Assembly: GCA_019787685.1 (NCBI GenBank)
Contig: JAHNUO010000018.1
Location: 186,001 to 250,000 of the forward strand
Origin: Chiua virens
Taxonomy: Eukaryota > Basidiomycota > Agaricomycetes > Boletales > Boletaceae
DNA length: 64,000 nt
Direction: 5' to 3'
The notes beneath the pieces were generated by a model that made no database searches, had not been told where the DNA came from, and saw only the letters and a program-made list of their open reading frames with translations. Position 1 is the stretch's first letter. Every line of letters starts with the position of its first letter. Below are positions 1 through 64,000 of the stretch, in pieces. Made by a program: the position numbers and the translations under genes.

Positions 1-3000
1 TTCATTCGTTTGGGTTCTCGTACATCCGACGAGCGCATCTCCCAGTATTCACTCAAAACACGGGAGATGGCCGCAGAAAAATCTCGTCTTAATTCTACCC
101 TTAATACGAAATACCGTCAACTCCGGTCTGTAACAAAGCAGGTATCTCAACTGCTCAAGCAGATGCGCGAGATGGATCTCGAATCTGACTCTTCGGAAAT
201 CGTCAATCATCTCGGAATATTCTACCCTGAACACCATGCTATGATGTCTAAACCTCCCTCGTGGATCGGTGTCTCCAAGATCGTTTCTCAACACGACCAT
301 GACTCTGGAGAAGAATGGAAGGTACAGGGTTCCAAGGGCCAAGTTTTTACAGAGGACACCTCGATATATGCGTTCTGGAAGAACTCTGGGGATTTGAAAT
401 TTTTGGACATGATCACAAAACCCCATGTTTCCCACGTCTCACAATCCGGTACTTTACCGGTTGACCCTGGTATTCCTAACTCCGGCCACTCCCTTGGTCC
501 CAACCGCTTCGAGTTCCTGTCAACAGAGACTGCAGGGGATGCCGAGGACACAAGTACTTCCGACGAATATGAGGACGACGAATCAGATGAAGATGCATTT
601 GACAGGACGCCACCTGAGAAAATCTGGATGACCGCTGAATTTGCTTCCGCTCCAGATTCAGACACCGAATCTGAAACAGAAAAAACGCCTGCCCCCCCGA
701 TCGAGCTCCTCACTTCGCCTATCGCGGAGGCGATAAGTACTTATTTGGCTTATGTTAACGATGCGGAGGGATTTTTTGCAGCTCTTGGAGAAGACGGCGT
801 ACCAGAGGCTCCTTCTGACGATCGGACATTGCGAGCACTTCTGGATGAAGGCGACGTCTGGAACATGAGTCACCGTGAGCGGCAGATACTCCACGCGCAC
901 TGGATCGCAGAGGCGTGCGCGAATCTGCAAAGGAATCAGCAGGACGAGTTTGATTGTTTGAGAAAAAAGCACGCAGAAAAGGTTCAGGAGTACAATGAAA
1001 TAAAAGAGGAGGTGGGTTGCAACAGACTCGAGGGTACTCGCTTATTGAAAGTATGCAGGTCCGACGCGATTTGATGAAGAACGCGGACATCATTGGATGT
1101 ACAACAACAGGCGCAGCCAAGTTTGGAACCCTTCTGAAGGTCTGTATATCTTGCCAACCACGTTGTACCTGAAGTTCATTCCCCCAGTCACTCTCTCCGA
1201 AGGTGGTGATGGTCGAGGAAGCCGGGCAGGTACTCGAGGCCCATGTGCTGGCAAGTCTTATGCCGTCCGTAGAACATCTAATTCTCATCGGTGATCCCCT
1301 TCAACTGCGGCCGATACTGAACAATTATTGTAAGTTTGTGTCGTGATGTAGACTACAGTCTTTGAATTTGTTTTTTTTTAGCTCTTTCGATGGACCACCC
1401 GCGTGGCGAGATGTTATATCGCTTTGACATGTCACTTATGGAGCGGTTGGCGGTATCAAAGTTTCCCATGTCTCGGATAGATGTCCAGAGGCGCATGCGC
1501 CCCACAATATCAAGCCTTATAAGGTGAGTGGAATGATGCTCATCAAAACTGCTTCACGAGCATAAAAATATTAGGAATACACTCTACGAAGGACTCTTGG
1601 ATCATGATTTGGTCCAGTCTTACCCTGACGTCCGTGGTATGGTGAAGAATGTCTTCTTTGTCACCCACAACCACAGGGAGAATCGTGGGGGGGCTGACAA
1701 TACGGAGAGCAAACACAACAAGTATGAGGTGAGAATACAACCGACATCTTGACGTACGTGTCTCATATATGGAAATCAAGGTTGAGATGATCCGGGATCT
1801 CGTGCTCTACCTCCTCAGGTAAGCTACTTCATTTTCACGAGAATCCTTATTTACTGTCTACTAGACAGGGATGCTACTCTTCGGAGGGTGACATCGTGGT
1901 TTTGTGTGCATATTTGGGACAACTTGTCCGACTCAGAGATGCACTGGGTGGTGAAGTCACAGTTGTGATTGATGAACGCGATCAAGTAGCTCTCGATGAT
2001 TGTGAAGCTGAACAGGCAGACGCTATGACTGGTGGGTCCATTCAGCATGTAAGCGTCACGAGCCGCGTACGTCGTATTCTATTCTCGAGCAGTATTGCTC
2101 ATCTCTAAGCACGCTGCCTTATAGGTCAGGTTACGAACAATAGACAATTATCAAGGCGAAGAAGGGAAGGTAGGCAGTTTTCGATCGTGTTTGTCTATCT
2201 AGTTTTCGGTTAACATCCACAAAGGTTGTCATTCTTTCACTTGTTCGAAACTCTGGTGGTGCTGACGACGAGATGGAAATTCAAACTGCCTCTCCGCGAG
2301 CTAGAGTAAACATCGGATTTCTCAAAGTACTCATTGCAATCTGAAGGTGTCAACCCTCAGGTATATCTTTATTTTCCAGTCCGAGAATCGTACCAACGGT
2401 AGTTATTCCGTATCTGTCTGTGTCTGTCACTCATTCTTCTACAGTTGCCCTGTCTCGGGCTCGCGAGGGCCTTTACATCTTTGGCAATGCCGAAGACCTA
2501 TCGTACAAGAGCTCTATGTGGTGTTCAATCCTCGAGGAACTGGATGCACAAGATGCACTGGGCCCAGCACTACCTGTAGCTTGCCACCGGCATCGCGACA
2601 AGGTAGAGTATGTCTTGCGTCCAGGGCAACTTTCTGAGATTGCACCCAATGGTGAGTCTTACTAGGCCGGAGATACTATAGTTGACAAATCTCGCAGGTG
2701 GCTGTTTGGAACAGTGTGACACACTATTGAAATGTGGACACCTCTGTCCATCCAAGGTATGAACTCTCGTATGCCTATACTTTCGATCTCCTGCTCAGTC
2801 GATCTTCGGAACTCCAGTGTCATTGTGACGATCCTGAACATGTCACTGTCATTTGTGCTGAACCATGCCGAAGGCTTTGCGATCGTGATCATCCTTGTAA
2901 AAAGGACTGTGGTGTTCCATGCGGTAACTGTACATGTCCGGTTCCAAATGTTCAATTACCGTGTGGACACTTCAAAGATTTCGTTCCATGGTATGCCTAT

Positions 3001-5294
3001 AGGTCATCTTTACTGTTGAGCTTGACTGAATGAATGACACTAGCTACCAATTGGACATGCTGGGCAACGTGCGGTGCGACGAAGAGGTGGTGAAACAATT
3101 ACAAAACTGTGGACATTCCGCTTCTATGCCTTGTTTTCAGGATCCAGAAAACTATCGCTGTCGGGTTCGATGTACAGGATTGATGACATGCTGTGGCAAA
3201 ACCTGTAACGCCTCGTGTAATGATTGTCAAGTGGTCGATACCGATACCGAGAGGACCAAACACGCTTCCCACCCGTGCCAAAAACGTCTTTATTGCGAGC
3301 ATGCTTGTCAAGAACCATGCTCTGAAGGGCACGAGCATACTACCCAATGCGGGCTCAAATGCAGACAGGTTTGTCTTCATGCCCAGTGCAAACGGCCGTG
3401 TTATGTTCCGTGTGCACCGTGTGAACAACCGTGCATGTGATAGGCAGTTTTCCTGGCCCATTCAAGCCCATACTGACTGTTCACCCATTACTCCAGGACA
3501 TGTCCACATTACACTTGTCCAGTTCCTTGTGGTTCCGTGAGCGACAAAATCCTGGGATATTCTCTAATATTTACCTGTTCCACGACAGGTATGTGCTCGT
3601 CTACCATGCGACCGACGCTGTGAGAAGCCTCTTCAATGTGGTCATAGATGTCCTTCGGGTGAGGATTTAAATGTCGTTTTTTTTTAATTCTTGAGACTTA
3701 TCCTCGATAGTGTGCGGCGAGGATTGTGCTATTCAAGCCTGCCCTCAATGCGTTTCTGAAGGCCAAAAGTTGCAAGCGACGGAATTTGTCCAATGCACTC
3801 TGGCGGAAGCCGACACCGACTTGGGATCTTTGGACAAGTTGATCACGATTCCGTCTTGTCGTCACGTGTTTACCGTCGAGACGCTTGACGAACACTGCGG
3901 CATGACAGACTTTTATAGTTGTGGCCAGGATGGTAGATGGTTGGGTCTACTGACCCCGGACGGATTCAGACAACCGCCGACCTGTCCTACCTGCCGCACG
4001 GAAATTACGGCACCCCGCTACAGACGTGTATTCAAACGGGCGGCTTTAGACATCTTGGAGCGAAACCTCGCTGTTCAAATGTCTCAATCTCTCGGAAGGG
4101 TTCAATCGATTGTCGAGTCTGTGACTATTAGCTCAAAGAAGGATCAACTGGTGACCGCCGCTGCGATCATCAACCTGAAGTTCAGGGACAAAACGGACGG
4201 GAGGAATAACAGCGCCCAAGTCAAAGCTCGAAAGAGGGCACTGTTTGCGAGGGAGCTACCCACTTCCGACCAGGAAATCAATTTCGAGAACGCGGTTTTC
4301 CATTCCATAGACACTTCCGTGAGGGACGTCTGGCGTAAAGCTATGCATGAACTCCTCACTGCTTATCGACAGGCCGTGCAAGTCGCCGAGACACGCTCTG
4401 CACACACGCAATCATGGGAAGCTGCACTGTCTTGTCTGTATGAGCACGAAGTCGGCCAACCACGTCCTCTTGTTGACCGGAGATTCCTCGTGGAAGCCAT
4501 CTGGATGACCCTTCACATCCGGCTGAAGCTGATCACATTGACGTCAGAATGGATCGACGCCATCGGCAAACGTACCAACAATGGCATCAAGAGCCCCCAA
4601 CAGTTGAATTGGGCGACCTACGTCGGATTTCTGTTCTCCAGCTGTTCTCGGGATGCTGACGTTGCCTTCGATGTCGCAAATGACTCCGAATCACATCGTC
4701 AAATCTCGAAAACAGCCGCATATCAAATGAGGATTTCTTTAGAGGAATTCCGATTTGATATGATAATGTGCAAGATGACGGGCAGCTTTAAAGCACAGGT
4801 TCACAGGGACACTCTGGCGGCACGTGCGTCAACACTTCGCGAGAACGCAGTCACGAAGCTGAAGACGACCATCCGGGACCACCAAGACAAGAAAAGGAGT
4901 GCCGAAGAGATGGTATGGTTGCAGACCAACTTTTCGAGCGTCGCACACGACATTTTGGAGGAGTGGGAGAAGATAGAACGTTCGATTCGGATGGACACGT
5001 TTTACGAGCCTGTGTCGTTGGAGGAGCGTATCACCGTCGCAAAGGCGTTCGATTTCGGTGAGAGGATGGTCACTCGTCTCCAAATGGCGACTCATGGAAA
5101 CTGATCGAACAGCCAATGGGGAACGTTATTATAAATGCCCGAATGGTCATACTTTTGTGATCACCGAGGTACATTGAGAAGTGTGCTCTCTGCGCGTAAA
5201 TATGCTTACTGTCTTCGTACAGTGCGGAGGTGCCATGCAAGTTGGGAGATGTCCGGAGTGTGACGCGCCCGTTGGAGGGTCTTCTCACCACTAG
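1..5294 (+). CDS. ZNFX1-like helicase with NF-X1 zinc fingers, 5' truncated
   Basis: This is the 3' part of a UPF1-family (SF1) RNA helicase gene; the Walker A region lies upstream of the window. After splicing, helicase motifs appear in order: VVMVEEAGQ (motif II, near 1203), GDPLQLRP (motif III, near 1300), IDNYQGEE (motif V, near 2140) and NVALSRARE (motif VI, near 2450). From about 2700 to 3720 come NF-X1 type cysteine/histidine repeats (for example CGHLCPSK and CGHRCPSVC). A RING-like PTCPTCRTEI follows near 3990. The C-terminus is an RZ-type finger (KCPNGHTFVITECGG, then CPECDAP) reached through two small introns, 5058-5112 and about 5169-5222; the stop is TAG at 5292-5294. Other clear introns are 1012-1058, about 1140-1202, 1330-1381 and 1524-1574. 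ZNFX1 homologues act in RNA silencing and RNA-virus sensing in other eukaryotes; such a role here is inference. No inactivating lesion was seen in the exons I checked. Confidence 0.85.
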
Positions 5295-5396
5295 GATCCA
5301 ACCCAGGCACGCAGCTCAGAGTTTGACATTTTGGCGAGCCAGGCCGGAGCGGGGCAGCCACCGTGGGGAATACTGGTGATTCCCTGATGTGACCCC
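5295..5396. other. short spacer between helicase stop and transposon
   Basis: About 100 bp of host sequence, probably the 3' UTR of the helicase gene. It separates the stop codon from the left end of the DNA transposon. The last eight bases, GTGACCCC, recur at the right end of the transposon. Confidence 0.5.
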
Positions 5397-5408
5397 AAGA
5401 GGCGTGCG
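5389..5408. repeat. left terminal inverted repeat with target duplication
   Basis: Target duplication GTGACCCC (5389-5396) followed by the repeat AAGAGGCGTGCG (5397-5408). A short palindrome, GGCGTGC-GAA-GCACGCC, runs from the repeat into the element. Confidence 0.6.
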
Positions 5409-5604
5409 AAGCACGCCGTCACGACACCTGACCCGCAGTTTCTTCGGGGGGGACCACCCCCCCGTCACAGTGACAATCACGACGGATTTGGTCTTATTGT
5501 CACGCAATATATACATATTGGGATTCGATCGCAAATGTGTTGCATCGGTGTGACGGGACCCCGTAACCGCAGGTACACACCTACAACGAGGGCAAAAAGA
5601 GCGA

Positions 5605-7106
5605 CTATGCACGGAAAAACGACAATAGTGCTGCAGTAGGGTGGCAGTATAGCATACGAAATGGAAAAATTGAAGTGGCATCTCAAAAAAAGTGCAAAGG
5701 AAGGCGATAATTAGTCTTGCCATGCGTGCGCGTTTCGTACCATTGGACGAACTAATGATCAACCTGAACTGTCCAGCCTGAACGTCAGCCTGTCTCTTTT
5801 GTCCAGAGGATGTAGGTGCTGGGGGGTGTGTGCTCTGGTGGTTTGCAGTATGAGTACTTGAAGGCTTGTCGGGATTTGATCGAGCTGGAACGCTGAATTT
5901 CTTCTCCTCCTGCACGGTAATGACAACGGTATCGATCATGTGCAAAGGGAGAGGCAATCCGTATATCTTCCCGGGATGTGCGTACTCCGGGTGTGAGAGA
6001 CTCAGGTGTTCCTCCATATTGTATCTCCAGATTGCAGGCTTGGCGTCAGTCTTTCTCTCGCGATGAGGACAAAGTCCACAGACGACAGGGACGTTGCGAC
6101 ATGGACGCGACTCCGATCCTTTCTCGGTAAACCCGTACTTGAATGGCACTTTGTGAGGGCAGTTTGTGATAACCTCCGTCGCTCGCTTGGTTTTCTTTAG
6201 CTTGATGGCACAGTCCGGGTTGCCTGAACTACCGCAAAATCCACAAGGTAGGACTTGACCAACCGGTGTCACCAGCTCATCTGGGACTCTACGAATCGAA
6301 TGTAGGATATGGCCTCCCATGTGCGACCATAAGTCACTCGTGGGTTTGTGGCATAGTGCACACAGAACTTCGGTGTTGGTCACATTCGCCTCGGAGAGAG
6401 CTTGTGCTGCTTCTGCACAAAGAAGAGCTGGGGTTCCTGAAGTGTGCAATTAGAATATAACTCGAGAGATCTAACAAGTCACTTACCGTCGTCTTTTGAA
6501 TAAGGAAAACCGTCATAGCGCCCACTCAGCAATGTAATGCTTGAGATCGGCACCTTCAAATCATCTAAGCGCTTCCAAATAGTCGTGCTTGCGGCCTCCA
6601 ACACATCCTCTTTGAGTGCCCAGGTGATGTCCCGTGAGTTAACCTCCGTGCGGTGCTCATTAGGGAGATATTCAGAGGCGGCGACAACACTTGGGTTCAC
6701 TGGCTCAGTGAGTGAGCCTTGCACGCTGAGCTCAATGACTTTTCAAGTCGAAACGTTGGCCTTGGGAACGGGGGATAGAGATTTGAGGTAACCGCCAGTC
6801 CAAACCCACATGTTCATGGAAGTCTCCAAGTCGACCACCGGCACGTGGTGGAGAAGTAAGAGGTCACCACTAATCTTCACTTTTGCAGCGGGTGAATGGA
6901 GAGTATCGACATTGATCCCTGTTCGTGGAACGCCATTTTCCACGATTGATGTGGAACGAAGAAAAGCAAGTGCGGTTGTTTGATCATTGAGCCGAATGAG
7001 AGTGAGGAATGGGCTACCAGCAACAAAGATCGACTCGGCATCATCTGGCGAAGAAATATCTTCAGTCCGATGAATCTTTTTGACAGATGTGAAGCCTCTA
7101 ACGCGA
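5605..7106 (-). pseudogene. transposase-like gene, 3' block with zinc-finger C-terminus
   Basis: C-terminal exons of the same gene. The first exon reads RGFTSVKKIHRTED onward to about 6740; the next runs from about 6720 (VQGSLTEPVNPS) to about 6484; the last long exon starts near 6437. Its end shows C2H2-like elements: LCALCHKPTSDLWSHMGGH, a CGFCGSSG pair, and VVCGLCPHRE followed by EEHLSLSHP. Such zinc fingers are plausible DNA- or protein-binding parts of a transposase. A splice of the GTACGA donor near 5740 to an acceptor near 5683 would give a stop at 5605-5607. Without that splice the frame runs to 5316, past the transposon end, so I prefer 5605. I saw no other lesion in this block. Confidence 0.5.
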
Positions 7107-7756
7107 TGTAGGAGTTAGATACTCCCTACGGTTGTAGGATACATTTTCCTTGCTCTTCATCATGTCATATCATCTCCCGTCTCATCTGCCATCAACTTCA
7201 TGCCATCCCAGTTTCATTCCTAGCATTTACAGATCATCCGAATCCAATCTGAGTCCAATCCGAGTCAACGCGATCCAATCCGGTTCTTTCGTACGTATTC
7301 CACTTCATCCGATTTGACTTGTTCTACTCGATTTGGCCTTATTAAGGTCATTACTATCCTAACACCTTTCCTTTCTTTGTCATCTACAAGGGTTGGATTA
7401 CCTTTAACAGTCCTGGGTTATGCCCAGGACTATAAAACCATGTTTCTAACAAAAAAAAGGGGGTCTTTCTGCATTCAGGAGATCTCCTGTTTACTCTCCT
7501 GTGCATGAGTGAGCTGGATAGTTTCTCTTTTACCTTGTCCTATCGTTCCTCTGCGTCTCATCTACTCGAATCAATACTCTCATCGCCTCACCTCCACCCG
7601 GATACTTTTACATCGACCGCTTTTCATCCCGGATCGTCCAGCAGCCTCTAGGACTCTTAGACAAACCTGAATCCATCATTCCTTCTAACATAACCCCCCT
7701 TGGGACGAACCTATCGCCCCACCTTTCTTCTTATCACCGATTATTACTTTTCTACA
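7107..7756 (+). repeat. 5' LTR of element A
   Basis: A 650-bp LTR starting TGTAGG and ending TTTTCTACA. Its last 197 bp match 20805-21001 with only scattered substitutions. The inverted terminal pentamers TGTAG/CTACA are typical of LTR ends. Confidence 0.75.
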
Positions 7757-7758
7757 AC

Positions 7759-7776
7759 TGGAGCCCACCGTGAGGG
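7759..7776 (+). promoter_or_regulatory. primer-binding site of element A (tRNA type)
   Basis: TGGAGCCCACCGTGAGG begins two bases after the LTR, the usual spacing and TGG start of a tRNA-primed PBS. I found no complementary stretch within the LTR, so self-priming is not indicated here, unlike elements B and D. The priming tRNA was not identified. Confidence 0.5.
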
Positions 7777-8014
7777 GTGGTTTCAGAAGGTTCGGATTCG
7801 GACATCTTTGCTCTCCTACTGCTTTTCCTTCATTTTGCTGCACACCTCGCCTACACCCATCCCCGACTTGTGCCTTATCCGGTTTCACAAACCTTATATT
7901 TTTTTCGGATCTGGTTACGATACCTTCTGACTTTTAGTCCCCATTCACCCTGTGAGCACCCCTGTACCGTTACTAACCCTTCCTCCGTGTCTCACGATAC
8001 ATCCGCCCTTAGCT

Positions 8015-9406
8015 ATGAAGGTCACGAGCGCATCAGACAATCAACTGATACCATTTCTGTCCATCATGATCGCGGCTAGCATAATCCGGATGCCGTATCA
8101 AGGCACCCTGGATGCACCAACCTTCAGCGGAAAAGCTTCCCATCTCCAACCATATCTAGACGACGACGACTTTCTTTGCACATGCGTTGGACTGCCCCGA
8201 TTGAAGAAAGTACGGTATGCATTGCATTACGTCGATCCCAGTATATGCGACCTTTGGGAGACCCTACCTGAAGCGGTTGCCGATCCACCGGATTGGCAGG
8301 CATTCGTTATAGCTGTCAAGACACTCTACCCAGAACTTGATAACTGGTACTGTTTCGAGGATCTCCAAAATCTCGTCAATCACTATCGATCCAAGTCAAT
8401 GCACTCCCTTGACGAGCTGGGGAAGTATATTCGGGAATTTACAAAAGTATCATCATTCCTTCTCACCCGACAATGAATAGCAACTCTCAATCGAGACTTT
8501 CTTTTTCTTAGTGGTTTCCCAGTCGATTTACAGTATGAGATTTGTCGACGGTTAGTGATCCTGCGACTGGATATCCACCCGGATGCCTCATATGTGCTCG
8601 ATGATGTTCGTGACGCAGCCAAGTTTCTTTTATCAGGATCACATTCTTATTTTACACCTACACCTTCGCTTTGCCTTCGATCACCTTTGCTTTCGCTACC
8701 TGACACTTACAATCCGCTTCCGTATAACCGACCCATCTCTTCATCCGTTTTTATTTCACCATCAATCCAAGGACTGCCTACTAACTCATATAGTACTGCG
8801 GTTATCGCACCAGTTATGGACATCAACCTGTGTGTTGCTCTGTCATCGTGACCGTCGGTTACGGAACGACCGACGGATTTTATTATCGATTCGACCATGT
8901 TAACTGAACCGGTCTCACCACTCTCAATCCTGATTGCACCTCGTACAACCATCATCACGACACCTCTCAGCATCATGGATGTGCGGTCAGCCTGTCCTTG
9001 CGACCTACTTGACATTGAACTGGACACTCTGTCATATTTGGACGATCCAAATGACGGATCGGTAGAACCTATAATCAGCCCCGCCATTTCCCAGCTACGA
9101 AATACCCCCGTAGTCGTGTCTGCACTCAGTCTCGCATCCGATCTGGCCTCTCGTCCCATTCCCCTGAAATCACTCTCAAATGCTCCCTATCGACCCATCC
9201 CCCATTCACGCCAATCATTTTCCCTTTTCCTACTACAGCTGCTCCATCCATGGACCGCTATTGTACCAAGTCAGGCATTACTGGCTGGTAATATCGTTTC
9301 GATCCGCAGCATACACGAGCCCCCTCAGCTGTACCCTGACCATCCCAGGCATTCATTTTTATCTATTTTTGTTTCATACCTGCGCAAGACTAACATTTTA
9401 GGATGA
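8015..9406 (+). pseudogene. gag remnant of element A
   Basis: A single frame encoding a Ty3/Gypsy-type gag of a kind common in Agaricomycetes: MPYQGTLDAPTFSGK, then LKKVRYALHYVDPS, DWQAFVIAVKTLYPELD and FLFLSGFPVDLQYEI. Two in-frame TGA codons (8474-8476 and 8849-8851) break it; the same frame and recognisable gag sequence continue after each. Both sit where CGA would give arginine. No zinc knuckle was recognised downstream. The first in-frame ATG is at 8015, although conserved sequence begins near 8090. Confidence 0.6.
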
Positions 9407-10534
9407 ACGAGTGTCAGCCGGTTTGTAAGGGATCATCATGATCCGCTGGCTGAGACAGTCCCAACCGGTTGTATCCGGATCGCTGCCGTTTGCATACTCC
9501 CAAGGCCCACGAAACATCTGAATGTTCGTGCAGGCACCTTTCAACTACTCATTCTACCTACACACGAGTCCTTACCCCATTTTAATCCGCCTCCTTCTTG
9601 CATTCATTCATCCGCATTCCTGTCGTTTACTATTCAAGTTCCCCTCGTTCACATCCAGTCTTCCGTTACGGCCGCTTTGCCTTCGTCCTCACCATCCGCC
9701 TATTCCTCATCTGTCACTGCTTAATCTGCGAGTACATATAACGCAGCCTTTGTGTACTTTCGATGCCCGGGAGGTCATCATTTCAAGTTCCCCTTGGTGT
9801 GAGCTTGGTTGGTACCTAATACCAAGCTCAGTTTTTCACATTTTTAGTTGCATAACATGCACTTTCGATGCCATCCGCTCGTATACAGATCTGTTTCTGT
9901 GCATTACTAACCGGTTCATTGATTTTATAGTTCAACCTGATGATCCGCCGTTGTTAGTCGACGTTGCGACTACTTGGCAATGGTCCAAGCATCGTCTCAA
10001 AGCATAAAACATAAAGTCAGCCATATGATACATATCTGTCTCTACCCTGGGATTTGACCGGTGCTCTCTATCTCACCCCAGGATTCAATCCGGTGCCTCT
10101 AAAACAACGAAAACCGCCGCTAAACACACAGACAATTTATACGATACACTCTTTCCTTTGATACAACAAGACAGAAAAATAAAACAACGAAACCATTCGT
10201 ATACTGCCAGTTCCTTTGTCTTCGATCATAACCGTTATTCTTTAGATATTCACTTTCGCTACTACTTCTTTTCTCTCATCTGAAACCGAATACTGTCATA
10301 TGCAATCCGGCCGCTCGGCGAAGCGATTAGTGCAGGTATAGACTTGAAAGATGACCGAAGAAGACAAGCCGGATGGACAACCGCACCCCGTATTAATTAT
10401 TCTCATTTCTTTTCACTCACATTTCGTTTTATTGATCACTTTCCATTTGTTGCTTAATTAGGGATTGCAACCGGATTGGACAGAGGACATGGATTGATTG
10501 CTATACTACGACACAGCGGGAACGATGACTCTAT
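9407..10534. other. decayed interior of element A
   Basis: About 1.1 kb without a supported gene. Pyrimidine-rich reading frames (for example 9522-10007) have no recognisable product and are probably decayed element sequence. No protease, RT or integrase motif was found here. Confidence 0.4.
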
Positions 10535-11228
10535 CTACAGAAGCCGTAGTACGGCCTTCACCTTCTCCAACTCAGCCTCCTTCGATGCGATTGCCGTCCC
10601 TTTATCCGCCAACTGTATCTCAAGCGTCTTGTACTCGGTTTTGGAGGCGAGCAGCTCTGCCTCCATAGCGAGCATGGCCCGTTTGGCCGCGTCAACCTGA
10701 GAGCGCGTGGGTCCGTCTTGACCTGACATCTTCTGCTTCTTCTTGGGGCCCGTATCCTCTTCCTCCTCATTGTCCACGATGGATGCCTTAGCCTTAGGAC
10801 GCGGCTTTGGCCTTGCCTTGCACGTATCCGGAACCGGATTGGACGGTTCCGCAAACAGTCGGCACGGTGGTACAAATACCACCGGTTTTTGCAAAGCTAA
10901 ACCGTGTATTAATACATGCGGATTGATGAGCAACGTGTTATTACTCACCTGGGACCCTCATCGCTTCTGCCTTCCCATCCATCTTCGCCCTCTTGCCACC
11001 ACGTCTGCTTGAATATGTGCAGCTCTGGCGGTCCTTTCCACAGCGTCTGCATACACAACTAGGAACCCCAAAGCAGGGGTACCCTGTGCCCTCACACCGC
11101 TTGCATGGCACCTTGTGGTCGATGTCGCCTTCCTCCCGCAGCAAATCGGTATGGGTCGGCGGCATGCTCTTGGCCATGCTGCTTTCAACGATGATCGGCT
11201 CGTCCTCGCCCTCTGACTCGTTCTCCAT
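10535..11228 (-). CDS. small cysteine-rich zinc-binding protein with coiled coil
   Basis: Two exons (11228-10949 and 10896-10535) with a clean 52-nt intron (GTGAG...TTTAG) give 213 residues, starting at ATG 11228. Residues 35-65 hold CKRCEGTGYPCFG, SCVCRRCGKDRQSC and TYSSRRGGKR, a Zn2-Cys6-like cysteine cluster followed by basic residues. The middle is proline/lysine-rich with an acidic NEEEED stretch and a KKKQK nuclear-localisation-like run. The C-terminus (AAKRAMLAMEAELL... through EAELEKVKAVL) is a likely coiled coil. I do not recognise a named family; similar proteins seem common and repetitive in Agaricomycetes. It lies inside element A and its 5' side abuts the LTR of element B, so it may have been carried in or captured. 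It has no stop or frameshift. Confidence 0.55.
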
Positions 11229-11266
11229 CACGATAGGACGCTGTGTGTATAACCTAGTTAGCATTG

Positions 11267-11698
11267 TGTTACGATACCAACTTTTCCTCACTTCTCAACT
11301 CCAACGTTCAACCAATTCTAATTATAAACGCCTCATGTCAAGGCTATCCAAAGGATCATATCCGATTGGCTGCCACAATATCACAGCATCCATCAACACA
11401 TGCCTCTTATCCTTTCATTACCCTTATCACTGACTCATCACCGGCAGTGCAAGGCTATGCTCTTATCTATGACTCATATACATTCACACCTTATCATCCA
11501 ATAGGATACATTATGCTTATCTACGTAGTTCATACTCAGATTAGAACTCCGATATCCATGTAGTATATAAACCCCATGAATGACAGCCAGAGAGCTCTAA
11601 CAAAGTTCTCTTGGAGTTTTCGCCTCTTCACTGGACTGAACCCCCCTCTCATCCAACCACTACCACTTTAACAGTCTAGGTTGTTCTAGGTTGTTTCA
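11267..11698 (+). repeat. 5' LTR of element B
   Basis: 432 bp, TGTTACG...GTTTCA. It contains TATATAA at 11564-11570 and the self-priming segment AACAAAGTTCT at 11599-11609. Confidence 0.85.
11564..11609 (+). promoter_or_regulatory. TATA box and predicted RNA 5' end of element B
   Basis: TATATAA (11564-11570) lies about 30 nt upstream of CTAACAAAGTTCT, so transcription should begin near 11597-11599. The first 11 nt of such an RNA (AACAAAGTTCT) are the exact complement of the PBS at 11701-11711. Start position is inferred from TATA spacing. Confidence 0.65.
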
Positions 11699-11700
11699 TT

Positions 11701-11711
11701 AGAACTTTGTT
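11701..11711 (+). promoter_or_regulatory. self-priming primer-binding site of element B
   Basis: AGAACTTTGTT, two bases after the LTR end, is perfectly complementary over 11 nt to LTR positions 11599-11609. This is the arrangement known for Tf1/sushi elements, whose RNA 5' end folds back and is cleaved to prime reverse transcription. Confidence 0.75.
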
Positions 11712-11900
11712 GCTTTCTTCGCCGTCGATACTACTGTCAAGTCCCTCGACCTCGTCGTAGCCGTCTTACCACTAAACAAGAGGAACAAGCGCACAGAGTA
11801 AGTCGCAACCCTTTGAACGGAAGATTATATCCTCTTCAGAAGCCGCTCAAGACCTAAGGTCCACAATAGCGCAGAAGTCGATAGCGCACCTTGTCGCTGA

Positions 11901-12488
11901 TTGTCCTCTTTACTGAGACCACAAAAAATAGTGACTTCCCTCCCTCTCTCCATTGTCGCCGCCGCCAACGAAGCCTTCCCTGACATCAAGGAAGAGCCTT
12001 ACGTACTTGATGCCGCCTATCTCGCTGAGGTAGTTGCCTTAGAGGACCTTGATCCCGAGGACAGGACAGACACAGAGATATTCCATGCCTTACTAGGCCA
12101 CTTTTTAGGAGACGATTCATCGCTCCCAGACTACTCAACCACCAGAGAGTCAACCCGGTCCGACAGCCCGGAATTACGGTATCCAACTGAGGAACCAAAG
12201 TGCGAATATTTCCCCGCTCCTATCCCTGAAAGAGAACCGTCCCCATTCCCTCCTGCTCCATTAAGAGAGCCCTCTGAGGAAAGTTTCGGAGACCCTAACG
12301 ATTGGCTCCCACCCAGAGAGATTGAAAGGAGAAACGCTAGAACGGAGTTAGAAAGGAAAAGAATACTTAGGCGCTACAAAGCTAACCGAGTACCTTCTCG
12401 TATCCGCCCATACTCACAGTACGATAACCGAGAGTTCCCATCCTTACGACCTAGAAACACTCTCAGGATCCCCTCTCGCTACTTATAA
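11901..12488 (+). CDS. ATG-less leader ORF of element B
   Basis: About 195 codons are open between a TGA at 11898-11900 and a TAA at 12486-12488, with no ATG anywhere in frame. The N-terminal two thirds are acidic and proline-rich (IKEEPYVLDAAYLAEV, EYFPAPIPEREPSPFP). The C-terminal third is strongly basic (REIERRNARTELERKRIL, RIRPYSQYDNREFPSLRPR). The length and codon pattern look coding. Expression would need a near-cognate start, an upstream spliced exon, or an RNA role. The product is unknown; the basic tail suggests nucleic-acid binding, which is inference. Confidence 0.4.
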   Translation: MSSLLRPQKIVTSLPLSIVAAANEAFPDIKEEPYVLDAAYLAEVVALEDLDPEDRTDTEIFHALLGHFLGDDSSLPDYSTTRESTRSDSPELRYPTEEPKCEYFPAPIPEREPSPFPPAPLREPSEESFGDPNDWLPPREIERRNARTELERKRILRRYKANRVPSRIRPYSQYDNREFPSLRPRNTLRIPSRYL

Positions 12489-12504
12489 ATAGCAAATTCA
12501 TTTT

Positions 12505-12750
12505 ATGTCTTGGGAACTCATTGTAATCGCATTTATCATCTCTTGCACAATCACCACATTCTATTTCGGCTACATCGCATTCTACCTTACTAACAAGGTA
12601 CAAGAATCTCAAAGGCCAATTTACGTCTCCATCAAACGACGAGACTACCCTTTCGCAGTCACCTTCGGTCTTTTCTCACCCTACGAAGAATACGGAACAG
12701 CCACCGCTAACGCTTGGGGAGCACCAGAGCCTGCAACTGATGCTTGGTAA
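12505..12750 (+). CDS. small membrane protein upstream of gag (element B)
   Basis: 81 residues from ATG 12505. Residues about 5-29 form a hydrophobic segment (IVIAFIISCTITTFYFGYIA), a likely single transmembrane helix, followed by a basic patch (SIKRRD). The TAA at 12748-12750 is two bases before the gag ATG (12753), so the two ORFs are tightly packed. An ORF of similar layout remains in remnant C (18449-18631). A membrane microprotein before gag is not a standard Ty3/Gypsy component; its function is unknown. Confidence 0.5.
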   Translation: MSWELIVIAFIISCTITTFYFGYIAFYLTNKVQESQRPIYVSIKRRDYPFAVTFGLFSPYEEYGTATANAWGAPEPATDAW

Positions 12751-12752
12751 AT

Positions 12753-13925
12753 ATGTCAGGATACACCTACGCCACCGCCCTCAAAGATCTCAACAACCAA
12801 TCGTTGAATGATGGAGATCGTCTCACGGCATCGGCTTGGCTAGTCCAAGAACTCACCAATGTAGTCGCCACACTAGAAAACAAAATAAACGCTGGAGCAG
12901 CCGCACCAGCTGCCACCTCATCTAAAGTCGAAATATTCGCAGACCCCAGTCTCTATGACGGAGATCAAACCAAATTCGAAGAATGGTGGGCTAAGATGAA
13001 AGGATGGCTTGATATCAATCAGAGGGCTATTGCCCCTGATTCACACCATGCGGTACTTGCCGTACTCTCACGTCTCAAAGGAGCAAAAAGCTCGCAATTC
13101 ACCGAGACAAGATTAGCTCAAGGTTCTAAACTCACATGGGCACAATTGGTCGTGGACATAGAAGGAATGTTCCGACAAAACAATAAAGTGGACTGGGCTC
13201 GTACCCAATTGGAAAACCTGAAACAGGGTAACATGAGGGTCGAAGACTTCATAGTCCGATGGGAAAATCTGTGGCAACAAGCCCAGATCGATCCCACACA
13301 TGCCATAAGGCTTCTGGAAACAAATACCGCCAGGAGCATAATATTCCAAATCTTCAAAGACGGACAACAGCAAGATCCGAATGATCCGATCTATACAAAC
13401 TCGGCCTACCCCTCCTTCATTTCCGACCGCAATCAAGCAGTCACCAAATACCTTGCTGCAATTCGCACAGCAGGAAACTCCTTCGAGTCAATCAACTATG
13501 TCCGAGGAGAAAGGAATTGGAAAAACAAGGACCCCAATGCAATGGACATAGGGGCCATTACCTACGAAAAAGACAAAGATGGCTGGTTTACTGGCAAAGA
13601 AGTTAGGGCGTTCGGCCAAAAGAAGGCCAACCCCAAAAACAAATGCTTCAACTGCGGGGAACAAGGACACATTCCGAGGGAATGTCCGAAACCCAAAGTG
13701 CAATGTCCGGAATGCAAATTCTATGCCGGCAATCACAAAGCCTCATGTGGTAAAACTCGAAAAGCGAGATCCACATCTCAAAAGGAAACCCCTATGGCTT
13801 CCACCTCTTCAGTCCTGGATAAGGACCCCTTCGCGGCCATCCGAGGAATGACTCCTGAGGAAGTACAGGCTTACTATTACGACAAATACGAAACCGAAAA
13901 GAAGGGAAAAGGCAAAGTGAACTGA
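12753..13925 (+). CDS. gag: Gag polyprotein of element B with tandem zinc knuckles
   Basis: 390 residues; the ATG at 12753 is the first in frame after the upstream ORF ends. The capsid-like region carries the retrotransposon gag signature (FEEWWAKMKGWL, VEDFIVRWENLWQQA). Near residues 290-330 come a CCHC knuckle (CFNCGEQGHIPREC) and a second cysteine/histidine module (CPECKFYAGNHKASC). The C-terminus is lysine-rich and contains the -1 frameshift heptamer. No lesion was seen. It would form the virus-like particle and bind element RNA. Confidence 0.85.
   Translation: MSGYTYATALKDLNNQSLNDGDRLTASAWLVQELTNVVATLENKINAGAAAPAATSSKVEIFADPSLYDGDQTKFEEWWAKMKGWLDINQRAIAPDSHHAVLAVLSRLKGAKSSQFTETRLAQGSKLTWAQLVVDIEGMFRQNNKVDWARTQLENLKQGNMRVEDFIVRWENLWQQAQIDPTHAIRLLETNTARSIIFQIFKDGQQQDPNDPIYTNSAYPSFISDRNQAVTKYLAAIRTAGNSFESINYVRGERNWKNKDPNAMDIGAITYEKDKDGWFTGKEVRAFGQKKANPKNKCFNCGEQGHIPRECPKPKVQCPECKFYAGNHKASCGKTRKARSTSQKETPMASTSSVLDKDPFAAIRGMTPEEVQAYYYDKYETEKKGKGKVN
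13904..13910 (+). promoter_or_regulatory. -1 ribosomal frameshift heptamer of element B
   Basis: GGGAAAA read in the gag frame as G_GGA_AAA fits the canonical X_XXY_YYZ slippery form. The pol frame (-1) is open from 13859, gag stops at 13923-13925, and the heptamer lies inside the 67-nt overlap. No convincing downstream pseudoknot was worked out. Confidence 0.7.
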
Positions 13926-16900
13926 GTAAACTGGGATCTCACATTCGCACTACCCTTCCTAAATATTATGAAAACACTGTTTCTTTAAATTTCGATTTCA
14001 AATACTCCGAAATACCTCCCTGGCAAGAGGATAAACTACCTAAATCACCAAAAACAACAGAAAACGAAAGCGTTGACAGCGTCTCTGCAGAGCGTGGTGG
14101 ACACGATAGTTCCGTGCTTAATTCTGTCCCAAAACAAATACCCGATGGGTCTTTCATTAGATCCACATCGGTAGAAAAAGAAATCATCTTACCAATCTTG
14201 GTATCCCCAGTAAACCAAATTGGTTATGTAGGAGCAAAAGCGCTCTTAGATAGTGGAGCTAATGCGATCTTCATACACGAGGATTACGTCGCTAAGCATA
14301 AACTTCCTACTCACGCACTTCCCCATGCCATACAAGTCTTTAATGTCGATGGAACCAAGAATCAAGCGGGTTCTATTACTCACACCACACAACTATTAAT
14401 CAATTACAAAGGACACAGGGAAATAGTGGATGCAGAAATTACCAACCTTGGAAAGAACGACCTTATCCTCGGATACACATGGTTAAAACACCACAACCCC
14501 CATATTGATTGGTCCACTGGATCGGTTGTAATGCGGAGATGCCCTGAATCATGCCATTCTCAAGAAGAAGACGATTTCTTGGATTCCATAATCGCAGAAG
14601 AACTTAAGTATGCAAACTCTATCGCGGAATCTCGTATTTTTACCGCAAACATGGAAACTCCACCTTCTCCTCCTAAGGAACGCACTCTTGAAGAGATGGT
14701 CCCACAAGAATATATGAAATATGCTAAAGTATTTGGAAAAACAGAATCCGAAAGGATACCATTACGCAAACCATGGGATCACAGCATTGACCTAAAAGAG
14801 TCTTTCGTTCCCAAGAAGGGTCGCTTAATACCCCTCTCTGTCACCGAACAAGAGGAGGTTTCCGCATTCATTGACGACCAATTAAAGAAAGGTTACATCA
14901 GACCCTCTAAGTCCGAACAAACATCTCCAGTCTTCTTTGTCCCAAAGAAAGATGGAAAGAAGCGTATGGTTCAGGATTACCAATACCTAAACGAACATAC
15001 AAGCAAAAACAACTATCCCTTACCGCTTATCTCGCAGCTTATGGACAAACTAAAAGACGCTAAGCTATTCACAAAAATGGATCTCCGATGGGGATACAAT
15101 AATGTACGCATCAAAGAAGGCGACGAATGGAAGGCAGCTTTTGTCTGTCACCGTGGGTCTTTCGAACCCATCGTCATGTACTTTGGATTATGTAACTCCC
15201 CAGCAACGTTTCAAACCATGATGAACGAAATCTTTGCCGATATGAATGGCGTTGTTGTCGTCTACATCGATGACCTTATGATCTTTACAGACACTGATGA
15301 TTATGAAACTCATGACAAAATCGTACTTGAAGTGCTTAAACGCCTCGAAGAGAACAATCTATACGTAAAACCAGAAAAATGCTTCTTCCGCGTAAAAGAA
15401 GTGGACTTCCTCGGAATGATCATGGGAACTGATGGGATTAAAATGGATAATGAAAAGACCAAAGCAGTAGCCGAATGGCCAACTCCCACCTCAGTCAAAC
15501 ACATCCGAAGTTTCCTCGGACTTGCCAACTTCTATCACAGATTCATTAAAGATTATGGAAAAATAGCACGACCTTTACATGACCTTACAAAAAAGGATCA
15601 GAAATTCGAATGGACCTTCGCTTGTGACGAAGCGTTCACTATGCTTAAAAAGGCTTTTACGACAGCCCCTATCTTAGCCTATCCGGATCAGAATGCCAAA
15701 TATCGCTTGGAATGTGATTCATCGGATTTCGCTACAGGAGCAGTTCTATCTCTAGAAAAAGAAGGACTATGGCACCCTGTCGCTTACAATAGCCACTCTA
15801 TGACACCAGAAGAACAGAATTACCCAATAGCTGATAAAGAAATGCTCTCAGTTATCCGCTCACTGAAACTATGGTGCCACTATCTCGAGGGTGCAAAACA
15901 TGAATTTGAAATATGGAATGACCACCAGAACCTTACGTGGTTTATGACATGCCAAGATCTTAACCAAAGACAAGCGAGATGGGCCCAATATCTCTCATGC
16001 TTTAACTTCACTTGGCACCACAAGGCTGGAGTCACTATGGGAAAAGCAGATGCCTTAAGTAGAAGAGAAGATCACATGATTGGAATCGAGGATGATAACA
16101 AAGGAATCCTTCTCATGGATCCATCTAAGATCAGATCAGCCGTCACTCTCTTATACAATGGCAATAAATTCTTATCTGACATACAACATGAAACTATGAA
16201 ATTATCACCTAATGCCATGAAACACCTACTATCTATTGGATACAAAGTCGAGGACGCCTTCCTTAGAAAGGGGGATAGGATCTTCATTCCGGATGCTTTA
16301 CGCACCAAATCTATTACCATGTTTCATGACACACCAGAAGCAGGACATCCTGGTTACGACAAAACTTTAGAACTTCTCTCACGAACCTATATATGGCCTC
16401 GTATGAACGAAGAAGTCAAAAATTATGTCTCACACTGTGAAAGATGTGCTTGATTCAAGGGTTCTAATCAAAAAACAGCAGGACTCCTACAACCCTTAGA
16501 AACACCGTCATTACCATGGGAAGATATCTCAGCAGATTTCATTACGGATCTCCCACTTTCACACTCCTATGATTCAATTCTCACGGTTGTGGATCGCTTC
16601 TCCAAAGAAGTTGAATTCATTCCCTGCCACAAAACGTGTACATCTATGGATCTCGCTAAATTATATCTCTCACACATATGGAAACACCATGGCCTCCCTA
16701 AAACCATCATATCGGATAGAGGACCACAATTCGCTTCCCAACTTATGAAAGATATATGCTCAGGGTTAAAAATAACACCCAAACTAAGCACCCCACATCA
16801 TCCACAAACAGATGGACAATCGGAACGAATGAACCGAGAAGTGCAACAATATCTTCGCATGTTCTGTGCCGAGAAGGATAACACATGGGCTGATTGGCTC

Positions 16901-17677
16901 CCCCTCGCACAATTCTCATATAACAGCAAGAAACACACTGCCACTAAATTCTCACCGTTCGAAATCACGCGTTCTTACGTCCCCAGGATGGGAATTATGC
17001 CACAATCCATGAAAAACCCGGCTGCTCAGAACTTTATTACGGATTTCTCCGAAGTTCTAGAACAAACCAAATCTAATATAGATAAAGCCGCGGAAAATAT
17101 GAAAAACATTGCAGATAGATCGAGATCAGAACCTCCCTCCTATTCGGTTGGTGATAAGGTCTGGCTCGCTACAGCAAACCTAAAAATAAAACAACATCCA
17201 AAATTCACGGATAAATGGATTGGCCCCTATGACATAATCTCTATGCATGGACCGAATGCTGTAAAGCTTCGACTCCCACGAACTATGAGAATACACCCAG
17301 TCGTAAATATTTCTCAGGTCAAACCTTACAAGGAACACCTACCCGATCAGCCGGTTTACAAACCATGGCCTATAGTAATCGGAGATGACCGAGAAGAAGA
17401 ATTTGAAGCGGAATATATCATTGATTCCCAAATGAAGGGACGCCGCCTAGAATATCTCATACACTGGAAAGGTTATGATGATGACGAAAGAACTTGGGAA
17501 CCCCTAAAGAATCTAAAGAATGCACCGGATCTTATCTCTGACTTCCATGAAGCACATCCGGATGCCCCAAGAAAACTAAAAGTCACACAAACCAAATTCA
17601 ATTCCATGTTCCGAACTTATGACGATAAAACTATGAACGAAGATGAGGATAGTCTCCATCGTCTCAATTATGAAATA

Positions 17678-17712
17678 GATCATCTGGAATCTGATCAACG
17701 AAAGGGGGATAG
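17678..17712 (+). promoter_or_regulatory. hairpin and polypurine tract of element B
   Basis: GATCA-TCTGGAATC-TGATC (17678-17696) forms a perfect 5-bp stem. Three bases later the 13-nt GAAAGGGGGATAG (17700-17712) ends at the LTR start, as expected for the plus-strand primer. The hairpin lies in pol coding sequence. Compare 19675-19710 and 20128-20163. Confidence 0.6.
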
Positions 17713-18142
17713 TGTTACGATACCAACTTTTCCTCACTTCTCAACTCCAACGTTCAACCAATTCTAATTATAAACGCCTCATGTCAAGGCTGTCCAAAGG
17801 ATCATATCCGATTGGCTGCCACAATAACACAGCATCCATCAACACATGTTCTTATCTATTCATTTCCCTTATCACTGACTCATCACCAGCAGTGCAAGGC
17901 TATGCTCTTATCTATGACTCATATACATTCACACCTTATCATCCAATAGGATACATTATGCTTATCTACGTAGTTCATACTCAGATTAGAACTCTGATAT
18001 CCATGTAGTATATAAACCCCATGAATAACAGCCAGAGAGCTCTAACAAAGTTCTCTTGGAGTTTTTGCCTCTTCACTGGACTGAACCCCCTCTCATCCAA
18101 CCACTACCACTTTAACAGTCTAGGTTGTTCTAGGTTGTTTCA
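17713..18142 (+). repeat. 3' LTR of element B
   Basis: 430 bp, nearly the same as 11267-11698. The first 55 nt also encode the end of pol. Differences from the 5' LTR include several C/T changes and small indels. Confidence 0.85.
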
Positions 18143-18448
18143 AAATGTGTCTCATTGAAGAAACTGTCCCTCTCCTATAGGGTTAACCTCACAGAAACTT
18201 CACGTTATCACAGAAACTCCCCTTCATCTATAAGGTTAACCTCGGAGATACCCGGATTCAAATAAGTCATCATAACGCAATAGGAAACTCCTTGGTCCAA
18301 ATAAGCCGTCTTCTATACGCAGTACCATAATAGGAAATCCTCAGTTTCATACGCAGTATCCACACCCACGCTTAATAAGACGTCACCTATACGCAATAAG
18401 CACCACAGCCTCCAAGCTTCTAATTACAGCCACCAAGCTTCTAATTCA

Positions 18449-18631
18449 ATGAACGCAGAAACATCCATCTCGTTCGCACTCTTCGTGATCTCCATTAGCA
18501 TCACATTCCATGTGTACATCGTCTACAGGGCAGTATCCACGTTTCAATCCGCTTTACCAGCACCTTTACCCATTCGGATCCGTCCCACGTACATCGATAC
18601 ACACGCACCAGAAGAAGATATAACATATTAA
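18449..18631 (+). CDS. small membrane ORF in remnant C
   Basis: 60 residues from ATG 18449. An N-terminal hydrophobic segment (ISFALFVISISITFHVYIVY) is followed by a proline/arginine tail (LPIRIRPTY). Length, hydrophobic start and tail resemble the 81-residue ORF before gag in element B, so it may be its homologue in a different position. Function unknown. Confidence 0.3.
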   Translation: MNAETSISFALFVISISITFHVYIVYRAVSTFQSALPAPLPIRIRPTYIDTHAPEEDITY

Positions 18632-19674
18632 TCTCTTCACACAAGGTGCCCTTCATCACTAAGGTTAACCACGCGCATACCACATGTTTTCAATAACAAC
18701 ATAGCCACCATGCTTCAAATTCCCATCGTTTATAACTATTAAAATGATACACATAGCCTTCATGCTTCCAATTCACAGCCTCTATGCTTCTAATTCACAT
18801 CGCTTATAAAATTACAAAAGCAACATTCACAAGAAGAATCATAATTGGTTCTATCTTCATCATGCCATCAAGCTTCTAATTCTCATCGCTTAAAAATCAT
18901 TAAAGCAATACATGGAGAAGTCATAATAGGCTTAACCAAATCATGACGTAAAACTTATAAAAAGCTTATGTCCGAAACGACACTAAACTACCACATTATG
19001 TTTATGTCCGAAATGACATAAAACTACTTCTTTCCGGTTCATAATAGAACCAACCTCTCAGGTGGCCTTATAAGTCATTAAAGGTTAAAACCGCACAAAC
19101 CACGATCATATAAATGACTCATCAGTTAAATAAATATCAAATGAGAAGTATCTCGGTTCAAATAAGTCGTCACCTATACGCAGTACCAACAATAGAACTC
19201 TCTCACGATTGAAACACCATCGGTTTAATAAAGATCAATTACACAACTATGCACTAATGGTCCGGAATGACCACAGCAAAAACTACATCGCTTGAAATAA
19301 AGCACACTCTTTTGAATGAGAATCACAAATGATTAGAGCCATAATAGATCCTAGGATTCAAATAAGCCGTCACCTATACGCAGTATCCATCTTAAAGAAA
19401 TCTCAGAGCCAAATATCGAAGATGATCAAATGTTCACACACTATGACATATTGATTCATAATAGGATCAAATTACTGTCTACAATAGGCGAAAATCCTTC
19501 AAATTATAAAACCAGTTTTATTTAAACATCAGTCGCTTTAACTAGCAGAACCACATTATGAAACATTATGAAATAAAACACCGGGTCACCCCTTTACATA
19601 ATCAACCAAAAGGAGGCAAAATCTTAAACCCACCCACCTCACCCTTATACCGGGATGACAATCTTACATCTTGT

Positions 19675-19710
19675 GTCGTCCGTGGAAGAACGACCGCAGA
19701 GAGGAGGTAG
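19675..19710 (+). promoter_or_regulatory. second hairpin plus polypurine tract (central copy) in remnant C
   Basis: GTCGT-CCGTGGAAGA-ACGAC (19675-19694), three bases, then AGAGAGGAGGTAG (19698-19710). The 13-nt tract is identical to the one at 20151-20163, but here it is not followed by an LTR. It could be a central polypurine tract or the scar of a duplication. Confidence 0.5.
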
Positions 19711-20127
19711 TAGGTAGGGAATGCAATGACCGGATCTATGTTAAAAGGACATGGACTTTATGAAGAAGAATAGGAAAGGATTAGAGTATTCTGATGAAAA
19801 GAGGATCTCTTTAGAGAGCACCCGTGTGTGCGAACTTTTCACTTTTCACTTCTTAGAGATTCCAAACAATTCCTCAATTATGCAAATTATGCAAAAACCT
19901 TCGGATCTTTATATCCAACCCCTATGGAAACTTTTATCCAACAACTTTTGAATCCATTCAAAAATAAAAGGTTTTAATAAGACGTCTTCCATACGCAATA
20001 CCTTACCAAAAGAAAATACAAAAGAACGAAAATGACCTCGATCTTAATAAGCCGTCCTCTATACGCAATATCACCATAAGTCACCAAAACAATCACAAAA
20101 ATATTTCATATCTTTTATCTTTATTTT

Positions 20128-20163
20128 CTCGTCCGTGGAAGTACGAGTTTAGAGAGGAGGTAG
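20128..20163 (+). promoter_or_regulatory. hairpin and 3' polypurine tract of remnant C
   Basis: CTCGT-CCGTGGAAGT-ACGAG (20128-20147), three bases, then AGAGAGGAGGTAG (20151-20163), directly followed by the LTR at 20164. The outermost stem pair is C-G here and G-C in the copy at 19675, a compensatory change with the loop kept. Confidence 0.6.
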
Positions 20164-20804
20164 TGTTACAATCACATTTCACATAATTCTTTCGCCTTCC
20201 TACTCAACGCTCTCAACCACTATACAAGATACACAATATCTATTACGGCATACATTGCCTCATGCCAAGGCTATACTCAGGATCTTATCCGATTGGCCAT
20301 TCCTTTATGACTCACTATGATTCATTATTAGACACGTGTTATCACATGATGTCATAACCCATGCACAATACACATGTATTCACACATTATCTCTTATCTA
20401 TGATTCCCTATGACTCATATCTATTATTAAAGCAGTGCTTATCTCATAACATGCTTATACCGCATTGTTACAGCATTGTTTCCTCATGTCTTTATCTATG
20501 ACTCACATACATGCATATACCTCATGTTTTCCCACCTTATCTACTAATCAGGACACTCATACTTATCTATGTATTCATACTCCGATTGTAGCTCCGATTG
20601 TACTTTTAGTATATAAGACTTGAATGCAGCACCAAGGGAACTCTAACAAAGTTCACCTCTGGTTTTCCTCCATTGTCTCTCATAGACGGATCTCCTCTGT
20701 AGTTCTCGCCTCACTCGTTAGACTTGCTTGCATTCCAACCTTACACTGACCACTACAACCACTCGCAAGTAACTCATAGTCTACGTTTGTTCTAGGTTGT
20801 TACA
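20164..20804 (+). repeat. LTR of remnant C, related to the LTR of element B
   Basis: 641 bp, TGTTACA...GTTGTTACA. It shares the TATATAA box (near 20611), the following CTAACAAAGTTC self-priming segment (near 20643) and the TTCTAGGTTGTT end with element B, but is otherwise diverged. No intact 5' partner LTR is present. Confidence 0.65.
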
Positions 20805-21001
20805 ATCTACTCAAATCAATACTCTCATCGCCTTGCCTCCACCTGGATACTTTTACATCGACCGCTTTTCATCCCAGATCGTCCAGCAGCCTCTAGGACT
20901 CTTAGACAAACCTGAATCCATCATTCCTTCTAACATAACCTCCCTTGGGACGAACCTATCGCCCCACCTTTCTTCTTATCACCAATTATTACTTTTCTAC
21001 A
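20805..21001 (+). repeat. 3' LTR fragment of element A
   Basis: 197 bp matching the end of the LTR at 7107-7756 and ending TTTTCTACA, followed by the GCGA duplication. Its 5' part is missing, replaced by the LTR of remnant C. Confidence 0.75.
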
Positions 21002-21316
21002 GCGATGCAGCCGGTCGTGTGACTTGCCCTTGAACAAGCTATTGAAGTAGATCCGACAGAACGACGCCTTGTGTACATATTTGCCCTCCACGGCCAGAAA
21101 GTCATTGGGCCGAATACCAGGTCCAGTGGGTAACGGTTGCATGGAGGGCTCCAAGTTCTGAACAATGCTGCATGTGGATTCTGAAGTCAAATCATTGATA
21201 GTGAGGGACTCGAGTTGCTCCTCAAGATCAAGGATTGGGTTCTCATCAGCAATCTCAAGGTTTTCATTGGTGGCAACACCCGGGACGGAACCCTTGACAT
21301 TCGCAGATTCAGGGGG
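21002..21316 (-). pseudogene. transposase-like gene, middle block
   Basis: A 300-bp piece of the same minus-strand gene lying between the two retrotransposon insertions. It reads PPESANVKGSVPGV... through ...GKSHDRLHR. On the right it continues the frame of 29781 upward once one GGGGG copy is dropped. On the left it joins the block ending at 7106 once one GCGA copy is dropped, giving HRVRGFTSVKK across the junction. No stop codon occurs in this piece. Confidence 0.65.
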
Positions 21317-22042
21317 TGTTACGGTAGTTCCGGGTAGGACCTAACGTAGCCGCAAAAGCGCCAAGTACCAAGTGGCTGCGATAACTCAAACAACCACCAC
21401 TTGGTATGTGGTGCGCTGAAGAGTCGAACAAGGAGTTCTGGTCAGCGGGTGGCTACCAGAGAGACGAGTGAAGACTCAGGCGTTGCTGAGAATTGTCCAG
21501 TTGGGAATCTATACCCGAGGGACGGTCAAGGATCGAGAGTACCCTGTTGAGGGTTCGAGTGTTGGGTCAAGGGCGACGAGAGAAGCCCAAGTCAAGAGGT
21601 CACAGGGAAGGGTCCGAGTGGAGCAGAGATACTCAGCTAGATTGCGGAGATCAAGACTAGAGTACAGGAGTATCGCTGCGAGGTATTTATACTACTGAAC
21701 TGCGCATGGACCAAGTAACTAAAAGGGGAAGGCCAGAAGAGCGGAAGAGCGAAAGGGCCAAAAGGAGTGCGCAGTAATCAAAAGGGGAAATCGTACGATG
21801 CGAAGGCAGCGGACGATGACGAAGATGAAATGACAAATGCGAAGCCATCGGGTGATGACGAGAAAGTGAATGAGTAAGTGCGATGCCATCGGATGATGAC
21901 GAGAAAGAAAAGAGTAAGCATCGGGTAAGGCCGATGGGGTTACATAAGGATGAACGCGTACGGATGAGCGTACGAAGATACCTAAGTATCGAGTGAAGCG
22001 AAGTAGTACAAGTGAAACGAAGAAAAGAAACAAATCGTAACA
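21317..22042 (-). repeat. 3' LTR of element D
   Basis: 726 bp, in element orientation TGTTACG...CCGTAACA. Near-identical to 29055-29780. Confidence 0.85.
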
Positions 22043-22339
22043 TTACCCCCGGAGTACGATCAAAGCACCATGCGAAGATCATCACTAGAAATCGAAAGAA
22101 TCCCTGACAGGGCTTCCCGTGATATTGGCGTAGCCCTCGTCGTCGATGGGGTCATCACAAGGGGACGCCGAGCGTCGATCAGGAGACGCAGAGCGGCGGG
22201 GCGCAGAGCGGCGGGGCACAGAGCGGCGGGCTCGTTGAGGTGGGGGTATAGGGAGTACGGCGCGGCGGTTGCGGCGTGAGGACGAGGACGAGTTCGTCGA
22301 CGAGGACGAGTTGGAAGGGATGGCTGGGCGAGGGGAGCG

Positions 22340-24224
22340 TCAGCTCCAGGTGGCTCCGGCGGCGACAGGAAGAAGTCGGTCGGCCAGGGGGATGCGAGAG
22401 CGTACCCGAGGAGGTCGTCCAGGGCACCGGGACTGGATATGGCCGGGGGACCAGGTGAGGCAAATGGGGCATTGGTACATGCCACATTCGATGCGGATGT
22501 GTCCGAGTTTTCGGCACTCAAAACAGGCCTCATGGTAACGGGGGTGGTCGTCGGGGAGGGATACCTGACCGGTCCGAAAAAGGTGTTCGGCCTCAGCGCG
22601 GTTGGACGCGATCATCTCGGCCTCCGTGAAGGGTTCCGAGGACGCAGAAGGAGTCGAGGGAGTGGGGGTAGGGGGACGGGCGCGAGCTGCGAGTTCCGCC
22701 TGATAGCGGCGAAGGTCGTTGAGGAATTCCCCCATCTGCATCTGGTGGAGGACGTGTTCTAGGTAAGCGCGGATACGGTCGTGGATTTGACCGGTAACGG
22801 CCGAGAGGAGGCGGTTGTGGCGGTTGCTGCCGAGGAGGTCCGACTGGACGAACGTGAGACGCTCGCATTGGAGGTACACCAAGTAGATAGCGTTCAGCGG
22901 GGAGTTGAGGTCAAGGTGGTGTTCGATGGGGAAGGCCATCGCTGGGTCTAGGATGAGTTCGCGCATGCGGCGAAAGTACTCGGGGGTAGAGGTCGAGGAA
23001 CGAATAGTATGGGAGTGATAGGGGAGATCTACCGACGTGATAGGAGGACGAACAGGGTTAGGAACAGAAGAAGGAACAGGCCATTGAGGAGGCGCTCCCC
23101 ATCCTGTGCTCGCAACTGCTGAAACAGCTGGAGAAGGGGGTCGGGTGGACTCGGTGAGGGAGGATTCGGAGGAGAGGGAGGACCCATTGGTGAGGGGGGT
23201 GGCCGGCGGTGGGAGCGGGCAGTAAGGGATGGATGCGGTGGGAGTGAAGACGGGGACAGAGTGGATGATCTCGTTCTCGAAGTCGGGGGTAGAGCAGGAG
23301 CGGTGGGACATTACTGCTTTGACGGAGACTGGTGGGGGAGGTCTGAGCGGGGAGCGAGGAGGTCGAGGGGGAGGAACTGAGGGGAAATCCTGGGGGTGGC
23401 CACGTTTATATGCGTTGACCGTGTCCTTGGCATTGCCGAGATTGGATTCGGGTTCCCAGGAGTCGTCCGATGCGGAGTACCCTTTCCATTGGATCAGGAA
23501 CTTACGATTCCGCGGGTTCTTGGAGTGTTTCAAGATCCGCTCGATCTCGTACTCTTCTTCTCCAGCAATAAGGTCCGGGGGTGGCTTCGGGAAATTGGCA
23601 CCGTAGGTCTCCGTTTCGCGATAAGGCGATAGGAGGGAAGCGTGGAAGACCGGATGTATTTTCCAGGTCTTTGGAAGGCGGAGGCGGTAGGTGAGCGGAG
23701 AGAGGACTTCCGTGATGGTGAAAGGGCCTTCTCGGCGAGATGCGAGTTTCGGGGAGATGAGTTCCTGTTTCAAATTGCGGGCTTCTAACCAAACCTGATC
23801 TCCTTTGGCGAAGGGTTTGAACTTCTTGAAGGAGCGGGCTTTCATGGCTTGGCGGGCGAGTTCGTGGGCGGCGAGGGCTTCGTCGCGGGCGGCCGCGAGG
23901 GTTTTAAGGCGTTCCTCAACGGCTGGAAGTTTAGTTTCCGCTATGATGGCGGGCAAGGGTCGAGGTTTGTAGCCCATCATCAGGAAGAAGGGGGACTTCC
24001 CAGTGACGGAATGAGGGCGGTGGTTGTGGGCGAACTCTGCCATAGGGAGTAAGTCGGCCCAGGATGAGGGGTTGTTCTGGCAGTACATGCGCAGATATGT
24101 TTCGACTTCTTGGTTAACTCGTTCCGTTTCACCATCAGATTGAGGGTGGTAAGCGGTGGAGAGGGAGAGTTTGTAGCCAATTAGTCGGGCAAGCTCTTTG
24201 GCGAAGGCGGAGGCGAATTGTGGT
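22340..24224 (-). pseudogene. pol: Pol of element D: integrase core end, chromodomain, C-terminal zinc knuckles
   Basis: Continues the integrase core in the shifted frame (FASAFAKELARLIGYKLS, then DGETERVNQEVE), a GPY-type module (SRREGPFTITEVLSPLTYRL) and a chromodomain (RKFLIQWKGYSASDDSWEP, near 23500). Unusually, about 350 more residues follow. They comprise a serine/proline linker, a helical region (YLVYLQCERLTFVQSDLLGS) and, near 22500, a tandem metal-binding module: CFECRKLGHIRIEC (CCHC) then CPICLTWSPGHIQSRC. The same CCHC plus CPxC pair ends Gag in element B. It may be a fused extra nucleic-acid-binding domain. Stop at 22340. Confidence 0.75.
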
Positions 24225-27200
24225 CCCGATCGGAGATAATCTTGTCATAGAGGCCGAAGCGCGTGTATACCTTGTGGAAAAAAAGGCATGCTATACCCGC
24301 GGAGTCGGCGGTTTTCACGGTGGGGCAAAGAATTACCCCCTTCGTAAGGCCGTGGTCGACCACGACCATAAGAGAGTCGTAGCCCTCCGCCGAGGTGGGC
24401 AAATCCGTGATAAGGTCAACGGAGATGTTCTGGAATGGGCGAGAACACGCGGAGGGGATCGGGGAGAGGGGGGGGGTGGTCGGGTGGGTGTTGACCTTCT
24501 GTTGCTGGCAGGAGGCGCAACCGGAGACGTAGGAACGGACGAAGGAAGCTAGGCCCGGCCACCAGAATTCGGCGGCAACAAGCTGGCGAGTTTTCAGGAA
24601 GCCGGGGTGACCGGCACAGTGGGAGTCGTGGTGTCGTGCGACGACTTGCTGTCGCAGGTTGAGGTCGGGGGGTACGTAGACACGGCCCTGATAGGTCAGG
24701 ACGCCGGCGTCGTACCTCCAGTCAGAGAGGCGGGCACGGAAGGAAGAAGGGAGACCGCCGTCCATGGCGTTCAAGGTGTCAAGGACAAGAGGGTCCTCCG
24801 CCGATGATTTGGCGATGAGGGACTCAAGGTCGAGGGTGACGAGGTTGACGAAAACGTCGTCCGGAAGGAGAGTGACGTCTTCATTGTCGGTTTCGAGGGA
24901 GATGTGGTCGGGACGGCGGGAGAGCGCGTCGGGACCGTCGAGGAGCTTGCCAGGGACGTGGGAAAACTTCAGGTCGAAGTCGGCAAGGTCAAGGAGCCAC
25001 CGGGCTTGGCGGCGATTCAGGTTCTGGGGTTGACGGAAGTACGTCAGATTCTTGTGGTCAGAGAAGACCGTGACAGGGTGTGCGCTACCACGAAGGTGGT
25101 GTCGCCAGGCTTTAAGGGATCTGATGACTGCAAGGAGTTCTCGGTCGTAGATGTTGTAGTTTCTCTCCGCCGCATTGAAAGACTGGGAGAGGTAGGAGCA
25201 AGGTTTCCAGTCACCGTTGACATCGGTCTGGAGGAGGACACCGCCAGTGGCGTGCTTGGACGCGTCCGTGGCGATGGCAAAGGGTCGAGAGTAGTCGGGG
25301 AACCGCAAAACGGGATCCGTGGTGAAGGCCTTTTTGAGGCGTTCGAAGGCGGCGGCTTGGGAAGAACCCCAGGTCCAAGGGGCGTCTTTCTTTGTCAGAT
25401 CGACGAGAGGGCGGGCGAAGGTCGAGTAGTCGGGGATGAACCGACGGTAAAAATTGGCGAAGCCCATGAACGAGCGCACGTCCTTGAGCTTGGTGGGAGT
25501 AGGCCAGTCTGCAATACCGGCTACCTTGATGGGATCCATGGCCAGTTCGCCGGGGCGAGCGATCATACCGAGATATTTGACCTCCGTGGTGGCGAAGTGG
25601 CATTTCTCGAGCTTGAGGTGAAGGTCAAGTTCCTTCATGCGGGCGAGAACACGCCTGGTGCGTTCGGTGTGTTCTGCCTCATTCTCCGAGAAGATTAGGA
25701 GGTCGTCCATGTAAATAACGAGCCATCCTTCGGCGATCATATCGCGGAAGGAGTCGTTCATGAATCGCTGAAAGGTGGCGGGGGAGTTGGTTAAGCCAAA
25801 GAACATTACCGTGGGTTCGAAGAGGCCGTGATGAGTGATGAAGGCGGCTTTCCATTGGTGTCCGTCTTTGATTCGGACATTGTTGTATCCCCATCGGACG
25901 TCGAACTTGGTGAAGAGCTTGGCGTCTTTGAGTTTGTCGACGAGGTCGGAGATCAGGGGTAGGGGATAAGCGTCACGGACGGTGTGTTCGTTCACGTAAC
26001 GGTAATCCTGGCATGGTCGTAGTTTGCCGTCCTTCTTTTTGACGAAGAAGAACGGGGAGGCCTGTGGTGAGTTAGATGGTCTAATCTTACCGTTGGCAAG
26101 GTGTTCGTCGATGAATTCGTCGGTGGCCTTCCGTTCATCGGGGGACAAGGGGTAGACTTTCCCGACCTTTGGTTGGAACGAATCCTTGAGGTGGATCTCG
26201 TGATCGCAGGTCCGGGATGGAGGCATCTGGTTGAAGGGTTCCTTCGCGAATACCGATTCGAATTCGGAGTATTCCGGAGGGAGGGTGATCTTGGGTTTCT
26301 TTGCTGCTGCTGCGAGGGCGGTAGCATTGGTGAGCTTCTCGGGTTGAGTGGTCCGAACGAAGCGTCGACCCGCGCGCATGACGCGGTTGACAGAGTGTTG
26401 CACGGATTGGGTCGTAAAACGATGCCCAGTCTCGGTGCCGAGGTAGTCGTAGAGTTTGCCGTCCCAGATAGGGTCGACATCGAGGTGGCGAACGGGATGG
26501 ATCGGAGGGGGATGGGCGAGTTTGGCGGAGTGTCGTGGTTCATCGGTGGTGATAGGAGGGAGGTCGACTTCAGGAGCGGTAACGGAGATGGTTTTGGCAA
26601 CCCAGTCGATTACGGGGTTGGTTGCCTTTAACCAGGGAAGGCCTAGGATGACGTTCTCGGTTCCACAGTGGATAACGTGGAACTTAACGCGCTGGAGTAC
26701 CCCGCCAAGGGCGATGTTACAATTTCTTTCTTTCGTCGTTCTTGTACTTCTTCACTACACTCGATACCTAGGTATCTTCGTACGTTCATCCGTACGCTTA
26801 TCTTTCACTCGTATCTCCGCACCGGCTTTACCCGGATGCTTACGTTCTCCTTTTCTCATCATCATCCGATGGCATCGCGTTTACTCATTCGATTCTCGTC
26901 ATCATCCGATGGCTTCGCATTTGTCATTTCATCTTCGTCATCGTCCGCTGCCGTCGCATCGTACGATTTCCTCTTTTAATTACTGCGCACCCTTTTTGGC
27001 CTTTTGACCCTTCCGCTCTTCCGGCCTACCTCTTTTAGTTACTTGGTCCGTGCGCAGTTTCGTAGTATAAATACCTCGTAGCGATACTCCTGTACTCCAG
27101 TCTTGATCTCCGCAATACTAGCTGAGTATCACTGCTCCACTCGCCACAGCGCTTGTGACCACTCGACTGGACTACTCTTGGTCCTTTTAACTCTTCGGAC

Positions 27201-27738
27201 TCTTCGTAGTCAACCCTCGACCCTCGACCGTCCCTCGGGTATAGATTCCCAAAAGGACAACTCTCAGCAACGCCTGAGTTTTCACTCGTCTCTCTGGTAG
27301 CCTTTAGCTGACCAGAAACCCTCGTTCAACTCTTCAGCGCACCACGTATCAAGTGGTGGTTGTTTGAGTTATCGCAGCCACTTGGTACTTGGCGCTTTTG
27401 CGGCTACGCTAGGTCCTACCCGGAACTATCGTAACAGGCGATCCGGAGGGTGGTGGTGAATTTGATGTCACCGTTCTTGTTCATAGTAGCATCCACGTTC
27501 CTAACCGGGATAGGTTTTGGAAGGCGCTCTTTCGGGAATTTGTTCTTCTGGACGAAGTGCCAGTCGATACAGTTGATCCCGGCCCCTGAGTCGATGAGGG
27601 CACGGGTGTCGACGTCTTTCGAGGTACTGGTAGCGTTCAATCTAACAGGAATTTGCATAGATTGAGAGGAGAGTTCAGCTACTAGTACATGGGTGCGAGA
27701 ACGGGAAGATACCGGCGTCGAATCGGTCTTCCTCCTTA
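24181..27738 (-). pseudogene. pol: Pol of element D: protease, RT, RNase H, integrase N-terminus
   Basis: Begins in the -1 frame at the heptamer. Protease ALIDSGAGINCID (near 27590) is cut off by the solo LTR at 27436-26715; dropping the LTR and one GGCGA copy restores TLRIALGGVLQRVKFHVIH. RT shows FTKFDVRWGYNNVRIKDG and active site YMDDLLIF (near 25700); RNase H has ATDASKHATGGVLLQ (near 25260). Integrase has the zinc region (HCAGHPGFLKTRQLV...CASCQQQK) and the start of the core (NISVDLITDLPTS). At 24225-24227 one base of a G run is missing, so ISDRG changes to DRDHNS and the frame stops at 24181. Confidence 0.8.
26715..27436 (+). repeat. inverted solo LTR of the D family
   Basis: 722 bp, opposite to element D, diverged from both D LTRs but with the same TATA and AGTCTTGATCT segment. 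GGCGA is duplicated exactly on both sides (26710-26714 and 27437-27441). It interrupts pol between protease and RT. A full element inserted here and then recombined between its LTRs. Confidence 0.85.
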
Positions 27739-28650
27739 AAAACCCGTGACCGGAGTGGTCACCTTGTTAACGCTCATGGCGTCTTCTTCGCCGTCGTCAT
27801 CTATCTCGACGAGGGAAGGTATAGGTTCAGGCTTGGGTTGGGTCTTCTGCACCTTCTTTGGAGTGGATGCGGTGGAGGTCGAGTTTTTGGTCGAGAAGAC
27901 TGGGCAAGAGGCGGTGCGATGGCCGGGTTGGCGGCACCGGAAGCAAAGGTTTTTGTCGAAGCATCGCTTTCACTCAGCTTCGGTCATCTTTGGAGGGACG
28001 TTGATGGCGTCCACATCCATGGCGTCAGGGTCTCGCTCCTTCTTGCGGGGGTGGTCGTGGAAGACGACGGCGGCGGCGGGTTTCTTGTTTCGGCGAGCAA
28101 TCTCGTCGGCGCGTTCCCATTGGGTTTTGAAGTGGACCACTTGGGTATACCACTTATCGATCGTAGTAGGGACCGTGTCCATGCCCTGGATGCGCCTCAT
28201 GAGGGAAGGGGGGAGGCCGGCCACGAAGAAGTTGATAAGGACGGAGTCGGAGCCGGTGAGGCCCGCGGTGGCGACCTTGTTACGGAAGGAGGAGATATAT
28301 GAGGGGACGTCTTCATTCTTGGAGACGCGGGTGGTCGAGAGCCAGGCGATTGCGTCGCCCTTGGTGTCGTGGTGTTCGAAGTCCTTTCGGAACTCCGTTT
28401 GCCAGTCGTTCCAGGTCCCGAAGGAGCGGAGGGGAATGGACTTAGCGCGGAAGGTATCGGCCCAGATCTTGGCCGATCCTTCAGTCATGAAGGAGAGGGC
28501 GAAGGCCACGCGCTTGTTGTCCGTATCGTAGATGAGGTCGTTGACGAAGAGGTAGGTGGCTACATCGTTTAGCCATGGTATGGCACGGTCGAAGGAACCG
28601 TCGAAGGAGGAGGGTTTTCCGAGGCGAAGCTCGACTGCCTTGCTAGACAT
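27736..28650 (-). pseudogene. gag: Gag of element D, one stop before the zinc knuckle
   Basis: ATG at 28650 (MSSKAVELRLGKPSSFDG). The capsid-like region includes SFGTWNDWQTEFRKDFEHHD and VPSYISSFRNKVATAGL. A TGA at 27970-27972 follows ...PPKMTEAE; the frame continues into KRCFDKNLCFRC and the CCHC knuckle CFRCRQPGHRTASC, so it is a single nonsense change at a CGA-type position. It ends TAA 27738-27736, right after the heptamer GGGTTTT. A serine/proline-rich open stretch upstream (to about 28925) suggests the ancestral start may have been further 5'. Confidence 0.75.
27739..27745 (-). promoter_or_regulatory. -1 ribosomal frameshift heptamer of element D
   Basis: On the minus strand GGGTTTT, read G_GGT_TTT in the gag frame and immediately followed by the gag TAA. 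After a -1 slip the frame continues LRRKTDSTPVSS into protease. Canonical slippery form, with the stop directly after it. Confidence 0.7.
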
Positions 28651-29041
28651 GTTGCTAGGCGAGGTGGAAGGGGGGTTCGTGGGTAGTCCGAGGGTAGGGA
28701 CTATCGAGGGTCTAGGGTTCCGGATTGAAGATGGTCCGGGATTGGGCCTTCGTGGGGTCGTTGGGGACGCGAAGGTGGCAAGGGCGGGGATTTCAAGGTT
28801 CGAGGTAAGACGATCGGCTAGTTGCTCGATGTCGTCTTGTGGGTCAAGGGTTTCGACGTTGATGTCGAGGTCTTCCTCCTGGGGTTCAGAAGGTGGGGTC
28901 GAGGGTTCAGGGTTATCGTCCGATAAGTCAGACGTCGGGGTATGGGAGGCTCAGAGGTTCCAAGCGGGGTTCAAGAGTGGACGGGTGGGAGGTCGTCCGG
29001 CAATGGTGGGCAGCTAGCTGCACGAGGGCAGGCTGTTTGGC

Positions 29042-29052
29042 AGTCTTGATCT
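29042..29052 (-). promoter_or_regulatory. self-priming primer-binding site of element D
   Basis: On the minus strand AGATCAAGACT starts two bases after the LTR. It is perfectly complementary over 11 nt to LTR positions 29386-29396, just downstream of a TATA box. Same geometry as element B with an unrelated 11-mer. Confidence 0.75.
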
Positions 29053-29054
29053 TA

Positions 29055-29780
29055 TGTTATGGTAGTTCCGGGTAGGACCTAACGTAGCCGCAAAAGCGCC
29101 AAGTACCAAGTGGCTGCGATAACTCAAACAACCACCACTTGGTATGTGGTGCGCTGAAGAGTCGAACAAGGAGTTCTGGTCAGCGGGTGGCTACCAGAGA
29201 GACGAGTGAAGACTCAGGCGTTGCTGAGAATTGTCCGGTTGGGAATCTATACCCGAGGGACGGTCAAGGATCGAGAGTACCCTGTTGAGGGTTCGAGTGT
29301 TGGGTCAAGGGCGACGAGAGAAGCCCAAGTCAAGAGGTCACAGGGAAGGGTCCGAGTGGAGCAGAGATACTCAGCTAGATTGCGGAGATCAAGACTAGAG
29401 TACAGGAGTATCGCTGCAAGGTATTTATACTACTGAACTGCGCACGGACCAAGTAACTAAAAGGGGAAGGCCAGAAGAGCGGAAGAGCGAAAGGGCCAAA
29501 AGGAGTGCGCAGTAATCAAAAGGGGAAATCGTACGATGCGAAGGCAGCGGACGATGACGAAGATGAAATGACAAATGCGAAGCCATCGGGTGATGACGAG
29601 AAAGTGAATGAGTAAGTGCGATGCCATCGGATGATGACGAGAAAGAAAAGAGTAAGCATCGGGTAAGGCCGATGGGGTTACGTAAGGATGAACGCGTACG
29701 GATGAGCGTACGAAGATACCTAAGTATCGAGTGAAGCGAAGTAGTACAAGTGAAACGAAGAAAAGAAACAAATCGTAACA
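29055..29780 (-). repeat. 5' LTR of element D
   Basis: 726 bp. On the minus strand GTATAAATAC (29430-29421) lies about 30 nt before CTCTAGTCTTGATCT, the predicted RNA start. Positions 29386-29396 are complementary to the PBS at 29042-29052. Confidence 0.85.
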
Positions 29781-32700
29781 GGGGGAGTAAAGGTAACCTG
29801 AATTCTTGTATCCTCATCCTCATCTTCGGTGATCCCAGGATATAGTCCTGCCCCAAAGACACAAAGCATGTCCACGTTCGGGTTGGAAAAAATCCCTTCA
29901 TAGTCGAACTCTTCAGTATATGTCGGAGACCCTGAAAGGAGGGAGATCGCCATGTCACAACCGCTAAGCCAGCAGGCACGTAGATTAACATTGTGACTGA
30001 GTATGTCCCCAGACCACATGTCTCGATGAATGTGGTCTAAGTGTTCCGTTCGTGAGAGATTCAGGCATTGGTGTCCATGTCGAAGGTCAGGGTTGTGTGA
30101 GTACACTCCACCAATGTCTCAGGCAGCACGTAAGCGGTCTATTGCCTGCTTGTAGTTCAGTGCGCTGTTATGACCCCCACACATACGGAGAAAAGCAAAC
30201 AAGAGTTTGATAGCGTCATCCCCAACATCGAGAAGAAAGAATGGCTGTGAAGCATCGAGGCATTGTTGTTTGGCAATACAAAATATGACATTCTTGACGA
30301 GTGTCTGGGAGTCGTAGTAAAGTTGATTTGGCATAAACGACCGTCAATGGCCACGGTAAAATGTGAACAGCAGGTGGGCAAAGGTGCTCAGATGAACAAC
30401 TTGTTGTGTCAGGGAAAGGCTCGGGTTGACGAATGGTTCAAGGAGATTGTGAAAGAGGTCCCCTAACATCCGGAGAGTCTCAAAATCGATGTAGGCTTCG
30501 ATATTTGGATCTTGACAAGGTGGGGTGTATGGTGGCTTTGTCGGATCAATATGGCCCAGTTTTATAATGGCACGCATGAGTTCAATGGCTTGGGAAACGT
30601 CTTGAGGATCATCTGGGTACAACAATCTTTTTGCCTTTTCATTGTCGCAGTCGTCTAGCCAGGTCAAGTAGCGCTCAAGCTTCGTCAAATCCATCCGTCG
30701 CCCATTTCCGAGTACCATGCCATTGGAGGATCGAAGCATCGTACAAAATCCTAAAGCCATATTGAGTAAAAGGTGCCCAAAGTGACGAGAAAGTCTTATG
30801 CTTGAATATGTGCTTGTAGTCGAAGTCAAGTGTGATTGACTCCCTTCCAGTGTAGAGGTTGAGACCAGGTATATCCACCAATATGCCATAAAGAGGAGAA
30901 GACTTGTCAAGCATAGTGCGAACAAAAGTGTGGTGACCAGCCTTGCACCGAGTAGAATCACTGTCAGTGGCAAAGGACCACAAAGGACCAACAGTTTTAT
31001 TGGTGCCGTTGGTCATCCAAGCATCAATCAACATATTGATAAGCTTTTCCCAGTCAGTGTAGTCCTCTTCCTTGCATGAAGGTGCAGCGAGCAACAGGTA
31101 TGTTTCATCTTCTCCAAAGAGATGGACAACAGTGACCGTCATCTCTTTTCCCAGATGAACTTGACCAGAGTCAAGTTTGGAGGCGATCTGGACAGCGGAG
31201 TCATATGTATTGAGGATTGGGTCGATGACATGTGAATGTTTCCAGCAAAGTCCACCTACACCATTCTCCAAGGGAAAAAAAACCACAGCCTCTTTGAGCG
31301 CAATCTCGTCAGTGAGAATACTAACTCCTCGAGGCCTCTGGAGACCAGCATGAGCACGAGGCCCAACAATGACATTGAGGATATTCACTGAGGTTGTATC
31401 CAGAACGATTGGGCCAATTGTGGGAGCAATGGTAACGAAAGAGAGGCAGGTGCAAAGGGTGTGGAGAGACGGAATTGACATGCATCGATTGAGTGCATAA
31501 AGGAGATTTGCACCTCCAATACGGTACACAAGAAGCACGAGGTCATAGGCATCGTTGCTGTATCCACGTGGCTTGTAGCCCTTTTCAAGGGCTTCCTCAA
31601 TGTGTCAGATGATGATATTGATGCCAGCACCGTTCTTGATCTGAATTTGAAGTATTCGTTGAAGCCATGGAACATCCATTTGAGATATTGCCATGAGAAG
31701 CGCCGAGTGACTGTTGATGGTACTGAGCTTGTTGCTAATCGAGCGGGCATCGTTGAGCGACTAAAATAATGCTAAGCAGCTGGAATGTCATATGAAAACA
31801 GATTTCTTACCTTCAGCTTCCACTGTTCAAGTTCTTTCGAGCACTCATCAACCATTTGAGAAAGTTGAAGGACATTCTTGAGTGAGCGCCTCGTGCAAGG
31901 CTGGTAGAGAGGGATCAACTTCCCAAGCTCGTCTAGAGCTGGACCAAGAGCAACACAGGCAGGACAACTGTTGCTGGTATCTAGAACAAAACGAGTACAA
32001 TCCAAGGAGCAGGCATAGGCTTGACCATCAAGGATATTGAACGTATACGGAAGTTCGTCTGGTCTGCCATGTAACGTACATAGCCATGGCAAGCTAACCT
32101 GGATGTTGGAATTGGGAGCGAGGTCCCACTGAAAGGGTAACCCATGGCAAGGTGGATGGAGAGGTGGAATATATACTGTTGGGTTTGAGTGGGAACCAGA
32201 GTCAGATATGGTGGATGAACTGTGAACACGATGTTTGGTTAGCACTCAATGGGAAGGATTTGAAAGGCTTACCTAGTAACGGAGACTGGTGAGTTAGATG
32301 ACTTGGATTCAGAAAATGAGGAAGAAGGCAAGGGACAAGATGCGGATGTGGAAGAGTCTGGTGCAGAATTAAGACATTGCTGTCTGAGAATTAATTGTGT
32401 ATTGCTTCCTTCGTTGCGTGCATGCTGTGCTGTACAAGACTTGCAACGATAATGATTGCTGAGAACAGTGAAGTGACCTGCGACCAAGAGAGAAAACGAA
32501 ATAGAGATGCTGGATTTGATAAAGATGTGGCAATGTGGACAGAGAAAGGCATGGAATCCATCAATGGGTGAAACAGTGAGAATGCTATGATGATACAATG
32601 TCATGAATGCAGCAGGAGAGCCAGTGTCAAGAAGATGCGATATTTGTTCTTGTGAGAGTTGGTTTGATGAATGCTGGAGAGACTAGCAAATGGGTCAACT

Positions 32701-32926
32701 CGGAGGTTGGCAAGGACAAGATTGGTGGGAAGTAACTTACATACATGGAGCCCGAGACTGCCTCATGGTCGCTTGTGGGCTTATCAGAGTCGTTTAATGT
32801 CCAGGGATGTGGCGGTGGTGGCATTAAAGATAAAGGTGCCAGTGTGGGGTCGGATGAGGGCCATAATTGAGGTGTTGAAGATGCGATCCAGTGTGAATAA
32901 TTATCTGATCTAGTAGAGAAGGACAT
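29781..32926 (-). pseudogene. transposase-like gene, 5' block
   Basis: N-terminal and central part of the transposon's own protein, ATG at 32926, several exons. Exon 1 ends near 32745 (GTAAGT donor). The next exon carries CxxC pairs (FLCPHC, YRCKSCTAQHA), a possible zinc site. Further on are PWLCTLHGRP (near 32080), a basic/coiled segment, then LTDEIALKE (near 31300), SFATDSDSTR (near 30960) and TLDFDYKHIFKH (near 30820). That order matches the D...D...DxKH pattern of P-element/THAP9-like transposases, which is an inferred match. Two in-frame TGA codons interrupt it (31605-31607 and 30119-30121), each where the flanking frame continues and an arginine CGA would fit. The block ends at the GGGGG duplication of insert D. 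I recognise the protein as a repetitive Agaricomycete family but cannot name it securely. Confidence 0.6.
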
Positions 32927-33320
32927 TGATACATAGTCTAGGTGGTCTGGAAAGAGGGTGGAAGTGAAGGTGAAAGAGAGACACGACCTGTTTATTTAGA
33001 CGTGTCGACGCGTTTTGGGAATCAACGATCAGTTAATATGCCTCAATTTGGAAAAGATATGAGGTGTTCACAAAGTCGAGATTGCAGGATAAGAAGAACA
33101 TTTTATTGAAAAGTAAATACATGGATTGATGTATCATACATGGTTTTGGGTCCCTTTTATAAGAGAAGAAGAGGCAGAAATGTGTTCTGCGGGCGCTAGA
33201 CACAAACTCGCTGAAATTGCTGCAATAACCTCGTGATTACTCGAAAAGGCAAAAATCAAGGACCCCAGGCACTCACAAGCGTAGGGACATAACGGGAGTG
33301 GGTGTTCGGAAGTCGCCGAA

Positions 33321-33342
33321 CGCACGCCTCTTGTGTGACCCC
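33321..33342. repeat. right terminal inverted repeat with target duplication
   Basis: CGCACGCCTCTT (33321-33332) is the exact complement of the left repeat. Two bases (GT) separate it from GTGACCCC (33335-33342), so either the right end includes GT or the duplication is offset by two. Confidence 0.6.
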
Positions 33343-34397
33343 CGTGACAAGAGTGGGATGACTACCCCGCCCATGATGAAGCTGTATATTAACCTTTTAC
33401 ACGAACGAGTTTCTTTACTCTACCCCTAAACTTCTATTCCTGGCCAGTTTGGAAAGGCTGGGAGAGCTTTGAAAAATCATCATCGACCAACCATTTGCAT
33501 TAACGTTCATCGACTCTCGTTCCCACCGTGAAACGTACATACATATGTCGGTTTGATTCAATCAGTGCTCTGAACCGACCATGCTCGAACATGATTAAGT
33601 GAGGCGGTTGCCGGCCGCCGGACATGGTTGGACGAAGTCGGTCGGGTCCGGTGGTCCGGGTGAGAGAAAGGGTTAGAAGTTGGGGGCTTGTGGGGCTTGA
33701 GAGCTAGGTGTTTGATGACCGTTGGGCTGTTTGGAGTCGGGCCCGGGATACTTGAAGAATAGCTTCGTCTTCGCCGAGGAAAATTCGGGGTCCCAATGGG
33801 GGTGCCACGTGGTACGAAGGGTGTCGATGCCACAGTCTGGCAAGCAGGACCTTCATGTTGTCATTTGAGTACAAACTATGGTACAAACTGAACGATGTAC
33901 CTGCAGTTATTGAAGCGGTGTCTGTACGTACTACTAACCCTCCGGACAACCCGCCAATACATTACCAGGAGGCTACTATTCATATTGTGAGGCCATCACG
34001 AGAGCTAATGATGGTCACCAGAGAGAGAAAACCGAATCATTGAGCCCACCCTGAGCCATTGAAGAGAAGGGGCTTCAGGTTATCGTTGGCACGCAGATCC
34101 CTGAGTCTTATCATGTACGGACTACCCACTGGCGGGGGTGGCGAACCGACGGGCAACAGATCAACGTTTGAAGATCGGTGGGGCATCATGATGACGCGTG
34201 AAGAGTTGATCAGTATAGGGAGTTCGTCATCGATAACAAAGTTGAATAAACCCTATTTGTAGTAGCAAACGTTATTGGAATTTTCGAGCAACTTGCCAAG
34301 TGATCGGTATCAGGCAACACACTTGTTATACAATCAACGAAAAAAAAAACCAAAACTACAGCATAGTCAAACAAAGCAGCCCAAGACACCCCATCGT
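33343..34397. other. gene-poor stretch right of the DNA transposon
   Basis: About 1 kb. A proline/serine-rich minus-strand frame (33558-33833) has no recognisable product. No RNA gene or repeat of note was seen; it probably includes the 3' flank of the following minus-strand gene. Confidence 0.3.
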
Positions 34398-36059
34398 TTA
34401 CACGTCCAACGACGCCCTTGCATTACTTGTATGCACCATCGACGCCCCTCTGGTTTCCCCACCCGTCCAATGCACCACCCCCGACATCTCGTTCCTCGAC
34501 GTCACCGTTTGCCTCACCACGCGCCGTCTCCCCGCCCCCGACGGATCCACTGGACGCGTGTCCCTTACGACAGGCCGACTGTTCGACGTCGACACCTCGT
34601 ACGTGCCTTCAAACGCCGGATGCATCACGACAGACGCAGGTGCGTTGGACGTCCGCGCGTCCGAACGGAGACGCACCCGAAGCGGGGCATCGTCGTACTG
34701 CAGCGAAATCGCCCCGTTGCTCGTGCGCGCGGAGACAACAAAATTGCCGTCCGTGCCCGAATCGGTGATGAGCGAGGCCGAGGAAGTGATCGCGCTGACC
34801 ACGTCAGTGTCGGAACGGTGGTAGTGTAGGGGTACTCACCCATTGCTCGTGCGCATCTCGAATTGGGTGGGGTTATTTGTGGCGGAAAGGAGTGAGGCGG
34901 TTGCTTGGATGCGTGCATTGGACGTGTGCAAGATGAGCGTGTCAGTCGCGTTGAAATGGCCTACGATGGCGCCATTGCTGGATGTCAATGTTCCTCTCAT
35001 GGCCGTGATGGACTATGGGAAAAAATAAAAATAGCTGAGTACCTGTGTGACCAATGAGATTGCGATGATTAGGACGCACGTCAGCATGAATCGGTGCGTT
35101 GGAGGTATTGAGATCGATCTTATCAAACGACACCGAGCGCCACAACGAGCCAAACTCGTGTGCAAAATTGCTTGTGTGTGTAGTAAACGTGTTGATGTGG
35201 AGCGGCGTCTCCGCAGACGGGGCGGCCGGAAGCGTGAGGACGACGTCAAAGTACAGACGATCGCGCGTCGACAAAGACCATCCTTCTGACGGGGTCTGCA
35301 AAGCACCATCGATCGACCAGATGAGTCAGGGATGATCGACGATGGAGGTAACACGCACAAAAATCCCAACCCCGTTCTTATTACCACTCTTGTACAGCCG
35401 ACACACAGTCGCCCTTCCCAATGCCTGTCGATCATGATATGCCACCTTGACGTCGACCTTGACATTGTCACGATCGGCGGCCGATGTGGTCTGCGCTTGC
35501 TTCACGTGAACGCGGCCGGTCTGGTATGACCCCCGTGAGAGGAAATAGAGTTCCTCTGAGCCGACGGGTAGGACGAACGAGGCCTCGGCGCTTTCGGGGT
35601 AAGATGGGGCCCAGGGGGCATGACGGTGATAGGTCGTCCAGTTGAGGTTGTTGATCGCTTGGAGGACGCGGCCGTCTTCAGGTCTGGGCGTGCCAGCGTC
35701 GTCTCGGTGCTGTGCGTATCCATCACACGATGACCATGGGACTGAAAAGAGAACACACTTACACCAGAATGCCGACTTGCCATGCGGACGGTCGTATGCG
35801 CCAAGGAGAGAAGAAAGAGGTATAAGAGGAGTGCGGTGGCAAATGCCTTCCAGAACCGCTTGGCGGTGGATTCACGGTGAGTTAGCCCAGTATGCGCAGC
35901 AACGACAGCAACCGCGGGCGCAACCGTGTGATGATTCGGATATGACGGAGGCGGTGGAGAGTGCAGGAGTGGCGTACTAGTATGATATGAAGGGTTCAAT
36001 TGGACGATGTTGTTGTTCTGAGATGGAATTGGTTGTTTGGCATCTTCAATGATGAGCAT
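34398..36059 (-). CDS. single-pass membrane protein with TSN-rich beta-repeat ectodomain
   Basis: ATG at 36059 (MLIIEDAKQPIPSQ). A proline-rich N-terminal tail is followed near 35830 by a transmembrane helix (FWKAFATALLLYLFLLSLA). The region after it includes INNLNWTTYHRHAPWAP and SYPESAEASFVLPVG. An intron at about 35295-35356 (GTGCGT donor, CTGAC branch-like site, TTTGCAG acceptor) removes an apparent TGA and gives VGIFTPSEGW. Then come repeats built around TSN (LNTSNAPIHADV, TLTSSNGAI, LHTSNARIQ, ARTSNGAISL, DARTSNAPASV, VSTSNSRP), probably a beta-solenoid. At least two further introns lie near 35000 and 34810. It resembles Agaricomycete proteins annotated with a DUF7330-like domain; that naming is from memory. 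The ectodomain probably faces the cell surface. Confidence 0.6.
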
Positions 36060-37627
36060 CGCTATCACACATTCACCTTCAAGTTCACTCGAATAAATCC
36101 CAACTGCGCCGCAGTCCTCGCCTAATACCTTATACGATTGTGACTCGACCAACTGGGCGCTCTCTCACTTTCCACATGATCACACTCTCCCGCCCCGGAA
36201 GCGAGGCTCGCACGTTGTCGCCGAATCGCAACAGCCAGCTTTTTTGGGTGGCATGGTCTTGGACTTGACGTGAGAAGGATGTCGAAGTGGAGCTGGGTCG
36301 AGTTGAACACGACGGTGCTGGGGAGGGCAATGTATTGGATGTGCGACTCGAGATTGATGAAGCGACGGTGGATGATAGAAAGGCGCATTGGGCACGCACG
36401 GCGGGTGGCCCGCCTGGAATAACCTCGCGATGGGTCGCTGAAGAGGACAAGTCGACAAAACTTATCCGGCGCACAAGAATGACGTTGATGGGTACTCCCT
36501 CTCTCCGCTTTCCGCTTTCGCCTCCATCGGTACAGTATAGTCCACCACTAATACAGTTATTACCACAAGGACATGGATACTGGTATGCTCAGCCCACTGC
36601 CAGTGGTGAACTGGCGTGTTTGGTTGGATCTTTGCGCATTTCCTTGTCATGATTGTTGGATCAGTTCATGCCTTGCGACGTTGATCGTCCTTTTTGATTC
36701 TTCGAATATATTCGTCTGAATCGTCCGTGATCTTTCAATAGGATGCTGGTGCGTTGTATGCTGTGTGCTTTCAGGTGCGCCTCCGTCCATGAACCGTGAT
36801 CTGAATCATGCCAGATCGCTCGCGCTTCCTTCATATGGCTTTCCTTCCCCTGTCACTGCTTCCAGGCGTCCATCCCAGTCCCCTTGGAAGCACACCAAGT
36901 CGTTGTTGGGTCGGACCGAGTATGGACTGAGTCATGACCGTAACAAAAGTCGGAAGATCATGGTTATGAATCTACGACGACAGCGACAGACTCGAATCTA
37001 CCCCCGCACATACCCATCTATGCGACCACGACGTCGCATTGTGTAAAGTACTACAACTCCCCGGAGATGATCAAGTAGACGTCGACAACATCGAGATCAA
37101 TGATGTGCACGCGGCTGCGGCTGTCACGACTGGTATGTCCTACCCGGTCAAATCCATTCTTTGCGTCGGCTTCTCCCTTCTGTGTCATCCACCTCGTCAG
37201 AGGTCTCGTCCTGGATCCTAAAAAGTGTTTCCCTCACTGAATGGGTCTTTCCGTCAAGGGTCCTTGTCGCAACTGCCCATTTCTTCCTCCAGTGAGGGAA
37301 TGTCTGCGAGCAAGGTCACGCTAGCTAGTTCGGTTGTCGTCCGGAAATGACCTCAGGGGCTCCTCGCCACCGACGAGTCCCGGAAGTGCAAAGGTTCTCA
37401 GGGGTTTGGAGAGTGTGTCAACCTCGTCTCGCTGTTCTCGTCTTACTCGCTTCCCCTGTCACCGACTAAAAGAAAGATGGGGTCAAGACTTGCGGCAGCC
37501 GGATGGAATGGTGAGAAGACAATGTTAGTCCTAGGAGAAAGTCTCACATCGTCAGGTTCCTCCAATTCGCCATTCACATGCATTTGCCAAGGCTGGTCGT
37601 CGCCTGGTTCAAACCGCGGCGCCGAGT
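36060..37627. other. gene-poor stretch upstream of the TSN-repeat gene
   Basis: Includes the probable promoter of the 34398-36059 gene and a segment near 36150-36190 (minus strand, encoding ESVIMWKVRER) repeated near 39610-39655. The other frames are short and unsupported. Confidence 0.3.
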
Positions 37628-37839
37628 CTACGTCATCTCAAGTTCGAGATCAGGCTTCCTCTCCGCCTGCGTTTTGGTCTGCGTTTCTTGTTCGCCATCT
37701 CCTCCGAATGGGGCGTCGTCTGAAGGGCCTGCAAATCTGACGACGTTGTTGCCCGCGTTCCTGGGGACGGCAAATGTGAAGCGGAAAAAGATATCGAGGA
37801 CGAGGGTGATTGTGAACCAGTTTTGGTTTGGCAGGCCAG
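37628..37839 (-). pseudogene. possible last exon of a membrane protein gene
   Basis: After a good acceptor (TTTTTCCATTAG) the minus strand reads AGLPNQNWFTITLVLD, then IFFRFTFAVPRNAGN, then an acidic/lysine tail ending KPDLELEMT and TAG (37630-37628). It looks coding: one hydrophobic segment and a charged tail. I could not connect a convincing upstream exon, so it may be a gene fragment. No family assigned. Confidence 0.3.
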
Positions 37840-37989
37840 CTAATGGAAAAATGGAGAGCGCGGTCAGCAAGGGGTCGTCTGGATCAGATCATGTGCGCGA
37901 TGGAAACCACTGGATGTACAAGGGGTGGGGTCGGACCAGGCAGAGACTCAGGAGGGTCAAGCAACGAGTGAGTGTAAAGTATTTCTGAC

Positions 37990-39392
37990 ATGGCTTCGTC
38001 CGCGTCGAACAATGAAGGGACATCGGGCTTGGACACGCATGTTCAAGGGGTATTTCAAGAAGTGAGACGACGAACTCTTCATATTTTCCCAATGTGCCGA
38101 ACGGCGGTGTCGCCAACACGCGCATTACCATCCACACCGCCCACTCTTGTGCCAACCCCGGCGATTATCGCTGTCTCGCCCCACCTGCCTCCAATGTACG
38201 TGCCTTTCACGCAGTACCGATCTGGACCGCCGCCGCATGAAGGACCACAAGGACAAGGGACGTGGGTATCGATTTACTCTGATTCTCTGCACAGACTATG
38301 TGCATGGGGTGGTTTCAAGACACTTCATTTCTGCTAATATATAGTAGCACATGCAAACACATTCTAGCCTAGTTCTGTTTTGTTCAAAATGCAGTCACTG
38401 TTTCACTTGGGGATGTTTATAGCAAAGATTATCTCCAACAATGTTCATAATGATGACAAGGGCAGATGCTAGCTGACAGATAAGATTCTGCCAGTGAGAA
38501 ATCATAGCCATAATGAGCTGTTTCATTGTCTCTTTATCCTCAAATGGAATAAGCTCAGAGAAAGCCGCGTCGTGATAGGGATGATCGTCATCCGAGAACA
38601 GAATCACAATCGAGTCGATTGAGAGTCGAGAGATCATCGCCTCTGGCGGCGCGGACAGCGAAACCTGAAAGGTAGCCTCTTTGCCCACTCAGGTTTCCAA
38701 ACACCGCCGAGGTGTTCACTATAAAAAGCTTGTCAACTATCACAGTAGCACATACAAACGGGTCGATGATTATAATGTCCTCTGCGGAAAATGGAACAGA
38801 GCTCTCATCATTGAGTGGCGTGCTCGTACACGTTGACACATCTTACCTTGAGAAGGTCGTCTTCTGCTTGTCAATGTCGCCTATCGTGGGGGAAGATCAG
38901 TAGGCGACATAAACTCATCTGCCAATGTACCATCTCTAGTGGACGAACCACGGGATTCCATTTTTCCCATCTGTATGTCTTTGCAATCTGTTCAAAGAAC
39001 TTGACGCATCCCTGAAATTGATGGTATCCACGAACATCTTGGCTTCCATCGCTCTGTTCGAGAGGGAGTAGGGAATGATCATGAGCATTGTACGTGCGTG
39101 ACAAGATCTAGACAATGCTTGACCTCCACTTCATCGTCGCCTCTGAATTGTGGGACGATATCGATTACGCTGTCGACGGACGCGTTTTCGAGTTGTCGAC
39201 AGTAGATTCGTACAAGACGTCTTCAAGTTGGAAACAAGCGAGTGTATGTAACGCGCTTAGGTAAGCAGTGGCTGTACTTATGAAGCCCAATGAAAGACGC
39301 TGCGTTCACTTCTTGTGCTGAGCAATCTCCGTTTCAGGTATACACGTTGGATGAAAAACGGTCCTGTTCAAGTTCAACACGACGACAACTCG
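37990..39392. other. gene-poor stretch
   Basis: No supported gene. Several short frames on both strands (for example minus 38588-38839) lack recognisable domains. Nothing structural was noticed. Confidence 0.25.
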
Positions 39393-39655
39393 TCATGTGG
39401 ACTGTCGTATGCACCGAGGAGAAAAGAGAGAGTGCGATGGTGGGTCCAGTATGACAGCAACTACGGGCGCAACCGTGTGATGATTCGGATATGACGGCGG
39501 CGGTGGAGGGTGCAGGAGAGTGGCGTATGATATGAAGGGTTCAACTGGACGGACCCGGCATCCTCAGTCTATTACAGATTCATCCTCGCTCATCCTGGGT
39601 GCTCTCTCGCGGACTCTGAATCTCACTTTCCACATGGTCACACTCTCCCGCCTCG
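39393..39655 (-). pseudogene. truncated duplicate of the TSN-repeat gene 5' end
   Basis: Matches the start and upstream part of the 34398-36059 gene: 39393-39545 resembles 35777-36000, and 39600-39655 resembles 36145-36195. The minus strand still reads VQLNPSYHT, then loses frame by small indels in the proline-rich part. Only the promoter/first-exon part is present. Confidence 0.55.
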
Positions 39656-41977
39656 GTACCTCCCTGCGATCGATACCTTGGTCTCCATCCACATCGTCCT
39701 CTGAATCTGATGCGCACGTCGGCCCCCGTGTGAACCTACCCCTTCCCCACACTCGTTTCACTTCTCAAACGATTTACTGGAAGGGTTCGAACGCGCACTG
39801 CGATAGGGATCCTCCCGCCGTCATGTCGATGTCGTTTTCCAGTTCTTCGCCAAGTTCCGGTCGCTGCGCGCGCACGCCGCAACGACGTCATCTGATAACC
39901 GATCAACACGCGCACGCACCTGTCTGGGAAGGACGACATTGATGGCATGATTCCAATTCCCCGCGCGCAGTCCTCGTGACGTCGTTGGCTTATGTACATC
40001 GCACACAACATACGCCCAACACGAGGCGCATCACGACAGCGCACGAAGGCGAAAATAGACACGGTTGGATGTCGTCATATGCACGTTATCGTAGGCTATC
40101 TCTATCTCCTCCGCTCTGCCCGCGCGAGACCAAGCGGGATGAGGGAATGACAATCACACTACGTGCGGGATGACATGAATCAACACACGATCTGTGATCG
40201 GGCTCATACTGGCATGTTTGGATGACGCACATTTCGATCGATGAAGCGGCGCTGTCATGAGCTCATAGGGTGTTTCGTTCTGTTCTTTGTTGCCACAGGG
40301 TCCGCTGGCCCCACACACAGTCATTGTAATCAGGTATGCTAATCGCTCGGGAATGAAACTCGCTCCACCGGGGAAAACATGTGCGTGTCTCGCTTGGTCG
40401 ACCCCAGAGGCCCCCCGCTCCCCGAGTTTGCTCGTCCAAAAGGCGGTGAGACTGATGTCACAACAGATCACAGATCGTCAGAAAATGAGATGACAACTCA
40501 ACACGCATTTCCAACACAACGTGCTGATGACCTCACCCTGACAGTTGAACATGAAAAAACCGAGCTTCATTTGACGCGCTCGTGTGCCTATGCAGATTCA
40601 GGGCCCCCTTTGGGTGAGCACACACTACACGCCGGGTGGCAAACAGCGGTATACAGTCGCACGTCCGCAGCGAGATGAAGATCACCTGCCAAGGCACGCC
40701 CGGTTCGGGCCGGGGTTCGAAATGAACACCTCGTGCACGCACAACATGCGGTGGAGTTTACCTGTCATGATCTGGACGCGTTTTGGCTGTCGAGAGAGGC
40801 GGTGCTGCGAGAAAATCAAGACGGTTGCCAGCACTGCACCGACGGGTGCTGGATGACGTCTGCGTAGATAAAGGTGCGATAGCGATGGATGGAGGCGTCC
40901 AGGAGAGGCGGGGCGTGGAATAAGCCTCGCTGTCGGTATCCACGAATCGGAAGGGCTCGGAGCACGCTATCACCCAAGCAAGAAAAAATAAAGCACACCT
41001 GTTGTCGTGCACGAGCCATTGCAAGGCGTTTCGGAAATAGCAAGGCTCCGAGGGGGAGGAAGAGAGATATGAAAAGGTGTGCCGGCAAGTCGAAAAAGAA
41101 CAGGCAGATAGGAGGTAAATACGCGGTTCTTTTTTGCCCAGGTGTTCGGCGGGCATCCGTGTGCACGACGAATGAGTGTGCAACACTTGTCGCGTCGAGA
41201 TAGAATAGAGGATGGGTAATGAAATGGGTGCGGCATCTGGAGTGGGAACGGGTTACGATAGAACATGGTACAGGGTGGCATCATTGAGACCCGCAAGGGG
41301 ATACTAGTAGCAGAGCGAGATATGAAATCACGTACGAGGGGGTGCACCATGGGTCGGATAGCAAAGGGCAGGCGGAACGGAGGAGTTCCCGAATATGCGG
41401 AGATTGTTTCAATGAAGTGGCTATTTTGAGTCGTCGTCGACGAGGAGTGGTATGTGAGTGGCTGTGCTGAATGAAAGCGTGCGTGATGCCTTGGCGTGGC
41501 TGCAGAGTCGGTCAAAGGCCGACAAACTCGCGCGTTGTCTCGCAAGGGCGGGAGAGTAATAGCGCCGGGATGGAGTGATGTCAGAATGATGGGCATGTGG
41601 ATTAGCGAGCTATCTATGACGAGCGCCGACACGAGGCAAGACCCCGAGTCGTGCTACGAAGAAAACACGCGGGGCGGTGTCGAATGAGTTGGGCGGGATA
41701 CACGTGTATTCCCGCGGGTGATGTATTTGAGCGAGACAATGGAAGGAATGTGTATGAGGTGCGTTAGCCATGAGGGGCGGGATGCAGGGGGTGATAGGGG
41801 TCTTATCACTGGGCGGATACCAAATTTGGACGAGAACTTGCCAGGCCTCGCCAACGTTGCATGTCATCCTCGCGGGGGGAGAAACGCCGGCCGAACTTGT
41901 ATCCGCTGGACATCCGCTGGGTTCTCATAACTTCTTATCAACCCATTCATTCTCGTCCAAAACAATACCCACTCCCA
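39656..41977. other. gene-poor stretch
   Basis: About 2.3 kb without a supported gene. The overlapping frames at 40758-41632 on the minus strand have no recognisable domain and compete with open frames on the other strand. The last 100 bp probably include the promoter and 5' UTR of the next gene. Confidence 0.3.
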
Positions 41978-44155
41978 ATGTCATCCCCACCCCCTACCAC
42001 CTCAGAACAGAACGGTCAGTCAAACGCTCAGCTCGCTACCCTTCTCTCCGTCAGCTACCGCGAGTCCGACTCTCTCCGCAAAGAGCTCGCCGCCACACGA
42101 AAACGCCTCGAAAAAGCAGAGCGTCTCATCGCCTCTTATTCCGCCGCAGCCGCCACCTCCAACCCGACCGTCACCGCCTCGCTCTCCGAAGCCGCACAGC
42201 GGGTCATCGCAGAGTGCGAGACACGTGCAGATCGCGCAGAACACGCCCGTGACGAGGCCGATGCCCGCAGACGCGTCCTCTCCGACTCTTGGGACGAGCT
42301 CAATCGCTATCTCCACCTCATCGAACTCCGCGCTGCCGACGCCAGAGCGGGCTTCTCCCGTCTCGTCGCCGACGGTGGCGGTCAGCTCGTCCTCGCACCC
42401 GTTCCCCTCCCCGGATACCCTCAGTCCGCCGTACCCCAGAGCCCCGCTATCATGCTCGTCCCCCCCTCCGTCCACCGCTCCCATCGCCATTCTTCTTCCC
42501 TCAACTCCTCACACGGATTGCCCCCCTTACCTCCACCTCCCCACCCGACTTCCTCCCGTGTAAGACCACGCTCGGGTAGCTTTGATGACCCTTCTTATCA
42601 GCTCGCTTCCGGTCAGCCCCCCTCAAAACGTTCTCGCAGCGAGCGCGACTACGACAGGGTATGTCTCCTATCCACTCTCGCTCCCGATCTCACTTAAATC
42701 CCAGTCCCATCAACGTGGCCGTCCCTCCGACCCCGACACCCTCCACCGTCCTCACCTCCCGTCCCCCCATCCCCCCCTCCAGTCAAATCTCGCCGCACCC
42801 CGCCATTCGAATGCCCACCCAAATTCGAGATCCTCTTCCCGCTCCTCCCAGCGCTCCCTCTCCATCGACGAAATGCTCCTCGAAGCATCCACCGACGACC
42901 CTCGTCCTCGCGGGGAACCCCAGTCCCCACGCTGCAGTCATTGCCCACCACCAACACCCAAACCACGCACCGACCCCAAACAGCCAGCGCTCCATCGTCG
43001 GCCACGTTTCCGGTTCCACCCCTGGCCCTCTCGAACACCCCGGCGAACAAAGAATGTACCAAACCCACATTTTTGCGCCACCCGTCACTGGCGCACCGAC
43101 GAAGAAGGGAAAACCTGGCTCCAATGCGGGTATCTGTACGTACTCGTTGATCCAACCTCGCCGCGTGGCGTTCATGTACTTGTAGTGACAAATGGAGCAG
43201 GCACTCTCCCTGCTCCACCCCTCACCACACCGACCGTGCCACCAACACCAACACCCGCCATCCCCCAATCAGTGACCGTCCCCGCCCCTCCTGCTGTTCC
43301 CCATTCCCACCCCCCTTATCCTGCCCAGAATGCACAGGGCCAGCGCATCTGTCGCCAGTGTGGCCTTGCTGGCCGTTACAAGGACGGTAAATGCGTCGAA
43401 AAATGGGGTCCCGGTCCCGAAGGCCCCGGCACAGTATGTGACCGGTGTCGAAAGAAGATGAAACGGGTCGAACGACGAGGCACGATAGAATCTCAGAACC
43501 AATCTCAGTCTCAGTCTCAGTCCCACATCGGCCAGCAGCCCAACCTGGGCAACTTGACACATACCCATTCCATGTCTCCGCATGGGAATCGCGTTACGAG
43601 GACAGATACGATGCCCGTGGCCGTAGGGATCGGATCGGGGGGAACGCAGCTCATCGGACATGCGACGCAGATGCCGTCGTTCATGTCCAAGGACAGACGT
43701 GATCGAGAGCGCATACCAACGTCATCGCTCGCACCTTCCCCTTCACACCCACCCCGATCAGGTGATTCTCAACGGGAACCACCTTCCCCACCCGCCATCG
43801 CCACGTTGCAGACGGACGATGACAAGCCCCATCGACGCGGAAGCACAGATAAGGGGCGAAGACCGATGAGTTCTGGTAAGATTCACTGACGTGCTTGCCC
43901 GATTGAGTTGATCTCGCGCGCCTTGCAGTTGCACCGCCGCTCATCAAACATCTTCCATCACCGAGCCACTCCCATTCCCATTCAAATTCCCGTCGTGGAT
44001 CAGACGAGTCCTCAGCAGATGCCGAGGGCGATCCAGATGCGGACGTCGATGCCGATGCCGATGCGGACGCGGACGCGGAACTCCTCGAGGCCGTCCACGC
44101 GGCAGAAAACAGGAGCACGAGTCTGAAAGCAGAGGACGCAGAGAACGAGGATTAA
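41978..44155 (+). CDS. GATA-like zinc-finger protein with N-terminal coiled coil
   Basis: Three exons (41978-42658, 42705-43875, 43929-44155) with clean GT/AG introns of 46 and 53 nt give 692 residues. ATG at 41978 (MSSPPPTTSEQNGQSNAQLA). Residues 20-130 are helical and charged (SLRKELAATRKRLEKAERLI), a likely coiled coil. A long proline/serine-rich stretch follows. Near 43350-43460 lies ICRQCGLAGRYKDGKC followed by VCDRCRKKMKRVE: two CxxC pairs joined by a basic, glycine-rich loop, like a GATA-type finger with a long loop. A polymorphic-looking QSQSQSQS run comes next (43499-43525), and the tail is acidic (DADADADADAE, then AEDAENED). Probably a nuclear DNA-binding regulator; the target is unknown. 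No lesion seen. Confidence 0.7.
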
Positions 44156-47100
44156 GCACACGGTCAGAATGGTTTCTTTTTCGTTTGGGTTCTTGGTTTG
44201 GGGGGTTGGGACATGGGAAGGGGGAACGTCTGGCGGAGATCACGCACAAGGAACGGTTTTCAAGCATCACGACCTCCAAAAAAAAAAGTACGATTGTTTC
44301 GTCTCTGCACGCACGCACGCACGCATCCACACTCGCATCTCATCTATGCATCCGCATCGCATCCGTGTATCACATTGAAGCCGTCTGTGTTTTTGTCTCC
44401 CCTGGGTTTCTCCGCTGTCCGGAGAAGCGAAAAAAAAAGAATGGACTTGGGTTTTGTCCTCTAGATGTCTATGCGACACCCCTCATGATGTGGAATAGCT
44501 AGGTTGGGATATCCGTGTGTTACTACGCTCTCGTTTTTTTTTCCTGCTGGCTTTTTTTTTCTCCCTTTCTCCCGTCTTTTTCCATCCTCTCGTAGCCCTC
44601 CTCGACCGTCCTCGGTGTGCTCGCCAAACCGATGACGGACACGTTGGGCCTGGCATCATTGGCATCATGATGTTCCTTGCACGACCCTCACGACCGCTAC
44701 CAATGTGATCACGCCCTATACACACACTTGGTTAGACCAAACGAAAATATAACGTGTACTTTTTTTCCCTCGTGTGTATCAATGATTATCGATGAACACC
44801 ACGGGGCATTCTCTTTTTTTGCTGTTTCTCAGCGGTGTTGGCGATGGCGCGTTCGCCCCGTCACTGATGTGAACTATCGAGGATATCGATATTCGGATCA
44901 CGCGATGTCGGTCAAGTCGTGCCATATCCAATGATGCGAGCAACATCAGTCGACGCCGCAGTCGGTCCGACACGTACGCTCCGTCCGTCGAGACGGTCCC
45001 GTACCTGATGCATGGACCCACGCCGCGGAAAACGTGATTCCGAAACGGTGACGCCATCGTGGCGAGCGCACAGAGGCGGGGGTAGAGCGACGACGCGGCT
45101 CGGCGCCACATGTCACATCACCACTACGCGGCGGGCTCGTCATGCCGCCCCGCCACTTGATCCGCGGGTACGACGAGGGCGAGGATGTAGCCGCGTAGCA
45201 TCGTCGGCGACGCGATGACGGCGGACGCTACCCGGCCAGGGACAACACCCGCGACGTCCGACACCGCTCGGAGCGGGGTAGGAACGCCGATGCGGTGTTG
45301 TCAGACATGCCGAGTACGTATAACGCAGGACGGTCCGGTCGACGTGCGGGTACGATGCGAACCGAGACGGGCGCGTACGACGGGGACGGCTCACCGCGTG
45401 CGCATTGGAGAGGGCAAAGATGTTCAGCCTGATGTCGTCAAGTGTACGTGCTGTCCGGATATGGGATTCGACGATGCGTCGAACCTATCGATCTCGTTTG
45501 CCCGACGAGGCAGCTCGCGTGCGTATTGGTCATGATACGACCGGGCTAGCGATGTGCACCTACCGTTCATGAATGCGCACGTGGTCGTGCCACTAGTAAT
45601 GCGGTCGGCTGGCGCGCGTGCAATGTGACGCGAACACCCACGTTGGTGCCAGACGCAACACAGAGAGACGCGTCGAAGTACACATTCCCCTCCTATTCCC
45701 ATCACGAACACGAACGCGCCTGGCGTTTCTCAGATCATCTCACGGGTGTCCGAGGTCCTCTATCCACGTTTTGTTGAAGGGGGTGGATAGGGCGGCGGTA
45801 TCCCGGAAAACCAAGCAGAGCACGAGGCTCCGAGCAGGGACATGAGACTAAAACACGCCCGTGCGGAGCGGTGTGGATTTGATACATGACTCTGTGGGGA
45901 TTCGTGATGGCCCGGCGGTCAATGTGGACAAAAGCGGGCAAAACTGGCCTTGTCATGTGTTGCGCGCCGGCGAAATGAGGCATACATGAAAAAGTCAATC
46001 TTCCATCATGAACAGTACAGCAAGGGTTGGCGAGGATGAAACGTTGGAAAGTGATGTACAGGTGACGTCGCATTCCCTGTCGTGCAATGTCCCTAGTAGA
46101 ATCTTCATGAACCCTATCAACGTTTTCGAAGCCTTCAAAGTTAGGTAAGCGCTTTGGTGTCGATGTCAGATTGGCTTTTTGACGCACTGCCCATTTCACC
46201 ATGTGCATGACTTGGAATCGTGGGGATTTTCCAGTACATATAGGTCTTCGTCGTACCATTCTCACGGTACCTACAAGACGCTTTTCGCAACTGGGCAACA
46301 AACGGAATGAGCACATCAAGACCACAGACCCAATTGCGAACCCTTACTCCACAGAATGAATGCCTCGACCGCGGACAGTTAAACAGCGCAACGTCATCCC
46401 TGCTACGATTGCACCATCATCAAGTGGATACGGTCAGTGACGCCGTGCAAGTGTCCCTTTACCCACCCTTGGCCGCAGCCGTGCTTCGTTTCACCGATCA
46501 TCGCGTCCTTCGCCACCGTCGTCATATCCATGCTGTCCTGCTGCAGTTCCGACGTCCTGTGCACCGCACATGCGTCTTCGGGAAGCATTGTCCACCTCGG
46601 TCCATTCTCTGCATGTCACAAACACGACGGGTCGATGTGTATCAGAAGCACAAGGGTAAAACAACAAATGAGTGACGTACGCATAACGATGCGTTTGGCA
46701 AGGTCGGCGTCGACGGTCAAGATCCGGTCGTGCTGTTGGCTGACGACGCGTTGCCCGATCTGGAATTCAAACATCACTCGAAAGCAAGACTTCTGATGAA
46801 CGAACGAACGTTGGGAAGACTGTCACCAGGAAAGAGCACCCTTCTTCGTGAGGGTGGCGTGCAGGGTAGAAAGGGTCGGGTACCGAGATCCCTGAAGCTC
46901 CGAGTTAGTTCGAGGCAAATCCAATACGCTGATGATCGTACGACGCGTTGCGATGACTCACCTTATCGACGTCATATTCGGCCTCGTCCGCGCCCACATA
47001 ATACGCAAGTGACAACGAATGGGCAAGCACGGTCGAACTTTGACATGTGCGAGTTTTGTAGGGTCAGTCACGAACCACATCGTTCAGCATTTGACAGGTT

Positions 47101-48483
47101 TCTGCGTTGCCTTCATCGGAGCGCGAGACCTCCGACACGGACTATGCGTTTTCAGAGTGGCGAGAGAGGTGGGTATGGAGAAACACGTCTCGATGGTGCC
47201 CAACAGCGGCCTACCGTACAATTTCAAAGAAGTTGTCGCTTGAACGGCAAATGATGGCACACGATGTGGACGAGTATCATGTTCAACTTTCAACGACCAC
47301 CAAAGAAATCATTATGTGAAAGAATACCTTCTATTTGAGGCGCTGTAGCGATTTAAAGATAATATCTGATCTCTGTGGAAGTTGAAATTGAACGTTGTGG
47401 TGGAAGTCGATTGTCGACGCGAGTCGCGACGCGTCACGCGTCGTTGAACTTGAACTAAATTCTCCAAATAATTATCACATTCAAGTGATACTTTTCAGTG
47501 AGTCAGTCTAGGTCCGTGACTTTCGCAGGAATTACGATGACTGTGCTATGGTATGCTAATGGATGTGGTACTTTGCAGTGAGCATGTCCTTTGATGTCGC
47601 CTGTCACGGGCAGCCTGTGCCAGTCAACGTCCACTACCGTCGTTCCTTTTCGACGTATGTCAAATGTGTTTACGTGCCGACAGACAGATTCGCACTGTGC
47701 AAGCAACGCTGTCGAGTCTGGGGCACACTCAATATCAAATTATAAATGGGAGAACGGTCCCACTGCTGCTCCTTTCTTTGGCGCGACCGGCATGTTCGCC
47801 GCTCTCGATGTGGATATCTCTGACACAGAGTTTGTCAGTAGCAGAAGCAAAGTGCAACTTGAGCATGACCTCCGAAACTGAATACTACGACTTGCGCGTC
47901 ATTCACTCGTTTCCGTACAACGCGAGATACGGCTCATGCAACAATAATTCGTGCAGACACAGAATCATTAGGGTCGATCTCACATCAGCCCCACCTGTTT
48001 TCCCATCGTCGACGTCGTCAAGGCGTTCTTTTGCTCCGGACTTGGCCTCTATCAAACTGCGCTACTAGTACTCATCTACAGTCCAAGAATGGCGACCTCA
48101 TATTTTAGTTATCTGACTCGTCATGATGCGATGACCGTTCAAGTCAAGCTCGAATAAAGGCTCATCAGTACCGAAAGACGCGAACTGACTCGGAATCATA
48201 TCTAGCACTTGCCATTCCGAGTAAGATAGGTTTATCTGAATCCCACGTCAATCATGCAGCAGCATGTTTGTGAGACAGGATACTGGTCTCGTTTACTAGT
48301 ATCTCCTACGACCTCGAATTTCCGCGGTGAAACTCGCTACCCGAAATATTGTCTTGACATTGGCAACCTCAGGCTGTTTTACTAGACTTGTAACCCAAAG
48401 CTCGGCGCAGCGAAGTATAAATGTATGTCACCCTTTCATGCTTTCAGAACCTTCGAAGCCCTTCCAACGTTTCAATTTTCACT
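44156..48483. other. long gene-poor stretch
   Basis: Over 4 kb without a gene I can support. It has an ACGC microsatellite (near 44315-44335) and several homopolymer runs. Minus-strand frames between 45735 and 47293 read like a decayed gene (for example LKLYGRPLLGTIETCF near 47200), but with many stops and no recognisable domain. Confidence 0.3.
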
Positions 48484-48645
48484 ATGATCTCTCAGCGGTT
48501 GGTTTCTTCGACTGTGGCACTCTTGGCTACCCTGCCATTTTCAAGTTCACAGCCTGGACCTGAAGACGTTCCTGAACATCATGATCCTGATATCATTTGG
48601 TGGTATCCCTACAGGTTCGATGATGTTAGTTGCAGAAGGGGATAG
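48484..48645 (+). CDS. possible first exon of a small secreted protein
   Basis: ATG at 48484 starts MISQRLVSSTVALLATLPFS, a good signal peptide with a cleavage-like SSSQ end, then an acidic/histidine segment (PEDVPEHHDPDIIWWYPY). The frame stops at 48643-48645. Further exons are plausible downstream (to about 48890) but I could not define them. No family recognised. Confidence 0.25.
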   Translation: MISQRLVSSTVALLATLPFSSSQPGPEDVPEHHDPDIIWWYPYRFDDVSCRRG

Positions 48646-49459
48646 GACATGACTATCCACTGGCATGTCGATATGTATTTGTATCACCTACCTCCTCATA
48701 TGCGTTGTTCACAGGAGAGTCCGCAAGGGCTACGAGGGCTGGCCATCTACATTGTATCTTGAGATACAAGCCGGCAAGGGGATGGAAATATGTACGTCTC
48801 TTACCCGATTCACTCAGAATTACCATTAAGCAAGTTCGTAGGGCGCCCGTTGATCGAGAATATCCCGAGCTCCGTCCACTCTGTTAAGGTCACAATCCCC
48901 ACAGATATCGACGCACCCTCATCATATCAGTTCATGTGTAAGTCTCGTCCCACTGGCATATAAGTGCTATTACCATTACCTGGGTCACCTGAATAACTGA
49001 TTGTTTTTTTACCCAAGTGAGCACTGAGGAGAACTACTATAGCCCACCATTCGTTGTTTATCCTGAAAATTGATGTGTAGTGCGATTCTGTAAGTAATCA
49101 GCACCACTTTAGACCACTCTACGTGCGCTTTCATACTTAGTTATGCACGCGTAAACCTGTACCTTGTAAAGTAGATGCGTCATCTTTAAAGTTACTTTTC
49201 ACCAATGTGACACTTTCCGGTTCAATAACTTTCCAGCTTTCACACGTTACTGTCCATTTTCTATATTGACTTAAGAACTTGCGACCACTTGAAACGCCCG
49301 TAAAACACTTAAGAGCTTGGAAACACATCCTTTGTCACTCGAAAAAAAATGCGTTTCAAGCATTTAAGTACCAGCAGACAAGTACAAATTTCCCATACCA
49401 CCAACCTTTTTGAAAAAGAAATCAAAATGATGCATGATATCTTGCGTTGGAACGTGTAC

Positions 49460-50952
49460 AAGATTTTTTGAGTGAGCAGTGGAAACGGAAGAGGCACAAT
49501 CCGATGTCCGAAAGTCCAGTTATTGTGTCCGTGACGAGACTAGTGGGTGTCTGTGGTCGGGACGGAGACATATGTGTAGGCCAGAGATCGCCAACGAGAA
49601 GTGAAGGTTTGCGATTCTGTGTATTACCGTGAGCAGAAGACTTGATGGAATGCAAAGTTAGACTCCTTGCCTGAACCCAGCACTTGTTTGTGCATCCCAC
49701 TCAGAATGTCATCGTCTCCTTTCTCATCGTTCACGAGGAAATGATACGCAACAAGTGAGAGATGAAGCAGGCTCTGAATGCAATTGGGAGGTACAAGGCC
49801 ACGCCGTCGCGTGCTAGCGTTCCTAAGGAATCGACCGAGGGTTGAGCAATAAGTCTCGAGGCTCGTCGCATTGCTGATGATTGTTCTCCGGTTACAGAAG
49901 CCAGGAAATCGCTGATCAGAGATCTAGCAGGTCAGCTGAACCAGTGAATTGAGTCTTTCAAGGGTTTGAATCAGTGTAGACTCGGCGCATGCATCCTCGA
50001 CCACGATGAAGCGCTGAGTATCACATAATTTGAGTTGTCGGGCCGCAACGATAGACCTAATCTCTCTTAGCCAGTCGTTGTGTTTTCAATGTGTCTCGTG
50101 AATTCGAGATTCGGAGGTCCAGAGTACACTACGAGAGCTGACGAGCTCATGTGATACATCAGGGAGTCGGTCAAGCTCTTTGCGCACAGTAGCAAGCTCG
50201 GACGTTTTGACGGCGACTGAATGCTTCAACCGGTCAAGTTCGACAGCGAAAACGGGGATCTTGCGGTCTCGGAGCTGGTGCGACTGCGTCTCATAACGGC
50301 TCCGAGGTCCGTTAGCTTGTTATGAAGTTTGTTGGCGACCTTTAAGGACAGTCACGAAACAATACGGAAAGGTAGACTCACATTGCGATAGTGGCAAGGT
50401 GGAAGAACATTGCAGAGATCCCGCGCTGTGATGGTTGCGCCTGCACTGGTCACCATGTCGTGATCTGGAGAGACGGCCATGGCCAAGACAATGTCAACGG
50501 GCTCGATGGGCGATGCGATGAGTTCATGCGTCACCGCGTCGCAGAATGACACCAGTGGACCTGCGGACGGTGTAATGTACGCACTCTCGCTTGACAAGGC
50601 AGCGCATGGAGGGTAATAGTTGCCATGGATGCGCCATTTTGAGTGTGTTCCGGGATAGGTCGATATGATAAATGCGGCCATCCTCGGACGCGACAAGGAG
50701 ATGTTTGTTGTCGTGAAGCCAGGCGACGGATTCGTTGTCCAACGAACTAACTTTGATCTTTAAACTGGTGAGCCTGCGGCCACTTTCAGTTTCATAGATC
50801 AGGACAGTCCACAGTTCAGCGGTTCCATTGTGTGGCGGCGACGACCCAGTCTTGCCCGTAGAGTGACCAAACACGGACACTCTTCCATCCGGCCCTGTCA
50901 GTGTTGACTCTAGCAACATTTTCATTCGACTCTTCAATGTCATCAGTATCAT
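49460..50952 (-). pseudogene. decayed WD40-repeat protein gene
   Basis: The minus strand shows WD40-like sequence: SVAWLHDNKHLLVASEDGRI (near 50700), then PVDIVLAMAVSPDHDMVTSA (near 50470). The next part (QLRDRKIPVFAVELDRLKHS, KTSELATVRKELDRL) is coiled-coil-like, and there is a C-terminal region to about 49640. An intron with a GTGAG donor near 50380 is plausible. Frame changes near 50300 and 50850 and stops near 50095 and 49925 are not all explained by introns, so the gene is probably inactive. Such WD40 genes are numerous in Agaricomycetes. Confidence 0.4.
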
Positions 50953-52506
50953 TTCGATTGTCCCTCACCTTTTCTCCGCGCCAGTAGTTGGTGCAAGTCT
51001 GGAAAACATTGTCGGTAGATGAAAGTACGACTCCGAGAACGAGTGCGTGGTGTTGACTCGGAGGCTGCAGTAACCCTTTCTTTCCGACACACGCGGTCTC
51101 CTGATCACACCACAGCGTCTGCTCTGCTTGTACCTCAACTTCAGGGTCTTTTCATTCCTTTTATTCGTGCACTAGCATCCCTAACTGTTCGTAGCTGCCA
51201 GCAACACAATCCATCGTCAAGGAACGTAACGAACCAATCTGGCTCGATGCGCTCGCACGAGCACGGACATGCTTGGACGACCCTTGGTCCTGACGCCTGG
51301 CGAAAAACGACCATATCACCCATACTTCGTTTCTCTAATGGATCTCAGCATGACATGAGAGACACGAGATGAAGTTCAAGGTGAATCGACTATTGACGGG
51401 GAGACCCCGCGATGACGTGGTGAAATTTAAGTCCTCAACTGTAGACTTATACGCCAAGATCAAGATACTATCATACAAAGCCTGGAAGTGCTCCTCAGAA
51501 CATGCATTCGAATAAATTGACCTATTTGAAACCTGAACTGTTTAACCCGTTAGCGTTCGAAGTCCTTCGGATAGCCCGCGCCCGCCACGCTTCCGATTCG
51601 AAAGCATTCATTAAGGGAACGACAAGAGCAAGATACTAGTAAAGCGATGGAAGGTAATTCACTTGCAGTCTGGTCTGTGAACGTCCGAATGTATACGACC
51701 TAGTGAACGTGAATACATGATTTTTCGAACATCTTGCACCCGACTGTAGTCGGTGGCAAGCGCCACAATTGCAACGAGCGCATTAAGGTGTCCTTACCGT
51801 CCGCCGCAAACCTGCTTGCGAGGCACATGCGTCGTTGTGAGTTTTTTACCTACTAAACTCTAGTGGAGATGAAGACACTTAAATTTGGGTACGATATGCC
51901 GACTCAGTCAAGGATGGACATCGGTGGACAGGTTATCATTGGTGTCTTTGCTAGAGAGGATGTAGCCAACTCTGGTCTTGGATCTGCTGTGTTGGCCAGG
52001 AATGGAAGAGGACTTGAGAGAAAGTCGGCAAATTCCGGTTTTCTTCCGATGATATCGTGCTCTGCGGCTCCGTTCCGAGTTCGTGAGTCATAATCCGAAA
52101 ACTGCTATCCCTGGTTACTCGATATTGCGGTGCTCAGAGCTCCATTTGCTGCTCAATCCGAGACTGTCGTCAACCCACGGCCGGCTTGGAGGATGGCGTA
52201 ACCCACTTGAAGGGGGCCATTGACTGGTGTTCCGTCGGTGTGCGACGTGAGTTCACACGGTGCCACTGGTGTGGACTTGCGCGTCCACCCGGCGGCAAGC
52301 CGGCACTAGTAAGTATTCCTTACTTTGGCAAATCCACGAATATTATTGGTCTGCAGTGAGTCATCTACATTCGCGCGTACGTGTCTATCATGACTCTGCC
52401 TGCGGTCCGAGGCGATGTATCGCAGGCTGCGGTACATAAAGTCAATCATTCCCCAGTCCATACACTCACGATATCCACTTTCCCCCTCACATCCCTGATC
52501 TAAACC
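50953..52506. other. intergenic region upstream of P450 1
   Basis: No supported gene. The last 100 bp before 52507 include ACATAAAGTC and pyrimidine-rich sequence, fitting a core promoter and 5' UTR of the P450 gene. Confidence 0.3.
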
Positions 52507-54811
52507 ATGGATATTTTCTCCACTAAAGTCCCCGAATCCGTTCAGATGATCCTGTCCCGCATCCCACATCTTTCTCCGTTCAATGCTGTCGTGGCGTGTA
52601 CAGCGGTTTTTGCACTCCTCAAGCTGATCCGCGTGTCACGCAAACGGCTTCGTACCCACAGACTCAATGGCCCATCAAGCCCGAGTTTTGTATATGGGGC
52701 CGGGAAAGTAGTGATGGAGGCGGATGACCCCGGGAACGTGTACGAAGTATGGGCGAAGGAGTACGGTGCCGTCTTCGAAATGCCCTCAACTTTGGGGAGT
52801 CGTCGGATTGTGGTGTATGACCTCAAGGCTCTCACGCACTTTCACTCCAAGGATTCGTGGACCTATGTTCGGACGCCTCTAGCAAAGAAATCCATCGAAC
52901 GTGGGGTAAGTTACGGCCGTGAGGCTTGGCTTGTAATTGAAGTCCGTGCCTGATGTCAATGTGCCATTAATAGTTCGGACGAGGTTTGTTTTGGGCTGAA
53001 GGAGAAAGTCACAAAAGGCATGTTTCTAGATCTAGTCGAAGCAACGAAACAAATTGATCAGTTCCTTTCAGGCAACGCAAATCCTTGACGCCCGCCTTCA
53101 GCATTGCTGCCCTTCGCAATCTGATGCCTGTATTCTACGACTCTGCATACAAGGTATCGCCGGATCTCTGAACTTTCGCATCCACTTTGTTTACAAAATG
53201 TTTCCCATTTTAGGCCAGAGGAGCCTGGAATGCTCTCATTGAGTCGAGTGGTCAAGATGGTACTATCATTGAGGTACAGAATTGGTGAGTTTCAGAGGTA
53301 TAGCCGCTGTGGATGACAGTCTGACCGAAATATCGCCCATTCGAAGGATGAATCACATCTCGTAAGATGTCTTCCTCTTTCTTGTTTGTTCTGACTTACA
53401 AATGCATTTGCGCCAGCCTCGACACCATGGGTCTCGCCGGTTTCTCACATAACTTTGGTGCACTCGAGGGGAAAGAGTCCCCAGTGGGTTCAATTTTCGA
53501 CTCACTCACCTCATCAAGTCGCTCTTCCACGTTAAACGTCGGCTTGACCCTCTTGGCCCAAATGTTCCCCGTTCTTCTGCATATACCCACTTCGCGTTCG
53601 AAATCGATCGACAAGTTGAACGATGCAATGGAGGATATATCGAATGTTTTGTTAGCTCGAACGAAGAAAGAGTTAGAAATAGGTGGAGTTGGTGAGCATG
53701 CAGAAAAGTCGATTATCGGGCTCTTGAGTACGTCTGTTTTAACAAATCGTTTGGGACTTTGACGTGACTTACCCGACACAGTCAAAGGGGAGAGTGTCGA
53801 GTCAGAGTTCCATTTGTCGAAGGAAGAAGTGCTCGCGCAGGTGACGTGATTCCACATCCTACATCAATGCCCAACTTATCATGCTCGGTAATAGATGAAG
53901 GTTCTGATTCTCGCAGGATACGAGACCACATCCAGTGAGTTCCATTCCTACAGCTGGAGAAGTAATGTGTCTCATTCTATGTTAGTTAGCTTGACGGTAA
54001 TCTTGTCCCCACCATCATGATGTCTGCCATTGCTAATTCCGACTTTTAGTGGGCCCTCATTGAGCTCTCCCGGAACCCCGACATCCAGACTAAGTTGCGA
54101 AATGAACTTCTCGACCATGGTTCAGATCCAACGTACGATCAACTTACCAACAGCCTTCCATGTCTCGATGCCGTTGTCCATGAAGTTTTCCGCCTCCACG
54201 CGCCAGTTCGTGAGATTATACGGACTGTACGCATACCGTTTATCTCTGGTTCATCTTCACTTCTAATCCATTCGCTTCTACCTCGTTAGGCCACCGAAGA
54301 CGACGTACTCCCACTGTCCGAACCAATCCGCACGAAATCCGGCGAGCTAATTGAAAGCCTGCCTATTGCCGCGGGAACGACTCTTGTCGTTCCTATATCG
54401 GCGGTCAACTGTTCGAACGCCATCTGGGGTGAAGATTCCAAGACCTTCAATCCTAACCGTTGGCTCGAAGGCGCCGGTGAAAATGGGATCCCGTCCAAGG
54501 CAAGAGAGGTCCAAGGACACCGACACTTGCTCACGTTCACGGACGGCCCACGGACGTGTCTGGGCAAGAACTTTGCGGTCGCCGAGTTCAAGGTCAGGGT
54601 TTTGATATTTTCCCTTCGATGTATCGGATGCTAATTTTTGGATCGATTGACATAGGCTGTCTTGTCTGTCCTCGTCAAGAATTTCGTCTTTGAAATGCGA
54701 GACGGTCCCGAGACAAAGCTCGAGATGAGTAGAGGAATCCTTCCTAGGCCTCGTGTAGCTGGCGAGGAGGGGTGCAAGATACCTCTCCGCGTGAAGCCGT
54801 ACATGGGGTGA
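52507..54811 (+). CDS. cytochrome P450 monooxygenase (copy 1)
   Basis: Haem-thiolate monooxygenase, probably membrane-anchored in the ER. ATG at 52507; the hydrophobic N-terminal anchor (NAVVACTAVFALLKLI) precedes a proline hinge (NGPSSPSF). The I-helix oxygen motif is AGYETTS (near 53920), ExxR is EVFR in DAVVHEVFRLH (near 54185), and the PERW-like region is FNPNRWLE. The haem loop is FTDGPRTCLGK (near 54540) with its cysteine ligand. About eleven exons; the frame is open throughout after splicing, including TTSISLTWALIEL across two introns. The intron at 53018-53071 has a GC donor (AG|GCATGT), supported because the paralogue at 59464-61784 has a GT intron at the same codon. Stop TGA 54809-54811. 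Family/subfamily not assigned. Confidence 0.9.
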
Positions 54812-56089
54812 AACTTAGAAATGATCAACTTGAATGTGCTCGTCTCAAAGATTGTGTGCAGTATCATTCCACTCCGACTACTCAAACTTACCGGCTCTTG
54901 TTACTTATGCTTTCTTCGCGTCTACCTTACTCAATCTGATAACCGCCAGTGTAGTAATTGTTGTACCTCTGGATGTTTTCTAAACACTCAGGCTAGTCGA
55001 TGCTGTTAGCATCACTCGCACTCACTATTATTAGCAATAAGAAGAAATTTTCTCTCGTTTGTCGGATTGAAATACTTAGTACGTGTGATCACAGACGGTT
55101 GTTACAAATTTAGAATCGGTACACGACTTCCACGTACTATGTATGTACTCTTGACTCGAAAGATCCGGGCCGGTGAGCCGCAGACTGAGCTAAATCGTTC
55201 CGACGGATGACCCAGGAGGTTGCCAGCCGGGTGTCTGACATCATGCCGAGAAATAACACCTCAACGATACCTCAAGCCATGGAAGTGGCAGATATGATAG
55301 CCATCCGAACACTTACTTCCAATTTCAAGCGCTCAAGCTTCATGGCGGGTCCAACAAAGGCGAACAAAGGCAGAGGTCAAATTACCTGAGACCTAAATAA
55401 ACGTAAACGCAGACTCGTTTCTTACGATTAATATTACTAATTACAACTCATTGTCCCTCAGCATCAATATTTCAATCCCTGATCAAATGCAACCACTGAA
55501 GTACTGACCAGTCACCATACTGTTTCCTCTCCGAGAGAGAAGTTTTACCCAGCCGAACTTCTCGCAAATTTTGCTTACTATCATTGCGCCACTTTTGCAA
55601 AATACCCGGGCTTTGCAAAATCGTCTCTAGCTCACACAACAATTCACATTTCAGCTCGAGCTGGTAGATACAGAACAAAATATGTCAGAGTAATGCACTT
55701 TATTTTTTAAAGAAAAATTGAAGCAGTGTTTGTGTCTTCAGTGTCTCATTTATGCTCGTCAATGAAGCATTTTCAAGCACAAGTGCCAGGGCAACACGCA
55801 AATCTCGGGAGAAAAAATTTGAAAAAAATCCTGTAGATACTTTACACTATTATTCACTCATCCACAAATTTCTGAGGTGATTGTGATCCATCATGACAAG
55901 TTTACAGCTCCTTGAAGTTGTTGTGCTCAAAGTGTGACTCATCACACAGTTCGGACGGAGTTAAATTTGGAACAATGGCAAATCTCGGCAGATTCATGGC
56001 AAAAATGAGTATGAGTATGAGCCTATGGACCAGACTAGACATCAGAATATGCATGCCAGCAGACCGGCGGCACACATGGCGCACCCAGA
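54812..56089. other. intergenic region between P450 1 and minisatellites
   Basis: AT-rich, no supported gene; short frames only. Nothing structural beyond A/T runs near 55700-55850 was noticed. Confidence 0.3.
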
Positions 56090-56370
56090 CCTGACTCGAC
56101 GATCCTCGATCAGTAGGGAATCCAAGTCGGGCCCCAGGTCTATTGAAGCTTGAAGGCGAGCATGAACGCCGAGATAAACAGACGGTGACTCGGCGATCCC
56201 CAATCAGTAGGAATCCAAGTCGGGCCCTGTTGAAGCTTTGAGGCTTGACTTGGTCATTTGACATTTGAGGCAAGCATGAACGCCTAGATGAACAGACGGT
56301 GACTCGATGATCCCCAATCAGTAGGAAATCCAAGTCGGGCCCTGTTGAAGCTTTGAAGCTTGGCTTGGAG
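56090..56370. repeat. tandem repeat array 1
   Basis: About three diverged copies of a unit with GACTCG, GATCCCCAATCAGTAGG, AATCCAAGTCGGGCCC, TGTTGAAGCTTTG and AGCATGAACGCC in the same order (near 56094, 56190 and 56290), with variable spacing of roughly 100-120 bp. Confidence 0.7.
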
Positions 56371-56575
56371 GTGTTGCTGTGCTGGGTGGTGGATGTATTA
56401 TGCACTGGGCGCAGTTTGTTCGTTCCCATAGAAAGGTTCCTGACGGCTCGCAGTTGATGGTGAGGTGGCCGATAACGACTCGGCGTGTCGGAGATTGATT
56501 TGGCACTTGTGACATGATGTGACACGTCCGTTCGTATGCAGATGTGGCGCAATGATAGTAAGTGATGCCGTGGAA

Positions 56576-57110
56576 GACTCGATTACATCAGACAGTGCTA
56601 GTAAGCTGCGATGGCTAGACGGGGCCATAATGCCGACTCGGAGTCTTCACGACTGCAAGGTACTCCCTCTCGCGAATGTTGCTCGTGTGATGGCGTGCAG
56701 GACTCAATTGCACCGGACAGCACTAATAAGCTGCGATGGCTAGACGTGGCCTTAATGCCGACTCGGAGTCTTCAAGACTGCAAGGTACTCCCTCTCGCGA
56801 ATTTTACTCGTGTGATGTGCAGGACTCAATTGCATCGGACAGTACTAGTGAGTTGCGATGGCCAGACGTGGCCTTCATGACTCCAGCGGCATCCGAGTCG
56901 GGGCTCGACATTAGTGAACACCCGAGGCTGCTCGGGTGGTGAAACACGAGTCTGTGCCTTGAGATCTTGAGAAGTCGTCTGCAAGGAGTACTACTCCCTC
57001 TCACTGGCACGAATTTTGCTTATGTGATGCCGTGCAGGACTCGATTACATCAGACAGTACTAGTGAGTTGCGATGGCCAGACGTGGCCATTGATTTCATT
57101 CAGTAAGTCC
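56576..57110. repeat. tandem repeat array 2
   Basis: Units of about 122-125 bp start at 56576, 56701 and 56823, with a fourth, interrupted copy at 57038. Shared blocks include CATCGGACAGTACTAG, GCGATGGCCAGACGTGGCC, GACTCGGAGTCTTC and CTGCAAGGTACTCCCTC. Different unit from array 1. Confidence 0.75.
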
Positions 57111-57919
57111 GCGCGCAGTTTCGTCGAGGAGAGCGGACTACGTGTTCTTTCGTAGCAATAGCTTTCTTGTTAGGTTCAGGGTCGGTCGATGTGACCTCTG
57201 TCCCAGGATCCTCCACCTGACTCGGAGCCTCTACACTGTGGGGCCATTTGATTCTTCCGAGGTCATTGCAAGTGTCAGACGAGGTCGGGACTCCTCACCA
57301 TCGCGTAGCGTCGGGTATGCCGTCTGGTTATTGATATTATGATGCGCTGCCTCTCGGCGTTTTCTTGAAGGGACGTTGAACACGGACTGTGGTATATGTG
57401 TTTCACCCACCTCCACCTACAACTTCTTAACGGACTGTTTGGTTGTTTTTCGTGCACAAAGTTCATCAAGTCTGACTCGTCCCCGTACATATCGCACCAT
57501 CAGCCTCCGATCTGGTCAGCGATTGGTGAACTGATTGAATTACGTTCTCTCCCACCATATACTACATGCGTAGAGGATGTCCCAGGTTCGTCAAGAAAGT
57601 ATCTATTCCTTATTTCCGGGTGAGTACTACCGGTGGTTGCACGGCTTGTATATTTGACCGACCGTTTAATACACAAAATGTTCGAGTATCTTAGATCGCG
57701 GCCAGCAGTGTTTTCTCCGACGAGTTGGTGGTTTTCGATTCAAGACATGCATAGCTTCGATGGGATCATAATACCATTCTGATTGCCTGTGACATACCTC
57801 TGGCTTGAACGCTCAATCTGCCACGTCGATGGCTTTGGAAATCCAGAGATAAAAGGGAGTCATCGTGTGCCACAAGTTTTCACCAAGCACTCAAACCACG
57901 TCCATCTTTACGATCAATC
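57111..57919. other. upstream region of the repeat-peptide gene
   Basis: No supported gene. GATAAAAGGG near 57848, about 70 bp before the ATG at 57920, is a possible TATA-like element. Confidence 0.3.
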
Positions 57920-58706
57920 ATGCTCTTCTCTCACACTCTTCTGCACCTCACGGCTATTGTTGCTGTCATCGCTGCTCCTGTACCTTGTCCCCTCTGGAAT
58001 GATGGTCGCTTGAACTAATGAAGACCGTTTTTTAGGTACCCCAAGGTGTCTCAAACGATGGGTCTCTCATCCGACCCAATGTGGGTCGATTCTATCCCGT
58101 GTTGGGCAAGTTTCCACCTCTCAAGATCGATCCCTATGCAACACCCTCCACAACGTTCGATAACGCTTCCGTCGCACGGGGCATGGCCATTCCCGCCCCC
58201 CCTCTGTAAGCACCAGGCACATGATCGGGCCATTAGTTGCTGACTCTCAATACTAGTAGTGACACAAGTGAACCCTCAGAGACTGTAGCAGACGGCGGGT
58301 CTTCGACCGAGGGCGGAGTCGAACCTGCTGACATTCCTGAGAATTCCTCGGGCACCGGCGCACCCGAAGGGCAGCACGTCAAGTCCAAGTCAACCAGCGT
58401 TGTCAATAATTTTGTCCAGCAGACACGGAATGTCAACGCTCAAGAGGAGGCCAATAGGCACCACCAAATTATTCCGTACGTGCCGAATACGATGATTTTG
58501 ATGGATGCTCATGGTGATGTAGGTGCTTAAGCAAACGCCAGGAATACATGACCCACCTTCACGATCTATTGAATATGCCCGGTTTAAACGGTTTGGGCAA
58601 GCGCCAGGAATACATGAACCACCTTCACGATCTATTACATATGCTCGGTTTAAGTGGTTTGAGCAAGCGCGAGGAGTGTAGCGATCCAGAAGCTTCTATT
58701 TCGTAG
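57920..58706 (+). CDS. secreted precursor with Kex2-type Lys-Arg tandem peptide repeats
   Basis: Four exons (57920-57979, 58036-58205, 58257-58475, 58523-58706) with GT/AG introns of 56, 51 and 47 nt give 210 residues. Exon 1 is almost exactly the signal peptide (MLFSHTLLHLTAIVAVIAAP). A pro-region follows: FYPVLGKFPPLKIDPYATPS, then an acidic/serine stretch (SSTEGGVEPADIPENSSGTG) and an asparagine/glutamine-rich part. The last exon holds two 22-residue repeats, each beginning QEYM, containing HLHDLL and GL.GL, and ending Lys-Arg, with a Lys-Arg also before the first; a short tail (EECSDPEASIS) ends the protein. The third intron (GTACGT...ATGTAG) is decisive: it shifts from the unspliced TAA at 58528 into the repeat frame. 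Such layout is typical of fungal Kex2-processed repeat proteins. It lies between two P450 genes. Product identity unknown. Confidence 0.7.
58536..58670 (+). repeat. 66-bp in-frame tandem repeat in the precursor gene
   Basis: Period 66 bp (22 codons): unit starts at 58536, 58602 and a partial third at 58668. The spacing keeps reading frame, and substitutions cluster at few residues (T/N, N/H, P/L, N/S, G/S). Confidence 0.85.
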
Positions 58707-59463
58707 GCCTCATCCGAGTGATATACAGTTGATATGTGACAGCTAATATTTTTTTTGGGCGCAGAAGTTGACTAGACGACGTACTCCAGGGAACATACGA
58801 GACAAGGTGAAACGTGGAGTCCTTAATTAAGCCATCTACAATAGAATGGTTTGGAATATCTGAAGGTAAAATAGAGTTTTTAGATTTCAAATGTTTTAAT
58901 GGCCCGATATGCCTTGCATGAATTTACGAGATTTATTGTTACAATAGTTTTCTTCGCTGGTACATCGATGCTGCCATCTAGCGTGAGAAATAAGTACTTC
59001 AGTTTTAAATTCTTTACTGCTGACAGTGGTCTATTCACGGGAGGAATATGGAGATCTCGCCATATTCTTCACGTGTCCGAGTCACTTGGATGGCTCATGT
59101 CAATGGATGGCATTGTGAAAGATTGAAAGAGCACCAATTGCACGAGTGATCTATCTAGGTTGTACCATGACGACGACGACAGGCTGGCCATCTCACGAGG
59201 GTGTGGGTCAAGCTTCTACCCACCGTCGTGATGAGTACTGTGTTGCAAAGTCAATGCAAAGTCGAACAACTGCATAGCATATCACATGGGTAGTACTGGT
59301 AACTTCTGGTGATTATGCGATCAGGATCTGATGCTTTCGTGCGGCTCGCATTACCCTATATCCGAATATTCTAACCATGCATACCCCCATTTTCCAAGTG
59401 CACGCGTGCACAGTCAACAGATTCCTATAAGATAAAGACGACATGACGAGAGTCATCTGCTTC
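58707..59463. other. intergenic region between precursor gene and P450 2
   Basis: About 750 bp with no supported gene; probably the 3' ends of two convergent transcripts. Confidence 0.4.
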
Positions 59464-61784
59464 TCATTCGTTGAAACGCCGAACACACATGGGCACACTA
59501 GCACCCTCCTCGCCGGTTACCTTCGGCCTCGTTAATATACCTCTCTCCATCCCGATCTCCACCTCGGGTCCATCTCGAAGTTCCAACACAAAGTTTCTTA
59601 TGAGAACCGAAAGCACGATCTGTCACAAGCACAGGTCAACATTTACTTAGCGCTCAAAACCGGCGACGAGGCGCCGATGCCAAACGTCTATTGACCAAGA
59701 ACGATCGCGCACCTTGAACTCGGCGATTGCGAATCCTTTTCCGAGACATGTCCTGGGACCATCAATGAACGTCAACAAATGACGGTATCCCTGGATCTCT
59801 TTCGCCCGGGCTGGGATACCATCTTCCTCAAGCCACCTTTCGGGCCTGAACACCTTGGCGTCTGGACCCCAGAACGCCGTCGAGCGGTTCATGAATGGTA
59901 CTGATACAGACACCGTGGACCCCTTTGCGACCGAGATATGGTCGACTGATTTGCCGGATCGAGTTCGGACCGGTCTGCTCAACGGAATCATATCGTCCGC
60001 TGCAGCCTAATGCCAGAGGTTAGATCGTAGCAAACCATCGGTCGCGCGTACATACTACGCGGCTAAAATCAGGGAGAGGAGGATGCATACGAAGCGTTTC
60101 GTGAACTACAGCATCGAGGTACGGGAGGCTATTGAGAAGTTGATCATAAGTTGGGTCGACCCCAAACTCGAAAAGCTCTGTTCGTAGCTTGGTTTGGATA
60201 CCCGGATTCTTGCAAAGTTCGATAAATGCCCACTGGGCGAGAAAGGAGGATAGCACATGATTAACAAGGGACCATCAAGTCAAAGTGAAGTCTCGCACCG
60301 TTAAACTGACTATCGCGGTAAAGACACGTCAAGTCTGATACCACTCAGGAAAGTGATAGACTTACTCGATGTGGTCTCATATCCAGCAAGCAGTAGGACT
60401 TTAGCCTAGGTATAACTAGTCATTTGAATACCGATGGAAGTCAAACTTCAATACATACCAAACCCGTCACCTCCTCATGTGTCAAACGGAGCTGACCCTC
60501 ATGGCTTTCAGCCTTGACTACTCCCAGAGTTATGTAACCAAATTTATCATTTTAACATCAGGGAAGCATATGGACGCACTGAGAAGACCAAGGATAGACT
60601 GTTCTTCTCTTTCCCCCAGGGTACCAGCCTCCTTTTCTTTCCTTGACTTTGACAGCAATTCATCAGTGATTTGTCCCATCGTGTCATTCAGCCTCCGAAA
60701 GAGCTTTGCATTGCTGGTCGGTACTTTCATCAACCATGGAAGTACGCTGGAGAAGAGAAGCAGTAATAAATTGACGGTATTTCCCTCACCGCCACTGAAC
60801 ATGTCGAATACTTCCGTTACTGAGGCCCTTTTACCATCCAATGAGCCAAATTCATGAGAAAAACCGGCCAAACCGATCGTGTCGAGACTATCGGACTCGG
60901 TCAAACACTGTCATAATGCAAGCGAATGGGCCTCCGTACGAAACATGGTTCATCCTAGGGTGTAAATATATTAAGCATGTGAAATAATCTTCAATGTGAA
61001 GATCAATCACACACCAATTCTGAACTTCGATTATTGCACTATCACCACCATTGGATTCGATCAGCGAATCCCAGATGCCTTTAACCTAACTTCCTTCTTC
61101 AGGAACGGAAACATTCGATACCAAAAGATGGAACACGGACCTTGTAAGCCGAGTCATAGAATACCGAAGTCAGACTACGAATTGCAGCGTTACTGAAAGC
61201 CGGTGTCAGAGCCTTCCGTAGTCTGTACCAAGGATCGTCAAAACAGGTACTCCGTGCGAACAAAACAAAAAGAAATGCCGACCTACGATGAGACTCTCCC
61301 CGTGAGGTCAAGATCCCCTTGCCTACCTGCACAGACCCGATCAGAGCGCTCCACGGACTCATCGGGAATTTCCACTTACCAAACTCTCCGTAGAAATGTG
61401 CCCGAGAGGCGTCAATAAGTACGTCCAGGGCTCCAATCCAAACATATGTGCGACTGCTTTTGGGTCGCAGAGCATGATCCTTTTCCCTCCAAATGCGGTA
61501 GCAATCTCAAATGCCCCACCGTACTCTTCTGCCCACTTCTCGACTATGGCTCCCGTGTCAGGGGATGCGAGAAGCACTGTACCCATACCCCACAAGGATG
61601 GACTGGGCGGCCCACGAAGCGCAGTCGTCTTCATTCGTCGGCGAGTGACCTGGATGACTTTGATAATGGCATAAAGGGCCCCAATCGCACACACAATGTC
61701 GACGACTCGTGGACGATGCGATGCCCTGACAATATTGTCGAGAAGCAATACTTGCAGAGATTCCAGAGAAATTAGGCTGGTCAT
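59464..61784 (-). CDS. cytochrome P450 monooxygenase (copy 2, paralogue of copy 1)
   Basis: ATG at 61784 (MTSLISLESLQVLLLD), a hydrophobic anchor (VDIVCAIGALYAIIKVI) and hinge (LRGPPSPSLWG). The I-helix motif is AGYETTS (near 60395), ExxR is ETLR in DAVVHETLRMH (near 60100), FRPERWLEEDG lies near 59830, and the haem loop is FIDGPRTCLGKGF (near 59750). Exon order and intron positions match copy 1: ESHRRLRKALTPAFS spans the intron at the site where copy 1 has its GC donor. The last exon reads VLSVLIRNFVLELRDG and ends TGA 59466-59464. No lesion seen. The two genes are convergent, about 4.7 kb apart, with the repeat-peptide gene between them; they share LDT.GLAGFSH, HLLTF.DGPRTCLGK and the C-terminal GEEG motif. 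Subfamily not assigned. Confidence 0.88.
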
Positions 61785-64000
61785 TGGTGTCGGAAGAACT
61801 CAGAACCGGCGATACGAGTTGTCGAGAAGACGGAAACGGAATCAGGTGCCTCGAGAAGATATGCGGGGTAACTGGGGTTGCGCAGAGACGACGGGAACAA
61901 TAATATGCTTATTTATCAGGACTGGTCGAGACATTCATCGGCTAGTTGATAACTTGGCGCAAGGTAGACACGATGGCCATTGAAGGAGGTATCATGAACG
62001 TGTGTATAGCACGGACACTGCCTTCAGATGGCGGTATCTTGCGGTTGATGACATTTGATGCATGAGGCCATATGCGATTTAACTCACCGGTGCTAGTATA
62101 CCACAAATTCATGGCACGCAGGACCAACCTAGGACCAGCAGCCTCAGCTGGATGACCCTTGTAGGCTGCTTATAGAAGATCGCGCCAAGAGGAACTCTAG
62201 GAAGTGCTAAAGATGAACGACGATTGTGTAAAAGTTATGGAGTTTGAGTTTAAGTTCAGGTTATTCCCGCTACTTTATGTAGTGGGTTTATTGCGGCGGG
62301 GGACCCGTCATCGGATTTCATTATAATAGCCACCGGATTCTTTTCCTCCCTGTGCCAAAGTCACGTGATGCCATTCAAGACTCAAGTTGACGCACGCATG
62401 TGTGGCGCATCTACTTTACTTAAGTACTTCTTATTTCAAGTATTACACCTGGGTGCCTCGCATGACGCAGACGTCACTTGTTGATCACGAGCATTTCTAG
62501 AGTCTAAGAGCTCGACATTCTGATCTGTTTTTAGTCGGAGCGGGACACCACTGGCCCCTGGCAGCAGATAATCTATAACCGAGGAAACATAAACTGGACA
62601 TGCTGTGCCGGGTGTGTCGCGTTTGTCAGATTCGGTCCATCCAATGGTGCCGCGTCCAGCGCGGCCTTTCCGTAAAGCCAGCAGTCCCAACAAAACGTCC
62701 CTTCCTGGCAGGCACGATCCGACTTTATCTCCTTCTAAAACAGCTCCGACAAGTATCCTTTTCATCACATCCCGTGGCTACGAAGTGCCAGTCCTGCTTT
62801 GTCTTGTCACCTGCGTAACACAATGCGCAGGCGTATGATCAGAGTGAATGCCCTCGGCGAGGTGAAAAGGTGCGTATGCCAACCGAGTTACCGAGGAGAT
62901 ATCTGGCCACTTGCGACGGACGCCAAACAGTGCCTAGCTCGTCAGTGAACCTCACTCGGTGTCCTCGGAAGTAGCGGCAAGACAATAGTTACCGCGACGG
63001 CGACCTGAGTAAACTTGCCATCATCATGCCGTGAGTCACTTTTCTCCATCCGGCAACGAAGCACGAGGCCCACTATGACATATGTAGTAGTAACCTATCA
63101 CTTCGTGTATGTGAGTTCAAATACTTCGGCACGACTACTTACTTGCAGTAACGTAACTACTAGGTCTGAAACGCTGTTGTCAGCTAGCCGTGGTGACATT
63201 TGGCGCCTGAAATCCCCGGATTGTAACAATGTAAGTACATATGGACTATTATGAAGGGCAGTCCGAGGGAGACTCATCGATCTTCCAACCTCTGCGTTTG
63301 ACCCTGTGGAAATCTTGACATGGCCTCATTTCAACTGAGTATGTATTCGGAAAGAATATACTACTTAGTAGCAGCCTTCAAGTTCCACTAGCCGGCCAAA
63401 GAGAATTCAATATAATTCTACACAGAAATACTTCGAACCCGTGTATTTTGTAAAAATGGCGAATTCGATATCACACAGCGGGCTCCCTTCTTCCACCGTA
63501 GTACATATAATCCTGGATGTGCCGGCATGTAAACGGTAGGAGCCTCAGACAATTGAGTAAGCCTGATAAATAAAAGCTATTACAACAATACAACCAAAAT
63601 AGAAAAAAGAAGATGTATGGAGGATCGGAAGATGATTATTTAGAGATCAGGAAAAATGCGACCAGAGCGTAGAAGACTGCGGGTCCGGGAGGGATGACTG
63701 ATATATGTAGTACAGACACAAAGGATGGGAAACACTAAATCGTGTGACATTCCGCGACTAAACCGTATTCCTAAAACGAACCGCATGACGGGGACAAGAA
63801 CACCATTCACAAGAAAATGAGGCGACAAACACGTGTCATTCGGCTGAACGTGGTTCGACAATCGACAAGTGTTTAAAGCTACGTCGTGATGGCGAGGGCT
63901 CGTCGGCTCCAACTTCGATCGTTTTCTCAATCGTAATTTCCAGCTAGTCAAGGGCCAGGCATGTGTTAATGTACGATCAAAAGGCGTGTCTGGCAGGTTC
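61785..64000. other. region without supported genes
   Basis: The part next to 61784 probably holds the promoter of P450 copy 2. Frames at 62436-62768 and 63640-63951 (minus) have no recognisable domain. No repeat or RNA gene was noticed. Confidence 0.3.

Follow-up and report, generated by a model that had tools for sequence, protein, structure and literature searches.

A precursor gene between two P450 genes

The window, meaning the whole 64,000-nucleotide stretch analysed here, covers positions 186001–250000 of contig C18 in the 48.3-Mb assembly, in 136 contigs, of the bolete Chiua virens. Surrounded by retroelements, a small gene at 57920–58706 on the forward strand lies between two cytochrome P450 genes. 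In-frame splicing joins its four exons into a single frame of 210 aa, and the three introns, of 56, 51, and 47 nt, are all GT-AG. A TAGTAG tandem serves as the second acceptor; use of the downstream site (exon from 58260) would give 209 aa and agrees with the exon junction of a paralog on contig C5, described below.

Exon 1 (57920–57979) encodes a hydrophobic N terminus that, by eye, is presumed to be a signal peptide, and exon 2 (58036–58205) encodes a portion of the pro-region unique to the window copy. Exon 3 (58257–58475, or from 58260) carries a leader domain common to the C5 paralog, and exon 4 (58523–58706), the core exon, holds both repeat units, a tail, and the stop codon; all four are on the forward strand, as are the units. 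Unit 1 (58539–58604) consists of the core QEYMTHLHDLLNMPGLNGLG and KR, and unit 2 (58605–58670) of the core QEYMNHLHDLLHMLGLSGLS and KR, with the 22-residue units QEYMTHLHDLLNMPGLNGLGKR and QEYMNHLHDLLHMLGLSGLSKR bounded by three KR sites. The units are identical at 59 of 66 bases, against a maximum of 32 in 2,000 mononucleotide shuffles of the gene, and the seven differing bases leave six codons changed, one of them synonymous. Only these two full units are present, followed by an unrelated tail, EECSDPEASIS. Read in this way, the gene would be a four-exon precursor of a presumed secreted protein, probably cut into two small peptides.

P450 A (52507–54811, forward strand) and P450 B (59464–61784, reverse strand) each comprise 12 exons and encode intact proteins of 555 and 553 aa, respectively; one intron of P450 A is GC-AG. 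Both are neighbours that probably stand outside the peptide system. The original prediction had proposed a four-exon gene with a pro-region, tandem 22-residue repeats bounded by Lys-Arg, and convergent P450 genes on either side, and each of these features was recovered, with an intact precursor frame.

Searches of a protein database returned no match at E up to 1 for either the window precursor (195 candidates) or the C5 precursor (7993 candidates sharing most words); candidates were limited to proteins whose length was 0.55–1.75 times that of the query, so an annotation modelled differently could be missed. P450 A matched 831 proteins in the same type of search, and fungal proteins are thus covered by the database. 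The precursor appears to be unannotated, and these searches gave it no annotated relative. In Pfam, the window precursor had no match at E up to 0.01, a shortened C5 precursor had matches below cut-off only, and a relative on contig C49 had none at E up to 1. The single NCBIfam match, PorACj for the C49 precursor, also fell below its cut-off (20.3 bits against 28), and among solved structures two matches were found, both weak (E 0.039 and 0.98).

Paralogs and conservation of the cores

When the genome was searched with the window precursor protein, the core exon identified paralogs on C5 (E 3e-11) and C4 (E 1.2e-8). The C5 paralog (1355653–1356901, reverse strand; 382-aa model) contains eleven QAYM units, nine of 22 residues and two of 19, in addition to a first unit that is short and a last one that has diverged. 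The C4 paralog (791875–792465, forward strand; 164-aa model) contains two. C11 carries a fourth copy, which is degraded. A match on C15 (E 0.16, with stops) was rejected as chance, since by eye it overlies a P450-like frame on the opposite strand.

All three genes have a 47-nt intron directly 5′ of the core exon. The pro-regions of the window gene and the C5 paralog align with a local score of 76, which none of 2,000 shuffles reached (28.8 ± 5.4); C5 and C4 likewise exceeded all 2,000 shuffles, whereas the window and C4 pro-regions did not align significantly (683 of 2,000). With leader (0 of 2,000 shuffles) and core exon both homologous, the window gene belongs to the C5-type family, and homology of both parts to an eleven-unit paralog raises it above a chance frame.

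Across two units from each of the three genes, core positions Q1, Y3, M4, L7, H8, L10, L11, G15, L16, and G18 are identical. The dN/dS for window unit 2 is 0.23/1.07–1.48 when compared with three of the nine C5 units and 0.26/2.17 when compared with C4, and that between the two window units is only 0.10/0.18; with 20–22 codons per comparison, these values are indicative only.

A wider family with a common leader and varying cores

A search with the C5 precursor gave further matches to leader or signal regions on C12 (two), at C4:882, on C49, C15, and C34, and at C4:10 kb. Two long frames, on C8 (E 4e-4) and C26 (E 3e-3), also matched weakly and were left aside. C49 and C15, and likewise C34 and C4:10 kb, form pairs that are 97% identical over 2.7–3.2 kb and may be allelic. 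Models of C49, C12:231, and the other family members were built from splice signals and repeat comparison. The cores of C12, C4:882, C49, and C34, with frames read by eye, differ from QAYM, and C34 and C4:10 kb have in common with the family only the signal region and an upstream element.

This element is 26 bases long, lies 158–185 bases 5′ of the start codon, and occurs with 0–5 mismatches in eight of the nine upstream regions compared outside the window; the ninth, that of C11, has no match (12 mismatches). A genome search with 24 bases of the element at up to three mismatches found 10 places, against none when the pattern was reversed. Eight of the places are family loci already known, and two are new: C4:922, a decayed gene with the element, and C4:880, where the element has no recognisable gene and the adjoining frame resembles, by eye, permease genes near C4:792. 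Ten family loci with leader and/or element remain once each near-identical pair is counted as one and C4:880 is set aside: C18, C5, C4:792, C11, C12:231, C12:238, C4:882, C49/C15, C34/C4:10 kb, and C4:922. At least three copies look defective (C11, C12:238, and C4:922).

The C49 gene illustrates how cores may be multiplied. Between an exon that encodes the leader and a last exon without a dibasic start lie six core exons of 108, 108, 108, 99, 84, and 96 nt, each entered in phase 2 and each with a dibasic site within its first four residues. Repeated exons in the C12:231 gene start with RK and contain a KR. Duplication or exchange of a phase 2-2 exon with its own dibasic site would add a secreted peptide while the frame is kept. 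On these gene models, the family would be one of precursors that keep the leader (and, in most cases, the upstream element) while multiplying or exchanging dibasic-bounded cores, which appears to be new here; no description of exon cassettes in Kex2-type precursors was found in the available text of the literature examined.

A possible generalisation, which we offer tentatively, would be a modular system that joins one leader and a family-specific upstream element to exchangeable core cassettes, in some genes each a phase 2-2 exon that opens with its own dibasic site, such that duplication or exchange adds a peptide without shifting the frame; the window gene would then be an offshoot with a new 5′ end and perhaps new regulation. 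If this layout holds, duplicating phase-matched exons that bring their own cleavage site would be a simple route to more, and more diversified, secreted peptides, and the layout would provide a sequence tag with which to look for similar genes across other boletes.

The 5′ end of the window gene stands apart. The upstream element is absent from the window (best fit at the gene, 13 of 26 mismatches), and bases 57300–58259 have no second match anywhere in the genome, where a second locus as the origin of this 5′ end was likewise not found. We infer that the promoter and signal exon were replaced. Lacking the element and with a unique 5′ end, the window copy may be silent or decaying, and it could be read as a relic, that is, a duplicated precursor severed from its promoter and now unexpressed or in decay; its two units, the retroelements around it, and the defective copies elsewhere in the family all fit such a history. 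This reading is rather unlikely, however, as frame, splice sites, and the three KR sites of the window gene are intact, and its core positions agree with those of the paralogs at a dN/dS near 0.2, albeit over few codons.

Predicted processing and role of the peptides

We favour, with reasonable confidence, the reading that the window gene encodes a secretory pre-pro-peptide and is a divergent, low-copy member of the family, with the flanking P450s most likely not acting on its peptides. By this reading, the presumed signal N terminus would direct the precursor into the endoplasmic reticulum (ER), Kex2 would cut after the three Lys-Arg sites, Kex1 would trim the C-terminal KR, and the N-terminal Gln would cyclise to pyroglutamate. 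This would release a pair of linear and weakly acidic peptides, each about 20 residues long, to the cell surface or medium. By analogy with Coprinopsis cinerea precursors, the products are probably two linear and perhaps pyroglutamated peptides freed by Kex2 and Kex1. Their calculated monoisotopic masses are 2252.0718 and 2307.1140 in the linear form and 2235.0452 and 2290.0874 as pyroglutamate.

The genome has one match to the Kex2-type P-domain. An exon-by-exon search of the genome gave no match to Glu_cyclase_2, and the pyroglutamate step would thus have no such enzyme here, a point against it; pyro-Q conversion of Coprinopsis cinerea peptides also takes place in Pichia, without a Glu_cyclase_2-type enzyme, according to the available text of PMC9769878.

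AlphaFold2, run with three sequences, places helices at residues 2–16 and 24–40 of the core exon, with low confidence (mean pLDDT 67), and both window cores have a hydrophobic moment above that of shuffles (p 0.025 and 0.004). Amphipathic helices, if formed as modelled, would be in keeping with activity at surfaces or membranes or with binding to a receptor. A high hydrophobic moment was discarded as a family trait: its p value against shuffles was below 0.05 in five of the nine peptides tested, but not in the C5, C4a, C49a, and C12 cores. The role that we infer as most likely is that of a surface-active or signalling peptide in interactions with other organisms, as has been suggested for similar mushroom precursors.

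The flanking P450 genes

Both P450 models match PF00067 over nearly its full length (206.7 bits for A and 221.3 for B; cut-off 22.8), and the two proteins are 54% identical over 528 aligned positions. An NCBI cytochrome P450 of Chiua virens matches the P450 A model at 100% identity across 555 aa, and proteins from many Boletales are among the 120 listed of the 831 matches to A. The A/B family has more copies on C18 (at 156, 299–301, 303–305, and 458–460 kb) and on C26, some of them fragments within the matched stretches. In a midpoint-rooted tree of 25 proteins (23 selected from the 120 listed of the 831, plus the A and B models), the partner of A is the 458-kb C18 gene and that of B is P0049, a match to the 303-kb C18 gene; A and B fall into different clades, each with a Tylopilus member. 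No precursor was found in six fetched 10-kb stretches around A/B paralogs, and the 20-kb stretches fetched at the C5 and C4 precursors contained no A/B-like P450.

Some P450 lies within 10 kb of three of the ten family loci: the window gene (on both sides), C4:792 (about 7.5 kb), and C12:231 (about 6.8 kb), with distances worked out by hand. Positions within 10 kb of a listed P450 (92 of 300 candidates scored) make up at least 2.98% of the genome. The binomial probability of three in ten is 0.0027 at a background of 3%, 0.019 at 6%, and 0.07 at 10%. The P450s at C4:792 and C12:231 are not among the matches listed for P450 A and so look like different families; as 92 of 300 candidates were scored and the P450 A search did not list these two, the background is a lower bound. 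For MFS_1, the control family for P450 distances, 9 of 220 candidates were scored. The proximity is a weak hint.

This proximity fits the tempting reading of a small RiPP cluster, in which A and/or B would oxidise the released peptides, for example at Tyr3 or His8. The precursor is packed tightly between two intact P450s—about 0.09% of the genome falls between two listed P450s separated by under 8 kb—and its cores contain Tyr. A and B, however, belong to different clades with relatives of their own elsewhere, the linkage is missing from the fetched regions around both the P450 paralogs and the C5 and C4 precursors, no UstYa match is listed on C18, and the P450 family is listed from many Boletales while searches with the precursor found no annotated relative. 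Such a cluster is quite improbable. A and B belong to a separate P450 family, other copies of which lie on the same contig, and most likely leave the peptides unmodified.

The original prediction is thus corrected in one respect: its Kex2-type secreted precursor is supported by the homology of core exon and pro-region to the eleven-unit paralog in the same genome, and the absence of a DUF3328/UstY-like gene stands in that none of the listed matches is on C18, but the suggestion that the P450s tailor the peptides is not supported.

That the products are alpha-pheromone-like mating or self-signalling peptides is highly improbable: the layout and 20-aa core do fall within the alpha-type class of 9–24 aa given in the available text of PMC6339444, and the C5 and C4 cores start with QA, fitting the XA dipeptide for STE13, but the window cores lack a Trp motif and start with QE, outside the XA/XP rule for STE13, the family cores are numerous and mutually dissimilar, and STE2 had no match in the genome in a search run without a positive control.

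Comparison with known systems

Two KEP surveys (Umemura 2020, Le Marquer 2019) ask, in the available text, for a signal peptide and for three or more repeats between Kex2 sites, each 8 aa or longer and flanked by KR, KK, RK, or RR, with the peptides released and secreted. The window gene, with a hydrophobic N terminus by eye and 20-residue cores between KR sites, has the length but only two units, whereas the C5 paralog, with eleven QAYM units, would pass on number. By the published rule the window gene is not a KEP, yet it would work like one. The larger survey, in the text available, worked on annotated proteins, and this input, together with the three-repeat minimum, means that low-copy genes with many exons can be missed.

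Among KEX2-processed repeat proteins of Agaricomycetes, KEP 497993 of C. cinerea (PMC9769878) is close in layout and likewise has a signal-like N terminus, dibasic-bounded cores of about 20 aa, and N-terminal Gln; its core, QIPAELPTKSINGNIEPYKV, bears by eye no likeness to the QEYM cores of the window gene, which has two units. In C. cinerea, linear pyro-Q products of such precursors have been detected, single KEP knockouts gave no phenotype, and, as far as the available text goes, modifying genes are not known to be needed for either the C. cinerea KEP or the window precursor. A leader family with exon cassettes was not met in the examined portions of the C. cinerea KEP literature (PMC9769878).

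With the dikaritins (ustiloxin, phomopsin, and asperipin; available text of PMC7329392), the window locus has in common a Kex2-type precursor, Tyr3 in both cores, and oxidative enzymes nearby. Unlike dikaritin loci, it has no listed UstYa/DUF3328 match on its contig, and the flanking P450s are, on the present evidence, not specific partners. UstYa (PF11807) has at least 18 matches in the genome, none of those listed being on C18; of those listed, only a match on C5 shares its contig with a complete precursor of the family other than the window gene, at a distance of about 177 kb. The same source (PMC7329392) gives a UstYa neighbour for 103 of the 1680 KEPs of Basidiomycota. Judged by the UstYa test on sequence matches, the window locus is not a dikaritin locus.

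Rep1 of Ustilago maydis (available text of PMC6339444, PMC7329392, and PMC9769878) is also a basidiomycete precursor that yields several similar Kex2-cut peptides; likened by description only, it differs in that its peptides are 37 aa long and form fibrils, against cores of 20 aa here. MiSSP8 of the ectomycorrhizal basidiomycete Laccaria bicolor, again likened by description only and from partial text, is a repetitive Kex2-type precursor as well. Amanita MSDIN precursors have a conserved leader and cores that vary among paralogs, with a single core each, and they are not known to have the secretory Kex2 layout. Their leaders differ from those of the Chiua family, and the likeness is an analogy of layout only: a leader that is kept and cores that vary.

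Repeats and retroelements around the precursor

The cytochrome gene upstream of the precursor, P450 A, contains a GC-AG intron at 53018-53071, with which the identical annotated protein agrees. Between P450 A and the precursor lies a tandem repeat with a 125-bp unit in 2.6 copies (56562-56879), and sequence related to this repeat is found close by, at 56976-57090. Two further arrays, at 21799-21918 and 29537-29656, have the same 41-bp consensus and the same score, and are perhaps parts of a single repeated element. Ty3/gypsy-type retroelement bodies with matches to reverse transcriptase, RNase H, and chromodomain occupy 12741-17764 on the forward strand and 22343-26751 on the reverse strand; an additional reverse transcriptase frame lies at 260170-263526 of the same contig (contig coordinates).

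Related loci in the genome

The family loci on C49 and C15 (L054/L055) and those on C34 and at 10 kb on C4 (L056/L057) form pairs that are each 97% identical and divided between different contigs. Near-equal pairs also occur among the MFS matches in the genome, and both haplotypes may be partly present in the assembly. At C4:878001-881000 (L058), the family upstream element is present with no recognisable precursor behind it. Core repeats of the C49 gene (L054) matched the PorACj channel-forming peptides at 20.3 bits, below the cut-off of 28, and this resemblance is probably due to chance.
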